Source: Bacteroidia bacterium
GTDB lineage: Bacteria > Bacteroidota > Bacteroidia > J057
Assembly: GCA_030430575.1 (NCBI GenBank)
Contig: JAUIKF010000040.1
Location: 1-64,000 of the forward strand
DNA length: 64,000 nt
Direction: 5' to 3'
Both the position numbers and the translations under genes were made by a program. Positions 1 to 64,000 of the stretch are shown piece after piece; within the stretch, counting starts at the first letter, position 1, and every line of letters starts with the position of its first letter. A model generated the notes under the pieces. The model was given only the letters and a program-made list of their open reading frames with translations, did not search any database and was not told the DNA's origin.

Positions 1-21
1 AAAGTTCGTTATCTTCGAACA

Positions 22-99
22 GGTAGTGAGATCTGTCATTTTTTTTGTTTAAGCACCTTAAAGATGCCTAATTTCTCACTACCGTTTTTCTTTTTCTAA
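22..99 (+). terminator. hairpin with T-rich tail at the left edge
   Basis: A perfect 10-bp inverted repeat (GGTAGTGAGA at 22-31, TCTCACTACC at 74-83) encloses a 42-nt loop and is followed by a T-rich tract at 84-96. This suggests a factor-independent terminator for a gene lying left of the window. The loop is long, so the call is tentative. The rest of bases 1-230 holds no convincing gene. Confidence 0.35.
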
Positions 100-230
100 A
101 GGGGGACAGATCGCAACTGCGCCCAATCTATATGATTATGATGACCTAGAATAGGCATATTCAATTTGTCGAAACCGTGTTCACTGTATTCAAAATACCC
201 AAATCGTTGATCTGACAAAAAAGGAGAATC

Positions 231-683
231 ATGGTAAGTCTGAAGATTGATCCTAGCACAATAAAATTTAATATCGATGGCAATAGTACAGGAAATATTT
301 ATTTTTCTATTAATGGCAAAAAATCATTTCCTGATGATGAGTGGAACGATTTTGTCGACATTATTTTGAATTGGTGGATTAATGCCATAATTGAAATGAT
401 TGAGTCAAATTTGGTAGGCTGCGAATTGCTTTTTATGGATGGCCCTTTTAGCTTAATAATAACCAAAGATATTCAGGGTGAAAATTGGATAATAAAGACC
501 CAAAAGAGCAATTCAACTTTAAATGAAGTTGAAATAGTGGGGAAAGATTTTGTTGATATGATCTACAAGAAGGCAAGGCAGTTAATGCACTACTATTATT
601 TAAACAACTTCAAAAATGAAGACATTGAAATATTAGAAAAGAGCTTGAATTCCTTTAAGGAAGTAAAGAACATGGATTATTAG
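231..683 (+). CDS. hypothetical 150-aa cytoplasmic protein, immunity-like
   Basis: I do not recognise this family. The protein is small, acidic and soluble, with no signal peptide or membrane segment. It has a Trp-rich helix (residues ~36-50) and a lysine/asparagine-rich helical C-terminus. Its base composition is more AT-rich than the large gene that follows. The start is well supported: AAGGAGA lies at 221-227, four bases after GGAG to the ATG, an unusually good Shine-Dalgarno for this phylum. Size, composition and position next to a YD/RHS-type gene recall immunity proteins of polymorphic toxin loci. That is inference only, because no toxin domain is visible next to it. Confidence 0.6.
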   Translation: MVSLKIDPSTIKFNIDGNSTGNIYFSINGKKSFPDDEWNDFVDIILNWWINAIIEMIESNLVGCELLFMDGPFSLIITKDIQGENWIIKTQKSNSTLNEVEIVGKDFVDMIYKKARQLMHYYYLNNFKNEDIEILEKSLNSFKEVKNMDY

Positions 684-784
684 AATAATAAGAACTCCTA
701 ATTCTGAATGCAAAATAAAATTAAAACTTAAATGCGCCACATTATCTTTATTTAAATACTAAGCCCTTAAATCCCCAATCCCTA

Positions 785-3700
785 ATGAAAACAATCCGCA
801 ATCACCTACAGCTGATAGCAGCTATCAGCCTGCTATCATTTATCCACAGCCTTGTGCTTCCCGCAAGTGCTTTTGCCAACGGCCCTTACCAGAGCGAGTT
901 TACCTCCGGAGGAGGAGGGGCTGGCCATCAAGTCAACCCCGTGACGGGAGACTTTTCCTACAACCTTCCGCTGCTCAATGTCCCTGGACCAGGTGGAGGA
1001 TACCCTATTTCCATGTCCTACAACAGCGGCATCAAAGTCGATCAGCCAGCAACTTGGGCTGGTTTGGGGTGGAATGTAGGGCCAGGGGCTATTTCCAGGC
1101 AAGTCGTAAAACACCCTGATGATGCCAAAGGAAACCTGTCCTGCAATTTTGGCTATAAGTTGATTGCTGGAGATCAAGTCTCCAACACCTTCACGCAGTC
1201 CGCTAGTTTATTTGAGGGAATGGTTGCCTATAATGAGGCTCATTTTTGGGGGACGGGATATGATGGAGGTTATAACTCGTTGGCTGTCAGTGGTCTTAAG
1301 GTGAGTGACTCGTATGGTTCCAATAACCCCTATAGAGGGGTGACAGCCAGCACAAAATCAGCCTTCTCTGGCAATTTGGAGCTTTATGCACCTGGAATCG
1401 GGAGTTTTGGGATGTCTTATGAGCGCCTAAAGGCTGACTATTTTGTTGCATCTAATTCCGAAAAGTATAATTATGGCATCCTCTACAGCAAGGACGGCAT
1501 TCAAAGCTTGACTTCAAATGGAACCCCATATTATGCGCCAACAGAGCTCAAATTGCAGCATCCCCTCAATTCAATGGATGCTTATTCGAATCCTTATAAT
1601 AAACAAAATGGGATAGATTTAAGCTCCCATGAGGATGGCGCAAATTTGAGTATGCCTGCAACAGATAGGTTTTTGGTAAGTGTACCAGGCATAGGGGGGA
1701 GCTTCGAGCCTTCTTTTAATACCACGGTGACTATTCCAAGGGATATGATTAAGGAGGCGAAATATTATACCTATACCCCTGGCTCAAGTGCACCCAATAA
1801 TGGGAAAGTGTTAAATGGGTGGTATTATCACAATGCGGACGACCCCTCCCACGTCCCCAATTCCGCTGATATTCATTTCCAGTACCTTTCAGAACCTGCC
1901 AGTTATTACCTGCAAGACTTTGGTTCTTGGCAGACAGGTTCTTTTGTCCAGAATAGCAATAATTACCCTGTGTCTAGTGCTGCATTTACGCAGGGCACCG
2001 CAGATAAGCAAAATTTCAATTCCGCTCGCAATAAGCGAGGGACATCCACCAATATTGAATGGTTTTCCAATCAAGAAATAGCGAGCAACTTAGCCGCTGC
2101 ACAGTCCCGAGGCTATCTGAAATATAGCTCATCTGAGCATGACAGACTGGATACGGACATTTCTGACCCTGATGGGATCGGAGCTTTTATTGTCACAGAT
2201 ATAAACGGGACCTCCTATCATTTTACCATTCCTGTCTATCAGTATGAGCAATTTTCAGTCTTCGAAAATAAGACGAAGCCTGAAGAAGATTTTGCCATCA
2301 ATATGAATCTTGACAAATATGCGACGCATTGGTTACTGACGGCGATTACAGGGCCGAACTATGTGGATAAAGGAGGTGTAGGGAATTCAGCTAATGGCTA
2401 TTTAGATGACAATGACCAAGGGTATTGGGTGAAGTTTGATTATGGAAAATGGACAGATGGGTATATCTGGAGATCCCCTCACAGTGGGTACATAGACAAT
2501 CCTTTTGATACGGACAAAGGCACCTTTTCTTTTGGTCGTAAACAGATTTGGTACCTAAATAGCATAGAAACAGCTACACATAAAGCTTTATTCCTCAAGG
2601 ATATACGTGAAGACGAAAAAGGTGCTGGGGTAAATATTGATCCCATGAATTATCCTTATTACCAGACATGGACAGCAAAGGATACCTTGAAAAAACTATC
2701 CTTTGCCTACAATAACCCTGGTAACAATAAATTATTGAAACTCAATAAAGTCGTCTTATTATCAAAAGCTGATTTGGCAACAGACGATGTCCTGCCGTCA
2801 GAAGGAGGCAGCCTTGGTGGCCTAACCAATTCCACTGGTTCTTTCAACTTTAAATGGCATGAAATGAATCTAAATGCTGTTACAGGGCAATATGTATCTA
2901 CCAACTTGTTAGCTAGGTCGGGCAATTTTGACAATTATTATGTTGATCATGTGATTGATGAAGCCGATTGGAATGCGCACTTACTGGTTAATCCCAATTT
3001 TGAAGACTTCATTTTAAATGAAGCAGAATTGTTCCATAATTATGACCTTGCCCAAGGCACCCCTAATTCAGATGCTGTGACTCAAGGAAAATTAACCCTC
3101 GAAAAGGTGGCTATTCATGGAAAAGGGGGAGCGAAAATTATGCCTTCCTATAAGTTTTTTTATAAAAACCACGCTGGATATGTCTATGATAGAACAGCAG
3201 CTGATGACTGGGGATATTATGCAAAAGCGGGAATTAGAGACCTTAAAATCGATAAAGATATTTGTGACAAACCCCAAATTGATAATTGGAATTTGGAGAA
3301 AATCCAAATGCCAATGGGAGGCTTTATGGAAATCAAGTATGAACCCGATGTGTATAGTCGAGAGGCTGTATTAGGGTCAGGTAAAAGGATTTCACTCCCT
3401 TCCCCGCAATATGACAATGGTTCTAATCAGATTTATTTGGAATTTTCGCAAGATGAAATGGAGGTAATAGCATGTGCTGCGGCAGTGGGAGATCCTATAG
3501 AGCTTCACAAAACGATAGATGAAGAAGATGTTTGCCAAAATACAGGGAATACTTCTACTCAGAATCAAACGTGTAATATTCAATCCATCGACCTGAACAA
3601 TAACCGAATTTACCTCAGTAATAACGGTAACTGTGGGACATTTTGGGAGACTTCAACTTCAACGAGTTGTACGATAAGAATAGTCATGATTTCAGCTGAA

Positions 3701-5734
3701 GACTTTGTAAAAGACCTTGATGCTATAGGCGGAGGACTCAGGGTAAAAGAGCTCATTACACATGAAGGCTCTGGCGCAGTTTATACCACGAAATATGATT
3801 ATTCAAACCCTGAAACGGGAAGGAACTCAGGGGTAACTTCCTATGCCCCCTTAAAGGAAGCTAGATTTATTCCCTATGTGATGGAAGTGCCAGGACCTGG
3901 CGTTATGTATGAATATGTAACCATCACTTCAGAAGGAGATAATGGCAATATTGAGGCTTATTCCACTACCCAATTTGAAGTTTTAGGAACTGCTTCGAGT
4001 ATGGATGATTATGAATTTCAAATTGGGAATCATTTTGAAGCTGAAGACATTACAGGTAATGCCACATTAGGCTATTTTGACAGCGATTTCAATGTGTTAG
4101 CATCTAATCAGCAGATAGCAGGTGCGTTTGAAAGTAGTATTTATAAAAGAGAAGCTATTATCCATGATAAATCCTTGCATTTGGGTCGACCATTAAAAGC
4201 GATGGTTTATGACAAAACAGGGGTGATGATTTCTAAAGAAGAATATGAATATTATGATCATTCTGAAAATGTGAATGGCGTTGATTATACCAAGCATGGG
4301 ATCCACCAAACTACTCACAATTCTGTGAAGTCTATTACCCAACACAATTGGCTCAATAATGGCTTTAGCTGGAATCACCATGATTATTACTTCGTCTCTA
4401 CCAGTAAAAAGATATACCCAAGTATCTTAAAGTCTGTCAAGACAACCGCCCAAAGTGTCAGTAATGTGAATTACTACGAGAATCATGACCCCACAAATGG
4501 AGCTTCAAAAGTGACAAGAACAGTCAATGGGTATGGAGAACATGTGAAGAGTGAAACCTATTTCGCACACGAGGATCCCAATTTCTCCCCTATGGGGCCA
4601 AAGAGTTTAAATTTAAGCAATAATAATTTTTTAGCTGTTCCGATATACTCCGTTTCATATACCTCTCCTGATGGTGTAACCTGGTCTCCAATAGCAGCTG
4701 CTGGCCAAACATGGTCGAATGATTTGCTGTATCGAGAGGTAGTAGGCAATGCTTATGCTTATGTCCCTGAAAATAATAGTGATCTCTGGTTGCCTTCTGC
4801 TAGCTATGTCTGGAAGGGATTTGCCAATACTGACGGAACCTCCCAAAATTTTGTAGCATTTGATCCCCAAAATCCTTTGGCAAATGGTTGGGAGCTTGAA
4901 AGTGAGATGCTGTTTTTTGACAGAAATTCAAAAGTATTGGAACTCCAAGATATTAATGGAATAAAAGGAACCACGAAATTTGGCTATGGCCTTGAACAAA
5001 GACCCTTAGCATTTGCCTCCAACGCCAAATATAGTGAGTTGGCTTATTCCGGTGCAGAAGACTTTAACCCTGTTACAAATGGCTTTGGAAGTGAAGTTAA
5101 AAAAGCGGGTGGAACAGTTTACGATGCAGGTACAGGCGATTTTGATGACCCATTTACGCATACAGGGCAGTATTCTTTAGCAGTAGCTAATAATAATGAA
5201 GAAGGATTCACTTATGAAGGATCTATTGGGAATGCGGTAGGGAACGACTTTTTCATCTCAGACAGAAAATATAGAGCAAGTGTTTGGGTGAAAGTAGATG
5301 GGAATTTTAATTCAAATAATATGGGTGAGTTATTTTTCGAAACAAATAATTGTGGTAGTAACCCAAATGCCTGTGGCAGTGTGAAAATCGGCGAGGAAAT
5401 TGTTCGGGCAGATGGTTGGATGTTGTTGAATATTGATATTGATTTAAGCCAAGACCCCAATGCTGCTATTTTGAAGATCGGCGTGAGAAAAGGGGCATTT
5501 AATGGTACGCTTTATATGGATGACTTTCGGGTTCACCCCCTTGATGCCCCAATGAAATCCTTTGTATATGATCCTTGGACGGGTGAAATTATTGCGACCC
5601 TAAACGAAGATAATATTGGGACGAAATATGTCTATGATTCAGCTGGAAGGGAGATTCGGAAATTTGTGGAAACCCAAGAAGGATTTAGGCTTATTTCCGA
5701 AAGTAAAGTGGGGTATGAAAGCGTATTAGAGTAG
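785..5734 (+). CDS. giant exported YD/RHS-type protein without RHS core
   Basis: A 1649-aa exported protein with a Sec signal peptide (residues 1-31, ending near ASAFA). Residues ~41-105 carry the N-terminal module typical of Bacteroidota RHS/YD proteins: a Gly-rich stretch, then NPVTGDFSYNLPLL, SYNSGIKVDQ and TWAGLGWNVG. The middle is long beta-rich sequence. Residues ~1470-1600 look like a jelly-roll carbohydrate-binding-like module ending in LYMDDFRVHP. The last ~50 residues contain YD-type motifs (SFVYDPWTGE, KYVYDSAGRE). The family usually continues into a stack of YD repeats, an RHS core and a variable toxin tip. Here the gene stops right after two YD units, with no frameshift visible. 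It may be a naturally short adhesin- or shell-like protein or a truncated derivative. Export is supported; its partner is unknown. Confidence 0.85.
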   Translation: MKTIRNHLQLIAAISLLSFIHSLVLPASAFANGPYQSEFTSGGGGAGHQVNPVTGDFSYNLPLLNVPGPGGGYPISMSYNSGIKVDQPATWAGLGWNVGPGAISRQVVKHPDDAKGNLSCNFGYKLIAGDQVSNTFTQSASLFEGMVAYNEAHFWGTGYDGGYNSLAVSGLKVSDSYGSNNPYRGVTASTKSAFSGNLELYAPGIGSFGMSYERLKADYFVASNSEKYNYGILYSKDGIQSLTSNGTPYYAPTELKLQHPLNSMDAYSNPYNKQNGIDLSSHEDGANLSMPATDRFLVSVPGIGGSFEPSFNTTVTIPRDMIKEAKYYTYTPGSSAPNNGKVLNGWYYHNADDPSHVPNSADIHFQYLSEPASYYLQDFGSWQTGSFVQNSNNYPVSSAAFTQGTADKQNFNSARNKRGTSTNIEWFSNQEIASNLAAAQSRGYLKYSSSEHDRLDTDISDPDGIGAFIVTDINGTSYHFTIPVYQYEQFSVFENKTKPEEDFAINMNLDKYATHWLLTAITGPNYVDKGGVGNSANGYLDDNDQGYWVKFDYGKWTDGYIWRSPHSGYIDNPFDTDKGTFSFGRKQIWYLNSIETATHKALFLKDIREDEKGAGVNIDPMNYPYYQTWTAKDTLKKLSFAYNNPGNNKLLKLNKVVLLSKADLATDDVLPSEGGSLGGLTNSTGSFNFKWHEMNLNAVTGQYVSTNLLARSGNFDNYYVDHVIDEADWNAHLLVNPNFEDFILNEAELFHNYDLAQGTPNSDAVTQGKLTLEKVAIHGKGGAKIMPSYKFFYKNHAGYVYDRTAADDWGYYAKAGIRDLKIDKDICDKPQIDNWNLEKIQMPMGGFMEIKYEPDVYSREAVLGSGKRISLPSPQYDNGSNQIYLEFSQDEMEVIACAAAVGDPIELHKTIDEEDVCQNTGNTSTQNQTCNIQSIDLNNNRIYLSNNGNCGTFWETSTSTSCTIRIVMISAEDFVKDLDAIGGGLRVKELITHEGSGAVYTTKYDYSNPETGRNSGVTSYAPLKEARFIPYVMEVPGPGVMYEYVTITSEGDNGNIEAYSTTQFEVLGTASSMDDYEFQIGNHFEAEDITGNATLGYFDSDFNVLASNQQIAGAFESSIYKREAIIHDKSLHLGRPLKAMVYDKTGVMISKEEYEYYDHSENVNGVDYTKHGIHQTTHNSVKSITQHNWLNNGFSWNHHDYYFVSTSKKIYPSILKSVKTTAQSVSNVNYYENHDPTNGASKVTRTVNGYGEHVKSETYFAHEDPNFSPMGPKSLNLSNNNFLAVPIYSVSYTSPDGVTWSPIAAAGQTWSNDLLYREVVGNAYAYVPENNSDLWLPSASYVWKGFANTDGTSQNFVAFDPQNPLANGWELESEMLFFDRNSKVLELQDINGIKGTTKFGYGLEQRPLAFASNAKYSELAYSGAEDFNPVTNGFGSEVKKAGGTVYDAGTGDFDDPFTHTGQYSLAVANNNEEGFTYEGSIGNAVGNDFFISDRKYRASVWVKVDGNFNSNNMGELFFETNNCGSNPNACGSVKIGEEIVRADGWMLLNIDIDLSQDPNAAILKIGVRKGAFNGTLYMDDFRVHPLDAPMKSFVYDPWTGEIIATLNEDNIGTKYVYDSAGREIRKFVETQEGFRLISESKVGYESVLE

Positions 5735-5739
5735 AGATT

Positions 5740-5943
5740 GTGTTGTTGAGAGGGATATGAATAGGCAAGGACACCGCCTATAGCCAAGACTTCCAGGCAG
5801 GCGGGCATCAGGACATAGGCGTGTAGGAGGCTCGCTTTTGAGAAAAATAGTCCTACACGCACGCCAAGAGACATAATGCATGTGAGGACAAAAAAGCGCA
5901 ATCCATCTATTTGTGCAAAATAGGAACTCCTATTGCTTGACAT
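5740..5943 (-). pseudogene. remnant of an acyltransferase-3 family membrane protein
   Basis: The minus strand encodes RSSYFAQIDGLRFF, which resembles the N-terminus of OafA/YrhL-type acyltransferases (consensus YxPxLDGLRxxA). It runs directly into LGVRVGLFFSKASLLHAYVL and PACLEVLAIGGVLAYSY, which resemble segments near the C-terminal half of the same family. Roughly 200 residues that should separate them are missing. The reading frame then runs into unrelated sequence. This looks like an internally deleted, decaying gene lying between the YD/RHS gene and the M48 protease. It cannot encode a working acyltransferase. Confidence 0.5.
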
Positions 5944-5994
5944 GGCGCAAAAATAGAAAGGATTTTCAGAGGACAATTAGGATTTTGAAATAAT

Positions 5995-6088
5995 AAAGTA
6001 AAAATAACGAACAAGGAAGGAATAAGGACAAGGAGCAACTTCGCTCTTACTTTTCAATTCCTTGTTCATTATTCATTATTTTTACTTT
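5995..6088. terminator. long bidirectional hairpin between convergent genes
   Basis: A nested inverted repeat: outer arms of 13 bp (5995-6007 with 6076-6088), inner arms of 10 bp (6009-6018 with 6058-6067), and a small GAGC/GCTC hairpin at the tip. The outer arms are A- and T-rich, so a T tract follows the stem on either strand. It lies between the plus-strand YD/RHS gene and the minus-strand protease gene. Confidence 0.6.
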
Positions 6089-6105
6089 ACTTCTTCCTCT
6101 CCCTC

Positions 6106-6942
6106 CTAAAACTGCTTCCTCGGCAGCTTCTTCCCTGTTCCGTACTTGCGCGCATATTCTTGCGCTGTAGGAATCAGTTCCTTGAGCTTCGCACTCCGCT
6201 TCGCGGGGTCGGGATGGGTACTCAAGAACTCAGGTGGACGGCCGCCAGCTCCTGAATTCATACGCTCCCAGAAAGGCGTGCCTTCTGTGGGGTCATAGCC
6301 AGCGATAGCCATCAGGTAGAGGCCGATTTCATCCGCTTCTGACTCATGAAGCCTGCTGAAAGGCAGCATCGCACCTAGCTGAGCGCCGAGTCCAAAGGCT
6401 CCCATGAAGATGTTCTGAGTCACTTCAGGCTTTGTTTTGATTGCTTCAGAGAGGGCTGCTCCGCCTGCATTAAGCAAGAGACCTTGGCTCATGCGTTCGT
6501 TTCCGTGGTGAGCGATAGCGTGTGCCACCTCGTGGCCCATCACGACAGCAAGACCATCGGTATTCTGTGCAATGTTCAGTAGGCCTGTATAGACCACGAT
6601 CTTTCCGCCAGGCATAGCCCAGGCGTTCACCGTCTCATCGTCCACCAGGTTGATTTCCCACTGATACCCTTCCAGTTTCTTCTCTTGACCAATCGCTTTG
6701 AAATAGCGCTCTGTTGCCAAACGGATATTATTCCCTACTTCTTTCACCATGGCAGTATGGTTGGTATTAGGGCTGAGTTTGTTTTGGTTCAAAAACTCTG
6801 TGTATTGGTTCAAGGCCATGGCCGAGAGCTCACTGTCTGGAATAAGCTTGGTCTGTTTGCGGCCGGTGATGGGCACAGAGGCGCAAGCAACGACGATCAG
6901 GGTGATCAGCGTGAATGCGATGATTTTGATGGTGTTATTCAT
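6106..6942 (-). CDS. M48-family zinc metalloprotease lipoprotein
   Basis: A 278-aa membrane-anchored metallopeptidase of the M48 (BepA/YcaL-like) group, expected to act on envelope proteins. I start it at the ATG at 6942 because this gives a classical lipoprotein signal ending LIVVAC, with the lipidated Cys at residue 20. Upstream codons add only a non-canonical TTG start and a non-signal leader. The zinc site HEVAH is at residues ~137-141, and the third ligand is in HESEADEIGLYLM. The PGG turn before KIVVYTGLL is typical of M48. There is no C-terminal TPR region, so it is shorter than BepA. A 22-nt AT-rich repeat lies 9 nt upstream of the start. Confidence 0.88.
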   Translation of the reverse strand: MNNTIKIIAFTLITLIVVACASVPITGRKQTKLIPDSELSAMALNQYTEFLNQNKLSPNTNHTAMVKEVGNNIRLATERYFKAIGQEKKLEGYQWEINLVDDETVNAWAMPGGKIVVYTGLLNIAQNTDGLAVVMGHEVAHAIAHHGNERMSQGLLLNAGGAALSEAIKTKPEVTQNIFMGAFGLGAQLGAMLPFSRLHESEADEIGLYLMAIAGYDPTEGTPFWERMNSGAGGRPPEFLSTHPDPAKRSAKLKELIPTAQEYARKYGTGKKLPRKQF

Positions 6943-7320
6943 GGAATGATTAATTATTGATTGAGTGATTATTAATTGGGGATTACTAAAAGCATATAGT
7001 TTCTTAGAAATGTTGATCAACCAATTACTGAATCAATAATGAATAGTCAATAATCAATCAATCTTTATTTTGACTTGATGCAACTAAGATAGTCACTATT
7101 TGTCGTTGATGGTAACGCTTATATGTAAAATATAAGGGCCCAAAATGGGAAAAGAAGTGTGTAATTGAAAAGTTGCATAATGTCCGATTTCATGGCTTTT
7201 GGGAGGATTGGTGTGTGCTAAGGCCACGGTTTGTGTGTAACATACGTTACCATCTGTATTAGTGGGGGAATCTCACTAATGCTAGTTTGTTATCGTGTTC
7301 TACTTTTCAAAACTTGTATC
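6943..7320. other. non-coding region with AT-rich repeats
   Basis: This 378-bp stretch separates the M48 gene from a small plus-strand ORF. Two copies of the AT-rich dispersed repeat lie at 6952-6973 and about 7029-7066. The remaining sequence contains no recognisable gene and no clear promoter match. Confidence 0.5.
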
Positions 7321-7533
7321 ATGGAATCTATTATCGCCTTTTTTGTAATGCTCTTTGGGCTGAATGCGGGCGATCTGCCGCAACAGACTGACGCTACTTT
7401 GCTCCAAAATCGGGGGGTGAATACCGCCCCTATCCAGGAAACACTGTCCAACAGGAGACCTGACCCAGGAAAGGGGCATGGACCTATCATTGTGGTAGAT
7501 GACTCGCCATTCAAACCACCAAAGCAAAATTAG
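7321..7533 (+). CDS. hypothetical 70-aa small protein
   Basis: A short ORF starting at an ATG (7321) with a hydrophobic N-terminus (ESIIAFFVMLFGLNAG) that could be a signal peptide. A polar tail rich in Pro, Asp and Gly follows, ending PFKPPKQN. I do not recognise it. A strong hairpin terminator lies ~95 bp downstream, which is consistent with an independent short transcript. It could also be a chance ORF. Confidence 0.4.
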   Translation: MESIIAFFVMLFGLNAGDLPQQTDATLLQNRGVNTAPIQETLSNRRPDPGKGHGPIIVVDDSPFKPPKQN

Positions 7534-7626
7534 ATTATTGATTGATTTATTGATAAATTATTGATTCACATGTTACATCATTCTACTGCAATTAATAATT
7601 AGTTAATCAATCAATTAATAATTAAG

Positions 7627-7661
7627 AAAAGCGGCCTGCTGTCGGATTGCGGGCCGCTTTT
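7627..7661. terminator. GC-rich hairpin terminator
   Basis: A 10-bp perfect stem (AAAAGCGGCC at 7627-7636, GGCCGCTTTT at 7652-7661) with a 15-nt loop. T-runs end the stem on the plus strand and A-runs begin it, so it can act in both directions. Confidence 0.7.
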
Positions 7662-7690
7662 GTAATAAATAGATTGCAGAATATCATATC

Positions 7691-7855
7691 GATTGCAGAA
7701 TATCGAACAAGGCATGCCCTGAGCCTGCCGAAGGGATTGATGATTGAAGAAGTAAAGAAGCACTTTCCCCTTCTTCAATCCCTTCGGCTCCGCTCAGGGC
7801 ATGCCTTGTTCTGCCCTTCGACAAGCTCAGGGCAAGCAATCGATATTCTGCAATC
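7691..7855. repeat. REP-like nested inverted repeat
   Basis: Outer arms are a perfect 16-bp inverted repeat (GATTGCAGAATATCGA at 7691-7706, its complement at 7840-7855). Inside, 7705-7723 pairs perfectly over 19 bp with 7793-7811 (GAACAAGGCATGCCCTGAG). Between the right arms, 7813-7833 contains CCCTTCGACAAGCTCAGGG, an interspersed sequence I recognise from many bacterial genomes. GATTGCAGAATATC also occurs as a direct repeat at 7672. The element abuts the 3' end of the TPR-like gene. ORFs predicted across it should be ignored. Confidence 0.75.
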
Positions 7856-7857
7856 CT

Positions 7858-9303
7858 TCATGCCTTTTCCTTCATCCACTCTTCCAGTTTGATCAACTCA
7901 AAACTAGAAAAAGTATGTCCCTGTATCTCTCCTTCCTCAGGTGAGGGCAAGTACTTTTCTACCTTTGCCAAGGTCTTGACAAAATCATATTCATTTTTAT
8001 ACCACTGCATCAAAAATTGCACAAGGGCATAAGGGCGGATATCCTCTTTGTCCTTTCTTGTTCGCTTCACAAACTGACGCATATTTAGGACTTTGGTATC
8101 GAGCAGGTCAGGTAAATCCAGTTCGTAGAGGATCATCGCCTCTAATAGACGAATATAGAGGTTCATGCCATACTTATCTGCTAAGAGAGGAGCCGTATCG
8201 TTGAGCTGTTGGTTGGCGGCTTTATAGTTGCCAAGCTTGAAATGCAAGCAGGCTTGCAAGTAATGCCACCGCGCGACGCGTGCTTTGGAAGCGTCGAAGA
8301 GGGGATGCCCCATGGCTTGGTCTATCAGGGCTTGAGCGGCTTCATATTCGCCAGAATAAAATTCGATTAAGAAAGCTAATTCCAAACCAGGTAAGTAATT
8401 CAGCTCAGTTTTAGCATATCTGGACAAGACTTCCTGCGAATAAGCACGAGCTTCTGCAAGCCGCCCTAGTTGTAAGCTGACTTGCTGCAAATGAACGTAA
8501 GCGGCTGCGATGCGTCGAGGTGAATTTTGAGACCGCTCTTCTTGGATGAGTTGTAAATATTTTTTGCAAAAAGAGAGCGCTTCTTCAAACTGATCAGCAA
8601 TCTGTAGGGCATAAATTTCAGTGAGGTAGTAGACATAGCGCGCAGAAGGATGGTCGGTTATTTCCACTATTTCCTTGATACGCCCGATTTTGGTACGGAC
8701 ATCCGCCTTGCCCTCTTCACTCAATGTACGATTGCTCAGCAAGTTTTTGATAGAATAATGCAGGATCTGTGCTTCTGCTACCAGGTGCCGGGTGTAATTG
8801 AGCTTGAGGAGTCTTTGCGTTTGTTTTTCATATTCTTTGGTGGAGGTGGTCACACTTGTATTACGCGCCATCAGTATTTCGGCCTGAAACCATTCTTCTG
8901 ATAAGTCAAATTTTTTGGCGCTAGCAATGACTTGGAGAAATAGATTCTTGCTGGCCTGATAGGCTGCTCTTCCCAGGAGAACGTCCCCTTGCAAGAGCTT
9001 TTTTTTGGTTTGCAGGGTTGTATTGATGGCTTCTGATTCATAGCCTGTCAGGCTTTTGTCATTCAGAAGTACATTTTCAAGCATGCGCTTGAGGCGTGAC
9101 TTGGTGACACGGAAAGTGTTATCTGGCGGCTTCCCGTAGAGTTTTTCTGAATAAAAACTTTCTGGACGCTCGTCGTAGCGTGTAACCAATTCAAAAAGCT
9201 TACCTACCTTCTCGAAGGTAAATGAAGAGCGCTCAATGATGTTCTTAACTTGGCGTATTTCCTGCCTTTTGAGCTTCCTGACAATATCGTAGATCAGGTT
9301 CAT
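7858..9303 (-). CDS. TPR-like alpha-solenoid protein, function unknown
   Basis: A 481-aa protein made almost entirely of amphipathic helices. Residues ~1-110 form a basic helical region (LKRQEIRQVKNIIER; SRLKRMLENVLL). Residues ~200-440 show TPR-like pairs, for example FEEALSFCKKYLQL, LGRLAEARAYSQEVL and GNYKAANQQL. No signal peptide or catalytic motif is visible. The ATG at 9303 is preferred because codons upstream reach only a TTG at 9384. It is transcribed alone, divergently from the TonB-receptor operon. A scaffold or protein-interaction role is inferred from architecture only. Confidence 0.75.
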   Translation of the reverse strand: MNLIYDIVRKLKRQEIRQVKNIIERSSFTFEKVGKLFELVTRYDERPESFYSEKLYGKPPDNTFRVTKSRLKRMLENVLLNDKSLTGYESEAINTTLQTKKKLLQGDVLLGRAAYQASKNLFLQVIASAKKFDLSEEWFQAEILMARNTSVTTSTKEYEKQTQRLLKLNYTRHLVAEAQILHYSIKNLLSNRTLSEEGKADVRTKIGRIKEIVEITDHPSARYVYYLTEIYALQIADQFEEALSFCKKYLQLIQEERSQNSPRRIAAAYVHLQQVSLQLGRLAEARAYSQEVLSRYAKTELNYLPGLELAFLIEFYSGEYEAAQALIDQAMGHPLFDASKARVARWHYLQACLHFKLGNYKAANQQLNDTAPLLADKYGMNLYIRLLEAMILYELDLPDLLDTKVLNMRQFVKRTRKDKEDIRPYALVQFLMQWYKNEYDFVKTLAKVEKYLPSPEEGEIQGHTFSSFELIKLEEWMKEKA

Positions 9304-9569
9304 GGAGTAGATGTTGTAGTATTTAGGAGCAATATTGGGAAAAAATCGTGTAATCCAATGGCTATTTTGGGAATGTATCTCCAAAAATGATTCGATACTT
9401 TTGGGATGTTAAGCAAAAGGCCGTTTTTTAGGGAAAAAGGATAAGATGTAGGATAATTGACATATTGAGCGGGTGAGCTTACCTTAAATTTGGAATTGTA
9501 AAGCTGGATATACTATTTTTATCGATTGATCTACTTTTTTGAAATCAAATCATTAGCCTATAGAAGAAC

Positions 9570-12500
9570 ATGCTACACCGAATTATTTGTTTCATTTTGT
9601 TCCTCCTCCTTGCTGCCCCTTGGGCCTTCGCTCAAGACGGCAAGCTTTCTGGTACCGTCAAGGATGAGAACGGCGACAATGTCCCATATGCTACAGTACT
9701 TGTGTATAATGGTGACCAGTTTGTCAATGGTGCCCGTACTGATGATGGCGGAAAGTTCTCGATTCAGCCAATTGAATCTGGGAAGTACTCCGTTACAGTC
9801 AAATACCTCACCTCAGAAAAGACCATTACAGATGTGACCATTCTTCCGGGCCAGACCCGTGATTTGGATATCAGTTTTGAGGTGGTCGCCACCACGACCG
9901 ATGAGGTAGTCATCGAAGAATACAAAATCCCCGTCTTTGAGAAAGACCCTGCTCCCTCAGGCCAGACCATTAGTGGAGACGAGGTCCAAAACATTGGCTC
10001 ACGAAATGTATCTACCCTGGCCTCTATTACTGCAGGGGTCTACTCCAATGATGAAGGGGATAACTCCATCAGTATTCGCGGTGCCCGCTCCAATGCCACA
10101 GTCTATTATATAGATGGGCAGAAAGTGCGTGGAGGAGCCAACCTCCCCCAGTCTGCGATTTCTACCCTTCAGGTCTATACTGGGGGTACGCCAGCGGAGT
10201 TTGGGGACTTTACGGGTGGGGTGATTTCGATCACCACAGCCAAGCCTGCGCCTAAGTTTGGCGGTAGTGCAGAGATCGTGACTTCTGAGTTTTTGGATGA
10301 CTATGGCCGGAACCTAGGCGCTGTCAACTTCTCAGGCCCTATCCTCACGCGTAAGCGTGACTTTGGCGGAGAAATCGTGAAAGTACCTTTGTTGGGCTAC
10401 TTCGTCGCGGCTGAGGCCGAATACAACAGGGACCGTTCTCCTTCCTTCCCTACAGTAGGATTGAGTACACTGAAAGACGATGTCATCACTGACCTTCGCG
10501 AAACTCCTCTGCAACTCAGTGGCTCTGGCCGTACCTTCTTGAGTCGTGCCAATTTCATCGATCAGGATGATATGACCCAACTCATCGGAAAGCCATTCCT
10601 TGAGCAGCGCCTTAAGGTTTTAGGCCGTTTGGACTTTGCGCCATCTGACAATATCCTGATCAAATTTGGAGGTAACGTAGAATTCAGTGATCAGGACCTT
10701 TGGAACAACAACAATATCATGTTTGCCCTGAATGGAAATGGTAATTTCCAGTCTAACACCTACCGTGGATGGCTGCGTTTCCAACAGAGTTTCAAAGGCG
10801 GTGACAGTTCATTGCTCAAAAACTTCTTCTACCAGATTCAAGCAGACTATTCTCAGTACCAAAGGATTTTCCAAGACGAACGTCATGGAGACAATCACTT
10901 TGAGTATGGCTATGTAGGGAAATTTAATTATGACCGTGTGCCATTCTTTACCTATGTGAATGACCCACTGGATCAAGTATCTTCTAGCCCTTATTGGCAG
11001 ACAGCAGGTTATGGATTTACCAATCTTACCTTTGACGGGTCTGATACCCATAATCCTACCCTGGCCAATTATAATAACCAGATTTTCAATCACGTAGAGA
11101 CCAACGGAATCTTGAACCCATTCCGTACGATCATTAACCCTGACTTGGTAGTGAATGATCTTTCAAGCCTTCAAAACCTTGCATTTGTACAAGGAATCTT
11201 GAATGGAGGAGCAGCTCCTAGTATCTATGGGTTGTATAGCGGGGTAGGAAATGACTATCCACTATTTGCCAAATTTGCTTTTGAGCAGTTTCGACTCAAT
11301 GGTACCGCAGTGGCGGAGATCAAAGGCCACAACTTAAAGGCTGGCTTTGAATTTGAACAGCGGGTAGAGCGCTTTTACCAAGTATTCTCTCGTTCGCTAT
11401 GGGGTTGGGCACGTCAGTACACCAATTTCCATTTTGCCAATAGCCTCGATGATGATCCTGCCAACTTCCAGTATGTCTTCAGTGACGACGGAATCTTCCA
11501 GGATACTGTTTTGGTGCCCAACTTATATGTTGAAGGCGACCAGACGACGTTTGACCGTCGCCTGCGCGAGAAGCTAGGGCTTCCAGTAGATGGTACTGAT
11601 TTCATCAATATCGACTCTTATGGACCAGAAACCTATGACCTTGGCATGTTCAGTGCCGATGAGGTGCTTTCTGCTGGCTTAGGTCCTGTGACATATTATG
11701 GCTATTCCTATACTGGAGAGCGCTCAGAGCAGGTGGATCCAGCGTTGTTCTTTACGGACACAGATAATCGTCCGATGAATCCATATGCGCCAACGTATAT
11801 CTCCGGGTTCATTCAGGATAAATTCGAATTTGAAGATATCCTCTTTAATATAGGGTTGCGTGTCGACCGCTTCGATGCCAACCAGCCTGTATTGAAGGAT
11901 CCTTTCTCGCTTCACCCAACTTTCACGGCTGGCGAAACAGCCAATTCCCTTGGGCTGACCTTGCCAGGAAGTGTAGGCTCTGACTATGTAGCCTACGTAG
12001 ACGATGCTTTGAATCCTAGTTCTATTATTGGCTATAGAAATGGGGAGGAATGGTTTGATAGTGAAGGAACCCCTGTTTCTTCTACCGTTATTGCTACCAG
12101 TTCTGGTGGACGTCCAAAGCCTCACACGAGTAATGACGAGGTGACGATTGAGTCTTTTAAAGACTATGAGCCTCAGACGGTATTCATGCCTCGTATTTCT
12201 TTCTCTTTCCCTATTTCTGATGTGGCCCTTTTCTTTGCACACTATGACGTGCTCTCTCAGCGTCCTGGACAGTTGCTTCCTTTCCAAAGCTCTCAATTGG
12301 CTGGCCAGCTTTCTGAATATGCTTTCTTGGAAAACCGTCCCACTATTTCTGTTGACAACCCAGCCCTCAGACCTGAGATCACGATTGACTACGAAGTGGG
12401 ATTCCGCCAGAAGATCGGCAGCCGTATGGCCCTTTCTGTTCAGGCTTTCTATCGTGAAATGCGCAATATGATTCGCTTCCGCCGCTTCGTGAATGCTTAT

Positions 12501-13283
12501 CCATTTACTTATGATACCAATGACAACCTTGACTTCGGTACGGTAAAAGGCTTGACGATCAGCTATGACATGCGCCGTACAGGCAATGTTCAGCTCCGTG
12601 CTTCCTATACCCTCCAATATGCCAATACCACAGGTGCTACTGCAGGTGCTGCGCGTAACCTCGCGAATAACCTCGAAGGATTTGGCGTACTGCGTGTTCC
12701 TGTAGCTTCGGGTATTGACCAGCGTCACCGCATCGTAGGTGTAGTTGACTACCGCTGGGCTGGCCGCAACTTAGGTCCAAGCATAACCATCGGTGGCAAG
12801 GATGTCTATCCGTTAAAAAATGCTGGAGGTAACTTGACAATGACTTTGGGATCGGGGACGCCTTATTCTCAGAGCGCATTTGCTGTACCTTCTGTCGTAA
12901 GTGGTACACCTATTACCCAAAACCTTTCTGGTACGCTCAACGGTAAGCGCCTCCCTGCAAACTTCCGCACAGACCTTCGTCTAGACAAGGTCCTCTCATT
13001 TGGTGGAAAAGAGCGGGATGACAAAACGGTGAGCCGCCGTTATGGACTGAATGTGTACCTGTTGATCCTGAATATTTTTAATAGCAAAAATATTCTCAGT
13101 GTCTATCGCTATACAGGCCTTGCTGATGATGATGGATATATCGCCAGTGATGTCGGACAGCAAGACATTCAAACTCAGATCAGCCCTGAGTCTTTTGTAG
13201 ACCTCTATAATGTAAGGGTAAATAGTCCTTTTAACTTCACGCGCCCACGGACGCTTCAATTGGGACTGCTGTTTAATTTCTAA
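9570..13283 (+). CDS. TonB-dependent outer-membrane receptor
   Basis: A 1237-aa TonB-dependent receptor, first gene of a three-gene cluster. The signal peptide covers residues 1-21 (ends WAFA). A carboxypeptidase-regulatory-like beta domain follows (~24-105, GKLSGTVKDENGDNVPYATV). The plug domain lies at ~130-235, with ISIRGARSNATVYYIDG and FGDFTGGVISITT. The remainder is a beta-barrel ending in an aromatic residue (GLLFNF). It is larger than classical siderophore receptors, as usual for Bacteroidota receptors of large ligands. No SusD partner follows. Instead the next genes encode a T9SS cargo and a PorV/PorQ-like protein. The substrate cannot be read from sequence. Confidence 0.92.
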   Translation: MLHRIICFILFLLLAAPWAFAQDGKLSGTVKDENGDNVPYATVLVYNGDQFVNGARTDDGGKFSIQPIESGKYSVTVKYLTSEKTITDVTILPGQTRDLDISFEVVATTTDEVVIEEYKIPVFEKDPAPSGQTISGDEVQNIGSRNVSTLASITAGVYSNDEGDNSISIRGARSNATVYYIDGQKVRGGANLPQSAISTLQVYTGGTPAEFGDFTGGVISITTAKPAPKFGGSAEIVTSEFLDDYGRNLGAVNFSGPILTRKRDFGGEIVKVPLLGYFVAAEAEYNRDRSPSFPTVGLSTLKDDVITDLRETPLQLSGSGRTFLSRANFIDQDDMTQLIGKPFLEQRLKVLGRLDFAPSDNILIKFGGNVEFSDQDLWNNNNIMFALNGNGNFQSNTYRGWLRFQQSFKGGDSSLLKNFFYQIQADYSQYQRIFQDERHGDNHFEYGYVGKFNYDRVPFFTYVNDPLDQVSSSPYWQTAGYGFTNLTFDGSDTHNPTLANYNNQIFNHVETNGILNPFRTIINPDLVVNDLSSLQNLAFVQGILNGGAAPSIYGLYSGVGNDYPLFAKFAFEQFRLNGTAVAEIKGHNLKAGFEFEQRVERFYQVFSRSLWGWARQYTNFHFANSLDDDPANFQYVFSDDGIFQDTVLVPNLYVEGDQTTFDRRLREKLGLPVDGTDFINIDSYGPETYDLGMFSADEVLSAGLGPVTYYGYSYTGERSEQVDPALFFTDTDNRPMNPYAPTYISGFIQDKFEFEDILFNIGLRVDRFDANQPVLKDPFSLHPTFTAGETANSLGLTLPGSVGSDYVAYVDDALNPSSIIGYRNGEEWFDSEGTPVSSTVIATSSGGRPKPHTSNDEVTIESFKDYEPQTVFMPRISFSFPISDVALFFAHYDVLSQRPGQLLPFQSSQLAGQLSEYAFLENRPTISVDNPALRPEITIDYEVGFRQKIGSRMALSVQAFYREMRNMIRFRRFVNAYPFTYDTNDNLDFGTVKGLTISYDMRRTGNVQLRASYTLQYANTTGATAGAARNLANNLEGFGVLRVPVASGIDQRHRIVGVVDYRWAGRNLGPSITIGGKDVYPLKNAGGNLTMTLGSGTPYSQSAFAVPSVVSGTPITQNLSGTLNGKRLPANFRTDLRLDKVLSFGGKERDDKTVSRRYGLNVYLLILNIFNSKNILSVYRYTGLADDDGYIASDVGQQDIQTQISPESFVDLYNVRVNSPFNFTRPRTLQLGLLFNF

Positions 13284-13304
13284 TCAAAGTAAAAACAAGA
13301 TATC

Positions 13305-16300
13305 ATGACTATGAGATACTTTCGCACAGGCTTTTTGGTGCTTCTCGCTATGGTTTCTGTGGCTAGCCTCATGGCCAAAGAGCCAGTAGGTGTGAAGAAG
13401 AAAACGCGAACAGGCCTGAGAACCTCAGCGCCTTGCTTGCCGCCGACGGCAAGTGCCCAATTGGACATTAATAACATCCGAACCCTCCTGCACAATGGAG
13501 GAGATATGTGGTGGGACCTGGTCGGTGACCCCCGCTATGAAGTACCCAAAGGCAGTGGAAAACACTCTCTCTTTGCTGGTTCCCTCTGGATAGGTGGAAT
13601 TGATAAGACAGGCCAGCTACGGGTAGCTGCCCAGACATATCGCCAGTCAGGGACAGACTTCTGGCCTGGACCTTTGACAGGTGGTCAGACAGGTGGTGCC
13701 GCTGCTACCTCCGATGAGACCTGCCCGACGTATGATAAGATGTTCAAGATCAATAAGACTGAGATTGACGAATTCCGTTCTGACTTTTCAGACGACGGCA
13801 TTGTGGATATGACCAAATATCCTAATGTGGAGGCGTGGCCTACTGGAACACGTGGAAACTATGTAGATGATGATGGCCAGCCTATTTCTGCGATTAATTC
13901 TCAGACGCAGGAGGTATTTTATTTGGCTCCTTGGGTAGAGGTAGATGGGGATGAATTCACCTATGAACCAGAGTTGGGAGACTATCCTGACATCAGAGGG
14001 GATCAAGCTATCTGGTGGCTATTCAATGATAAAGGAGATGTCCATACAGAGACAGGTGGAGAGCCTATTGGGATTGAAATTCATATCATGGCATTTGCCT
14101 TTACGACAGCCAATGCGGTCAATAATATGACTTTCTACGACCAGACAGTGATCAACCGCTCTAACCTCACCCTCACAGATGCTTATATCGGTCAGTGGGT
14201 GGATCCAGACGTCGGATTTTTCCGTGATGACTATGTAGGCTGTGATACGACGCTAGGATTGGGCTTCTGCTATAATGGAGATAACCAGGACGAAGGCGCC
14301 AATGGATATGGCGCTAATCCGCCAGCCGTTGGCGTGGACTTTTTCCAAGGACCCGTGGCGGATGCAGATGATGGGATTGACAATGACAAAGATGGAGAAA
14401 TAGATGAGCCAGAAGGAGAATCTATTATCATGTCCAAATTTGTTTACTACAATAACGACTTCTCGCTTACCGGAAACCCTGAAGTGGCGACCCACTATTA
14501 CGGATACTTGCGTGGATTCTGGAAGGATGGTACCCCGATTGTCGATAATTACTTCAATGGAGGCAATGGAAATGGTTATGGCCCTTCTAGTGCAGGTACA
14601 ACGAGCAATTATATGTTCTCGGGTGATCCTTGTCTAGGGACCGGATGGACAGAGAAAAATGCTGCCAACCCGCCTGCTGACCGTCGCTTTATTCAAAGTG
14701 CGGGACCATTTACCCTAATTCCAGGTGCAGTCAACCGCATCGTGACTGGGGTTGTATGGGCTAGGGGATTTGTAAATGCGGAGATTGGATCTGTATGTGA
14801 AATGCTTAAGGCAGACAAAATTGCACAAGCACTCTTTGATAGCAATTTTACCCTACTTGACGGACCTGATGCACCAGAGATTTCCCTTTCCGAGCTCAAT
14901 AGAGAGATTGTATTGAGTTGGGGATATAGCGAAGCTTCGCGGACGGTGAGAAATAACTACAACGAGAGTTATATCCAGGCAGACCCCGTACTGAAGGCCA
15001 ATAATGTTAAAGACTCTACCTTTGAATTTCAAGGATATATCGTCTATCAATTGGCAGATCAGACAGTAGGTGGAAATGAGCTGAATGATCCTGACCGCGC
15101 ACGTGTAGTGACCCAATGTGACATTGTGGACGGAGTTGGATCGATTGTCAATCGTACTGAGCAAACTGTAGAGGGGCTTTCAGAGCCTGCTATTGTAGAT
15201 GAAGTAATGGTTCAGGGAGCTGATGAAGGAATTTTTAATTCTGTACAGATTACCGAAGACCTCTTTGCCGCTGGCGATGACAAAAAACTGAAAAACTATA
15301 CGACCTATTATTATACCGTCATTGCTTACGCGCATAATGATACGACGTCTGACGGTAGATTCTTTGTACAAGGAAACCGCTTCTACCAAGTGGTCCCTGC
15401 TCAACCCCATCCCACCAACTTTGAGCAAGCAGGCACTGTGCTCAACTCTTCTTACGGAGAGGCCCTCCCTGTGACCATGGTCGCAGGTGTAGGAAATGGC
15501 GGCAACTTCGTCCAACTGGATTCCCTAACTGAGTTGGATATTTTGAGCCAAAACCAAGTGGGTGATATCAAATACAAATCAGATGGAGGCCCCATTACAG
15601 TGAAGGTGGTGGATCCCAAAAAAGTAAAAGGAAGTTATTATCAGGTGAGAGTCACTTCCCGAAAATTCCTCTTTGCCGAAGAGGTAGGTATTGATAACTG
15701 TGGGACAGTTTCTGACTCTACTTTTGCGGAATGGGAAGTGTATGAAGGTGCTAGTCCTGATGGGCCGTTTACAGGAACACCTATCTATCAGGCGACATTT
15801 ATTGAACGTTCTGGCGGATGTGAAAATGTGCCTGCAAGACCTACTCCCCTTGTAGGAACAGAACGAGTCATCGAAGGGCATGGAATCTCTATCGCCGTTC
15901 GTGATGTGGTAGCTGCTGGAGATACCTTGGATGAAAATACGGGGGTAGTTGGTGGAAGCATTACATTTGCAGACCAAAGTTTGCCATGGCTGACAGGACT
16001 CCCCGACAATGATGAATTTGCATCGGGCGTATGGAACTGGATGCTAGACGGTGCCATCGATGAAGATGGGGTCAAAGGCCCTCCTAACCGCGCTTATAAA
16101 AGCTTTAACATCTATGATCGTGAGAAAGATTTCACCAGTGCTGTTACTGGATGGGGACCGTTCTGCCTGGCACGTCCATTTAACAATAATGAACTAGCAG
16201 GTGGACAGATAGCCCCTGGATTGCAGATCGGTCAAAGTAATCAGCTTCAGTTCCCCAATGGCTTCATGAATGCTTCGCGCTTCCTAGCGCTGGATGAATT

Positions 16301-17333
16301 GCCAGATGTAGACATCGTCTTCACCAGTGATCGATCCAAGTGGTCTAAGTGTCTTGTGGTAGAAACGAGTCCAAACTCTGGCCTCGGAACAGGATCATGG
16401 CCGTTGACAGCCAAGTGGGCTGACAATATCATGGACCGCGATGAAGTGACCAAAGACCCTGCTTCTCGGGTCACGACTCCTCGTCAAGCCAATGAGCATG
16501 GCTTTAGCTGGTTCCCTGGGTACGCTATTGATGTGAATACTGGACAGCGCCTTACGGTTTTCTTTGGTGAAAGTACATGGGACATTCAGAACCGTGGAAA
16601 TGACATGATCTTTAATCCAACGACTGATTTTGGCCGTAATTTGGATGCCGCAGGTGGTCGTCACTATGTCTATGTTTCTACTTTACCTTATGATGAAATG
16701 GCTTATCTTCAGGACACCCTGACCAATGAAACACAGAAACCTGATGGCACCGATCAAAACTTTGGTATCGGTCAATTTGCCAATGGAGAAAACCTCGCAT
16801 CTGTCTACCAATACATCAGTTGGGTAGGGATTCCGATGATTACGCCTGGATATGACTATGTAGATGGACCAGATGCTTTCCCTACTGATGTTCGTGTATC
16901 TTTGCGTGTGAAGCAACCATTCCGTTCACGTACTGGAACGACAGATATCCCTACATTTAACTTTGATACGACACCTTTTGCAGCTCAGACAAATAATAAT
17001 GATGTGGCCAAGAGTGCGCTGGATGATATCTTAGTGGTACCTAACCCATATTATGCATACTCTGCATATGAAACGGGCCAGCTATCTAATATTGTCAAAC
17101 TCACCAATTTGCCTCAGCGCTGTAGAATTACGATTTACACCTTGAATGGTAACCTTGTCCGGACCTTTACAAAGGACTCTAACCTTCCCGACCAAAACTG
17201 GGATCTCAAGAACCAGACGGGGGTTCCTGTAGCTAGTGGTACCTATATCATCCATGTGGATGCATATGATTTAGGAGAAAAAATCGTGAAATTGTTTGCC
17301 GTTATGCGTCGTGTGGATTTGAACTCATTCTAA
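13305..17333 (+). CDS. 1342-aa T9SS-exported surface protein
   Basis: A large secreted protein beginning 21 bp after the receptor gene. It has a signal peptide (residues ~1-25, ending SLMA). The central ~1200 residues are beta-rich and Asp/Gly-rich, and include a calcium-loop-like run (DADDGIDNDKDGEIDEPEGE, ~350). No catalytic family is recognised. The last ~90 residues form a T9SS type-A/FlgD-like sorting module: VVPNPYYAYSAYE, then ITIYTLNGNLVRTF and a final SGTYIIHVDAYD strand. That module predicts passage through the type IX translocon. Paired with a TonB receptor and a PorV/PorQ homologue, it is likely a cell-surface binding or sheath protein. Confidence 0.85.
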   Translation: MTMRYFRTGFLVLLAMVSVASLMAKEPVGVKKKTRTGLRTSAPCLPPTASAQLDINNIRTLLHNGGDMWWDLVGDPRYEVPKGSGKHSLFAGSLWIGGIDKTGQLRVAAQTYRQSGTDFWPGPLTGGQTGGAAATSDETCPTYDKMFKINKTEIDEFRSDFSDDGIVDMTKYPNVEAWPTGTRGNYVDDDGQPISAINSQTQEVFYLAPWVEVDGDEFTYEPELGDYPDIRGDQAIWWLFNDKGDVHTETGGEPIGIEIHIMAFAFTTANAVNNMTFYDQTVINRSNLTLTDAYIGQWVDPDVGFFRDDYVGCDTTLGLGFCYNGDNQDEGANGYGANPPAVGVDFFQGPVADADDGIDNDKDGEIDEPEGESIIMSKFVYYNNDFSLTGNPEVATHYYGYLRGFWKDGTPIVDNYFNGGNGNGYGPSSAGTTSNYMFSGDPCLGTGWTEKNAANPPADRRFIQSAGPFTLIPGAVNRIVTGVVWARGFVNAEIGSVCEMLKADKIAQALFDSNFTLLDGPDAPEISLSELNREIVLSWGYSEASRTVRNNYNESYIQADPVLKANNVKDSTFEFQGYIVYQLADQTVGGNELNDPDRARVVTQCDIVDGVGSIVNRTEQTVEGLSEPAIVDEVMVQGADEGIFNSVQITEDLFAAGDDKKLKNYTTYYYTVIAYAHNDTTSDGRFFVQGNRFYQVVPAQPHPTNFEQAGTVLNSSYGEALPVTMVAGVGNGGNFVQLDSLTELDILSQNQVGDIKYKSDGGPITVKVVDPKKVKGSYYQVRVTSRKFLFAEEVGIDNCGTVSDSTFAEWEVYEGASPDGPFTGTPIYQATFIERSGGCENVPARPTPLVGTERVIEGHGISIAVRDVVAAGDTLDENTGVVGGSITFADQSLPWLTGLPDNDEFASGVWNWMLDGAIDEDGVKGPPNRAYKSFNIYDREKDFTSAVTGWGPFCLARPFNNNELAGGQIAPGLQIGQSNQLQFPNGFMNASRFLALDELPDVDIVFTSDRSKWSKCLVVETSPNSGLGTGSWPLTAKWADNIMDRDEVTKDPASRVTTPRQANEHGFSWFPGYAIDVNTGQRLTVFFGESTWDIQNRGNDMIFNPTTDFGRNLDAAGGRHYVYVSTLPYDEMAYLQDTLTNETQKPDGTDQNFGIGQFANGENLASVYQYISWVGIPMITPGYDYVDGPDAFPTDVRVSLRVKQPFRSRTGTTDIPTFNFDTTPFAAQTNNNDVAKSALDDILVVPNPYYAYSAYETGQLSNIVKLTNLPQRCRITIYTLNGNLVRTFTKDSNLPDQNWDLKNQTGVPVASGTYIIHVDAYDLGEKIVKLFAVMRRVDLNSF

Positions 17334-17348
17334 GCTTCCGTAATTTTA

Positions 17349-17385
17349 GACCGTTGAAGGAGCCTAACCCCCTTCTTCAACGGTC
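17349..17385 (+). other. intra-operon hairpin
   Basis: A perfect 11-bp stem (GACCGTTGAAG at 17349-17359, CTTCAACGGTC at 17375-17385) with a 15-nt loop lies in the 75-bp gap before the PorV/PorQ-like gene. It has no T tract. It is more likely an mRNA-stabilising or processing hairpin than a full terminator. Confidence 0.5.
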
Positions 17386-17408
17386 ACATTCTCGTACAGT
17401 CCAAGATT

Positions 17409-18473
17409 ATGAAAAAAATAGCTATACTTTTATTTGTTGCCATTCTCTCCTCGTTCCCCCTTCTTGCTCAGCCGGATGAGGCGGGACAAGCTGGAGGAAT
17501 GCAGTTAATGTTCAATACTTGGGGCAGAAGTTCAGGCTTTATGGGCCTGAATATTGCTAGCTCAGAGGGGATAGAAAGCAACGCGGTCAACCCCGCAGGA
17601 ATTGCCAAGACAAAAGGCACCGAACTAATCTTTGCCAATACCCAATGGCTGATGGGTTCTGAAACCCAAGGCAATAGCTTTGGATTTTCCCAAAATCTAG
17701 GCGGAGGATCCGTCCTCGGCCTTGCCGTTAATTCACTGAATGTAGGGAGACTGCCACGGACCACTTGGCTACAGCCAGGAGGTACCTTGGGAGACTTTAG
17801 CCCTGCCCTGCTGAACCTCAGCGTTTCATATGCCAAGCAGTTTACCGATCACATCTATGTCGGCACGACTGTGCGAATCATCAGCGAGTCTACTCCTGAA
17901 GTATCCGCGAGTGGAATGGCATTCGATGCAGGAATTCAGTATCGAACCGGTAGAAATGAGAAGGTAAAACTGGGCATTGTTTTGAGGAACGTAGGGCCCA
18001 CGATGAGCTATGGAGGAGATGGCCTCTCTTTCCGGGTATTGCTCCAGTCCACCAATGACTTTGATACAGGAGTAGAATTGCCCACAGCTGAATTTGAACT
18101 GCCTGTAGTGCTCAGTATGGGAGGATCATATGACTTCCTGATGAATGAAAGCAATACCATTACCCTTCTTGCTACCTATCACTCCAATTCCTCCTATTAC
18201 AACCAAGGAGGTATCGGTTTCCAGTACAAGTACAAAGATTTTTTCATGGCACGTGCCGCTTATATGGTGGAAGAAAGCCAACTTATTGGAGAACTCCGTG
18301 CAGATGCACACACTGGATTAGCCGTTGGAGCTACTTTTCAAGCGCCATTCAAGGCAGGTCGTAAAAATGATGAAGGTGGCGATGCCTTTTCTCATTTTGG
18401 CCTAGATATCTCTTATCGAACCACCAATCCTTTTGGAGGCACCTTGACCATAGGCGCACGTTTTGATTTGTAG
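17409..18473 (+). CDS. PorV/PorQ-family outer-membrane protein
   Basis: A 354-aa outer-membrane beta-barrel of the PorV/PorQ family. The signal peptide is residues ~1-20 (ends LLAQ). GMQLMFNTWGRSSGFMGLNIA and the following NPAGIAKTKGTEL match the family's N-terminal lipocalin-like strand and NPAG motif. The barrel ends GARFDL. PorV shuttles T9SS substrates to the attachment complex; PorQ-like paralogues serve subsets of cargo. Directly following a T9SS cargo gene, this copy is probably a dedicated partner for it. Terminator-like sequence follows at 18504, closing the operon. Confidence 0.85.
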   Translation: MKKIAILLFVAILSSFPLLAQPDEAGQAGGMQLMFNTWGRSSGFMGLNIASSEGIESNAVNPAGIAKTKGTELIFANTQWLMGSETQGNSFGFSQNLGGGSVLGLAVNSLNVGRLPRTTWLQPGGTLGDFSPALLNLSVSYAKQFTDHIYVGTTVRIISESTPEVSASGMAFDAGIQYRTGRNEKVKLGIVLRNVGPTMSYGGDGLSFRVLLQSTNDFDTGVELPTAEFELPVVLSMGGSYDFLMNESNTITLLATYHSNSSYYNQGGIGFQYKYKDFFMARAAYMVEESQLIGELRADAHTGLAVGATFQAPFKAGRKNDEGGDAFSHFGLDISYRTTNPFGGTLTIGARFDL

Positions 18474-18503
18474 GTAGCAAAAAAAAAATGTAGATTGAAT
18501 CAT

Positions 18504-18533
18504 AATTGGGTTGGTGCCTCTACCAACCCAATT
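18504..18533 (+). terminator. terminator after the receptor/cargo/PorV operon
   Basis: A perfect 12-bp stem (18504-18515 with 18522-18533) with a 6-nt loop, followed by TATTTATTTAAC. It ends the transcript of the upstream cluster and lies 31 bp before greA. Confidence 0.7.
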
Positions 18534-18564
18534 TATTTATTTAACTATTTATTAATGTCACGAT

Positions 18565-19053
18565 ATGAGTGAGTTCAATTATCTAACAAAAGATAAATAC
18601 GAGGAACTAAAAGCGGAATTAGAGTATCTCAAAACAAAAGAAAGAGGTAAAATTGCCAAGGTTATACAAGAAGCCCGTGAGTTGGGAGACTTGAGTGAAA
18701 ATGCTGAGTACCACGCCGCTAAGGATGCACAAGGGCTACTGGAATTGAAAATATCTAAACTAGATGAAGTAGTGGCCATGGCTCGTATTATCGACACCTC
18801 CCATATGGAGGAAGGGAAAGTCTACCTCTTGAGTAAAGTCAAAGTAAAGAACCTGAAGTCCAATAAATTGGCAACCTATATTATTGTATCAGAAGAAGAA
18901 GCAGACTTGAAGCAAAGTAAGATTTCTGTCAAATCACCTGTTGGTAAAGCACTTATCGGCGGAGAAGTCGGAGATGTCGTAGATGTACACCTTCCCAACG
19001 GAAATATTATTCAGTTTGAAATCTTGGAGATTACCCTGGGACATGATGATTGA
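18565..19053 (+). CDS. greA: transcription elongation factor GreA
   Basis: A 162-aa GreA, close to the usual ~158. It rescues backtracked RNA polymerase by stimulating cleavage of the extruded RNA. The N-terminal coiled coil (~1-75) carries the conserved loop GDLSENAEYHAAKD, whose acidic residues act in the polymerase secondary channel. The C-terminal FKBP-like domain ends with SPVGKALIGGEVGDVV, the family signature. It is followed after 23 bp by a HIT-family gene, probably cotranscribed. Confidence 0.96.
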   Translation: MSEFNYLTKDKYEELKAELEYLKTKERGKIAKVIQEARELGDLSENAEYHAAKDAQGLLELKISKLDEVVAMARIIDTSHMEEGKVYLLSKVKVKNLKSNKLATYIIVSEEEADLKQSKISVKSPVGKALIGGEVGDVVDVHLPNGNIIQFEILEITLGHDD

Positions 19054-19076
19054 TTATTCCCTAAATGCTTGGTGCT

Positions 19077-19469
19077 ATGCCTTCTATTTTTACACGAATC
19101 ATTAAAGGAGAAATCCCCGCGTACAAAGTGGCCGAAACGGATGATTTTCTGGCTTTTCTTGACATTCGTCCAAGAACTGAGGGCCATACCCTTGTCATTC
19201 CCAAGCAAGAAATAGATTATCTCTTCGACCTACCCGATGACTTATACCTCGGATTACATGTATTTGCAAGAGAAGTAGCCAAAGCTATTGAAAAAACAGT
19301 TCCCTGTGAACGGATCAGTACAGTTGTTGTGGGATTAGAAGTCCCTCATTGCCATATACACCTCATTCCTATTCATTCGATTTCAGATATTGACTTCGGA
19401 CGCCCACCTTATCAGACATCCCAAACGGCGCTAAAGACATTAGCAGAAAAAATACACAAGAACCTTTGA
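19077..19469 (+). CDS. HIT-family nucleotide-binding hydrolase
   Basis: A histidine-triad protein of ~130 aa. The signature is VPHCHIHLIP (His-x-His-x-His), with the central His acting as nucleophile on nucleoside phosphoramidates or dinucleotides. The N-terminus SIFTRIIKGEIPAYKV is the standard start of bacterial HIT/HinT proteins, so I use the ATG at 19077 rather than the one at 19065 that adds four residues. It is cytoplasmic and lies 23 bp downstream of greA, a common Bacteroidota gene order. Confidence 0.93.
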   Translation: MPSIFTRIIKGEIPAYKVAETDDFLAFLDIRPRTEGHTLVIPKQEIDYLFDLPDDLYLGLHVFAREVAKAIEKTVPCERISTVVVGLEVPHCHIHLIPIHSISDIDFGRPPYQTSQTALKTLAEKIHKNL

Positions 19470-19636
19470 TAGCATTTGTCAAGAAGAAATGTAGATGCAA
19501 AGAGATATTTGTGTATTTTGCCTTAAGGGAACGCCAACTCACTAAGAGGTTATGAATTAATTGATTGACTAATTATCAATTTAATAATCCATAATGCTTA
19601 CAGTTGATTTTTAATTTTTTTTAATTGGTTAGCCAC

Positions 19637-22501
19637 ATGAATAATTTAATTTTTCCATGGCAACGCAGGTGGTTTATATCTGTGCTTGCCATATGGGTAT
19701 GCTGCTTACTGAGCCTTGGTATGAGTTGGGCGCAAGTGAAAGTGACGGGGTCAGTAGTAGATGGAAATGACGATACGCCTTTGGTCGGTGCACGTATTTT
19801 GATGGCCGATGAACCGGTGGGAGCAATGACGGATGATGATGGAGATTTTGTGCTAAAAAGCCCCAAGGCGCCTCCTTTTGATCTAGTGATTACTTATTTT
19901 GGGTATGATACCCTTACGTATAATGTAACTTCTACTGATAAACCCCTCCGACTGAAGCTCAATGAAGTTGCCTTTATGATTGGGGAGGTGGAGATTGTCG
20001 CAAGCACAGCGATCGAGCGTCAGCGCCAGTCTGCCTTGACAGTAGAGTCGATGAGTATCAACGCGATCAAAGAGACCCCTGCCGCCAACTTCTACGAAGG
20101 ATTAGGCCACCTCAAAGGGGTAGACCTTACCTCTGCCAGTATAGGCTTCAAAGTTATCAATACCCGAGGCTTCAACAGCTCTACGCCTGTTCGATCCCTC
20201 CAGATCATCGATGGAGTAGACAACCAGTCGCCGGGCCTCAATTTTTCCCTTGGAAACTTCTTGGGAGCCTCGGAGATGGACGTCGAGTCTGTCGAGCTGA
20301 TTGTAGGGGCAAGTTCTGCTTTCTATGGCCCTAATGCCTTCAATGGGGTGATCAGTATGGTGACAAAGGATCCTTTCATTCATAAAGGACTTACCGTACA
20401 GCTCAAGGGAGGGGAGCGAGGCCTCGCCGAACTAGGTCTCCGATTTGCTAAATCGTTCCAAAACCGCGAAGGAGAGGACAAATTCGCCTTTAAACTCAAT
20501 GCCTTCTACCTCAGTGTACGCGACTGGGAAGCCGAGAATATGGACCCAGTTGAGGACTCAAAAGTAGGGAGAGATAATCCGGGCGGCTACGATGCGGTCA
20601 ACCGCTATGGAGACGAAGACCCTTCCAGAGATTTTTACGACTATACCCGAGACTTCATCATCAATCCAGGCCTGGGACGGTTTAGCCGGACAGGCTATAA
20701 TGAGGTAGACTTGGTGGATTATGACACCAAGAACCTCAAATTGGCCTTGGCCATGCACTATAAGCTCACGCCTAAGGTTGACCTGATCGCTGGTAGTAAT
20801 TTTGCCAATGGCACCACCGTCATGCAAGGGCTCAACCGCCTGAGCCTCAAAGACATTCTCTTCTTCCAACACAGAGTAGAAGTGCGCCAGCGTGACAAAT
20901 TTTTTGTGCGGGCCTATGTGACCCATGAAGACGCAGGCAAATCTTATGACGCCGTATTCACTGCCAATCGCTTGCAAGATCAACTTAAATCTGCCCAAAC
21001 TTGGGGAACGGACTATGCCAATTATTGGGCGGGCCTGTCTGCTGCCAATCCATTTTTTGTGCCGAATACCGTAGGAGTGAATGGCCTAAAAGGAGGAATG
21101 AGAGGCCGGGTAATGGCGCTTGAAGGGTTTCCCATGCAGGCATTTCCTTATGACACCTTGCAAGGAGAAAGAGTCTTGGCCGCAAATTTGGATTCCCTGA
21201 CTGTATGGCATGCGTTGGCCAGAAATTATGCAGACAATTACCAATTTCCCTACCGACAACCTGGTTCACCTGAATTTGAGGAAGCTTTTAATGACATTAC
21301 CTCTACTCCGCTAATCGAAGGGGGAACTCGTCTGGTAGACCGTTCAGCCCTTATCCATGCACATGGAGAATACAAATTCACCCCTGAGTGGGCTGAGATT
21401 ACTACAGGAGCCAATGTCCGCCAATATCGACCGATCACAGAGGGGAATATCTTTAGCGATACCCTACAGTTTAAAATGGACTCTACCTATAAAACCATTA
21501 GGAATTCAGAATTTGGGATCTATGCAGGAATTCAGAAAAAAGTAATGGACAATCGCCTCCGTTTGAATGGAACCCTGCGGATCGATAAAAACCAAAACTT
21601 CAGTTATGTGCCTACCTATGCAGCTTCTGCTGTGCTGAACCTGTCAGACAAAGACATCCTCAGGCTATCCATCTCAGCGGCCATTCGCAACCCTACCTTA
21701 GCAGACCAATTTCTTTATTATAATGTGGGGGGATTTATTTTGCTCGGAAACCTTGATGGGTATGACAATTTAGCGGATACAGCATCACTCACAGCGTTCC
21801 TGGAATCTGCAGATAAGGATCCGAACATTGTGCAGTATTTTGATGTGGATCCTATCCAACCAGAGAAAGTCCAAACAGTGGAACTAGGGTACCGGACCAC
21901 GCTATTTGAAAAATTGTATATTGATGCAGGGTACTATTATAGCCGTTACCGCGATTTTATTGGGTACAATGTAGGGGTGGAAGTGAGTTTTCATCCTGAT
22001 TTCCCCGATTTTTTGACCAGTGCGCAACCTTATCGTATAGCTGCAAATGCCCGTGACATTGTGACCACACAAGGCTTTTCTATTGGATTGAATTACTTCT
22101 TGGAAAATGGCTATACCTTAGCAGGGAACTATTCATGGAATGTCCTCAACACGGACTCAAATGACCCCATTATTCCAGCCTTTAATACGCCAGAACACAA
22201 GTACAATATTTCCTTTTCTGGGCGAGATGTGACTTGGGGGGATCTCAAACACATGGGATTTAGCATCAATTATAAATGGACCCAAGGCTTTTTATTTGAA
22301 GGGTCTCCACAATTTACGGGTAGTATCCCATCCTATGATATGCTAGATATTCAGGTGAATAAGACCTTTCCAAAAATCAAATCAACCATCAAAGCAGGGG
22401 CATCTAATGTCCTGAACAATAAAGTATTTCAGATCTATGGAGGCCCAAGGGTAGGGAGACTCATTTATGTCTCCTGGACCGCCAATTTTACCGATATTTA
22501 G
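19637..22501 (+). CDS. TonB-dependent outer-membrane receptor
   Basis: A ~954-aa TonB-dependent receptor. The ATG at 19637 is chosen; the upstream in-frame codon at 19625 is a TTG. The signal peptide ends near GMSWA (~residue 33). A carboxypeptidase-regulatory-like domain (VKVTGSVVDGNDDTPLVGAR) comes next. The plug is at ~115-235, with INTRGFNSSTPVRSLQIIDG and FYGPNAFNGVISM. The beta-barrel follows and ends VSWTANFTDI. It is followed 35 bp later by a T9SS-exported hydrolase-like protein, so the two may share a substrate. No SusD gene is adjacent. Confidence 0.92.
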   Translation: MNNLIFPWQRRWFISVLAIWVCCLLSLGMSWAQVKVTGSVVDGNDDTPLVGARILMADEPVGAMTDDDGDFVLKSPKAPPFDLVITYFGYDTLTYNVTSTDKPLRLKLNEVAFMIGEVEIVASTAIERQRQSALTVESMSINAIKETPAANFYEGLGHLKGVDLTSASIGFKVINTRGFNSSTPVRSLQIIDGVDNQSPGLNFSLGNFLGASEMDVESVELIVGASSAFYGPNAFNGVISMVTKDPFIHKGLTVQLKGGERGLAELGLRFAKSFQNREGEDKFAFKLNAFYLSVRDWEAENMDPVEDSKVGRDNPGGYDAVNRYGDEDPSRDFYDYTRDFIINPGLGRFSRTGYNEVDLVDYDTKNLKLALAMHYKLTPKVDLIAGSNFANGTTVMQGLNRLSLKDILFFQHRVEVRQRDKFFVRAYVTHEDAGKSYDAVFTANRLQDQLKSAQTWGTDYANYWAGLSAANPFFVPNTVGVNGLKGGMRGRVMALEGFPMQAFPYDTLQGERVLAANLDSLTVWHALARNYADNYQFPYRQPGSPEFEEAFNDITSTPLIEGGTRLVDRSALIHAHGEYKFTPEWAEITTGANVRQYRPITEGNIFSDTLQFKMDSTYKTIRNSEFGIYAGIQKKVMDNRLRLNGTLRIDKNQNFSYVPTYAASAVLNLSDKDILRLSISAAIRNPTLADQFLYYNVGGFILLGNLDGYDNLADTASLTAFLESADKDPNIVQYFDVDPIQPEKVQTVELGYRTTLFEKLYIDAGYYYSRYRDFIGYNVGVEVSFHPDFPDFLTSAQPYRIAANARDIVTTQGFSIGLNYFLENGYTLAGNYSWNVLNTDSNDPIIPAFNTPEHKYNISFSGRDVTWGDLKHMGFSINYKWTQGFLFEGSPQFTGSIPSYDMLDIQVNKTFPKIKSTIKAGASNVLNNKVFQIYGGPRVGRLIYVSWTANFTDI

Positions 22502-22536
22502 CGCAACCTATTTACTTTACTTAATCACAATTATTT

Positions 22537-24093
22537 ATGATCATGAGAAAACTATTTACCATTTGTTTAACCCTCATTCTATGTGGAGCAGCAGCCAATC
22601 TATTTGGCCAGACGCGCTATTTAGATGAAGTATTTTCGACAGTAAAACGGACTGACAGCGTAGTGTATGGAGTTAATGTTTCTGTCCTTACGATGGGCGC
22701 TCAGAACCTCGTCATGAATATCTATGAGCCAGATGGCGATACGGCAACAGATCGCCCGATGGTTTTGTTGTTTCCTACAGGGAACTTCTTGCCTGCCATC
22801 CTCAACGGAAGCCCTAATGGGAACCTCGATGATAGTACCGTAGTAGAAATTTGCAATCGTCTCGCCAAGCGTGGCTATGTAGCAGCAGCTTGCTTCAATC
22901 GTCACGGATGGCTTGCCCAAAACCCTGACCAGTCTATCCAGACAGCTACGCTCTTACAGGCGGCTTATCGCGGTATTCAGGATGGGCGTACAGCGGTTCG
23001 TTTTGCTAAAAAAACCGTCGCTGAAGATGGAAATCCTTATGGAATTGATGCTAAGAAGATCATCATGGGAGGCATCGGAACGGGAGGCTATATTTCCCTG
23101 GGGTGTGCCTATCTCAATACTTATGATGAAATCAAACTAGCAAAGTTCACAGACTTCACAACGGGACAGCCCTATGTAGATACCACGGTCCATGGCAATA
23201 TCTGGGGAACCAATATGACCATGCTCAATTTACCAAATCACACGAGTTACAGCTCTGATTTCTTGATGGCCTTCAACCTAGGCGGTGCCTTGGGAGATTC
23301 TACTTGGGTAGATGATGGTGAGATACCAGCCGTGAGTTTCCACACGCCTCAGGACCCCAATGCGCCTTATGACATTGGTATCGTAATTGTTCCTACGACT
23401 GGTAACACAGTTATTGACCAAGCAGCTGGTAGCTTTGCCGTAGCGCGTATTAACAATCGTTTTGGTAACAATGATGTATTTGTAAATGCCATGATCATGG
23501 ACGCTTATACTACAGCTGCCAATACCCTCAACAGTGGCTATGAGGGGCTCATGCCTTTCAATCGCCCATTGGATCCTATGGGCACTTGGGATTGTCCGCC
23601 TCTACCAGCTTTCCCACATGAAGGGGAAGGTGCTCCATGGGATTGGTGGAATGAAGCGGCCTTTATCGCAGCATGGGATGCCACTGGAAGTATGACACCA
23701 GGTTTTGCCGTCAACTGTGACCAACGTGCTGGAAACCCTGACATGTCAGCCATGAAAGGTCGTCTGTATGTCGACTCTGTGATGGGATACCTTTCTCCTC
23801 GTATGGTCGCTGCGCTTAATTCGCTTTCCACTGACATCGAAGATGTACGTGAGTTGACTCAATTCCAGGCATTCCCAAATCCTGCTAAGACATCCATTAC
23901 TTTGGCTTCAGATGTAGCAACGCCGATCCTCGGTGTGGTGATCTATGACCTCGCTGGACGTCAGGTATATGCCAGTCAGAAAATAATGACTTCTCAGGTA
24001 GAACTTGACCGTGGAGGCTTGAATGCAGGAGTCTATATGGTAAAAGTCGTGTTTAAGGATGGCGTTGTCACTGAGAAGGTCGTCTTTGAATAA
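22537..24093 (+). CDS. T9SS-exported alpha/beta-hydrolase homologue lacking the nucleophile
   Basis: A 518-aa exported protein. The signal peptide ends NLFGQ (~25); a second ATG two codons in (22543) is an equally good start. Residues ~45-330 have an alpha/beta-hydrolase layout: NLVMNIYEPDGDTATDRPMV, DGRTAVRFAKK, NPYGIDAKKIIMGG. The nucleophile elbow, GxSxG in active esterases of this kind, reads GIGTG at ~179-183, so Ser is replaced by Gly. The oxyanion HGG region reads FPTGNF (~79-84). Both changes argue against hydrolase activity. The C-terminus is a T9SS type-A sorting domain (FQAFPNPAKTSITL ... GVYMVKVVFKDG). It is more likely a binding protein serving the upstream receptor. Confidence 0.82.
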   Translation: MIMRKLFTICLTLILCGAAANLFGQTRYLDEVFSTVKRTDSVVYGVNVSVLTMGAQNLVMNIYEPDGDTATDRPMVLLFPTGNFLPAILNGSPNGNLDDSTVVEICNRLAKRGYVAAACFNRHGWLAQNPDQSIQTATLLQAAYRGIQDGRTAVRFAKKTVAEDGNPYGIDAKKIIMGGIGTGGYISLGCAYLNTYDEIKLAKFTDFTTGQPYVDTTVHGNIWGTNMTMLNLPNHTSYSSDFLMAFNLGGALGDSTWVDDGEIPAVSFHTPQDPNAPYDIGIVIVPTTGNTVIDQAAGSFAVARINNRFGNNDVFVNAMIMDAYTTAANTLNSGYEGLMPFNRPLDPMGTWDCPPLPAFPHEGEGAPWDWWNEAAFIAAWDATGSMTPGFAVNCDQRAGNPDMSAMKGRLYVDSVMGYLSPRMVAALNSLSTDIEDVRELTQFQAFPNPAKTSITLASDVATPILGVVIYDLAGRQVYASQKIMTSQVELDRGGLNAGVYMVKVVFKDGVVTEKVVFE

Positions 24094-24097
24094 AGAA

Positions 24098-24202
24098 GAA
24101 AGTTCTAGGTTCTCAAAGAAAGTTCTAGGTTCTAAGTTCAGGGTTCTAAGTTGTTTCTTTAGCATAAACAGACCTAGAACATAAAACCTAGAACCTAAAA
24201 CC
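24098..24202. repeat. TTCTAGGTT direct and inverted repeats
   Basis: Four near-copies of GTTCTAGGTTCT or GTTCTAAGTTC on the plus strand (24105-24155) face three complementary AACCTAGAAC-type copies (24170-24200). Together they can form a long AT-rich hairpin. A related cluster lies at 25286-25314, downstream of the GH113-like gene. Confidence 0.6.
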
Positions 24203-24204
24203 TC

Positions 24205-24243
24205 AAAAAGTATCGTCGCTGATGCCAGCGACGATACTTTTTT
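24205..24243 (+). terminator. strong factor-independent terminator
   Basis: A perfect 16-bp stem (24205-24220 with 24227-24242), a 6-nt loop and a run of six T. It ends the receptor/hydrolase-like transcript just before the GH113-like gene. Confidence 0.85.
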
Positions 24244-24269
24244 GTATTTTCATTCAAAATTTCTTTCAC

Positions 24270-25289
24270 ATGAATCCCCGATTTTTTCTCCTTACATTTC
24301 TCTGTTTTTGTTTCCTCGCTTTTAGTGATGATTCGGTGCCGAATGCTTCTTCAAAGATCAATGGCGTCAATTTCACTGCGCCTGTGCGGAAGCCCGCCAA
24401 CAACCCATTTAATCCTGTATTGGAAGCCCAGGCCAACTGGACCTCTGTGGTCCCGTATGCCTATGGCCGTCCTGGACGGCCAGCGGTCAATTTCGACCAA
24501 GGTTGGCAATGGTGGGGGGAGACCAGTCGTGGCACACGAGAGACCATTCGTCAGGCCAAGTCCAAGGGCCTCAAGATCATGGTGAAACCGCATGTCTGGA
24601 TCATGGGGCAAGGCTGGGCGGGAGATTTTGCCTGTAAAACGGTTGAGGACTGGGAGATCTGGGAGCGAGATTACGAGGCGTATATCCTGACATTCGCCAA
24701 GATGGCGGAAGAGGAAGGGGCAGAAATGTTCTGCATAGGGACGGAATACCGTAAGGCGGTCATACATCGCTCGCCTTACTGGCGGGACCTCATCCGCAAA
24801 GTGAGACGGGTATATAGCGGCAAACTCACCTATGCGGCCAATTGGGATAATTATGAAAAGGTCACCTTCTGGGACCAACTCGACTATATCGGAATCGATG
24901 CTTATTTCCCCCTTTCCAATGATCAAACGCCTACCACTAAAACGCTACTAACAGCGTGGAAACCTTATGCCAAGCGACTTCAGAAGCTTCATGATCGTAC
25001 AGGCAAACCTGTGCTCTTCACAGAATATGGCTATTGCAGTGCTGACTACACGGCACGCCAGCCTTGGTCGGAGGGCGGCGACAGAGCGCTCAACTTTCAA
25101 GGCCAGATTCACGCCTATGAAGCGCTTTACCAGATTTTCTGGGAGAAAGAATGGATGGCCGGAGGCTTCATCTGGAAGTGGTTTGAATACCATGAGCAGG
25201 CAGGCGGCGCCAAACATCGTGGCTATACGCCCCAGAATAAGCCCGTGATCAAGACCATTCAGAAATGGTATGGGGGAGGGAAGTTTTAG
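24270..25289 (+). CDS. GH113-like glycoside hydrolase (putative beta-mannanase)
   Basis: A 339-aa exported TIM-barrel enzyme. I use the ATG at 24270, which opens a signal peptide (FFLLTFLCFCFLAFS). GVNFTAPVRKP starts the mature domain. Catalytic Glu candidates are in FCIGTEYRKA (acid/base) and VLFTEYGYCS (nucleophile), matching GH113 positions, along with KIMVKPHVWIM and DYIGIDAYFPLS strands. GH113 enzymes characterised so far cleave beta-1,4-mannan, so mannan-like hemicellulose is the likely substrate. The next gene, 46 bp on, is a lipoprotein glycosidase, suggesting stepwise digestion. Confidence 0.85.
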   Translation: MNPRFFLLTFLCFCFLAFSDDSVPNASSKINGVNFTAPVRKPANNPFNPVLEAQANWTSVVPYAYGRPGRPAVNFDQGWQWWGETSRGTRETIRQAKSKGLKIMVKPHVWIMGQGWAGDFACKTVEDWEIWERDYEAYILTFAKMAEEEGAEMFCIGTEYRKAVIHRSPYWRDLIRKVRRVYSGKLTYAANWDNYEKVTFWDQLDYIGIDAYFPLSNDQTPTTKTLLTAWKPYAKRLQKLHDRTGKPVLFTEYGYCSADYTARQPWSEGGDRALNFQGQIHAYEALYQIFWEKEWMAGGFIWKWFEYHEQAGGAKHRGYTPQNKPVIKTIQKWYGGGKF

Positions 25290-25335
25290 GTTCTAGGTTC
25301 TGGGTTCTAGGTCAAAAAATTGCTTCATTTACCCT

Positions 25336-28005
25336 ATGAAACTCATCCTCACCTTATTGGTCATCACCTATTTCCTTTCAGCGTGTACCTCGGGTTCTGG
25401 AAAGCCATCAAATGATGCTTTATACACTTCAGAAGCCTTCTCGGTCTATCCGGATTCTGTGGTACAAGGAAGTCATGTGGCAAAAGTTATTTCCCCTACC
25501 CACATTACCTCCAATTACCAAAGTCCTGCAAGCACGACTTTTTCTCGCGTCGTGAAGGTGAAATTTAGCATCAATGAAAAGGATAATGAAAGCCCGCCTG
25601 GCGAAGACCATGTGCTGGTGATCAATGGGGAAAAGGAGTCTCCTGTAATGGTGTTTGGCGAGGCAAAAAAAGGAACATACGACACACCTACTTCCTATTT
25701 ACCCCCCAATTACGAATACACTTTCCGAGTAGATATGCGGCTGGTATTGGAACAGTTTGAAACAAAAGGGTATTTCGAAGCCTATGATGGGACACGCATC
25801 GCTCAAGCCGATTTCAAAGGCTTTTATATCGCAGGTGGATCGGAGCCGCTGTCATGGGATTTTGTCAACCTGGGCGGCCACGGGCTGCAACTTCAGGATG
25901 AAAATGGTGATGGTATCTATGAAATTACGCTTACCCTCAACCCCTATCAGCCTGCGGCGGATAAGATGAAGGAATGGGAATTATCCACAGACATCTCCCA
26001 CAAACCCCAGTACAGCTCTTCTCAGCCCCTTGTAGACGCGCTCTACAATCTTTCGGTAGAAGAAGCTATCATGAACATAGAGGCTGACAGCACCTTCCGT
26101 ACAGGCGCCAAATGGGGCGGTGTGTGGACCCGCGACATCAGCTACAGCATCTTGCTAGCATTTGCCTACCACGAGCCAGAAGTGGCGAAGATCAGCTTGA
26201 TGAAAAAGGTCAAGCGGGGGCGTATCATCCAGGATACAGGCTCAGGCGGCGCATGGCCAGTCTCCTCAGATCGCATGACCTGGGCCTTGGCGGCTTGGGA
26301 GATTTATAAGGTGACGGGGGATAGAGACTGGCTGGTACAGGCGTTTCACATCATTAGTAATTCGGTAGAAGATGATTTGCTCACGCTAAAAGGTTCTAGT
26401 ACTGGCATGTATAGTGGTGAGTCTTCCTTTCTCGACTGGCGCGAGCAGACCTATCCGAAATGGATGGACAATAAGGACATCTTTGTCTCTGAAAATCTTG
26501 GCACCAATGCGGTTCACTTTCAAGCGCATACCATTTTGGAGGAAATGGCAAAACTGTTGGCAGAACCTGACGAGGGCTATAGCTTGCGTGCAGAAGCCAT
26601 CAAAGAAGGCATGAACGAGTACCTCTGGATGCCCGATAATGGCTATTACGGTCAATACCTGTATGGCAGGCATTACTTGAGCCTTTCGCCAAAATTTGAG
26701 GCCCTAGGCGAAGCATTAGCGATTCTCTTTGATGTGGCAGACACGGCGCAAGCGCGATCCATTATCGCAAATTCTCCTCTCACGACCTACGGTGCGACCT
26801 GTGTCTACCCTCAGATTCCAGGCATTCCGCCGTATCACAACAACGGCATCTGGCCGTTTGTGCAGAGCTACTGGAACCTGGCCGCCGCCAAGGTAGGCAA
26901 TGAGCAGGTGCTCTCCCACGGCCTTGCCTCCATCTACCGGGCAGGCGCTCTATTCCTCACCAACTACGAAAACTTCGTCGCTGAGAATGGCGACTTCCAG
27001 GGCACAGAGATCAACTCCCACCGCATGCTCTGGAGCATGGCTGGCAATATCGCCATGGTGCATCGGGTATTCATGGGCATGCACTTCGAGGTGGATGGCA
27101 TCCGCTTTCATCCCGTGATCCCCAAAGCATACACAGGCGTGCGGACCTTGTCCCATTTCGCTTACCGGCAGTCCGACCTGACGATCACCGTACGCGGTCA
27201 TGGCAACGAAGTCGCTTCGTTTAGCCTGGACGGGGTAGGGCAGGAGGAGGCGTTTTTTCCTGCGGACTTGACAGGTAAGCATGCGATTGAGATTGTGATG
27301 AAAAACAACGATTTCAGTCAGGATGGGATCCATTTGGTGCCTAATCGTTTTACCCCACCTACGCCTCAAGTCAGGCAAAATGGGGCTGCGCTCACTTGGG
27401 CAGCCATCTATGGAGTAAAGGAATACACCATTTACAAAAATGGCCAGCCCCTCGCCCAAACCAAGGCTACGCTATATGATATTTCCGAAAAAGGAATGGG
27501 GCAATTTCAGGTGAAAGCCATTGATCATCAGGGGATTGAGTCGTTCTTGAGTGCTCCTATATGGGTATTGGCAGAGGAAGATGTGCTCATGATAGAAATG
27601 GAAAAATTTGCGCCCAAATCTCGATTGCCGTACATGAATTTTTCTGGAAAAGGGTTTGTGGAAATTGCTAAGGGAGAAAATACAGAGATTGAGATGACAA
27701 TCAAGGTGCCGGAAAGAGGCGACTACCTGCTGGACATCCGCTACGCCAATGGCAGTGGTCCTTGGAACACGGACAATAAATGTGCGATTCGCAGCCTTTA
27801 TGTGGACGATGACTTTGCGCGGACGCTTGTCTTCCCCCAGCGTGGCACGGATGAATGGTCGGATTGGGGGTACTCAAATGCGCTGCTAGTGAGGTTAAAA
27901 AAAGGGAAAAACCGCTTGAAGCTTGTATTTGAACCTTGGGATGAGAACATGAATGGGGAGGTGAACCGAGCGATGCTGGACCATGTGCGGTTGCGGCGGT
28001 GGTGA
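25336..28005 (+). CDS. lipoprotein (alpha/alpha)6-barrel glycoside hydrolase with CBM
   Basis: An 889-aa enzyme. Residues 1-17 form a lipoprotein signal with Cys17 (YFLSAC). Residues ~45-215 are beta-rich with a starch-binding-like segment (VNLGGHGLQLQDENGDGIYE). Residues ~235-590 form an alpha-toroid of the glycogen-debranching/MGH1/trehalase type: AKWGGVWTRDISYS, GGAWPVSSDRMTWALAAWE, ESSFLDWREQTYP and NNGIWPFVQSYW carry candidate acidic catalytic residues. A fibronectin-III-like stretch (~680-760) and a C-terminal CBM35-like module follow (~760-889, DYLLDIRYANGSGPW). The exact GH family cannot be fixed by eye. It follows the GH113-like gene and probably processes released oligosaccharides. 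Confidence 0.82.
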   Translation: MKLILTLLVITYFLSACTSGSGKPSNDALYTSEAFSVYPDSVVQGSHVAKVISPTHITSNYQSPASTTFSRVVKVKFSINEKDNESPPGEDHVLVINGEKESPVMVFGEAKKGTYDTPTSYLPPNYEYTFRVDMRLVLEQFETKGYFEAYDGTRIAQADFKGFYIAGGSEPLSWDFVNLGGHGLQLQDENGDGIYEITLTLNPYQPAADKMKEWELSTDISHKPQYSSSQPLVDALYNLSVEEAIMNIEADSTFRTGAKWGGVWTRDISYSILLAFAYHEPEVAKISLMKKVKRGRIIQDTGSGGAWPVSSDRMTWALAAWEIYKVTGDRDWLVQAFHIISNSVEDDLLTLKGSSTGMYSGESSFLDWREQTYPKWMDNKDIFVSENLGTNAVHFQAHTILEEMAKLLAEPDEGYSLRAEAIKEGMNEYLWMPDNGYYGQYLYGRHYLSLSPKFEALGEALAILFDVADTAQARSIIANSPLTTYGATCVYPQIPGIPPYHNNGIWPFVQSYWNLAAAKVGNEQVLSHGLASIYRAGALFLTNYENFVAENGDFQGTEINSHRMLWSMAGNIAMVHRVFMGMHFEVDGIRFHPVIPKAYTGVRTLSHFAYRQSDLTITVRGHGNEVASFSLDGVGQEEAFFPADLTGKHAIEIVMKNNDFSQDGIHLVPNRFTPPTPQVRQNGAALTWAAIYGVKEYTIYKNGQPLAQTKATLYDISEKGMGQFQVKAIDHQGIESFLSAPIWVLAEEDVLMIEMEKFAPKSRLPYMNFSGKGFVEIAKGENTEIEMTIKVPERGDYLLDIRYANGSGPWNTDNKCAIRSLYVDDDFARTLVFPQRGTDEWSDWGYSNALLVRLKKGKNRLKLVFEPWDENMNGEVNRAMLDHVRLRRW

Positions 28006-28007
28006 GG

Positions 28008-28631
28008 TTAAGATTTTCCGATTAGCTCTCTAAGGTGTTCGATTAATTGAAATACTTCTGTAGAAGGATTGGCTGTTATGTCTTGATTGTTAGTATGCTT
28101 TTGAGCGTAAGTCTTTAGTTTTTCAGCTTTTTTTATGGCCTCCTCTTCACTCCCTTCTGTATTTAGTAATTCATAGATTTTTGAAAAACCCTTATCATAT
28201 TTTGTCCCAAGGAGTTTCCCCAATTCCTTTTCCAGCAATTTGGGTGTTTGAGGTCGAGTAGAATAATTTGGGAAATGTAATAGATACCAAAGCTCAAAGC
28301 AGGGATTAGAAACAATTGGAATAAACTTGTTTTTTTTCGCTTCTTTCAGAGCCTTGGTGAGGTGAGCATGGTCGTCTACATCTAATACACAATAAATTTC
28401 ATCATATGAATCTTTGTGCTCTTTTGCATACCTAATGATTCTTTCAGGGTCTTGCCCCCTTTTACTAGGTTCTACATTGATTCGGACATGGTTGGCTTTC
28501 AACTCTTTTAGGTGGTCTGCTGCCCACCCTTTGAAATAAAAAACAGATGATTTTGTGTCCTCACAAATTATGAGAATAGCATGATACAGGGTTATTTTCT
28601 TGGGTTTCCTCCCCTTTTTTTTCCGTCCCAT
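28008..28631 (-). CDS. rloB: RloB-like TOPRIM nuclease-type protein (AbiLii-like)
   Basis: A 207-aa RloB-family protein. A basic N-terminus (GRKKKGRKPKK) precedes AILIICEDTKSS with a conserved Glu. EIYCVLDVDDH supplies the DxD pair of a TOPRIM-like site, and SNPCFELWYLLHF is the RloB signature. In AbiL/RloAB-type anti-phage systems this protein is the presumed effector nuclease held in check by the ATPase partner. It is transcribed 3 bp after the ATPase gene, so the two are translationally linked. It is more AT-rich than its glycosidase neighbour and meets that gene tail to tail with a 2-bp gap. Confidence 0.85.
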   Translation of the reverse strand: MGRKKKGRKPKKITLYHAILIICEDTKSSVFYFKGWAADHLKELKANHVRINVEPSKRGQDPERIIRYAKEHKDSYDEIYCVLDVDDHAHLTKALKEAKKNKFIPIVSNPCFELWYLLHFPNYSTRPQTPKLLEKELGKLLGTKYDKGFSKIYELLNTEGSEEEAIKKAEKLKTYAQKHTNNQDITANPSTEVFQLIEHLRELIGKS

Positions 28632-28634
28632 CGG

Positions 28635-29888
28635 TTAAAATAAATCATTGATATAGGGCACGGCACCAAATTTTCCAATCTTATATGCTTTCTCAATATC
28701 TACATATTTTCGAATATTGAAATCAGCTAAAGAATAAAGGTGGGTACTGAAATCGACTTGTTTTTCTGTGAAATAGATTTGATCTCTTCTAAAAAGACGC
28801 TGATCTAGCAAGGAAGAGTCGTGGGAAGTGAATATTAGTTGGGCATTGGTCTTATTTGTATTAGGGTTTTGAAATAAATCAACGATAAATCTGGAGATTT
28901 TTGAATGAAAACTGCTGTTGATTTCATCAAAGATAAAAAGACCGCCATAATCTAAGCACCCAAGGATAATTCTTAATAAAAAGAAGATATCTTCAGTTCC
29001 TTTGGACTCTTCCCCTAAATGGGAATATGCTCCATCTCGAACAAAATAAATGTCAAATTCTTGGGCTTTTTTCGATTCAACAATAATGTCATCAATATGA
29101 ATATCTATTCGCTTCATCAATTGAATAACCCTTCCCTTATATTCAGCGTCTTTCATTAGGGAATCAATGGTAAAGCTTGGCAAGATATTATCAAAAGAAA
29201 TAGAAGTCGATATTTTTTGATACCTCCGTGCTAGATTATTAAGTAGGAAGAAGGAAGAGTTTAAATACTTAAAGATTTTTTTTGCGATACTGTTATTGAA
29301 ATTATTAATAACCGTAAGAAAAGGGATATTACCTTTAGTTGCCATTACAGGCTGTTTTTTAGACCCTTTAAATTGACTCCCAAATTTATAAAAATGCTCT
29401 CCCTCAAAAATATCTCCTACAGCAGATGGCTCCTTTTCTCGCGTTCGACTGAACAATAGGGCTTCCCGCTTGAAGGGAAAAAAAGAAAGTTTCTCAGATT
29501 TAATCCCTTTAGGATCAAAAGAAATAGAATAAAAATATAAAACCTCATCTAGAAAAATTTCTATTTCAAAAATAGAAGGCGCATTTTTATCTTTGATGTA
29601 TTTAAATGGAATAGGAAAAAACGGTGCCTGCTCTCCTAATTGGGCATATTGAGGGAGAGTTGATAAATTCCCAAACAAAAAGCGGACAAACTCGGAAAAG
29701 GCTTCGATTAAGTTTGATTTTCCAGAAGCATTTGGCCCATAAATGGCAATTGTTTTTAGAATATCAAAAGAGTAATTATTAATGCTAATTACATTATCAG
29801 GTAAGTCATTATAAGATTCAGCCCTTAAGTCAAGAGTCTGCCGTTCCTTAAAAGATAAATGATTTTCTACAGAAAAGGATACTAGCAT
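28635..29888 (-). CDS. rloA: RloA-like AAA15-family ATPase (AbiLi-like)
   Basis: A 417-aa SMC/OLD-like ATPase. The ATG at 29888 gives the canonical start MLVSFSVENHLSFKE; upstream in-frame codons have only a TTG. Walker A is IYGPNASGKSNLIEAF (~45-60). The ABC-like signature region and Walker B read GTEDIFFLLRIILG ... LFIFDEI, and the H-loop is FTSHDSSLLD. The middle region (~130-290) replaces a coiled coil. With the downstream RloB gene it forms a two-gene defence cassette of the AbiL/RloAB kind, thought to sense phage and cause abortive infection. Lower GC than the flanking glycosidase and folE genes suggests acquisition by transfer. Confidence 0.85.
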   Translation of the reverse strand: MLVSFSVENHLSFKERQTLDLRAESYNDLPDNVISINNYSFDILKTIAIYGPNASGKSNLIEAFSEFVRFLFGNLSTLPQYAQLGEQAPFFPIPFKYIKDKNAPSIFEIEIFLDEVLYFYSISFDPKGIKSEKLSFFPFKREALLFSRTREKEPSAVGDIFEGEHFYKFGSQFKGSKKQPVMATKGNIPFLTVINNFNNSIAKKIFKYLNSSFFLLNNLARRYQKISTSISFDNILPSFTIDSLMKDAEYKGRVIQLMKRIDIHIDDIIVESKKAQEFDIYFVRDGAYSHLGEESKGTEDIFFLLRIILGCLDYGGLFIFDEINSSFHSKISRFIVDLFQNPNTNKTNAQLIFTSHDSSLLDQRLFRRDQIYFTEKQVDFSTHLYSLADFNIRKYVDIEKAYKIGKFGAVPYINDLF

Positions 29889-30068
29889 AAATTTAATGGT
29901 GTTTTTTGCGAAAAAATAACAAAAAATACATTTTAATAACGATAAAAATCTAATCTTTGCCAAAATTATCTGGTATTATTCCCCTTCATAACATTTCCCC
30001 CCCTTCCCCAGTTCCTTATGCGAACACAGCAAAGAGCTGTGCTGCACATTGACTTTAGTGCCAACACC

Positions 30069-30479
30069 ATGAAAATCTCTGTCTTTCGCAAAGCCCATTT
30101 TAATGCTGCGCATCGCCTTCACAATCCCGATTGGGATGAGGAGACAAATCGTCGTATTTTTGGCAAATGCAATAACCCGAACTATCACGGCCATAACTAT
30201 AACCTCGTCGTAAAAGTGACAGGCGAGATTGATCCAGAGACAGGCTATTTGATTGATATGAAAGTCCTCAAAAAGGCTATTTCTCAGCAAATATTAGAAT
30301 ACTTAGACCATAAAAATCTCAACCTCGATATACCAGAATTTCAAGACCTGAATCCCACGATGGAGAATATCGCCATCATGATATGGCAAAGACTACGAGC
30401 CCATTTAGATACGCATTTTCAACTAACCATTAGATTATATGAAACCGAACGAAACTTTGTGGAGTTCCCTGCTCAATGA
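30069..30479 (+). CDS. 6-pyruvoyl-tetrahydropterin synthase family (PTPS-II motif)
   Basis: A 136-aa PTPS/QueD-family enzyme, started at the ATG at 30069 (KISVFRKAHFNAAHRL); an upstream non-ATG extension is unconvincing. Zinc-binding His residues are in HFNAAHRL and YHGHNY. The active-site motif is CNNPNYHGH, i.e. Cys-x5-His-Gly-His. QueD enzymes for queuosine normally have Cys-x3-HGH, while Cys-x5-HGH marks the 6-pyruvoyl-tetrahydropterin synthases of tetrahydrobiopterin synthesis. DPETGYLIDMKVLKKAI and LDHKNLNLD are standard family segments. It precedes folE, which makes its substrate. Automated pipelines may name it queD. Confidence 0.9.
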   Translation: MKISVFRKAHFNAAHRLHNPDWDEETNRRIFGKCNNPNYHGHNYNLVVKVTGEIDPETGYLIDMKVLKKAISQQILEYLDHKNLNLDIPEFQDLNPTMENIAIMIWQRLRAHLDTHFQLTIRLYETERNFVEFPAQ

Positions 30480-30504
30480 GGGCCACAACGGGTCTAATCA
30501 CCCG

Positions 30505-31194
30505 ATGAATGGCTTTCAAGGCGGCGGACAGGACCACCAAGGGAAACACGGTCAAGCAGATGAACTCGGGGAGGCCCATGTCGCGACTTCTGTTGACACG
30601 CCCCTTCGTCCAGACGCTTTTGAGCTGGATGATGACACCAAGATCGAGCTCATCGAGGATCGCTTCAAGCAGATCATGGAGATCCTCGGTCTCGACCTTT
30701 CCGACGACAGCCTTAGCGGCACTCCTCGACGTGTAGCCAAAATGTATGTGAAGGAGATTTTTAGTGGCCTAGACCCTAAGAATAAACCTGCTGTGCGGTC
30801 TTTCGAAAATAGCTATGGCTATGACCAGATGCTGGTAGAGAAAGACATCACTTTTTATTCGCAATGTGAGCATCACTTTGTCCCGATCATAGGCTTCGCC
30901 CATGTGGCCTATATCTCTTCGGGACGTGTGGTAGGGCTTTCGAAGCTCAATCGTATTGTCCAATATTATGCGCGGCGCCCGCAGGTGCAGGAGCGGATGA
31001 CGCGACAGATCGCCGAAGAACTGAAAAAGAGCCTGAATACGGAAGATGTAGCGGTAGTTATGGTCGCAGACCATTTGTGTGTGGCTTCTCGTGGTATTCA
31101 AGATACCAATAGCAAAACCATTACGGCAGCGTATAACGGCAAATTTCTGGAAGAAAAAACCAAGACAGAATTCCTGAAATACCTGGAACTATAG
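30505..31194 (+). CDS. folE: GTP cyclohydrolase I
   Basis: A ~229-aa GTP cyclohydrolase I, converting GTP to 7,8-dihydroneopterin triphosphate. Zinc ligands lie in YSQCEHHFVPI (Cys, His) and DHLCVASRG (Cys); HHFVPIIGFAHVAYI and GLSKLNRIV are signature segments. The first ~45 residues are a Gly/His-rich variable extension. The ATG at 30505 avoids overlap; an alternative ATG at 30439 would overlap the PTPS gene by 41 bp and add 22 residues. The PTPS-folE pair supplies consecutive steps of pterin synthesis and is probably one operon. Confidence 0.95.
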   Translation: MNGFQGGGQDHQGKHGQADELGEAHVATSVDTPLRPDAFELDDDTKIELIEDRFKQIMEILGLDLSDDSLSGTPRRVAKMYVKEIFSGLDPKNKPAVRSFENSYGYDQMLVEKDITFYSQCEHHFVPIIGFAHVAYISSGRVVGLSKLNRIVQYYARRPQVQERMTRQIAEELKKSLNTEDVAVVMVADHLCVASRGIQDTNSKTITAAYNGKFLEEKTKTEFLKYLEL

Positions 31195-31222
31195 GTTCCA
31201 GAATCTCTCGTAAAGTAGGATG

Positions 31223-31259
31223 ATCCCTTAGACATAGATATGTCTGGGGATTTTTTTTT
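31223..31259 (+). terminator. terminator after folE
   Basis: An imperfect hairpin (AGACATAGATATGTCT core at 31230-31245 with flanking TCCC/GGGA pairs) is followed by nine consecutive T at 31251-31259. Confidence 0.8.
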
Positions 31260-31304
31260 AGAGATGACACTTCAATTTCCCCAAATATTCCTATTTTAGG
31301 CCAT

Positions 31305-31937
31305 ATGAAACGGCTTTTGACACTATTTGTGATCATCATCTTGGTGGTAATTGCATTTTTCCAGTATACCAATTATCGGAGATTTACCCCTCCCTCAGTG
31401 TATGCTTACCAAACGGCAGATAGCCTGGATTTGGGCTTTTATGATCCTGCGGTTTTAGAAACCTACTTTTTGAAAGCAGAAGAAGTGGGGAGCTTTGGTC
31501 GGTATTGTTGGAAGACTTATGGACTGGATGTGCTGGGAGATCGCCCCCATAATCCGAACGATCAGAAGCTGGTACAAACCTACCAACAAATGCGTGCGCA
31601 CCTCCGCCATTTAGAAGCTCGTTTGAAACGTTCTAGTGTCCTCAAGAAGAAAGGCTATGACAATGCGGCTATCCGCATCATGGATACAGAAGGACTTTCG
31701 GAAGAGGCGTATACACAGCGACAGTTTTTTGGAAACAAAGCCTACTTCCAACTCAATGATTCAGGAACTGCGATCTTTGAGGCGCAGAAAAAATTAAAAG
31801 AACAAGGCTATGAATTGCCGGTAGATGGCTATTTTGAAAGACTAACTGAGGCGGCTATCAAGCAATTCCAAACAGCAAACAATATTTACCCAACAGGCAG
31901 GTTGGATGACCTGACAGCCCGTTTGTTGATGAAATGA
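31305..31937 (+). CDS. membrane-anchored peptidoglycan-binding-domain protein
   Basis: A 210-aa protein with one N-terminal transmembrane segment (LLTLFVIIILVVIAFF, ~4-20) acting as an uncleaved anchor. A periplasmic helical region (~85-115) comes next. The C-terminal PG_binding_1-type domain (~150-210) contains AIFEAQKKLKEQGY, LPVDGYFERLTEAAIKQFQ and GRLDDLTARLL. No lytic domain is present, so a wall-tethering or scaffold role is more likely than hydrolysis. Its stop codon overlaps the next gene's start (ATGA). Confidence 0.75.
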   Translation: MKRLLTLFVIIILVVIAFFQYTNYRRFTPPSVYAYQTADSLDLGFYDPAVLETYFLKAEEVGSFGRYCWKTYGLDVLGDRPHNPNDQKLVQTYQQMRAHLRHLEARLKRSSVLKKKGYDNAAIRIMDTEGLSEEAYTQRQFFGNKAYFQLNDSGTAIFEAQKKLKEQGYELPVDGYFERLTEAAIKQFQTANNIYPTGRLDDLTARLLMK

Positions 31938-32299
31938 CCATTATGGCAAAAGAAAAACCTAAAAGCGAAGCTGTCCAGGAGGACAATAAGCTTGAAGCAA
32001 TCAAGCAAATCATCTTTGGACAAGAGAAACGAGACTTTGATCGTCAAATTGGCGAACTGAAGGAAGCGATGGAAAGTCGCTTCGAGGCGACCCTGGCGCA
32101 ACTTGAAAAGCGCCATGAGGAAGCTGTGAAACAGCTAGAGGAGAAAGATAAAGCCATCCAGGCGGAACTCAAACGCCTAGATACAGCCATCGCAGACTTG
32201 GCTGAGTCTTCCGAGGCATCAACCAATGACAAACTAGGCAACCTGCGAAAGGACCTCTCGCTGTTGTTGAGTGCCTTTAGTCAGGGGATTGCGAAGTAG
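31934..32299 (+). CDS. small coiled-coil protein
   Basis: A 121-aa, highly charged protein predicted to be almost wholly coiled coil (residues ~20-100, e.g. LEKRHEEAVKQLEEKDKAI). No signal peptide or membrane segment is present. It overlaps the preceding peptidoglycan-binding-domain gene by 4 bp, implying translational coupling; a second ATG at 31943 is an alternative start. The function is unknown; a cytoplasmic oligomer working with the upstream protein is plausible. Confidence 0.75.
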   Translation: MTIMAKEKPKSEAVQEDNKLEAIKQIIFGQEKRDFDRQIGELKEAMESRFEATLAQLEKRHEEAVKQLEEKDKAIQAELKRLDTAIADLAESSEASTNDKLGNLRKDLSLLLSAFSQGIAK

Positions 32300-32496
32300 G
32301 GGAATTATTGATTGACTGATTATTGATTAATGGAATTCGGTTCATCGTAGCATTGATGCCCTGAAAAACCAAGCCTTTATTGAGCATTCAAGATATAGGA
32401 GCTCAATTAGGCGCAATCGCCATCTTTGCTTTCATGGACAATTTTATCTCGTCCAAGGGCTAGGGCGAAGAGGCTTGTGAACAATTCCAAAAGACT

Positions 32497-33591
32497 CTAT
32501 TCCAGCTTGGCCGCTTTTGATTCAAATCTGATCAAATAGATCATATAAGCCACTAATGGAATAGATAATGCCATTCCAATAAAGTCGTCCACAATGATCT
32601 CTCCCCAAATGAGATAGATCAGCGCAAATCCAGGTGGTATGATGAATAAGGCAGTTTTGAAAGACTTGTGAAAATTGTGTTTATCAAAGGGAATGTAAAT
32701 ATTGGAAATATTAAAACCGCTGCTGCCACTTACGTCCACCAGTTGGGTTTTCTTTACTCTTTGCGTATTGATTATGCCTATTATCCCCAAGATGAAGAAA
32801 GAGATGGCATATATGAAGAGCGCCCAATCCGATAGGGCAGGAACCGAGGCTCCACTTACAGCAAAGGTAGGAAAGTCACTTGGCGAAATACTTTGAGGGG
32901 TAGTATTATTTGTTGCCCCCCAGTTCGTATTCACACCTATGGCAGTTAAAAGGTCGTTTTTTGAACCACTAGTGGGACCTGTATATTTGGCGTTGTCTAC
33001 GTGGAGAGAATTGTGGAGAGCATGGGCTGTTGCTGGGTTGGCACCATCACTATTTAGAAGGCCACTGGGTAGCCCGCTATGCCTATTACTGCTTCCGCTC
33101 AACCAATCTTCATCACCATCAGGGCTGCCTACAATGCCACTATTGCTAAAGCCGTAGATAAACGTGGGGGTAGTAGTATTGCCTTGAAAAATAATTACTT
33201 GGTCTCCATTACCTGCATATGGGCCACTTGTCCATCCTGACGTAACGGATAGCCCGCCATTATAAGTATTGGGGTCCATCGTAGCGCTGGGACTTCCACT
33301 GGCCGTGATGGTAAACTCGATCACCGTTCCTGCAGGTACAGGACCAGAAACCGTCCACTCCAGTATGCCATCGGAGGACAATGGACTCATAAATGCAGTG
33401 CCATCTGCCCTGATGTCAGTCAGGTTAATGACTTCTGCATCGGGAATCTCTGCCAAAGTCACGATGGCAAAATTGTTGGCATCGAGATTTAGACCTATCA
33501 CGGCTATATCTCCAGCATTTATTGCAGCTGATGAGGTGTGGAGACTCAGAAGAAGGAAAGCTAGGGAAATAATTTTTATAAAAGGTCTCAT
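32497..33591 (-). CDS. exported protein with internal IPTL-CTERM-like segment
   Basis: A 364-aa protein, started at the ATG at 33591 that opens the signal peptide (IISLAFLLLSLHTSSA). The ectodomain (~20-245) resembles lamin-tail/extracellular beta modules: INAGDIAVIGLNLDANNFA and DGDEDWLSGSSN. At ~250-281, VPALSDWALFIYAISFFILG plus a basic stretch (RVKK) closely resembles the IPTL-CTERM sorting signal (PTLSEWGLI-type). That signal is normally C-terminal, but here 83 more residues with two further hydrophobic segments follow. It could be a fusion or a polytopic relative. It appears to be transcribed alone. Confidence 0.7.
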   Translation of the reverse strand: MRPFIKIISLAFLLLSLHTSSAAINAGDIAVIGLNLDANNFAIVTLAEIPDAEVINLTDIRADGTAFMSPLSSDGILEWTVSGPVPAGTVIEFTITASGSPSATMDPNTYNGGLSVTSGWTSGPYAGNGDQVIIFQGNTTTPTFIYGFSNSGIVGSPDGDEDWLSGSSNRHSGLPSGLLNSDGANPATAHALHNSLHVDNAKYTGPTSGSKNDLLTAIGVNTNWGATNNTTPQSISPSDFPTFAVSGASVPALSDWALFIYAISFFILGIIGIINTQRVKKTQLVDVSGSSGFNISNIYIPFDKHNFHKSFKTALFIIPPGFALIYLIWGEIIVDDFIGMALSIPLVAYMIYLIRFESKAAKLE

Positions 33592-33683
33592 CTTAATTTG
33601 GTATATAATTATTCTGCCTTGGTGGATAAAACGATTCAAGATAGTAAATTTTATTGATAAGTGCGTTTAATCTAAATATCGGC

Positions 33684-33920
33684 TCATAAAATATGCTTTC
33701 TTGCCCTAGCTTTTGCCATTCGGATGATATGTTCCAATTGTAAGTAGTAAGCTAATTCTACTTGTTCTTCTTTGGTTAAATCGCCATTTTTTTCTTTATA
33801 AATCAAGTCATAAACTTGATTCTTTAATCCATCAGAGGGCTTATAATTAATGATTTGGAGAGGTGTAAAGCCACCTGCTAGAAAATCAATAAATTCGTTA
33901 TAAATAGGAGGAGCTATCAT
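33684..33920 (-). CDS. small conserved hypothetical, antitoxin-like
   Basis: A 78-aa soluble protein: a hydrophobic-patterned start (IYNEFIDFLAGGFTPLQIIN), then KPSDGLKNQVYDLIYKEKNG, LTKEEQVELAYYLQLEHIIR and a basic end (MAKARARKHIL). I recall similar small proteins from cyanobacteria and Bacteroidota that resemble type II antitoxins, but no toxin gene is adjacent here. The function is unresolved. It is a single gene in an AT-rich stretch. Confidence 0.55.
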   Translation of the reverse strand: MIAPPIYNEFIDFLAGGFTPLQIINYKPSDGLKNQVYDLIYKEKNGDLTKEEQVELAYYLQLEHIIRMAKARARKHIL

Positions 33921-33977
33921 GGTTATGTATACGTCTTTGTTCTTCTAAGGTACAAATTATTAGGTAATAAACCCTAT

Positions 33978-34709
33978 TTATTCCTCCAATAAAAACGCCA
34001 GATCAGCCCCTGGCATCAGGTCTTCAGGCGTCTTGCCCTGATGGAAAATCCGAACAGGCAAGTTGCCATGGAGTGCTATCGAATTCCCCTGAATCTTCAG
34101 TAAGCCATCTTCCCGCAAAGCGACTACAGGCTGGGCATTAAAATGATGGAACTCACGAATCCGCTGATCGCGACTTTCGCCCATATGTCTATTGTCCTCC
34201 GAACGAGGGTAATGTGGGTTGATGTTAAAGGGGATAGCCCCTAACGCCTCAAAACTGGGGGGATAGACAATCGGCATGTCGTTGGAAGTGGAGATGCTCA
34301 TGCCTGCCATATTAGAACCTGCGCTGCTCCCCATATAGGGCATGCCTTCGGCTATGCGTGTACGGATCGGCTTGATCAGCCCATTCTCATACAGGTCTCG
34401 GATCAAGACGAAGGTATTGCCTCCGCCGATAAAGATGCCTTCTGCGGCTGCGACAGCAGCCTTGGGATCAGCATAGGTCTCAATCCCCACTACTTCAATT
34501 CCCATTTGATTAAATGCAGTGGCAATCCCGGCAGTATAAGCTTCATGGCTGAGGCCATCTGGCCGTGCATAAGGAATAAATAGTACCTTGGAAACCCCAG
34601 CAAAATGCGCTTGGACAGCAGCTTGGCAATGTCCAAACATTTCCCCGCCATCAAAGCGAGAACTACTGACTAAGAGAAGGTTGCGCGCGGAAAAGGAAGA
34701 AGTAGACAT
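33978..34709 (-). CDS. pepE: peptidase E, alpha-aspartyl dipeptidase (S51)
   Basis: A 243-aa cytoplasmic dipeptidase of family S51 that cleaves Asp-X dipeptides. The catalytic Ser is in YMGSSAGSNMAG, in the nucleophile elbow of a class-I-glutaminase-like fold. GGGNTFVLIRDLYENGL and FNINPHYPRSEDNRHMGE, with the active-site His and Glu, are strongly family-specific. The length matches E. coli PepE (~230). A 22-nt AT-rich repeat lies 10 nt upstream of its start. Confidence 0.94.
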   Translation of the reverse strand: MSTSSFSARNLLLVSSSRFDGGEMFGHCQAAVQAHFAGVSKVLFIPYARPDGLSHEAYTAGIATAFNQMGIEVVGIETYADPKAAVAAAEGIFIGGGNTFVLIRDLYENGLIKPIRTRIAEGMPYMGSSAGSNMAGMSISTSNDMPIVYPPSFEALGAIPFNINPHYPRSEDNRHMGESRDQRIREFHHFNAQPVVALREDGLLKIQGNSIALHGNLPVRIFHQGKTPEDLMPGADLAFLLEE

Positions 34710-34719
34710 AGGAGGGTAG

Positions 34720-34741
34720 AATTATTAATTGATGGATTATT
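34720..34741. repeat. 22-nt AT-rich repeat upstream of pepE
   Basis: Copy of the dispersed motif AATAATCANTC + AATYAATAATT, read on the minus strand. It sits 10 nt upstream of the pepE start. Other copies are at 6952-6973, 32303-32324 and 36862-36887. Confidence 0.65.
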
Positions 34742-34829
34742 TAGGTTAAAAAAACATACTATCTACTACTATTTTTGGGACATAGGGTATTCAATCCATA
34801 ATAAATAAAGCGTTTCGCTTCTTGATAGG

Positions 34830-34960
34830 GGGCTGGATTACGCAAAAGCCAACGCACCCTCTGGAAATCCAGCCCAGCACATAAGTTATGTGCCATAAAA
34901 CGCGCTTACAGCACGCTGTCGTGGATTTCGGCTTGTGCCAGGGCTTGTGGGTAATCCGCG
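34830..34960 (+). repeat. structured repeat element, copy A
   Basis: A 131-bp non-coding element with four successive hairpins: GGGCTGGATT/AATCCAGCCC (34830-34839, 34866-34875); GCACAT/ATGTGC (34877-34882, 34888-34893); ACAG/CTGT near 34908-34919; CGTGGATT/AATCCGCG (34920-34927, 34953-34960). A second copy with the same plan lies on the opposite strand at 39214-39351. It is antisense to the pepE gene and to the gene on the other side. It could be a structured RNA or a REP/MITE-type mobile repeat. Confidence 0.75.
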
Positions 34961-34968
34961 ACTGTGTC

Positions 34969-35012
34969 AAAGACAAAAGCCATCCCAAATAGTTAGGATG
35001 GCTTTTGTCTTT
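34969..35012 (-). terminator. terminator of the coiled-coil exported protein gene
   Basis: A perfect 17-bp stem (34969-34985 with 34996-35012) and a 10-nt loop. Read on the minus strand, the GGATGGC arm runs into TTTTGTCTTT. It lies 25 bp after the stop of the minus-strand gene at 35037. Confidence 0.85.
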
Positions 35013-35036
35013 CCAAAAATAGAGAAGAAGAAAATA

Positions 35037-35675
35037 TTATAAATTGATTTTGCTGAGAATCTTCTGATTAGAACTAATGACCCATTCGCAGCTTTCCATC
35101 AGGTCTTCGTTTTTGCTTATGGTCTCTTCATATTCTTCGAAGAGCTCTTCTGCTTCATTGAGCTGTTCTTGGTACTGGTCAAATAGCAGCTCATTATTGG
35201 CGATGACTACTTCGTTTTCTCCAATAATGCGGAGATTTTCATTGATCGTCACCTCGTCTTCTTCATCAGTGTCTCCTTTGTTTTCGAGGAGGGAGCTATT
35301 TTCCGAAAGCAGCATTTCATTCTCACGACTCAGTTCCTGACTTTGCTTAAGGGTCTTTTCCTGTTGCGCATGCAATTGATCGATCTGCTGAGAAATCATT
35401 TTCAACTCATCATGAAGTATGGCGATGTCCGCTTTCAGTTTGGCAATCAAATGTTTCGCCTGGAGGGTTTCCTGTTGAAGATCTGAACGGGTCTTTTGGG
35501 TATTGACCTTTTGGTTTTCCATCAGACGCATGCCAATCAATTCTTCTTCATCAGAGTTTAAAAGATTTTCTAGGTCATCTTCTGAAAAAAGAGGATCTTC
35601 TTGGTCTACTTGAGCATAAGAAATTGAAACAAAAGCGAGGAAGAGGGACAAAAAAATTAGGTTAAGGAACTTCAT
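35037..35675 (-). CDS. exported coiled-coil protein
   Basis: A 212-aa protein started at the ATG at 35675, which opens a signal peptide (FLNLIFLSLFLAFVSISYAQ). The mature part is strongly acidic and almost continuous coiled coil (~50-212), rich in Glu, Asn, Gln and Ser with repeated heptads (LAKLKADIAILHDELK; ISKNEDLMESCEW). No catalytic domain is visible. It is monocistronic, with a strong terminator. A periplasmic spacer or structural role is a guess from composition. Confidence 0.75.
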   Translation of the reverse strand: MKFLNLIFLSLFLAFVSISYAQVDQEDPLFSEDDLENLLNSDEEELIGMRLMENQKVNTQKTRSDLQQETLQAKHLIAKLKADIAILHDELKMISQQIDQLHAQQEKTLKQSQELSRENEMLLSENSSLLENKGDTDEEDEVTINENLRIIGENEVVIANNELLFDQYQEQLNEAEELFEEYEETISKNEDLMESCEWVISSNQKILSKINL

Positions 35676-35836
35676 AGTGGTTTGATTGGATTGTTGCTTA
35701 AGCAAAATAGTGTGCCAATATAATCATTTTTATTATAAAATCATTAATTAAGCACTATCTAAACCGTTGTAGTTATTAAATTGTTATAAAACTGCAATCG
35801 AACTTTTTCCTCTAACGAAAATACTCGAATAAAATT

Positions 35837-36859
35837 TCATTTTCCTAACATTCGGGCCCATAATTCTCCAAAAGCTTTTTGAAATTCATCCCCGTTATTG
35901 ATAGGCCGATCGGCCATATGGATGTCTGTAAACGTATTGCCTTCTTGTACCAACTGATAGGAAAAAATAGGCCCTGCGGGTTTATGTGGGTCAAAGTTGT
36001 CCAAGCCATATCTCAAGTCCTCCCAATACCAGGTACTGTCTTTTTTTTGCATACGGTAATAGCCATTGGTGAGCCATGCCATGCCATCGATGAAGGCCTG
36101 ATCCTTTGGAGACATATCGGGTTTGCGTGCTTTGTCAAGCGGACGAAAGTCGATATGAGCCTGGTCGTCTAAAAGGGAATAATAACCAATATGATATTTT
36201 GTAGGGCCTTCTACCACGACGGTCCATAAGATATTATTTAGGATAACGGGGTAGGTACTAAATCGAACGGTACTAATCCCTTCTTCATGGAGTTGATGGG
36301 CGACTATGCGATCTACGGAGGCCTTATTGACAAGGGTCAGGAGCATATATAAGCTACTGATTGTGAGGCCAGTGTAGTTCCAAAATTGGCGTTTGGGGTT
36401 ATTCCTTTTGATAAAAAGAACGACCAGGACGCAAAGTAGAAAGGGGAGGGTATAGGCAGGATCAGCAACAGAGATATTGTTAAAAGCTACCCGGTAGTTA
36501 CTGATAGGCCAAAAAACCTGTGTGCCCCAGGCAGTGAAGCAATCCAGCAAAATATGGGTCGCAAAGACCCAAAAGGATAGCATCGTCCATTGGCGTCGAG
36601 TGCCCCAATTACCTTTATACAAGCGATAAATCAGCCAGCCTGCCAGAGGCGCTACGACAAGGCAGAACAGTAACGAATGAGAGGCGCCTCTATGGGTCAG
36701 AGTGGCTTCGTATTCTGTTTGGAACAGCCGTCCCAATACATCCAAATCTGGCAAAGTACCAAGGATCGCTCCCCAAAATGGAGCACGGTTCCCCACTTTT
36801 TTGCCAAGACAGGCCTCTGCTACAGAGGCACCTAATACGATTTGTGTGAGGGAGTCCAA
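35837..36859 (-). CDS. YdjM-type membrane-bound metal-dependent hydrolase
   Basis: A 340-aa inner-membrane protein of the YdjM/LexA-binding (DUF457) family. It opens with the family's invariant start DSLTQIVLGASVAEACLG. Metal ligand candidates are GTLPDLDVLGR, THRGASHSLLF and ATHILLDCFTAWG. Four to five hydrophobic segments follow up to ~160, and the C-terminal ~180 residues are soluble. The start codon must be TTG at 36859, since the homologous N-terminal Met falls exactly there and no ATG is available. A 26-nt AT-rich repeat begins 2 nt upstream. Its physiological substrate is not known. Confidence 0.88.
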   Translation of the reverse strand: MDSLTQIVLGASVAEACLGKKVGNRAPFWGAILGTLPDLDVLGRLFQTEYEATLTHRGASHSLLFCLVVAPLAGWLIYRLYKGNWGTRRQWTMLSFWVFATHILLDCFTAWGTQVFWPISNYRVAFNNISVADPAYTLPFLLCVLVVLFIKRNNPKRQFWNYTGLTISSLYMLLTLVNKASVDRIVAHQLHEEGISTVRFSTYPVILNNILWTVVVEGPTKYHIGYYSLLDDQAHIDFRPLDKARKPDMSPKDQAFIDGMAWLTNGYYRMQKKDSTWYWEDLRYGLDNFDPHKPAGPIFSYQLVQEGNTFTDIHMADRPINNGDEFQKAFGELWARMLGK

Positions 36860-36861
36860 AA

Positions 36862-36887
36862 AATTATTAATTAATTGACTGATTATT
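36862..36887. repeat. AT-rich repeat next to the hydrolase start
   Basis: Copy of the dispersed AT-rich motif with an additional TAAT inserted, ending 2 nt before the TTG start of the minus-strand hydrolase gene. Confidence 0.6.
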
Positions 36888-37020
36888 CATTTAGTTCTTG
36901 CGAACGAAGATAAGACCTGATAGCCAATTTGGCTAATTTGAGATAATTGCGTTACTTTTCGCTGTGCTAGCCATCGCCGCCCTTTTTTTCACTTATTTTA
37001 ACCAATTTCACACTTAATTC

Positions 37021-37407
37021 ATGGATTTTCCAGCAGATCTTCAATATACCAAAGACCACGAATGGATACGTTTTGAAGGAGATAATATAGCCGTAGTAGG
37101 CATTACCGCTTATGCGACAGACCAGTTAGGCGATATCGTATATGTAGATATTGAGAAAGAAGGGGAGGAAGTCGAAGAAAATGACGTATTTGGTTCTGTA
37201 GAGGCTGTCAAGACAGTCTCAGATTTATTTATGCCCATTACGGGAGAAGTAGTGGAAGTGAATCCAGCCTTAGAAGATGATCCAGAACTCGTCAATAAGG
37301 AACCTTATGGGGAGGGATGGATGATCCGCGTACAGGTTGCTGAAGATGCCTCAAGAGATGGATTAATGAGTGCCGAAGCTTACAAAGAACAAATAGGGGC
37401 AAGTTAG
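37021..37407 (+). CDS. gcvH: glycine cleavage system H protein
   Basis: A 128-aa lipoyl-carrier protein of the glycine cleavage complex, which shuttles the methylamine group between the P, T and L proteins. The lipoylated Lys is in FGSVEAVKTVSDLF (~residue 64). YTKDHEWIRFEGD and NKEPYGEGWMIRV are the usual N- and C-terminal signatures. The length is typical. No other gcv genes are adjacent; an ECF sigma gene follows after 52 bp. Confidence 0.97.
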   Translation: MDFPADLQYTKDHEWIRFEGDNIAVVGITAYATDQLGDIVYVDIEKEGEEVEENDVFGSVEAVKTVSDLFMPITGEVVEVNPALEDDPELVNKEPYGEGWMIRVQVAEDASRDGLMSAEAYKEQIGAS

Positions 37408-37459
37408 CAATTACATGTCCTCACCTTCTTGAGCTATCTCGGATTTTTAAATCACACTT

Positions 37460-38017
37460 TTGAGAAAGAAATCACCTGGACTATCGGATGAAGAGTTGGT
37501 CCGTGCCATCACCCAAGATGGCCGCAGTGAGCTGTATGGCCAGTTGTATGACCGATTTGCAGATAAGGTCTATCGGAAGTGTATCGGCTTCTCCAAGAAT
37601 CACTCGGTAGCTCAGGATATGGTCCAGGACATCTTCCTGAAGGTTTTTTTTCAATTGCCCAAGTTCCAGGGCCGTAGTCGGTTCTCGACATGGCTCTACA
37701 CCATCACCTACAACTATTGTGTAGAATATTATCGAAAAACCAGTAAACATTCCTTTGTCGATATAGAGAGTCAACCAGATTCCTATGATGAGGAAGCAGA
37801 CGAAAAGCTGTTGTTGAAAACTCGTTCCGACAAACTCAAAAAAGCATTGAATCTGATAGGTCCAGAAGACAAGGCTATTTTGCTGATGAAATATCAGGAT
37901 AATATTCCGATAAAGGAGATCATGACTACGTTTGATATCTCTGAAAGCGCTGTCAAAATGCGCTTGGCTCGCGCTCGTCAGCGCGCCAAGGAAGCCATCG
38001 ATGAGTTGAAGGAGTAA
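37460..38017 (+). CDS. ECF RNA polymerase sigma factor
   Basis: A 185-aa sigma-70-family ECF factor. Region 2 lies at ~25-95 (YDRFADKVYRKC, AQDMVQDIFLKVFFQLPKF, RFSTWLYTITYNYCVEYYR), and region 4 at ~125-180 (IPIKEIMTTFDISESAVKMRL). The start is a TTG at 37460: no ATG occurs before the middle of region 2, so this is the only start that keeps a full domain. No anti-sigma gene with a recognisable zinc-binding or membrane domain follows. Instead there is a 69-aa protein and an MscS-type channel, which may form its regulatory cassette. Confidence 0.9.
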   Translation: MRKKSPGLSDEELVRAITQDGRSELYGQLYDRFADKVYRKCIGFSKNHSVAQDMVQDIFLKVFFQLPKFQGRSRFSTWLYTITYNYCVEYYRKTSKHSFVDIESQPDSYDEEADEKLLLKTRSDKLKKALNLIGPEDKAILLMKYQDNIPIKEIMTTFDISESAVKMRLARARQRAKEAIDELKE

Positions 38018-38099
38018 GGGGAATGGAAAATTGAGAATTGAGAATGGAAGAAAATGCACATTCAAAATTGATCATTCAATCATTCAACATTATTTCACT

Positions 38100-38309
38100 A
38101 TGAATGTATTTGAACAGCTTGAATCTGACGCCTCGATTCCACATCACGTAAAGGAAGAAATGCTCAGTAGCCTGGATACCATTAAACTCGTGGCGGATGT
38201 CGTAGACCTGTTTTTTATAAAAGGAGGATGGGTAGCTTCTCAATCCCTGGGTTCTTATAGCGGAGCAGGAGACGAAACCCCTTCCTCAACCCCGGATAAT
38301 CTGGAGTAG
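38100..38309 (+). CDS. small protein linked to the ECF sigma gene
   Basis: A 69-aa protein started at the ATG at 38100. It contains a short helical block, IPHHVKEEMLSSLDTIKLVA followed by DVVDLFFIKGGW, then a Ser/Gly/Pro-rich disordered tail. I recall similar small proteins beside ECF sigma genes in other Bacteroidota, which would suggest a sigma-associated regulator or tether. No membrane segment or metal motif is visible. It lies between the sigma gene and a channel gene, all on one strand. Confidence 0.65.
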   Translation: MNVFEQLESDASIPHHVKEEMLSSLDTIKLVADVVDLFFIKGGWVASQSLGSYSGAGDETPSSTPDNLE

Positions 38310-38341
38310 CCTTCCTGCCTGTATCATAACTTGTCTTAACT

Positions 38342-39151
38342 ATGGAGTCTTTACTGAATATGCTGAAAAATATGGGTAGCCAACTCATAGAACTGCTGGT
38401 GCCTTTGGGGATTGCAGTGGCCATATTGCTCGGCGGTTGGATGCTGGCCCGTGTACTTTCGTCGATTGTCGGAAAAATATTGACCCGTCTACAAGTAGAT
38501 CGCCTCGCTGAAAAACTGAATCAATTAGAAATATTTCTCAAATATAAAGTGGTGATCAAGCCGGTCATCATTTTGAAAAAGTTTATCTATTGGATCATCA
38601 TGTTGATCGCTATTATGGCGACGGCAGATCATTTGGGCCTGGAGCAGGTATCCTCCTTGGTGGATTCCTTTATCCAATTTTTGCCAGAACTACTCAAGGC
38701 CCTTCTGATTTTTCTGGCAGGGATTTATGGGGCGAGTTTGGCTAAAAACCTTATTGGGTCTGCGTGCCGATCCTTTGGGATCAAAGCCTGGAATGCGATC
38801 AGTAGTGCGGCCTTTTTTGTCCTCTTGATCATTATTTTTATCTCCACCCTCAAGCAACTAGACCTTGAGACAGAACTCCTTTCCAATATTGTATTGCTAG
38901 TCATAGGCGGCATTTGCCTGGCCTTTGCCATCGCCTACGGCTTTGCTGCGCGCAATACCCTGGCCAGTATCCTGACCGCCTTTTATAGCAAAAATGCCTA
39001 CACAGTAGGACAGATCATCGAGGTCGATGGACATAAAGGGACGATCATAGAAATGAACCAATTGACCTTTACCCTAGATACAGGGACTACACACGTCGTC
39101 TTTCCCCTCAATCGCCTGATGAATGATAAGATCGTGGTATTTAAGGAGTAA
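38342..39151 (+). CDS. MscS-family mechanosensitive channel
   Basis: A 269-aa inner-membrane protein. Hydrophobic segments lie at ~16-38, ~80-98, ~115-135, ~160-180 and ~185-205. The last is the Gly/Ala-rich pore helix region (IAYGFAARNTLASILTAFYS). The beta domain follows (AYTVGQIIEVDGHKGTIIEM, then TFTLDTGTTHVVFPLNRLMN), typical of MscS, but the cytoplasmic alpha-beta vestibule is cut short at the end. It probably opens on membrane tension during osmotic downshock. It closes the sigma-factor cassette. Confidence 0.85.
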   Translation: MESLLNMLKNMGSQLIELLVPLGIAVAILLGGWMLARVLSSIVGKILTRLQVDRLAEKLNQLEIFLKYKVVIKPVIILKKFIYWIIMLIAIMATADHLGLEQVSSLVDSFIQFLPELLKALLIFLAGIYGASLAKNLIGSACRSFGIKAWNAISSAAFFVLLIIIFISTLKQLDLETELLSNIVLLVIGGICLAFAIAYGFAARNTLASILTAFYSKNAYTVGQIIEVDGHKGTIIEMNQLTFTLDTGTTHVVFPLNRLMNDKIVVFKE

Positions 39152-39173
39152 TGTTGAATGAAGGGTTGAGACC

Positions 39174-39385
39174 CTAGTGCATCAAGCATTATATAATTAG
39201 CGGTTACTGAGGGGCGCGGATTACCCCAAAGATCCAGCCCTCCGAAGCCGGAAATCCGCGCCAGCTTGCTTGGCAACTAAGAAAACGCGCATTTATATGC
39301 GCTGGGCTGGATTTCTGGCGTGTGAGTTGGCTTTTGAGCGTAATCCAGCCCTAAACCCATAAGAACTTAGTGCTTGATGCACTAG
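39174..39385 (-). repeat. structured repeat element, copy B, with 15-bp inverted termini
   Basis: The core at 39214-39351 is copy B of the multi-stem element, in inverse orientation to copy A: stems 39342-39351/39304-39313, 39297-39302/39287-39292 (GCGCAT/ATGCGC) and 39253-39261/39214-39222 (GCGCGGATT/AATCCGCGC). It is bounded by a perfect 15-bp inverted repeat, CTAGTGCATCAAGCA at 39174-39188 and its complement at 39371-39385. It lies between the convergent 3' ends of the MscS and serine hydrolase genes. Confidence 0.75.
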
Positions 39386-39433
39386 AAGTTTTTATTCAAA
39401 ATTCCTCATTCAAAATTCAAAATTTCCCCCCTC

Positions 39434-40912
39434 TCACTCCTTCGCCTTATGAATCTTGCTTAGCATCTTTCGCCCATTTTCATTGTGGGGATTTAAACGA
39501 AGTGACCGCTCATAATTGATAATGGCGAGTTCTCGTTTTCCTTGCTGCATATAAGCCTCTGCGAGACTGTCATAGGCATTCCAAGAATCGGGAAACTGTT
39601 CTACTTGAATTTTGAACACCTCAATGGCTTCTGCCAGTTTCTGCCGCTGCAACAGGCGATAGCCCAATGCATTGAGTGCACGTTCCCCAAACAAAGGCGA
39701 ATCGCCTGTATGGGTGCTCTTTAGCTGATGGTAGAGCCGCATACCCGATATGATACCTTCGGTAGCCATTTGCTTTCCTAATAAGTACACAGGACTATCA
39801 TACTGATCATACCCTAGCAACTCAAAGGTAGGGCACTCTATCCCAAGGGTTTGGCGCAAGAGGTTTTTGCCAATGTTGAGCCCATTGGCACTATTGGTAA
39901 AATACACGATTCCAATGTCCTGGCTTGGAATGCCTAGCATAAAGCATTTGAAAATGCCATTATCTCCCCAATGCCAGAAGGCGGTGCCTTTTGGAGTCTC
40001 TTGCAAGCCTAGCCCTAGTCCCCAGCTAAAGGTGCCCACTGCACCATAACCTGTAGAAATATGAGCGCGCAGCATGTCTTTGTGCTGTTCCTGACTCAGT
40101 CCAGTGCCTTTGAGGAGGGCTATGACAAATTTGGCATAATCCGTCGTTGTAGTCAGCAGGCTATAAGCTGCCCCTGCATGGGACTGCTTGCGAAAGTCAA
40201 ATACTTTCCCTTCCTCATTATGGCCATGGGCCATAAAGGCTTCCGTTTCGCTTTGCCAAATAAAACTGCTGTTTTGCATGCCCAAAGGATCAAAGACATA
40301 GGTCCTCGCCAGTTTGTTGAGTGGACGATGCATAATGTGTTCGATGACTGTTTGGAGGTAGATAAATCCCTCCCCTGAGTAGCTGTAAGCACTGCCAGGC
40401 CTATGGCTAATCGAGAGACTTCCCCCTCGGGGCCGCCAGTTGGGAAAGCCCGAACTATGCGTCAGGACCATGCGTGCTGTGATCAGGCTGAGCCTACGGT
40501 CAGTCATATTTGCGCCCAGAAATTGCTGGGCGAGCTGTTGTCGAGGGACATATTGCGTCAAGGGAATGTCCAGGTTTATTTTGCCTTTTTCCACCAGTTT
40601 CATGACAATGTAGGCGAAAACAGGCTTGCTGAGAGAGGCAGCTTCGAAAACGGTGTTGGTGTGAACAATGGTCTGGGTTTCCCCATTTTTGAAACCAAAT
40701 CCTTGCTCCCATACAATGCTATCTTGAATCAAAGTAATAGCCAAGCCGGGGATATCGGCACTGTCCATCATCTGAGGCAGGGTCTCTCGCAGGGAAGGCA
40801 AGCACTGGTCCAACTGTTCATTTTGGGCAATAGTATGCCCATAACACCCGAAGTAGAAACTGAGAAGGAAGATGCGGCTAAGCAGAATTGTACCAGGTAA
40901 TGAGAAATTCAT
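39434..40912 (-). CDS. beta-lactamase-fold serine hydrolase with TPR tail
   Basis: A 492-aa exported serine hydrolase of the class C beta-lactamase/esterase (PF00144) type. The signal peptide ends ~residue 30 (GHTIAQ). The nucleophile motif SxxK is in FEAASLSKPVF (SLSK), the Tyr motif is YSYSGEGF, and LTHSSGFPNW follows the family pattern. The last ~80 residues form TPR units (LAEAIEVFKIQVEQFPDSWNA; ELAIINYERSLRLNP). The function may be esterase, D-aminopeptidase or penicillin-binding-like. It is divergent from an AraC regulator, a likely controlling gene. Confidence 0.87.
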   Translation of the reverse strand: MNFSLPGTILLSRIFLLSFYFGCYGHTIAQNEQLDQCLPSLRETLPQMMDSADIPGLAITLIQDSIVWEQGFGFKNGETQTIVHTNTVFEAASLSKPVFAYIVMKLVEKGKINLDIPLTQYVPRQQLAQQFLGANMTDRRLSLITARMVLTHSSGFPNWRPRGGSLSISHRPGSAYSYSGEGFIYLQTVIEHIMHRPLNKLARTYVFDPLGMQNSSFIWQSETEAFMAHGHNEEGKVFDFRKQSHAGAAYSLLTTTTDYAKFVIALLKGTGLSQEQHKDMLRAHISTGYGAVGTFSWGLGLGLQETPKGTAFWHWGDNGIFKCFMLGIPSQDIGIVYFTNSANGLNIGKNLLRQTLGIECPTFELLGYDQYDSPVYLLGKQMATEGIISGMRLYHQLKSTHTGDSPLFGERALNALGYRLLQRQKLAEAIEVFKIQVEQFPDSWNAYDSLAEAYMQQGKRELAIINYERSLRLNPHNENGRKMLSKIHKAKE

Positions 40913-41148
40913 ATAATGATAGCTTTTGAGTTTCCTGAAGTGTTATCCTAACAGACAATGACAAACTATACAAGCTGCTTGTCCTGACGAAAGTCACCTA
41001 AAATCCGGTGGTAACGTCCGATTTCGGACAGGCAGCGGTCTTGTTTCATATTGAAACACTACCTTGTGTCAGCTTGAAACATCTGAGAGTTGGTATTCCA
41101 AAGAACGCGTGGCAATATACTCATAATCAGCGACTTATGTCACATGGA

Positions 41149-42075
41149 ATGAGATTTGTCTTATACAAAAGTATGCTAGTTTCATTTCAAAATCCACACA
41201 TTTTTCCCGGTATTGTAAATGATGCTCATAATCAGGTAGTTCACTCTCGGGTCAAGGACTTTGAGAACGAAAGAATTCACTGTGGGGTATCTATCAAATA
41301 TGTAATTCGCGGAAAGGAAGATTACAAAATTGGTCATCAAACCTACCCTGTCCATGCAGGGCGTTTTTTGCTGGTCAATCATCAGAGTGAGATAGCGACT
41401 TTTATCCATGAGCCTGAGCCCGTAGAAGCCATGTGTGCTTATGTCAAGCCCCAGGTGATACAAGAAGTCTATCAAAGCATGAAAAGCTCACCTGAGGCCC
41501 AGCTGGCCAATCCGTTTGAATTGCGGACGAAGTTGCCGCAGTTCCAAGAACAGGTGTATAAACCCGAGCAGGACAAGCTGGGGCATTGGATACTGGCCCA
41601 GGCAGCTGCCTTGCAATACCCTGGTGCCCACAAGGCCTTATATGGGGAACCCTTTTATTATAAATTGGCAGAGGCCATTTTGGATCACCAAGGCCGAATC
41701 ACGGCCGAAGTCCAACGCCTTGACTGCGTCAAGGCCTCTACGCGGAGCGAACTCTATCGCCGCCTGACGATGGCGCGTTACTTCCTCCAAGACAACTATC
41801 ATTGTGAGCTAGACCTCGAGGCCGTCTCTCGTGAGGCTTGCCTCTCGAAATATCATTTTTTGCGCCTCTTCCGTCAGGTCTACGGCCTGACGCCCCACCA
41901 ATACCTCATCACTTACCGCCTGGAAAGGGCGCGCACTCTCCTGCGCGATACGCGCAAGAGCCTATACGAAATCTGCCAATTGATTGGCCTCAAGGACTTG
42001 AGCTCCTTTGGGAGGCGCTTCAAGAAGTCTTATGGGTTCAGCCCTGCGGCGTACCGGAAGGCGTTTGGGCGTTGA
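41149..42075 (+). CDS. AraC-family transcriptional regulator
   Basis: A ~308-aa AraC-family activator. The N-terminal ~180 residues form a ligand-sensing cupin-like region (GKEDYKIGHQTYPVHAGRF). The C-terminal ~100 residues hold the two helix-turn-helix motifs (LDLEAVSREACLSKYHFLRL; LYEICQLIGLKDLSSFGRRF) and the end GFSPAAYRKAF. The start is uncertain: ATG codons at 41137, 41149 and 41173 are all possible, and a GTG at 41008 would add 47 residues without family similarity. It lies head to head with a serine hydrolase gene and next to the xylanase region, so it may control both. Confidence 0.85.
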   Translation: MRFVLYKSMLVSFQNPHIFPGIVNDAHNQVVHSRVKDFENERIHCGVSIKYVIRGKEDYKIGHQTYPVHAGRFLLVNHQSEIATFIHEPEPVEAMCAYVKPQVIQEVYQSMKSSPEAQLANPFELRTKLPQFQEQVYKPEQDKLGHWILAQAAALQYPGAHKALYGEPFYYKLAEAILDHQGRITAEVQRLDCVKASTRSELYRRLTMARYFLQDNYHCELDLEAVSREACLSKYHFLRLFRQVYGLTPHQYLITYRLERARTLLRDTRKSLYEICQLIGLKDLSSFGRRFKKSYGFSPAAYRKAFGR

Positions 42076-42093
42076 AAGGAATGGCTTTTTAGA

Positions 42094-43755
42094 TCATTCA
42101 GCCACTTTTACATATTCACCATATTCAATCCTAAGCCTATCGCCCCTGGCATCTACCACTTGCCCAAACTGGTCAAAGAATAAGTTGGGGAGGTGTTCAT
42201 ATAGATAATTGCCGTTAAGTCGTAAATGCCCATTGACGAGGTCTATTCTTTCGAAAGAAGCCAGAACCCCATACGCATAGGATCGATAGTTTCCTATATA
42301 CTCTTTCCACTCGGGCCTGTTTTCCCCCTTTTGCTTGGGGATATCCTGCACTTTATGAAAGGTCATCCCATTATTCTGATTAGTAATTCGTCCCTGAGCA
42401 AATGTAAACCGAATGACCGCTTCATCTTCAATCAGCCACTCATGGCGAGAGATAAAATGAATCGTTTGGAATGAACCATCATTAGGCGCTAAAACGCCAA
42501 ATTGGTTCCCTTGGAGTTCAAATGACAGCGTCACAGGCCCATTCGAATAGTTGCCGGAAATGGACTTGAAATACGGGATGTCCTGCTCTTCCAGTGAGGA
42601 TGAATATTGATGAATATCTTTACAAGACAGCGTCTGGGGATCGACAGGCAGCACTTCACTCAGCGCTGCTTGTTGTATCTGAATAAGGCCATTAAATGCC
42701 GCTTCTCGGTTGCAAAGAATAGAGACCCCTACCTTGTATTCGGGGATCCAAGCCATGGAGGTAGTGAATCCATAGCCATTGCCTGTATGGCTATACTGAA
42801 GGGTACAGTAGGTCAAATGATTGACCGTCAGGCCCAGCGCGTACCCGCTAATTTCATTTGAAAAAGGAATATCGACGAGTTCCTGATAGGTGGCGCTATC
42901 TAATATTTGGGGGAATCTTTGTATAGCTGCCTGGAGAAAATGCGCCATATCCGCCGAGCAAGTATAGAGGCCCCCAGCTCCCAAGGCGGAGAATTTTACG
43001 GGCAGTGGGTCTTGCGTGTTGTAGCAATGCCCTTTTGCAATAGAAGGCATCATGGCGACTGAATCCAGGTGAAATGTACTCTGTGTCATCTGAAGTGGAT
43101 CCAATACCTTGCGCTTCATATATTGATGGAATAATTCGCCTGTAACCTCTTCCAGAACCCTTGCCGCTAGGTCAAAGCCTATATTCGAATAGCTATATTG
43201 CGATCCGACTTCGTGGGTTAACCAGACTTCATTCAGGCTGGAAATCCGCTCGTCCAGCGGAACATATACCGCTCCTTTGTGATCGGCGGTAAAAATATTG
43301 CCGCCAGGGGCATCCGCAGGGAGTCCTGAAGTATGGCTCAATAAGTGCCGTAAGGTAATGTGTTTATAGGCTTCTGAATCATGAATGCTTTGGACACGAA
43401 ATTCTGGCAGATAATGGATAACAGGGGTATCTAAAGCTAATAGCCCTTCTTGAGTAGCGACAAGACAAGCGAGTGAGGTAAAAGTCTTGCTGATAGACTG
43501 TGCACTAAATAAAGTAGTATACCCAATCGGCTCAGCGTTATATCGGCCTTGTACGCCAGCACTTTCCATAAAGACAACAGAGTCGCCCACTACTGCCACC
43601 AGTGACAATCCTGGGATGTCAAAATCCTCCCTGACTCGTTCGATAAGGGAGTCAATTCGTTGATGAGGTGATACATCTTGATAGGAGGAATGGGGGTGCC
43701 CTTTACAGCCAAGAAGCAGGGTAAAGAGTAGGTACAGTGAAATTATTCCTCTCAT
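42094..43755 (-). CDS. beta-lactamase-fold serine hydrolase lipoprotein
   Basis: A 553-aa lipoprotein (LLLGCKG, Cys ~17) of the PF00144 serine hydrolase family. The nucleophile motif is FSAQSISKTFTSL (SISK), the Tyr motif is YSYSNIGFD, and LLSHTSGLPADAPGGN is typical. A C-terminal region of ~170 residues (YKEYIGNYRSYAYG) is a lipocalin-like extension often found after this domain. It ends 27 bp before the xylanase gene begins downstream of it on the complementary reading, so it shares orientation with the GH10/GH9 genes. An esterase acting on decorated oligosaccharides is a reasonable inference. Confidence 0.87.
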   Translation of the reverse strand: MRGIISLYLLFTLLLGCKGHPHSSYQDVSPHQRIDSLIERVREDFDIPGLSLVAVVGDSVVFMESAGVQGRYNAEPIGYTTLFSAQSISKTFTSLACLVATQEGLLALDTPVIHYLPEFRVQSIHDSEAYKHITLRHLLSHTSGLPADAPGGNIFTADHKGAVYVPLDERISSLNEVWLTHEVGSQYSYSNIGFDLAARVLEEVTGELFHQYMKRKVLDPLQMTQSTFHLDSVAMMPSIAKGHCYNTQDPLPVKFSALGAGGLYTCSADMAHFLQAAIQRFPQILDSATYQELVDIPFSNEISGYALGLTVNHLTYCTLQYSHTGNGYGFTTSMAWIPEYKVGVSILCNREAAFNGLIQIQQAALSEVLPVDPQTLSCKDIHQYSSSLEEQDIPYFKSISGNYSNGPVTLSFELQGNQFGVLAPNDGSFQTIHFISRHEWLIEDEAVIRFTFAQGRITNQNNGMTFHKVQDIPKQKGENRPEWKEYIGNYRSYAYGVLASFERIDLVNGHLRLNGNYLYEHLPNLFFDQFGQVVDARGDRLRIEYGEYVKVAE

Positions 43756-43781
43756 CTCCTAGACGTTAGCTGTGCTTCTTC

Positions 43782-45914
43782 CTATTGGACAATAATCTTC
43801 TCTACAAATCTCCCCTTGGGGGTCACCACTTTCAAGACATAAATTCCTGGGGACAAGGTACTGATGTCAAGGACTTCGTTCCGTTGGGTAGCGTCAAAGC
43901 TAAGGAGTTGCTGCCCTGAAGTGCTTTCTAGGGAAATCGAAGCAGGGGTACGATCCCTGCGTGATAGGTGAATCTGCGAAGAAGCAGGGTTGGGGTATAT
44001 GTCCCAATCGAATGTCTGGGCGTTGAGGAGCCCTGTTGAGACCTTTTCACAGGTGATCTGATAAGTAGCATCAGAAGTGAGGTAAAGGGTGTCCCGCACC
44101 CAATTCCCATCACATAAGTAGGAGATTTCGTGTAGGCCTTTGAAGGCGCGAATTTGCCCGTTGCCATTGGCATCTGTCGGTACTAAGGCGTCTGTCCACC
44201 ACTCGTTAAACAATAGGTCCGTAAAAGTATCTCCACAGGGAGTCATAGACCAGTCCATACGGAAGAGGTTTGTGCCGCCATTGCGCCAGGTCGCCCCGTC
44301 CCAGAAGTTCCAGAACAGAAAGCCATCAATGCTGGGATGACCAAAAATCGCCGTCATGAAGTCACGCATATAGGTTGCCGCCACCTGCTCATCTACAAAT
44401 GAGGGCAGGTCAAACTCTGTGATTTTAGCTTTAAGGCCAAAGCTCTGGTGGAAGTCGTCCAGGGTAGCCAGGACAGACGGAATCCCATTGGGGAAGCCGC
44501 CCAAATGGGCCTGAAAGCCTATGCCGTCCAAGCCTACATCGGCGTCCACTAGCTCCTGTATATTTCGCTTCAGCTGGATGTATTGCCCTGCTGTTGGTTC
44601 ATTTTGTAGGGATAAGGTCATATAATCATTGATCCACAAGCCGATGGTCGAGTCGATTTGCTGCGTTTTATCAAATACCTCAGCCAGAACTTCCCTGCCT
44701 GTAGGATAGCCTGGTTTGCCCCGAAACGCATTTTCTATGTCGTCGTTGGTTACGGTTTCATTTAAGACATCCCATTCCTCCATATTGCCTTTTATTGTAG
44801 GATGGTTGAGGATGGCGTTGAGGTGCCCATCAATGCGACTGTTGACAAAATTGACATCGTTGAGGTTGTTGGCCACATCATTGGGGAGGTTGGTGCTCCC
44901 AGGCCATAAGAGGGCATGGCCTCTTAGCTTGATGTTTTGGTCCTTGAGCCAATCGATGGCCCTTTTCAACTCAGTTTTGTTGACAAACCATTCGTCCTCC
45001 CAGGCAGGCCACTTCAGGTCATTTTCAAATACCGCCCAGTTGAAACCGTGCCCTTTCCCATCCAGGTTGGCTATTTTATGCTCATAGACCATGTTATAAG
45101 CGTTGTTGCCCGCAATCCTGTCGGCTGTCACTGCCGACCCAAAAGCAAAATCATGCTGAAGCATTTTGACTTGGACCTGGGCATTGGGGACTGGGTCACC
45201 ATTGGCCTTTCGGACTTGGATGTCCAGGTTGGCTTTCCGCAACTGGTCTATCTGCGTCGCAGCTTGCGCACGCCAAGGCGCAGTGGGTTCCCAGCCATCA
45301 TAATACTGGTTGTTGATTTGATTGGGGAGGTCGGTCAAAGCGGCATTTTTCCCATAATTCAAGGCATTGAAGCCCGCTACTTCTATGGTCTGGGCCTGAA
45401 AGGCCAGGTGAAGCCCCAAAGCCATTGCGTTGACCGCATAGCTGTTTTGTGCCTCAAAAGGGATGAAATACTGCCTCCATTGGGTATCCACAGGCATGGT
45501 CAGTATGACCTCTTTGGCATAGGTGACAGCATCTTCCACAAATACATTGACTTTTCCTTTACCGCCTTCTGACCGCAGATACAGGGTAAAAAGCACGATG
45601 TCTCCTTGTTGGAGCGCCGCCGTATTTCTAATATTCCATCCCGCATCAAAAGGCGAATTGCCTGTACTGGCAATGATATTGCGGGTCATCAAGGAAAAAT
45701 CCTGACCAGTCACGGAAATGACAGACGAAGTGGCACCATAACTAGCAGCATTTCCCATTACATCGGATTCTGTATCATCGAGTACCCAAGTGCCTACTGG
45801 GAGGCCGTAGGTGCTCTGCAAATAGGATTGCAGCTGGGTATGAAAGGCGTCTTGTGCATTACCAAGAAGGAAAATAAGAAAGAAACTAAGAGAAAAGAGA
45901 ATGATTTTTTTCAT
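43782..45914 (-). CDS. GH10 endo-1,4-beta-xylanase, T9SS-exported
   Basis: A ~710-aa secreted xylanase. The ATG at 45914 begins the signal peptide (KKIILFSLSFFLIFLLGNAQ). Residues ~30-190 form a jelly-roll carbohydrate-binding-like module (GWNIRNTAALQQGDIV). The GH10 TIM barrel spans ~235-580, with HALLWPG, the acid/base Glu in EEWDVLNETVTND and the nucleophile Glu in AKITEFDLPSF. The T9SS type-A sorting domain closes the protein (DIYPNPASSQIHLSRR ... GIYVLKVVTPKGRF). It should hydrolyse beta-1,4-xylan at the cell surface or in the medium. Neighbours are serine hydrolase, acyltransferase and GH9-CE4 genes on the same strand. Confidence 0.93.
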   Translation of the reverse strand: MKKIILFSLSFFLIFLLGNAQDAFHTQLQSYLQSTYGLPVGTWVLDDTESDVMGNAASYGATSSVISVTGQDFSLMTRNIIASTGNSPFDAGWNIRNTAALQQGDIVLFTLYLRSEGGKGKVNVFVEDAVTYAKEVILTMPVDTQWRQYFIPFEAQNSYAVNAMALGLHLAFQAQTIEVAGFNALNYGKNAALTDLPNQINNQYYDGWEPTAPWRAQAATQIDQLRKANLDIQVRKANGDPVPNAQVQVKMLQHDFAFGSAVTADRIAGNNAYNMVYEHKIANLDGKGHGFNWAVFENDLKWPAWEDEWFVNKTELKRAIDWLKDQNIKLRGHALLWPGSTNLPNDVANNLNDVNFVNSRIDGHLNAILNHPTIKGNMEEWDVLNETVTNDDIENAFRGKPGYPTGREVLAEVFDKTQQIDSTIGLWINDYMTLSLQNEPTAGQYIQLKRNIQELVDADVGLDGIGFQAHLGGFPNGIPSVLATLDDFHQSFGLKAKITEFDLPSFVDEQVAATYMRDFMTAIFGHPSIDGFLFWNFWDGATWRNGGTNLFRMDWSMTPCGDTFTDLLFNEWWTDALVPTDANGNGQIRAFKGLHEISYLCDGNWVRDTLYLTSDATYQITCEKVSTGLLNAQTFDWDIYPNPASSQIHLSRRDRTPASISLESTSGQQLLSFDATQRNEVLDISTLSPGIYVLKVVTPKGRFVEKIIVQ

Positions 45915-45987
45915 GACATTCAATGATTGCTTGTACCTGCTTATGGATCCAAATGGGGGTTGATGATAAAGGTAGGATTATGGTTTC

Positions 45988-47187
45988 TTATATCCTCAGC
46001 TTGATGTTTTTTTTCTCGAACACCCCCACCAAAAGGATAATCGCCAAAGAAAAAAGGAAGGATTTCATCAGTCCTACCATGCCTACTGATAGAAAATCTG
46101 GCCATTTAAAGCCCACGAGTACAATGGCAGGGTAAATAAAATAGGGCATCAAATAGCAGGTCAGCGTGCTAGTCCCTGCGGGCTTGATGGGCTTGGCCCA
46201 TTTGTAAAAATTCAATTGATCGACAAGCAGGTAAAGGAGGGTATAGGACAACAGGCTAATCCCCATGCAAATGGCCGTCCAGGAAGGTGTCGCCAGGATT
46301 TTTGAGATGGGAAAGGCAGGACGGATCAGAAAGCCATAGCTGATGAAAAGGGCTCCAAAGAAGGTAATGAGGGCCAAAAATTGAGATATTCCTTTCTCTC
46401 TTGTCTTCAACTTGAGATAGAGCACCGTGCACAGCATCCCCCCCATGACCAGCACGTGGTTAGAAGCGCTGATGACCAGTTGAAATGTTGGGAGGGACTC
46501 AAAAAAGCCGCTTTCTTGCACGTTCATGAAAAGCAAGACCACAAAGGCGATAAGTAAATAGCCCCATCTTTTTCCCAAAAACAGATACAGCAAGCTATTG
46601 AGTAGATAGGCCCAGCCAATCAGCCCCAATATCCCCCACCAGTGAGGCCTCATCCACACCAGGTTCTCCGCTGTGCCGCCTTTATACACCCACATCAAAT
46701 AGGCGAGAATCAACACGCCAACAGCTTTTAGCCCCCAGGTCACCTCCTTGCGGAGATTGGCCAGGCGCTTATAGTCCATCCAAATGAGGAAGATCGCAAC
46801 AGCCATCAGGAGCTGCCAAATATGCTTGCGAAACCCCATGGCCTCCTGATTGATGGATTCGTAATTGACCATAAAAAATCCCATGACTAGAAGGGCTAAT
46901 GTGCGTGTCAGAATGTGGCTGAGGATGGTCGGGCGGGACTCGCTTTTTTGGATTCTGATGTTGATAGCGAGCGGAATGGATAATCCGACGATGAATAAAA
47001 ACATCGGAAAAATGACATCAGAAAAGCCCATCCCATCTTCCTGTGCTTTTGTATGCAGCAACCATTTCGGGACATCAGTCAAGGACCAAAAGTCGTTGAC
47101 AAAGATCATCAGGAGCATGGTTAAGGCCCTGAGAATATCGATGCTGCGGATGCGGTGGGTGGTGAGGGGGAAATTTGTTTTTTCCAT
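45988..47187 (-). CDS. DUF5009/HgsNAT-type multi-pass membrane acyltransferase
   Basis: A ~400-aa integral membrane protein with about ten hydrophobic helices. The N-terminus RIRSIDILRALTMLLMIFVN and FSDVIFPMFLFIVGLSIPLA are the hallmark of the heparan-alpha-glucosaminide N-acetyltransferase-like/DUF5009 family, which moves acetyl groups across the membrane to sugars. The start is placed at the ATG at 47187; 47193 adds two residues. It lies between the xylanase and GH9-CE4 genes on the same strand, so acetylation of imported sugars is a plausible role. Specificity is not shown. Confidence 0.85.
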   Translation of the reverse strand: MEKTNFPLTTHRIRSIDILRALTMLLMIFVNDFWSLTDVPKWLLHTKAQEDGMGFSDVIFPMFLFIVGLSIPLAINIRIQKSESRPTILSHILTRTLALLVMGFFMVNYESINQEAMGFRKHIWQLLMAVAIFLIWMDYKRLANLRKEVTWGLKAVGVLILAYLMWVYKGGTAENLVWMRPHWWGILGLIGWAYLLNSLLYLFLGKRWGYLLIAFVVLLFMNVQESGFFESLPTFQLVISASNHVLVMGGMLCTVLYLKLKTREKGISQFLALITFFGALFISYGFLIRPAFPISKILATPSWTAICMGISLLSYTLLYLLVDQLNFYKWAKPIKPAGTSTLTCYLMPYFIYPAIVLVGFKWPDFLSVGMVGLMKSFLFSLAIILLVGVFEKKNIKLRI

Positions 47188-47206
47188 AAGCATGAAAGAA
47201 GAATAA

Positions 47207-47273
47207 ACCACGGATTTCACAGATTACCACGGATTTTTTTCTCTAATCTGTGTGAATCCGAGTAATCTGTGGT
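47207..47273. repeat. palindromic CACAGATTAC-type intergenic repeat
   Basis: A long imperfect hairpin built from ACCACGGATT and AATCTGTGGT arms with an ATTTTTTT centre. It lies directly after the GH9-CE4 stop on the minus strand, where it may act as a terminator. A related copy is at 50618-50684. The motif resembles an interspersed repeat I recognise from several bacterial phyla. Confidence 0.7.
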
Positions 47274-47279
47274 GAATGA

Positions 47280-49793
47280 TCATTGCGCTAAATCCAATAC
47301 CTCCTGCAAAGATACAAAGCTGTACCCCTTCTCCTTCAACGTCGAAATAAGCTCGTCCAGTTTGGTATAAAACTTATCCGTCCGATCGGGATGTGTCCCG
47401 ATATGTGAAAGTAACATAAACCCATTTAATCCTCCTGCTGACTCACGAGATAGGATCGATTCCATGATGACATCACTACTTTTGTACTGCCTCAGGCCAG
47501 GCGTGGTATAGTCTGCATGGGAAAGGGTGCCAGGCGAATAGTTGATCATAGTAATGCCCATTTGGTCCGCCCACTGCGTGATGACAGCATCGTTCCATTC
47601 GTAGGGAGGTAAAAAATAAGGCGCTTCTTCCGCTGTTATTCCATACTTTTCCATCTCTGCATAATTGGCCTTCAAGTCAGCCTTAAATTTCGCCTGACTC
47701 ACCAATCGTTTCTTCTCAGGCGTCCAGTCATTGTACAGCAGATGCTGATCCGAATGGGCGCCTAGGTAATGGCCTTGCTGTTTAGCCTGGTGGATGAAAG
47801 GCGCAAACTGGGTATTTCTATAGAAATTGCCTGTGAGGAAAAAGGAAGCTTTGATGCCATGCTTGTTGAGCACATTGAGGATAGTTTCCGCCCCATCGCC
47901 ATATTCGTCTCCCGAAAACATCAAATGCAGTTGCTTCGCTGATTCATCCCCTCGAATAATGGCTCCGCTGGAGTCATAAGTATAGCGCTTCTTCTGGCGA
48001 CCGCTAGCCATGCTTTCCCTTTCTAAGGCTGATAGATAGTAGACCAAACAGGCCGTGCCGTCCATGGTGGGTTCATTAGTTGAGAAGCTGCCCACATCGT
48101 CCTGATAGACCACCAGTTCGGATTGGAACTCAGCGTATTCATCCGCCTCGTGAAGCTTTACGCCGATGAGACTATTGGCAATAGAACCGTAAACGGGTCC
48201 ATCGATCAGGCCGCCATCGGTTTGGTAGCCCTCCAGTAGGTTGAGGGAAGAATGAGGGTCTACGGGCGTATCGCCCCCTTCGGGCAGACCGACAATCATC
48301 GAAGTCCCCCAGATATTGCACCCAAACAGCCAATCCCGCAAAGCCGCTTCCATTTCGAGATAGGTGTTGTCGTCCGTCAGTTCATGATACAGCTTACACT
48401 GCGTCACAGCCGCCGTCACAAAATTATTGGAACACCAGACAAAGGGAACGCCCATATAAAAAGGATTGTCCTTGCCCCGCTCGTGCAAAAGGGCTAATCC
48501 CATGTCGTAATAGGAAGCAATTTGCTGCTTTTCTTCCGCCTCCAAAGCTGCAGCCAATTCGTGATGGCCTGCATTCAAGAAAGGGTAGTATTGATAATGC
48601 CTCACCGTATCCCGCCCGATCCAAGGCGTCGTTTTTTCTTCGGAAGCGTATTGCAAGGCATCGGCTTTGTATTGTGGATTTTGGGTAAGCTTAAATAAAC
48701 TACTCGCCGCCAACTCCATGTCATCCACCCAATTGTCTTCCTCATAAAAATAAGGCGCACCGCCTGGAGCCGTTTGACTCACGCCAGGATGGGCTTGCCC
48801 ATACTGGTAGGCGTCCTGGGCGCGTTGGGGCAGGTCTTCGGTGTATTCGGGGTAAAAATCTTTGAGGACCATGGCCCCCAAGGCAAAGGCCGAAGCGTAT
48901 TTTCCCGCTGTAGATGCTGCGCCTGTGGACCTGTTTTTATACTTCACCGCGCCTTGCTTCTCTCTGCTAGCGAGATAGACAGGCCGTCCCTTGTGGGCAG
49001 AATCATACACGACCGAGTCCTTATTCGGCAATCGGAATCCTGCGTGGTCGCGGTCGTCGGCGATTTGGTTATAGAATTCGGTGGAGGAGGGGTTCATTTT
49101 TTTGAGCCAGTCCATGCCCCATTTGGCCTCATCGATGATATCGGGGATGCCATTGGGACCGGGCAAGCCATTGGCCTGGTAGGCATCGCCGAAGGCTTCG
49201 GGGTTTTCCCGATAGGAAAACAGCAATTGAAAAACGGCATTGGCCGAGGTAGCGGTGTATTGCAAATAGTCAGTGGCGTCGTGCCAGCCCCCTGTTACAT
49301 CGATGCGCTGGCCTTCTTTGCCTGGATTATACAGGATAAATCCATCGTGCAAATGACAGGAATCAGTCAAATACGGATTGTAGCCACAGCGCTGCTGGCG
49401 CATGTATTCCAGTAGGAAATCTGCTGTGTGGTCGTAGACATTTTCGTTAATGCGGAAAGTAGGGGATTTCACGCCATTGGCCTGGAGATAATAGGTGCCT
49501 GGCGTGCCAAATTCGGTAAAATGTAATCGATACGACGATTCAAACGGGCCGTAAGCGCCTTTGGCTTCTGGCGTTTTCGAGGTGTAGACAGCCTCATCGG
49601 TAGCGGCATCATGCACAGAAAACTGTTGGACATCCGTTTGGGCTTTGGCGCCAAATACAGCCACTTTGATAGCCTTGGGCTGATAGCCCAATTGATTGAT
49701 GCGGATGACGGTGGTGCTTGGAGCTTGGGGAGATGGGGGTTTTGTACATGCTGTAAGAAGCAGGAGGGGGAGGAGGAGGAGTAAGTTTTTCAT
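47280..49793 (-). CDS. GH9 glycosidase fused to CE4 polysaccharide deacetylase
   Basis: An 837-aa lipoprotein (LLLTACTK, Cys ~16). Residues ~27-115 form the cellulase N-terminal Ig domain (VIRINQLGYQPKAIKVAVF). Residues ~120-590 are a GH9 (alpha/alpha)6 catalytic domain with GGWHDATDYLQY (catalytic Asp pair) and STNEPTMDGTACLVYYL (acid Glu). Residues ~620-837 form a CE4/NodB-like deacetylase: FSGDEYGDGAE replaces the usual TFDDG motif, GAHSDQHLLY supplies the His-x3-His metal site, and FLPPYEWN is motif 3. The pairing suggests attack on beta-glucan or xyloglucan with removal of acetyl groups. It shares its strand with the xylanase and the acyltransferase. Confidence 0.9.
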   Translation of the reverse strand: MKNLLLLLPLLLLTACTKPPSPQAPSTTVIRINQLGYQPKAIKVAVFGAKAQTDVQQFSVHDAATDEAVYTSKTPEAKGAYGPFESSYRLHFTEFGTPGTYYLQANGVKSPTFRINENVYDHTADFLLEYMRQQRCGYNPYLTDSCHLHDGFILYNPGKEGQRIDVTGGWHDATDYLQYTATSANAVFQLLFSYRENPEAFGDAYQANGLPGPNGIPDIIDEAKWGMDWLKKMNPSSTEFYNQIADDRDHAGFRLPNKDSVVYDSAHKGRPVYLASREKQGAVKYKNRSTGAASTAGKYASAFALGAMVLKDFYPEYTEDLPQRAQDAYQYGQAHPGVSQTAPGGAPYFYEEDNWVDDMELAASSLFKLTQNPQYKADALQYASEEKTTPWIGRDTVRHYQYYPFLNAGHHELAAALEAEEKQQIASYYDMGLALLHERGKDNPFYMGVPFVWCSNNFVTAAVTQCKLYHELTDDNTYLEMEAALRDWLFGCNIWGTSMIVGLPEGGDTPVDPHSSLNLLEGYQTDGGLIDGPVYGSIANSLIGVKLHEADEYAEFQSELVVYQDDVGSFSTNEPTMDGTACLVYYLSALERESMASGRQKKRYTYDSSGAIIRGDESAKQLHLMFSGDEYGDGAETILNVLNKHGIKASFFLTGNFYRNTQFAPFIHQAKQQGHYLGAHSDQHLLYNDWTPEKKRLVSQAKFKADLKANYAEMEKYGITAEEAPYFLPPYEWNDAVITQWADQMGITMINYSPGTLSHADYTTPGLRQYKSSDVIMESILSRESAGGLNGFMLLSHIGTHPDRTDKFYTKLDELISTLKEKGYSFVSLQEVLDLAQ

Positions 49794-49913
49794 GGGTAGT
49801 TGTGAATTTCCTGCTAAATCTTTTTTTGCCCCTCTAATTTCAAGTTTACTTTTACACTAGATAAAACTAGGCAAAAGTCCTGAGAATTTTCTTCAATTCA
49901 GCTCTAATAAAGA

Positions 49914-50429
49914 CTATAGGGGCCTTGCCAAAGCCCGTGCAAAATCAACGACAGAACTTTCTGTAAAACAATTATTCGCCCCATTGGCGGCATTGCCGTT
50001 GACTTCCAGGTAGATGGTGTAGGTATCCTTCACCACCCAAATAATGGCCATATCCAGTTCGCCAAACTGGCTCTCTAATATGGCAAAGGCATCATCCCCC
50101 AAATTGGTCAAGGCCGTGTAACCCGTCAAGGACTGGGAGTCTGTTTCTTCTGCATCATACTCCTCCTGCGCAAGGTCGCTGAAGAAATGGTTGAACACCC
50201 GTATCGAGACCAAGTCATCAAAGGCGTAGGAGCTGTTTTGGTCTGCATTACAGATATCGTTGGGAATGGTGTTTAAATCGAAATTGCTTAACGACAGGCC
50301 ACAAAAGTCAGCAAATGTGACTTCAGCCCAATAATCCGCACAGTTCAGGGTATTGTTACCCGGATCGTCGCTTTTACAGGCCCCCATCAACAGACAGGAG
50401 ACAATGGAAAAAAAGAGTAGGTTTTTCAT
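49914..50429 (-). CDS. hypothetical lipoprotein
   Basis: A 171-aa lipoprotein with a clear lipobox (LLMGAC, Cys ~18). The mature domain has several Cys residues (NCADYW, FCGLSL, NDICNAD, NNCFTE) that could form disulphides. It ends in a helical FARALARPL. I do not recognise the family. It lies between GH9-CE4 and a serine hydrolase on the same strand, each separated by more than 100 bp, so it may be transcribed alone. Confidence 0.7.
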   Translation of the reverse strand: MKNLLFFSIVSCLLMGACKSDDPGNNTLNCADYWAEVTFADFCGLSLSNFDLNTIPNDICNADQNSSYAFDDLVSIRVFNHFFSDLAQEEYDAEETDSQSLTGYTALTNLGDDAFAILESQFGELDMAIIWVVKDTYTIYLEVNGNAANGANNCFTESSVVDFARALARPL

Positions 50430-50617
50430 AATGCTAGGTTAAGAGGAAGGGCTACACTTTTTGACAGTAGATCTTGAGTTGTGACCCTTTTATAGAAAGA
50501 TAAGAAACCTGCTTGAATTTACCTATTCTGGCCGATATGCATTTTGCGCCTCAGCCTGATCAGTGACTAATGGTTAAATAATTCCTGGCTCTTCGAGCCT
50601 TTTAGTGGAGGACAAAG

Positions 50618-50684
50618 AATAAGCTACAGATTACACGGATTTTTTTCTTTAATCTGTGTGAATCTGTGTAATCCGTGGCTTATT
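50618..50684. repeat. palindromic CACAGATTAC-type repeat, second copy
   Basis: A long hairpin with outer arms AATAAGC (50618-50624) and GCTTATT (50678-50684), and inner CACGGATT/AATCTGTG arms around a T-rich centre. Like the copy at 47207-47273, it lies just 3' of a minus-strand gene. The rest of the 50430-50730 gap shows no gene. Confidence 0.7.
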
Positions 50685-50730
50685 TCCTGATTGTGTAAAT
50701 TTAGTCCACTAGATGCCTTGATAAACCTAA

Positions 50731-51795
50731 TTACTCCAACGCCTCAAGGATCTTACGTGTAATAGCATACGATCTGCCTTGCCCGTATCCCGGACCATAG
50801 GCACTAGAAGTAAGGGCGATCACCATATTCTCAGCAGGGACGACGACCAGGTGATTTCCCCCATTGCCAGAGGCAAATAGGTAGTCCAGCGGTTTCCCGT
50901 TGACGGTTCTCGTGGATTTATACCACAACATGCCGTAGGAGTCTGCCATGGGAGAGAGGTCAAAGTTTTTATGGGTGATGAGCTCCTTTATAAAGGAAGC
51001 CTCAATGAGTTGGGTATCGCCCCATTTCCCTTCATTGACCACCAGCAGCCCCAATTTCGCAAAATCCAATGCGGTGATGTACAAATTGCCTGCAGCTCCT
51101 GTCTGATTGGCAGCATTGGTATACCAATAAACCTGCTCGATTCCCAGGGGGCCAAATAGCTTTTTATGGGCATAATCCCTCAGGCTCATGCCTGCGGCCT
51201 CTTCGATGGCCAAGCCGATCAGCACGGCATGAATGTCCGCATATACCCAATTTTGGCCAGGTTGAGCTACCAAAGGGACATTGAGCAGGTAGGCTTTCCA
51301 ATCGTCCAATCCCATCCAGTTTCCCGCCTGCCCGACGGTTTGGGGGTCGTCTGTATCTGCATCTAGTCCAGAGGACATGTCAAGGAGATGCCTGAGGGTG
51401 ATTTTTTGGTAATCCTCATTGATCGTGGGGTTTTTCTCTTTGGAGAAAAGGTCATAGACGTTCTGGTCTAGATTTTCAATTAGTCCTTCCTTAATGGCTA
51501 TCCCCAAAAGCAAGGCCGTGACACTTTTTCCCGCCGATCGGATGTCGTGGACGGTATTCCGCCAGAAGGTGTTATAATATTCTTCAATCACGAGGTGATT
51601 ATCTTTGATCACCACCAGACCTCTGAAGTCTCTGTGGGGCGTGGTCGCTACGGCTTCCAAAAGGATGTCAATGGAATCGCTATTGAGCCCCGCCTCTTCT
51701 AAGGTGGCAGTAGGCAATTCTTGGCTGTTGGTTTGGCTTTGAATATTTGCAAAGGAAGTGCTGCATAGAAATGCAAGTAGGAGCAGTTTTCTCAT
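50731..51795 (-). CDS. beta-lactamase-fold serine hydrolase, exported
   Basis: A 354-aa PF00144-type serine hydrolase with a signal peptide (LLLLAFLCSTSFANIQS, to ~20). The nucleophile motif SxxK is in IRSAGKSVTALLLG (SAGK). The Tyr motif reads WVYADIHAVL rather than the usual YSN. HLLDMSSGLDADTD and YGMLWYKSTR match the family. There is no C-terminal extension, unlike the two other serine hydrolases in the window. Carbohydrate esterase or D-amino-acid amidase activity is possible. Confidence 0.87.
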   Translation of the reverse strand: MRKLLLLAFLCSTSFANIQSQTNSQELPTATLEEAGLNSDSIDILLEAVATTPHRDFRGLVVIKDNHLVIEEYYNTFWRNTVHDIRSAGKSVTALLLGIAIKEGLIENLDQNVYDLFSKEKNPTINEDYQKITLRHLLDMSSGLDADTDDPQTVGQAGNWMGLDDWKAYLLNVPLVAQPGQNWVYADIHAVLIGLAIEEAAGMSLRDYAHKKLFGPLGIEQVYWYTNAANQTGAAGNLYITALDFAKLGLLVVNEGKWGDTQLIEASFIKELITHKNFDLSPMADSYGMLWYKSTRTVNGKPLDYLFASGNGGNHLVVVPAENMVIALTSSAYGPGYGQGRSYAITRKILEALE

Positions 51796-51933
51796 GGGAT
51801 AAGATTGAAAAATGTTGGTTATCGTTAGGGGTTCTTCAACATTGGTAGTTCTGCTGGAGTAAATTTAATAAATATATAAAGGTATCTCTCTCTTGAACGG
51901 TTCCCTATGGAAAATACTCTCTAAGGGGATAAT

Positions 51934-53133
51934 CTATCTGGATTGACGTATAACTCGCCCCTCCCTATCCGTTTTTATCAGCAAAATATGGCTCTTTTCC
52001 CCATCTAAACTCGCAGAATGCCCGACGATGATGTAGCCTCCATCATTCGCCTCTTTGACGGAATAGCCAAAATCGACCGATTCAGCAGTGCCAAAGGTTC
52101 TTGTCCATAAGGTATCTCCTGAAGGATCGGTTCTGACTAAATACATATCCCTGTTTTTGTCCGTAAAGCCGATTGCCACATATCCGCCATCCTTAGTTTG
52201 CAGACCCTTTATGCCCCGCTCTTCGCCGCTTTCTCCATAAGTCTTGACCCATTGTTCCTGGCCTTTGCCATCTGTTTTGATTAAGTAGACATCCCTACTC
52301 CCAGCAATGGCAAAGCTTTCTCCATAGCCGGTGATGATATAGCCCGTGTCTTGCGTAAGGGCGATGGAATGGGCCACATCGTATAAATCCTTGCCGAAAG
52401 TTTTCTCCCATTCCAGCTTCCCTAAAGAATCCGTTTTGAGCAAATACCCATCTCGATCATCTGGGGAGACGCTTGTAAAGCTATAGGTAATCCCTGCTGC
52501 CACGTAACCGCCATCCGGCGTTTGCTGGACGGAGAATATGCGATCTATTTGAGCGCCTCCATAGGGTTGGGACCATGCTTCTTTTCCGTCCTTATCTACC
52601 TTGACTAGGTAGGCATCTATCTCACCTTTTCCTATGCTGGTCGTTTGAGCTGCGATAATAAATTCATTGTCCTTTGTGGTCCGAACATCCCATCCAAATT
52701 CCTCGCCTTTCCCCCCAAATGTTGTTGTCCAAATGGCTTCTCCTTTATCGTCCGTTCTGATCAGGTAAATGTCCATGTCACCGCTCCCAAAACTATTGGT
52801 GAAACCTGCTATGATATAGCCTCCATCATCGATTTGCCGGACTGCCCAGCCATTATCTTTCCCTGCTCCTCCAAAAGTCTTTCTCCAGGTGGTTTCTCCC
52901 ATTGAGTTTGTCTTGATCAGCAAAACATCTTCTCCGCCATATTCGCCATCAGTGGTGTAGCCTGTCAATATGTAACCTCCGTCCTGCGTCTGCTCTACGG
53001 TAACCCCACGAGATAGCCCTGCATCACTGATGGGACGCATGAAGGATGTTTGAGTTATCTCTTCACTTGTTGTTTGCTTGTCTGAACAAGCCATAAGGGA
53101 AAAGACAAGGAGTAGATGGAGGGATAATTTCAT
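51934..53133 (-). CDS. seven-repeat beta-propeller lipoprotein
   Basis: A 399-aa lipoprotein (SLMACSDK, Cys ~16). Seven consecutive repeats of ~50 residues share the pattern DGGYIITGYT ... DVYLIKTDSKGEEIWTKTFGG, each with an internal Asp and a Trp near the end. Seven such units fit a seven-bladed beta-propeller at the cell surface. No enzyme motif is present. The first and last units are complete, so the gene is intact. It is the last same-strand gene of the carbohydrate region. Confidence 0.85.
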   Translation of the reverse strand: MKLSLHLLLVFSLMACSDKQTTSEEITQTSFMRPISDAGLSRGVTVEQTQDGGYILTGYTTDGEYGGEDVLLIKTNSMGETTWRKTFGGAGKDNGWAVRQIDDGGYIIAGFTNSFGSGDMDIYLIRTDDKGEAIWTTTFGGKGEEFGWDVRTTKDNEFIIAAQTTSIGKGEIDAYLVKVDKDGKEAWSQPYGGAQIDRIFSVQQTPDGGYVAAGITYSFTSVSPDDRDGYLLKTDSLGKLEWEKTFGKDLYDVAHSIALTQDTGYIITGYGESFAIAGSRDVYLIKTDGKGQEQWVKTYGESGEERGIKGLQTKDGGYVAIGFTDKNRDMYLVRTDPSGDTLWTRTFGTAESVDFGYSVKEANDGGYIIVGHSASLDGEKSHILLIKTDREGRVIRQSR

Positions 53134-53269
53134 TTGATTGCTATACTTTAACTCTGATGAATAACCGCCTTTTTATATTGAACATCGAAGATGTCCCTTC
53201 GGCTAGGTTACTTATGATGATGTTATATATCATGTTGATTATCAGTCATTTATGGGATAGATGTTCCGC

Positions 53270-53440
53270 CTGTTTGACTCCCTGCCAAAGCCTTCGGCTT
53301 TGGCGTCCCCTCCAGAAGGGACTTTATAAGATGGCGAAGCCATTTTTGAGATGAAAGCGGGTTGTTCCCCTTCCTGAGGGGGAACGGGGCTGCGCGGAGG
53401 GGGGTTAACGTGCAAAGGCGAAGCCCCTTGTCATAAGCCA
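53270..53440. repeat. GC-rich mosaic of short hairpins
   Basis: Several short hairpins in a row: GCCAAAGCC/GGCTTTGGC with a TTC loop (~53283-53304), ATGGC/GCCAT (~53333-53345), and GTTCCCC/GGGGAAC (~53363-53388). It is GC-richer than the surrounding gap (53134-53471). A minus-strand ORF across it reads like the translated repeat APFPLRKGNNPL, so I treat it as an interspersed repeat, not a gene. Confidence 0.55.
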
Positions 53441-53471
53441 TTAGAGCCTAGGGCATAATTCTGAGTTAACC

Positions 53472-54398
53472 TTAAGAAGAAATAAATTCAATCATCTTCC
53501 GCTGATGCGCAGCCGTAGGCAATTTCCCAAATCCCGCCTGGACATTGTCTCGCATATGCTTGGCTTTTGACGTGCCAGGGATCACACAGGTGATGGCTGG
53601 ATGGGCGAGAATGAATTTCAGGAAGAACTGTCCCCAAGATGTTGCATCAAATTCGCTGGCCCATTCAGGGAGCGTTTTATGCTTGACTGCTCGAAAAAGG
53701 GAACCGCCTTCATAGGGGCGATTGATCAACACGGCGATGCCCTTATCTCTTGCCAAGGGCAAAATCCTTTCAGCAGCGTCTCGTACCATCAAATTGTAAT
53801 TGATCTGAACAAAATCAATTTCTTGGGTTTTCATGATCTTTTCTACTTCCGCATATCCGCTCTTGTTGTAGTGAGTAATTCCGATATAGCGAATAGCTTC
53901 TTCCTCTTTCCAGGTTTTCAGCGTTTTCAAATGCGTTTTCCAATCCACCAAATTGTGGATTTGCATCAGGTCCATTTGACTTACCTGCATGAAATTCAGC
54001 GAATTATTCATTTGTTGAATCCCCGCTTCTTCTCCAGAAGTCCAGACTTTTGTGGCCTCAAAAATCTTGTCCTGAATTTGCAATTCGGTAGTCAGGTCCC
54101 CCACCACTTTTTCCGAACGCCCATACATGGGCGAAGAGTCAATCACGGAACCACCGCTTTCTATCAATATCTTCAATACTTCTTTTAACGGTGCTCTTTC
54201 CGCCTCGGAACTTCCCACATCAAAGGTCTGCCATGTCCCTAATCCTATCATTGGGATTCTTTCATTGGTACCTGGAATCAATCGGCTATTCATCTGCTCA
54301 TTTGTTGGAAATAAAGGTGCTGGCAGTAAAAATGAGGCCATTCCAGCTGCCATCAGTTTGGAGGCAGATCTTCTGGTGAGGGTTGATTCTTCTTTCAT
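53472..54398 (-). CDS. Tat-exported aldo/keto reductase
   Basis: A 308-aa NADPH-dependent aldo/keto reductase. The N-terminus has a twin-arginine signal (LTRRSASKLMAAGMASFLL), so folded export to the periplasm is expected. Catalytic residues are visible: Asp in GGSVIDSSPMYGRS, Tyr in the same segment, Lys in FEATKVWTSG and His in LMQIHNLVDW. ITCVIPGTSKAKHMRDNVQAG forms the cofactor-binding end. Substrate unknown; sugar or aldehyde reduction is possible. It appears to stand alone. Confidence 0.9.
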   Translation of the reverse strand: MKEESTLTRRSASKLMAAGMASFLLPAPLFPTNEQMNSRLIPGTNERIPMIGLGTWQTFDVGSSEAERAPLKEVLKILIESGGSVIDSSPMYGRSEKVVGDLTTELQIQDKIFEATKVWTSGEEAGIQQMNNSLNFMQVSQMDLMQIHNLVDWKTHLKTLKTWKEEEAIRYIGITHYNKSGYAEVEKIMKTQEIDFVQINYNLMVRDAAERILPLARDKGIAVLINRPYEGGSLFRAVKHKTLPEWASEFDATSWGQFFLKFILAHPAITCVIPGTSKAKHMRDNVQAGFGKLPTAAHQRKMIEFISS

Positions 54399-54466
54399 GG
54401 GAGGTTGTTTGGGTGAATGAAGGCTAAGACACGATTCAAAAAATGATGCTGCTCTGCAAATTCCTT

Positions 54467-55360
54467 TTAAGGATTTTGCCCAATTGCGACGGGTTGAAAG
54501 TTAGGGAAAAGTCGTGAGAATTTTTGCGGAAGTTCATCCTCCAAAAAGACTCCTTCGCCAGTAAATGGATGCGTGAAACGCAGCGAATGGGCATGCAAAT
54601 ACAAGCCTTTTCCCCTTAAGATAAAGGGTTCCACCCCATAATCTTTATCCCCCAGAATCGGATGACCAATGCTCGCCAGATGTATCCGCAACTGATGCCT
54701 TCGGCCTGTTTGAGGGGATAGTTTTACCAGATTGAGGTGGCCAAACCTTTTCGAGGAAACGGATTCGCATACGGTATAATTCGATTGAGATTGCTTCCCG
54801 TCAATTTCTGACGTGATGGTGCCTTGAGGATTCATTTCCCCAATAGAAACTGCGTAATAGGTCTTCTCAACCAGTTTGTCTTCAAACATTCTATTCAAAG
54901 CTCGAATACTCTCGTTCGTCTTTCCTACCAACAAAACACCTGTGGTTGCATAATCTAATCGATGAACGGGTTGCGGCTTGGTAGCGTCAGGATGACTACT
55001 TTTTTGAATGTTTTGGGCTAAGGCATTGGCGATGGTTTTAAATTGGTTCCCGCTCACCACAATGCCCGCAGGCTTATGAATCACTGCCAGGTGCTCATCT
55101 TCAAATAAGACCTTAAGGGGAAAAATCAACGTTTTCTTAGGCCCAACTTCATCTGGAATGGATAGCACTATACGTTCGCCTCCTTGAATGAAAGTCGCGG
55201 TAGTCGCAATCTCTCCATTAACCGTAATACGCTTTTTCTTGATGGCTTTTTTCAGTGCTGACTTCGTGAAAGCAGCAACGAAGATACCAATGCCATACTC
55301 CGGTAGTCGAATAGGCGAAGGGAGATCGGGAACAATATGGGTTTCGGTGGTAGGGATAAT
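54467..55360 (-). CDS. RluA-family pseudouridine synthase with S4 domain, no canonical start
   Basis: An ~297-codon RNA pseudouridine synthase. The catalytic domain holds HRLDYATTGVLLVG (catalytic Asp) and TGRRHQLRIHLASIGHPILG. Reading upstream of the first GTG (55168) in frame gives ALKKAIKKKRITVNG and TATFIQGGERI, an S4 RNA-binding domain, and then ETHIVPDLPSPIRLPEYGIG, which resembles RluA N-termini. The frame stays open to a TGA at 55379-55381 with no ATG, GTG or TTG before 55168. I place the start at ATT 55360, behind a GAGAGGAG ribosome-binding-like sequence, but the true codon is unresolved (ATA at 55369 is possible). An automatic call at 55168 would lose the S4 domain. Confidence 0.75.
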   Translation of the reverse strand: MIPTTETHIVPDLPSPIRLPEYGIGIFVAAFTKSALKKAIKKKRITVNGEIATTATFIQGGERIVLSIPDEVGPKKTLIFPLKVLFEDEHLAVIHKPAGIVVSGNQFKTIANALAQNIQKSSHPDATKPQPVHRLDYATTGVLLVGKTNESIRALNRMFEDKLVEKTYYAVSIGEMNPQGTITSEIDGKQSQSNYTVCESVSSKRFGHLNLVKLSPQTGRRHQLRIHLASIGHPILGDKDYGVEPFILRGKGLYLHAHSLRFTHPFTGEGVFLEDELPQKFSRLFPNFQPVAIGQNP

Positions 55361-55436
55361 GGTTTGTATTTTCTCCTCTCAAAGAGTTTTTGCCACTGTA
55401 TTCACATCATAGGACCAACGAGGCCCGCCTTTTCAT

Positions 55437-55865
55437 TCACTGGTTAGTACTGAAGGTTTTTGTTCCCACACTTGAGGTAATAGCCTTGATTATCTCCGTT
55501 TTGTTTTTTTCGAGCTTCTCCACGAAGCTAAGGCTTACGTTTAGGCCGCTCTTGTGCTTTGACGACCATATGATAAATTCCACCAGGATAGGAATCAAAT
55601 CCTTTCCTTTTTCAGTGAGAGAATAGATCTTCTGAGTCCTCTGCTTTTCATACACTTTGGATTCGATAATCCCGATGGCTTCAAGCTTTTTAAGGCGATC
55701 AGACAGGATATTGGTGGCAATCCCTTCCTTAGAGGCGAGAAACTCTTTATAAAACTTTTTCCCTTCAAATACGAGGTCCCGAATTACGAGTAATGCCCAT
55801 TTGTCACCGAGGTATTCGAGGGCATAATTGATAGGGCAATCTGATCTTAATTCATTTTTTTTCAT
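55437..55865 (-). CDS. HxlR-family winged-helix regulator
   Basis: A 142-aa HxlR-type transcriptional regulator. CPINYALEYLGDKWALLVIR, with the conserved Cys, begins the winged helix. NILSDRLKKLEAIGIIE is the recognition region and YSLTEKGKDLIPIL closes the wing. The start is the ATG at 55865. It is divergent from an NTF2/SnoaL-like gene, with two matching palindromes between them, so it probably represses that gene and itself in response to electrophiles or oxidants, as known for this family. Confidence 0.92.
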   Translation of the reverse strand: MKKNELRSDCPINYALEYLGDKWALLVIRDLVFEGKKFYKEFLASKEGIATNILSDRLKKLEAIGIIESKVYEKQRTQKIYSLTEKGKDLIPILVEFIIWSSKHKSGLNVSLSFVEKLEKNKTEIIKAITSSVGTKTFSTNQ

Positions 55866-55870
55866 TGAAA

Positions 55871-55889
55871 CACTTGCTTTTTGCAAGTG
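55871..55889. promoter_or_regulatory. operator box 1 for the HxlR regulator
   Basis: Perfect palindrome CACTTGC-TTTTT-GCAAGTG. It begins 6 bp from the HxlR start and overlaps the expected -33 region of the divergent plus-strand promoter. It matches box 2 (55910-55926); centres are 38 bp apart. Confidence 0.75.
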
Positions 55890-55897
55890 AGTATATG

Positions 55898-55905
55898 TAC
55901 CTTTG
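55898..55905 (+). promoter_or_regulatory. Bacteroidota -7 promoter element
   Basis: TACCTTTG fits TAnnTTTG. A TTG 21 bp upstream (in box 1) can serve as the -33 element. The promoter drives the SnoaL-like gene and is flanked by the two operator boxes. Confidence 0.55.
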
Positions 55906-55909
55906 TCTC

Positions 55910-55926
55910 ACTTGCATTTTGCAAGT
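55910..55926. promoter_or_regulatory. operator box 2 for the HxlR regulator
   Basis: Palindrome ACTTGC-ATTTT-GCAAGT covers the expected transcription start of the SnoaL-like gene, 41 bp before its ATG. It shares both half-sites with box 1. Confidence 0.7.
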
Positions 55927-55966
55927 TAATAAGAATTCATTTAACATCACTAAAAAAATTATCCCT

Positions 55967-56446
55967 ATGGAACCCTTAACAGTAGATTTAGAAAAGCTCA
56001 AAAAGCCCACTTGGAGTGAGGAGGAATTAAAGAATGCAGCGGTCGTTTGTGATTTTGTTCAGCATTTAATGAATGATCACGATTTCGACTACATCAGGGA
56101 AAAATATGGAAACCATCCATACAAGCAGCACAACCAAAGTATGGTAGATGGTCTTGGAGGCGTACTGGAGGTGGTGTCGGGTTTTGCCAAAAGATATCCT
56201 GACTACACGTATGACGTCAAGCATTTGTATGTAGATGGGCCGTATGTGACGGTACATTCACATGCTACCAATAACAGAAAGCACCGTGGCAATCCACAGA
56301 AAGGGTTGAACATCATGGACATCTGGAAGGTGAAGGATGGCATCATCCATGAACACTGGGATGCGGTGCAGCCGATTCATGGGTCTATGCGGTTTCTCTT
56401 TTGGATGATTGGCGGAAAATTTAGAAACTCCAACACTTATTTCTAA
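55967..56446 (+). CDS. NTF2/SnoaL-like protein
   Basis: A 159-aa cone-shaped-fold protein of the SnoaL/NTF2 superfamily, started at the ATG at 55967. The segments NPHYPYKQHNQ-like (NHPYKQHNQSMVDGLGG), YVTVHSHATN and NIMDIWKVKDGIIHEHWDAV are typical of SnoaL-like enzymes with a His/Asp pocket. Small-molecule hydrolysis or isomerisation is likely. It is divergent from an HxlR regulator and is followed after 10 bp by another gene, probably in the same transcript. Confidence 0.85.
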   Translation: MEPLTVDLEKLKKPTWSEEELKNAAVVCDFVQHLMNDHDFDYIREKYGNHPYKQHNQSMVDGLGGVLEVVSGFAKRYPDYTYDVKHLYVDGPYVTVHSHATNNRKHRGNPQKGLNIMDIWKVKDGIIHEHWDAVQPIHGSMRFLFWMIGGKFRNSNTYF

Positions 56447-56456
56447 ACCATTCAAT

Positions 56457-56981
56457 ATGAAACAGTTAGGAGAAGCCGTAGCCCAGGCAACCATTCTCGC
56501 ACCTATTGATTCTATCAATATCTCTGAATGGTTGTTTGGCCTGAAATCGGAGGAATATGCCGCCTGTGCCACAGGGCATCAGAGCGCTGCGCAAGGACGA
56601 CTCCCTTCCGGGAAAAGGGTATCCATGAATGTAGAGCATGTAGCAGGATTTTTTATGGTGCAGCACTATATAGAGACCATATCTGAAAAAGATAGGGTGT
56701 TGGTTGTTTCCCCCAATTCGATCCTGTGGCTGGACGACAAAAAATATGTTTTGCTGCAAATCACATGGGAGTTAAGCTTAAAAAAACTCGATGAAAATTC
56801 ATGTGTACTGACTTGCAAAGTCATTTCGGAAACAGAAAATGAGCCATTTATCCAAAGGGTCCATGAATTGACAAAAGAAGTGAATCCTGCCGAAACGCCT
56901 TTTCAACTGCACATCAACGAGGAGACGCCACTTTTTGCAAAAGACATTGAAGCAAAAGCATTAGCGGGTGTATGGACTTGA
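56457..56981 (+). CDS. hypothetical 174-aa protein in the HxlR-controlled operon
   Basis: A soluble 174-aa protein started at the ATG at 56457, 10 bp after the SnoaL-like gene. Its pattern (GKRVSMNVEHVAGFFMVQHY, ILWLDDKKYVLLQITWELSL) suggests a beta-rich, helix-grip (SRPBCC-like) fold, but I cannot confirm a family. Its position implies control by the same HxlR operator and a role linked to the SnoaL-like protein. Confidence 0.7.
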   Translation: MKQLGEAVAQATILAPIDSINISEWLFGLKSEEYAACATGHQSAAQGRLPSGKRVSMNVEHVAGFFMVQHYIETISEKDRVLVVSPNSILWLDDKKYVLLQITWELSLKKLDENSCVLTCKVISETENEPFIQRVHELTKEVNPAETPFQLHINEETPLFAKDIEAKALAGVWT

Positions 56982-56991
56982 GTTGATAGGC

Positions 56992-58764
56992 CTATACATT
57001 CCCCGCTGGAAAGTGTTCTTTCCCTCCATTCAGGAATCTTAAGCCCCTGATCACCACATGGCCATTTTTTTCTCCCTGAAACGACAACTTCCAATACTTG
57101 GCTTTCCGCTTGGAAAAGGACACCTTGGCATTGGGCTTAAACCATTTCTTAAAAAAAATATTGAGGTATAATTTTTTCTGGGTCACCAATTTCCATTTGC
57201 CCTTATCATCCAGTACCTCTATCTGAACCCTATGGGCAGGATGGTGTTTTTTGCTGTGCCGAGAATGAACCAGGATTTTATTCAGCTCGGTTTCCTCTGG
57301 AAATGACAATTCCACCGAAACCCACCCCAGCTCATTTACCTTGCCAGAGTGCCACATACTTTTGGGGTTAAATCCTACCCCCTTCAGGTCTTTCTGGATA
57401 TAGCGGTGTGTCGCCACCAGATTTGTCAGTTTACTTCCAAAATCTTCACCGAAGGCAGTTCGGATTTCTGGGGTGATGGGCGCAAAAACCTCTTCGTCAT
57501 TGAGGAAAAAGCGAATGCCGCGTACCACTACCTGGTCACTTTTGCCCGCTTTCAACGCGATTTTCCATCGATTCGTTTTCTGAGGCGAAAAGCTGAGTTC
57601 TCCATTGGGAGCTGGGAGGCTTACCTGTTTTATGGCTTCAAAGGTGTCCGAGCTGTTCAGGTACTCTACTTGAATAGCCTTCGCTTCATGGTATTTTCCA
57701 CTGTGTTGGGTATAAATTCTGATTCGATTTAAGAGGACAGGTAGGGCAAAGGTGACTTCAAAGGAAACCCATCCTTTCTCATTTGCTTTGGCGGAATGCC
57801 ACATGGTCGTGGGTTCAAAGCCTGTGGCTTTATTGTTAGCGGGTATCCTTCGGGTGTTATAGTGATCGTTTAGGTTATTGACTTTTGTCCCCTCCGTCTG
57901 TCCTGACCCTGTATAACACATAAACAGGCTCATTGAACCCTGCCCAAGAGGCCTGCTGACCTGATCATGAGGCGGACATCCCCGCTTGCACGCAGGCGTA
58001 TCGTAGTCCTGATTTGAGAGGAAATAAAAATCAGGAAAGACCAATTTATTTTTGTCAAGATCATCTCGATCATCTCCCAATAAGCTTCCAGGTATTAAGG
58101 CTGCACTTTTGCTATTGCTGACATTGGACTGGTCATAGGACATGATAGATTTGCTGCAAAACTGCGCATAATAGCAGTCGGCAATGTCTTGGGGAATGGT
58201 ATCTTCATACGCATTCGCCCGATCCCAGGTATGGGGAAGCCCAAAAGCATGTCCCAATTCGTGGATCAGCGTAGAGGAAATGTTTTGTTTATCACTGATG
58301 ATATGGGCGGCAAACACCCCTATTCCCCCGCCTCGATTCCAGGTGCCATTGATCGAGCGAGCACCTGCCTCGTATGTATACATCTCAGAAGAATCGACGA
58401 TAAGGACGGTAAAGACAAAGGGCACATTATAGCGATTGTACTTTTTGCCTGGATTGATCTTCTCATCTGCCAGGACTTCTGCCAGGACGGTTTCTGCTCC
58501 CCGTGAGCAGGCGGGGACTCGTTTGGAGAGTCCAGAAAAATAGCAATAGTTGAAGTACTCTGCTCCGGTATACTGCCCAGAAATCTCCTGTACATCAGGG
58601 ACTAATTGAAAAGTGTCCCGATTTTTGAGGAGTTCTCTGAACTTGGCTTGAACGGCATAATGGTAATCTAACCATTCACTGGGCCAGGTGCGGTGCCGCT
58701 TTGTGCCTTTGGTGTACAGGACAATGGGCCATACTTTGATTCGAGTTTCTGGAAAAAAGGGCAT
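56992..58764 (-). CDS. metzincin-like protease with two discoidin-like domains, no signal peptide
   Basis: A 590-aa protein. Residues ~1-260 hold a metzincin-type zinc site, HELGHAFGLPH (168-178, HExxHxxGxxH), with a Met-turn candidate SIMSYDQ ~30 residues later. Two repeats of ~140 residues follow (~305-430 and ~455-590), each with TMWHS/SMWHS, a GWVS strand and RIYTQHSGKYH or LVHSRHSKKHH, resembling F5/8-type (discoidin) carbohydrate-binding domains. The protein starts PFFPETRIKVWPIVLYTKG with no hydrophobic signal, unusual for a secreted metzincin. It also has no T9SS tail. Confidence 0.8.
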   Translation of the reverse strand: MPFFPETRIKVWPIVLYTKGTKRHRTWPSEWLDYHYAVQAKFRELLKNRDTFQLVPDVQEISGQYTGAEYFNYCYFSGLSKRVPACSRGAETVLAEVLADEKINPGKKYNRYNVPFVFTVLIVDSSEMYTYEAGARSINGTWNRGGGIGVFAAHIISDKQNISSTLIHELGHAFGLPHTWDRANAYEDTIPQDIADCYYAQFCSKSIMSYDQSNVSNSKSAALIPGSLLGDDRDDLDKNKLVFPDFYFLSNQDYDTPACKRGCPPHDQVSRPLGQGSMSLFMCYTGSGQTEGTKVNNLNDHYNTRRIPANNKATGFEPTTMWHSAKANEKGWVSFEVTFALPVLLNRIRIYTQHSGKYHEAKAIQVEYLNSSDTFEAIKQVSLPAPNGELSFSPQKTNRWKIALKAGKSDQVVVRGIRFFLNDEEVFAPITPEIRTAFGEDFGSKLTNLVATHRYIQKDLKGVGFNPKSMWHSGKVNELGWVSVELSFPEETELNKILVHSRHSKKHHPAHRVQIEVLDDKGKWKLVTQKKLYLNIFFKKWFKPNAKVSFSKRKAKYWKLSFQGEKNGHVVIRGLRFLNGGKEHFPAGNV

Positions 58765-58953
58765 ACTGTTTTAGGCTTAAGATAGGGAAAAAAGGCAAAT
58801 ATGACTAGATAGATGTTTGGCTTTCTTTAATGATCTCTTGTCGCCTATGGTAACTGGCAGCTAAAGCAGAAATCGCCAGCTTCTATTTTTCTACTAGAAT
58901 CAGAGGATAGGGGGAGAAGTCCCTCTTTTGGGATAAATTTTGCAAGATGATGC

Positions 58954-58961
58954 TATTTTTG
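58954..58961 (+). promoter_or_regulatory. candidate -7 promoter element of the YD-like gene
   Basis: TATTTTTG fits TAnnTTTG. A TTTG at 58927-58930 is 23 bp upstream, slightly longer than usual spacing. The expected transcript would start near 58968, 35 nt before the ATG at 59003. Confidence 0.4.
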
Positions 58962-59002
58962 TTCTCAGGTATCCATATATAAAATGTTCAACAAGTAATC
59001 GA

Positions 59003-60574
59003 ATGAAACGCTCCATTTTTTTCAATGTACTATTCATGCTCACTTTTTTTGCCCTTAATGCTCAAGATGTATTAATCGAAAAATATATCACGCTGGCTGA
59101 TTTTTCGGTTACTGGTTTTAAGGACATTAAGGAAGCCAAACAAAGAACCCTTATTAATTTACCCTTTTACTTATCTGGCCTGTCGGTTCAGTTTTCAGAA
59201 TCTTCAGTACCAGCGGAAATGAGGCTTCAGGCTACATATGATCCCAATAAGAAGAGTTCAGCGTTTTCTTCGATTGGTAAATTGTATGGGAATAGCAAAC
59301 CCGTGACCGAAAGTATGCTATTGAGTTATACCCAAAAAGACGCGCTGAAAAAGGCCTTGGGCGAGCATTATAAGACGCCTTATACCCTAAAAAGTAGCAC
59401 CGATCGGCAAGATTTCATGGGCAAAGCCACCTTTATTACCATAAAAGTGTTAATCGCCCAAACCGATATAGCAGCATGGGAAGCAGATGAACTCACGAAA
59501 TTTCAATTCCCGGTTATTGAAATCAAAGATAGTAGCCCCATAGGTGGCAAACCCACGCATTCCATCACCTTTTACCAACCTATGGAATACAAAGGCAAGA
59601 AGGACTATTATAGTCGATATGGATGGAAAGCCCATGCAAAAATTCCTGACGAACTCGTTACTTCGACTAGTCTTCGTTTGAAGGGTAATCCTAAAAGAAT
59701 GCTAAACTTCAAGGGAAGCGAAAGGCAATACCAAGGTTATACCTTGTTCACACCGAGCGGGTTAAGAGCCTCCTCATGGAGGTGGAGTTTTGATGAAACT
59801 TACATGGAGGATACCCTTTACTGGATTGATACGTTAGTCTATGTTCGATACGATGACGAGCAGCGCATAATAAGCGCAAAGAGTTGCTTTGAGGGGCTTG
59901 AGGCTGGCGAATCGCGAGATAATATGAACTTTACCGAATACCTCTGGGATGCCGAAGGTGAAATGTTGTCAAGAAAGCTAAAAAACGGCAAAGAGTTTAC
60001 ATTTAAGCTATCTTATGTCGATAAGGATCAATCACAGAATAATCAAGATTCATTTAACAATTTTTGGAATCAGGGAACCAACAAGAACGGGCTTATTCAA
60101 CGTGTGACCTACCAAAACAACACCAGTAGAGAATACGATTATGAGGGCGTTTTGAGGGTGGAAAAACGCCATATTTATCAGGAAGGAAAATCGAAAGATA
60201 CCACCAGATATGCGTACGACCATCGCGGGCGGCTTACCTCCGAAAGAAAAACGTTTTCTTATGGTCAATTCAGTGTATTAACCATCCAATATGATGATGA
60301 GAAAAAGACTCGATTGGAAAAATACACCAATTATTACCGTCAAAACCCTACAACTCCCACAAAAATTGAAAACAAATTGTTTAATCACTTGGGGGATCTC
60401 ACCGAATATTACCATGACTCAGGAGACCCTGCAAAGCGGAAACACATACGGTATGAGTATGAATATGACGCCCAATTAAACTGGACAAAAAGAACCGCTA
60501 TCAACATGTTAAAAGATTCTCCAAATAAGGGAGAAGTCATGGAAGTTCTTAGCCGGGCGTTTGAATACTATTAA
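59003..60574 (+). CDS. exported YD-repeat-like protein
   Basis: A ~523-aa protein started at the ATG at 59003, which opens the signal peptide (KRSIFFNVLFMLTFFALNAQ). Residues ~30-270 are beta-rich and not recognised. The C-terminal ~250 residues hold degenerate YD-type units: YDDEQRIISAKSCF, YDYEGVLRVEKRHIYQ, YAYDHRGRLTSERKTF and YEYDAQLNWTKR. These resemble the repeats of RHS/YD proteins but without core or toxin. It could be an outer-surface or periplasmic protein. No partner gene is obvious. Confidence 0.75.
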   Translation: MKRSIFFNVLFMLTFFALNAQDVLIEKYITLADFSVTGFKDIKEAKQRTLINLPFYLSGLSVQFSESSVPAEMRLQATYDPNKKSSAFSSIGKLYGNSKPVTESMLLSYTQKDALKKALGEHYKTPYTLKSSTDRQDFMGKATFITIKVLIAQTDIAAWEADELTKFQFPVIEIKDSSPIGGKPTHSITFYQPMEYKGKKDYYSRYGWKAHAKIPDELVTSTSLRLKGNPKRMLNFKGSERQYQGYTLFTPSGLRASSWRWSFDETYMEDTLYWIDTLVYVRYDDEQRIISAKSCFEGLEAGESRDNMNFTEYLWDAEGEMLSRKLKNGKEFTFKLSYVDKDQSQNNQDSFNNFWNQGTNKNGLIQRVTYQNNTSREYDYEGVLRVEKRHIYQEGKSKDTTRYAYDHRGRLTSERKTFSYGQFSVLTIQYDDEKKTRLEKYTNYYRQNPTTPTKIENKLFNHLGDLTEYYHDSGDPAKRKHIRYEYEYDAQLNWTKRTAINMLKDSPNKGEVMEVLSRAFEYY

Positions 60575-60628
60575 ACTGTAAAACTCAATAATTACAGCGT
60601 CAAGGTCTTTGTGATATTTTTTGAAACT

Positions 60629-61099
60629 TTAGTATCCTAGAACCCAATCTGACGTGGCAAGGAATTCTACTTGAACCAACTCATTGCGTTCGTCTGGGGC
60701 AAAAAAGGATAAATTAGCCCCTTTCATGAAGCCAATTTGAAAGTATTCATTTACTGGGGTGGTGTTGACTTCGCTCCCACCATTTGGAAGATTTACTTTA
60801 CAATCTTCGCCAGCTACTATTTTTCCCTTAAAATGAAACCACCCTCCGTAAAAATGTTTGCCATTTTCTAGCTGGCAGTAGTGACAAACTTCAGATTCCT
60901 TTTTGTAGTCTACGCCAAGTTCTGTCAATAATTTCTTTATCTCCACTGGATAAATATTTTCCCTGTTGGCTGAGAAATTCTTGCATGCATTGCATTGGCA
61001 GCTTTCTGGACTGCCCATTTCAACATTATCATAGACTTCTTTTGTCCTATGAATGTCAACTTCAAATCTCCATGATTTATAGGTGATTTCTTTTTTCAT
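60629..61099 (-). CDS. hypothetical cytoplasmic protein with Cys motifs
   Basis: A 156-aa protein without a signal peptide. CQCNACKNF (Cys-x-Cys-x2-Cys, ~34-42) and CHYCQLENGK (Cys-x2-Cys, ~72) could bind zinc. The rest is mixed alpha/beta with an aromatic cluster (FYGGWFHFKG). I do not recognise the family. It is AT-rich and sits beside another hypothetical on the same strand, 128 bp apart. Confidence 0.65.
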   Translation of the reverse strand: MKKEITYKSWRFEVDIHRTKEVYDNVEMGSPESCQCNACKNFSANRENIYPVEIKKLLTELGVDYKKESEVCHYCQLENGKHFYGGWFHFKGKIVAGEDCKVNLPNGGSEVNTTPVNEYFQIGFMKGANLSFFAPDERNELVQVEFLATSDWVLGY

Positions 61100-61226
61100 T
61101 TTTTGTTATTGACATGTAGGGATGGGTAGAGTGGTGAATAGAATGTATTTTACCCCTTATTTCTAGCCTCTATTTATTATCCGCTGTACACTTTGCCACC
61201 TATTATCTCATCATGCATTTAGGATT

Positions 61227-61889
61227 TTAGGAGAATTTTGCTTCTCTCGTTAGATTGCTTTTTTCGATATCCAAATCGAAGCTAAACAAGTCTGTAATTA
61301 CCTTTTCTATTTCATTTTTGTTGAACGTATTTGGGTCCCGTCTAGCATTCAAGTAATGATCTCTTGTCATTTTTTGAGCAAGTTCGCCGACAGTTTCTAA
61401 GGCAAATTCGTTTTCTGTTTTGTACGCCAGCCAATAACCGCCAATTGAGATTCCAATTCCTAGTAATCCCAATTGCCAATTTATGAAAAGGCATATTGTG
61501 GAGAAAAAAAGTAAAGCCATCAAAGCTGTCATTACAAAGTGAGAAGGTCTCAAGATGAATAATTTAAACCCCAAATACGCTTCCATTTCTCTTATGTGAG
61601 TTTTTCTAGAATCCGTAGGTAACAAGTCGGATAGTAAAGTATTTGTAGTTACGTCACTTCTTGGAATATTAAGGGTGGTAAGCAAAGCACTTCGTAATTT
61701 ATAGAATGCTTGTTGGGTAGTGCAATCATTTGAATGATCAAGCTTTATTTTCTTCTTTATATGGTCGCATAGCTCCCCAAAAGTGCTTATATACAAAAGC
61801 TCGTCTTGAGAAAATTTAATTTTAAAAGACTCTTCAATAATTGAAAGGAGATCAATAATGTCTTCAGGGTCAATATTTTTAAGCTTCAT
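61227..61889 (-). CDS. membrane protein with ACP-like N-terminal helical domain
   Basis: A 220-aa protein started at the ATG at 61889; an upstream TTG adds three residues. Residues ~1-50 (DIIDLLSIIEESFKIKFSQ, ISTFGELCDHIKKKI) have the spacing of acyl-carrier-protein helices II-IV but lack the phosphopantetheine Ser motif. A hydrophobic hairpin spans ~118-155 (MTALMALLFFSTICLFINW and GLLGIGISIGGYWLAY). The C-terminal ~60 residues are soluble and helical. Function unknown; a membrane anchor that binds an ACP partner is one possibility. Confidence 0.65.
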   Translation of the reverse strand: MKLKNIDPEDIIDLLSIIEESFKIKFSQDELLYISTFGELCDHIKKKIKLDHSNDCTTQQAFYKLRSALLTTLNIPRSDVTTNTLLSDLLPTDSRKTHIREMEAYLGFKLFILRPSHFVMTALMALLFFSTICLFINWQLGLLGIGISIGGYWLAYKTENEFALETVGELAQKMTRDHYLNARRDPNTFNKNEIEKVITDLFSFDLDIEKSNLTREAKFS

Positions 61890-62046
61890 ATTTTTCAAAT
61901 GTGATTATCCTATAAATTTACAACCGCCCTTGGCCAAAGGCAAAATAGCCATTGCACATAAGAAGATCCCAATCTGTCTCAGGCGATGCGGTTAGGGGTA
62001 TTATGACTCATTCGTGATCCGCCTTGTCAAAATTCCTGTTAAGAAA

Positions 62047-62079
62047 AATCCCTAATAGATTGAAAATCTATTAGGGATT
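62047..62079 (-). terminator. terminator of icd
   Basis: A perfect 15-bp stem (62047-62061 with 62065-62079) and a 3-nt loop GAA. Read on the minus strand, the stem runs into TTTCTT. It lies 64 bp past the icd stop. Confidence 0.85.
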
Positions 62080-62143
62080 CAGTATCAAATAAGGCCTGTG
62101 AAAAATGAGAAACTACGCCTTTATGAGTGTCTATTTATTCATC

Positions 62144-64000
<1,857 letters not shown>

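Follow-up and report, generated by a model that had tools for sequence, protein, structure and literature searches.

Two elements of shared architecture, one on each strand (copies A and B; Table 1), lie in the window, by which we mean the whole 64,000-nucleotide stretch that was analysed, and both proved to be members of a large dispersed repeat family. An initial annotation had placed a structured pair here, and both copies are indeed present: their 14-base start, GGGCTGGATTACGC, was found with at most one mismatch at 47 sites of the 8.16-Mb genome, compared with a single site for a reversed control pattern, which excludes chance, at least one of the 47 sites (L048) being no true copy. Within 1.08 Mb of the genome, made up of stretches picked around matches to the family, a profile gave 100 non-overlapping matches, 61 of them full length, and a covariance model built from 25 copies (R1) scored at least 150 matches, with many copies matched on both strands. 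The annotated inverse orientation of the two copies is correct as to strand, yet it means little because the element is quasi-palindromic, 59 of the 61 full copies matching the profile on the opposite strand too. The extent of about 135 bp describes the element itself, and copy B turned out to be the middle of a 212-bp unit ending in CTAG on both sides; the right arm of copy A is not intact. Directly after copy A, at 34969-35012, a terminator-like palindrome, AAAGACAAAAGCCATCC..GGATGGCTTTTGTCTTT, was seen by eye.

Table 1. Features assigned at the two loci
Feature	Position	Strand	Details
Copy A, probable REPIN: inverted REP hairpins P1 and P4 enclosing P2 and a weak P3	34830..34962	+	R1 115.8 bits, E 2.6e-28
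REP hairpin P1 of copy A	34830..34875	+	10-bp stem 34830-34839 / 34866-34875, inner A·A mismatch and C·G pair
P2 hairpin of copy A	34877..34893	+	GCACAT/ATGTGC
REP hairpin P4 of copy A, the P1 unit inverted	34918..34962	+	10-bp stem 34918-34927 / 34953-34962, inner T·T mismatch and C·G pair
Degenerate left arm, type A, at copy A	34785..34829, approximate	+	GTAGGCTGTTCAATC ... AAGCGTGTCGCTT in other copies; compared with L013, L019, L035; limits by eye
Copy B, probable REPIN	39213..39351	-	R1 119.7 bits, E 2.3e-29
Unit of copy B, 212 bp, CTAG at both ends	39174..39385	.	type B arms CTAGTGCATCAAGCA.. and ..TGCTTGATGCACTAG around the REPIN

Hairpin Architecture and Covariation

P1 and P4 are one hairpin unit in opposite orientations. 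The inner half of its 10-bp stem reads GGATT/AATCC and is followed inwards by a single mismatch (A·A in P1, equal to T·T in P4 on the other strand) and then a C·G pair, the stem halves being separated by mostly 26-28 bases. AGC follows the P1 stem and is invariant in the 25-copy alignment, with GCT immediately 5' of P4. This AGC foot was present in 61 of 61 units of the genome under study (G000) that were selected by core letters and, when a stem filter was applied, in 65 of 66 units of G000, 11 of 14 of G001 and 3 of 3 of G003. The canonical REP tetranucleotide GT[AG]G is absent at the 5' foot, which is AGC (GCT on the other strand). The initial annotation described both outer stems correctly apart from the length of P4, whose stem has 10 bp, and the limits of the copies, A ending at 34962 and B starting at 39213. 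Its contention that the structure is conserved and the sequence is not is incorrect for the core, where GGATTAC, GAAATCC and AGC are nearly invariant among the aligned copies.

Over the 25 aligned copies, 97.0% of cells are paired in P1, 98.2% in P4 and 90.7% in P2, and the double change from A-T to G-C between P2 of copy A and that of copy B is real; P3 is weak, with 56.9% of cells paired as aligned. Cells with both sides changed numbered 36, compared with 14.0 in shuffled alignments, and none of 500 shuffles reached 36, whereas the number of pairs with double changes (8), a weak measure, was matched by 45 of 500. For the five outer stem pairs, 280 of 305 cells were paired in 61 distinct units of G000 picked by core letters only, without the stem filter of the earlier counts (at least 8 or 9 of 10 pairs), and the shuffles gave a mean of 205.6 and a maximum of 227; these shuffle controls, for pairing as for covariation, leave the relatedness among copies in place. 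Further copies with more covariation, named in the initial annotation as the mark of a structured element, are both in evidence (100 matches in 1.08 Mb; 36 double-changed cells versus 14.0).

Genomic Placement

The copies are largely extragenic. Open reading frames of at least 100 aa, as called by a crude procedure, overlapped 8 of 65 near-full copies (a set with slightly wider limits than the 61 full copies) compared with 1162 of 1300 places drawn at random from these loci. The adjoining genes were co-directional for 30 of the 65, convergent for 18 and divergent for 7, and 2 copies lay at edges; convergent gaps account for 18 of the 55 classified copies and for 77 of the 412 gaps counted there. 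Where the adjoining genes were co-directional, 17 copies were on the gene strand and 13 on the opposite one. At the gene ends of G001, a genome of the same genus, that match the neighbours of copies A and B, neither element was found by eye, and no alignable intergenic DNA was seen there, so that the comparison indicates absence only and gives no empty-site proof. A search of copy A against a plasmid collection returned no match, as did Rfam covariance models over the window at gathering scores. The extragenic placement, the strand counts and the absence in G001 are in keeping with mobile DNA, not with a conserved RNA gene.

A RAYT Gene Flanked by the Same Hairpins

The genome contains three Y1_Tnp loci. 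One of them, on contig C73 outside the window (L052:11143-11685), encodes a protein of 180 aa that scored 97.8 bits against the NCBIfam model for REP-associated tyrosine transposases (RAYT; NF047646, cut-off 80) and 31.3 bits against Pfam PF01797 (cut-off 23). Three P1-type hairpins lie upstream of this gene and three downstream, and the last upstream one is a complete putative REPIN ending about 30 bp before the ATG. No such hairpin was found within 1.5 kb on each side of the other two Y1 loci, of which L010 offers only 210 bp upstream before the contig edge. The Y1 transposase at L010 (G000:C77:1-2049) is of the IS200/IS605 type by NCBIfam (71.2 bits, cut-off 55) and is accompanied by three perfect palindromes of its own, TTGCGACGGGTTTAAACCCGTCGCAA, one upstream and two downstream.

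The C73 protein carries the motifs LWQ and YIHQNP, an HuH-Y distance of 84 and the HuH motif SHLH. It lacks the NH[LIV]H form of RAYT group 5, and the relatives read show N, S or G at the first position; the motif readings leave aside the translations of L073, L074 and L075, loci used for their flanks. An alignment (A2) comprises 18 of 34 RAYT loci, L098, L099 and L119 having been left out for a stop codon each and the others because they were near repeats, too distant or too short. A fold model of the RAYT of G001 (L094), which is 77% identical to the C73 protein, had a mean pLDDT of 91.3, and its best match in the PDB was 4er8, the E. coli TnpAREP bound to a REP hairpin, with 17% identity in the fold alignment.

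REP and RAYT Pairs in Related Genomes

In G001 the hairpins on either side of the corresponding RAYT gene keep the same core and have the outer stems GGCGG and GGGCC/GGCCC, of which GGCGG is not among the common stems of G000; the dispersed copies of G001 have GGAGC/GCTCC in 9 of 14 distinct units. In G003, a genome of the same family whose RAYT is 48% identical, the flanking hairpins read GGACT..AGTCC in place of GGATT..AATCC. This change of the core is compensatory and leaves mismatch, C·G pair and AGC foot as they were; one of the three distinct G003 units, a dispersed one (L181), still has GGATT.

We compared the flanks of 26 RAYT loci (the 34 minus L117, L118, L120, L122, L123 and L125-L127) and found the same stem in both flanks at 10 of them, whereas of 96 control places taken from these contigs 1 had such a stem; one of the 10 positives (L116) is of low complexity, and the remaining 16 had no common flank stem in this strict scan. 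Across 22 genomes of the order, including that under study, R1 matches (E<=1e-6) occurred in 4, all among the 6 with a RAYT (E<=1e-15), and with looser limits in 40 genomes, again including our own, R1 was found in 5 and RAYT in 15, once more nested, a co-occurrence that rests on few and related genomes and counts a RAYT fragment in G006. The looped hairpin GGATTA..AAATCC was present in RAYT flanks of G000 and G001 (L071, L072, L094), and two matches at L124 were discarded as pairs of short-loop palindromes. A GGATT core universal in the clade is not supported, as many, more distant RAYT loci carry hairpins with unrelated stems.

Short-loop GGATT..AATCC palindromes were also noted near RAYT genes of a Bacteroidales MAG, Pontibacter indicus and Cloacibacterium normanense (L095, L096, L124), and may represent this REP core in a short version. 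Separately, G001 holds a second RAYT with its own hairpins within the one genome (L086, G001:C73:24540-25073; 56% identical), preceded by five short CGGCACTT-GG-AAGTGCCG hairpins at a spacing of about 29 bp.

The hairpins flanking the RAYT gene, together with the compensatory versions in relatives, assign the elements to a REPIN family of RAYT group 5 (TnpA subclass 2.6). We consider it highly probable that they are REPINs, that is, inverted REP hairpins with a structured spacer, and non-autonomous mobile DNA that depends on the C73 RAYT, an HUH/Y1 nuclease. Two suggestions of the initial annotation, a REP-like repeat and the target of a mobile system, are both upheld by the inverted REP pair, the many extragenic copies and the hairpins beside the RAYT gene. 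When such a region became single-stranded, each REP would fold and be recognised by the RAYT through its GGATT stem core, its A·A (T·T) mismatch and its AGC/GCT foot; the enzyme would cut near the foot and would move or copy the inverted pair in trans to other places. By analogy with TnpAREP of E. coli, the C73 RAYT may bind, cut and move these REPINs and may still act, and the AGC/GCT foot could be its guide or cut site. Points against this reading are the lack of a GT[AG]G foot, the SHLH motif, the 16 of 26 RAYT loci that were negative, the GGATT of L181 and an identity between copies that runs from CTAG to CTAG.

Nested Palindromes

Many copies sit between homologous inverted arms with CTAG at both ends. 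The 1.08 Mb examined contained 35 CTAGTG..CACTAG units, 27 of which measure 190-229 bp. In five identical 217-bp copies, identity is lost 41-43 bases before and 39-40 after the element, which is at CTAG, and the whole unit has accordingly moved as one; the last-moved unit was larger than the REPIN, and the mover may be something other than the RAYT. We distinguished by eye five arm types (A to E) and one hybrid (L021). The same arms, with 30-45 outer bases in common at no more than 20% mismatches, also surround other palindromic cores that lack this REP, and the elements of G001 have different arms, so that arms and REPIN are separable modules; the notion that the arms are part of the REPIN is weakened by these same observations. 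Target duplication outside CTAG, which is itself palindromic, was not clear in the 35 units (6 share 3 bp, with a shuffled mean of 1.55, and none shares 4 or more). Among the arm ends listed, many of which pair at about 180-510 bp, we noticed no transposase-carrying version with the same ends.

Two other cores were observed within CTAG-ended arms. One, about TTAGATTTCTCC..GGAGAAATCTAA with GTCATTTCGACG inside (L191, L192, L193 and L049:7761-8022), is perhaps another REPIN-like family. The other, about ACAAGAAATAAAAAAGTG..CCTTGTT, lies between type E arms (L188, L190 and L040:5197-5446), and L190 has a further insert that brings it to 511 bp in total.

At a deeper level, inserts of at least 12 bases in the longer full copies fell in the loops of P1 (12) or P4 (5) in 17 of 18 cases, these loops representing 54 of 136 positions. 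A small CCCTTCG..CTCAGGG repeat occurs in the loops, 11 times in P1, always one way round, and 6 times in P4, always the other way round, in a direct loop scan that favours copies with intact stems. Its orientation relative to the REP is the same in 17 of 17 counted (L012, L022, L025, L030, L046, L129, L137, L160 and others), which corresponds to fewer than 17 independent events, as several copies are related; in the partial copy L021, an inner piece of the repeat is reversed. One might speculate, in a reading that we hold to be rather unlikely, that the loops and centres of existing palindromes act as landing sites for further hairpin elements. CTAG-ended palindromes would then hold REPINs or other cores, and REP loops would hold CCCTTCG..CTCAGGG. 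If this were true, the target would be folded single-stranded DNA and not a sequence, and a group-5 RAYT would act at the middle level of the nest.

Alternative Explanations

The arms also raise the question of which unit is the mobile one. It could be a MITE, in which case a DDE transposase that targets CTAG or TA would move the CTAG-ended palindrome, about 190-220 bp long, with the REPIN as mere cargo, as the terminal inverted repeats, the 35 CTAGTG..CACTAG units, the five 217-bp copies whose identity stops there and the occurrence of the arms with other cores in place of this REPIN would suggest. We regard this explanation as doubtful but worth keeping in view, given that the arms vary between subfamilies A to E (as sorted by eye) and between G000 and G001 whereas the REP core is constant, that some copies have no recognisable arms, that no duplication of 4 bp or more was seen outside CTAG in the 35 units and that no transposase-bearing version was noticed among the arm ends listed.

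Other explanations place the function of the hairpins in the host. The share of convergent gaps (18 of 55 copies versus 77 of 412 gaps) would suit palindromes that serve as terminators, mRNA stabilisers or gyrase or IHF sites and are spread by gene conversion and not by a RAYT, and such roles are reported for other REPs (PMC6006769); this is nonetheless improbable, as it leaves unexplained both the linkage to RAYT and the lineage-specific REP/RAYT pairs. The compensatory changes in P1, P2 and P4 would also be expected of a structured non-coding RNA or a cis-regulatory RNA element, and the former had been proposed in the initial annotation. That origin is very improbable and finds no backing in the Rfam search of the window at gathering scores or in the strand counts, which show no clear preference (17 copies on the gene strand, 13 opposite). 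Moreover, nearly all full copies match both strands, the same hairpins flank the gene for a single-strand DNA transposase, and both elements are absent at the corresponding gene ends of G001.

Comparison with Known Systems

RAYTs have reportedly been divided into groups by Bertels in 2017. According to PMC6006769, group 5 equals subclass 2.6, is mostly found in Bacteroidetes, has a median length of 179 aa and carries WQ and YIH[QN]NP; its REPs are 'atypical' structures beside the gene that lack GT[AG]G and recur at other genomic sites, and they had to be identified manually. The C73 RAYT resembles this group in its length of 180 aa, its WQ and YIHQNP motifs, its HuH-Y distance (84 versus a median of 82), its Bacteroidetes host, the hairpins beside the gene with dispersed copies and the absence of a GT[AG]G foot, and differs from it in SHLH versus NH[LIV]H (PMC6006769). 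The REPs of group 5 were compared by description, without their letters, and Table S1 of PMC6006769 could list the REP described here.

REPINs (PMC3116915) and BIMEs share with our elements a dispersed unit of inverted REPs and spacer, clusters beside the RAYT gene and an extragenic position, but here the loops are long (mostly 26-28 bases), there is no GTAG and the units are often set within larger palindromes. The E. coli TnpAREP requires a stem mismatch for activity and cuts at CT next to the REP (PMC8266576). Its complex with REP (PDB 4er8) is the best fold match and parallels the present system in the conserved stem mismatch and in a foot that is GCT/AGC here and CT there; the mismatch, however, is A·A/T·T here, and the E. 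coli enzyme belongs to group 2 with a GTAG guide. T-T mismatches are found in REP-related oligonucleotides of other bacteria (PMC7709200). In A. variabilis GTAG-15 (PMC3733652), too, an inverted REP pair occupies the centre of a long palindrome, but those palindromes were not found without REPs, whereas the arms described here hold other cores too.

In the open literature, we found no description of the REP of this clade, of compensatory variants or of a three-level nest, with the proviso on Table S1 made above, and among the titles listed the only work on REPs relevant to the phylum was PMC6006769 and PMC3733652. A defined REP with its mismatch and foot, together with REP/RAYT pairs in three related genomes, provides concrete substrates for binding and cleavage assays and allows testing of whether a foot other than GTAG works as a guide, and the nested build bears on the choice of sites by REPINs. 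The kind of system is already known, because PMC6006769, PMC3116915 and PMC3733652 describe group-5 RAYTs with atypical REPs, REPINs, and REP dimers in larger palindromes; what is new is the anatomy of this REP, the compensatory variants beside related RAYTs and the nested build.
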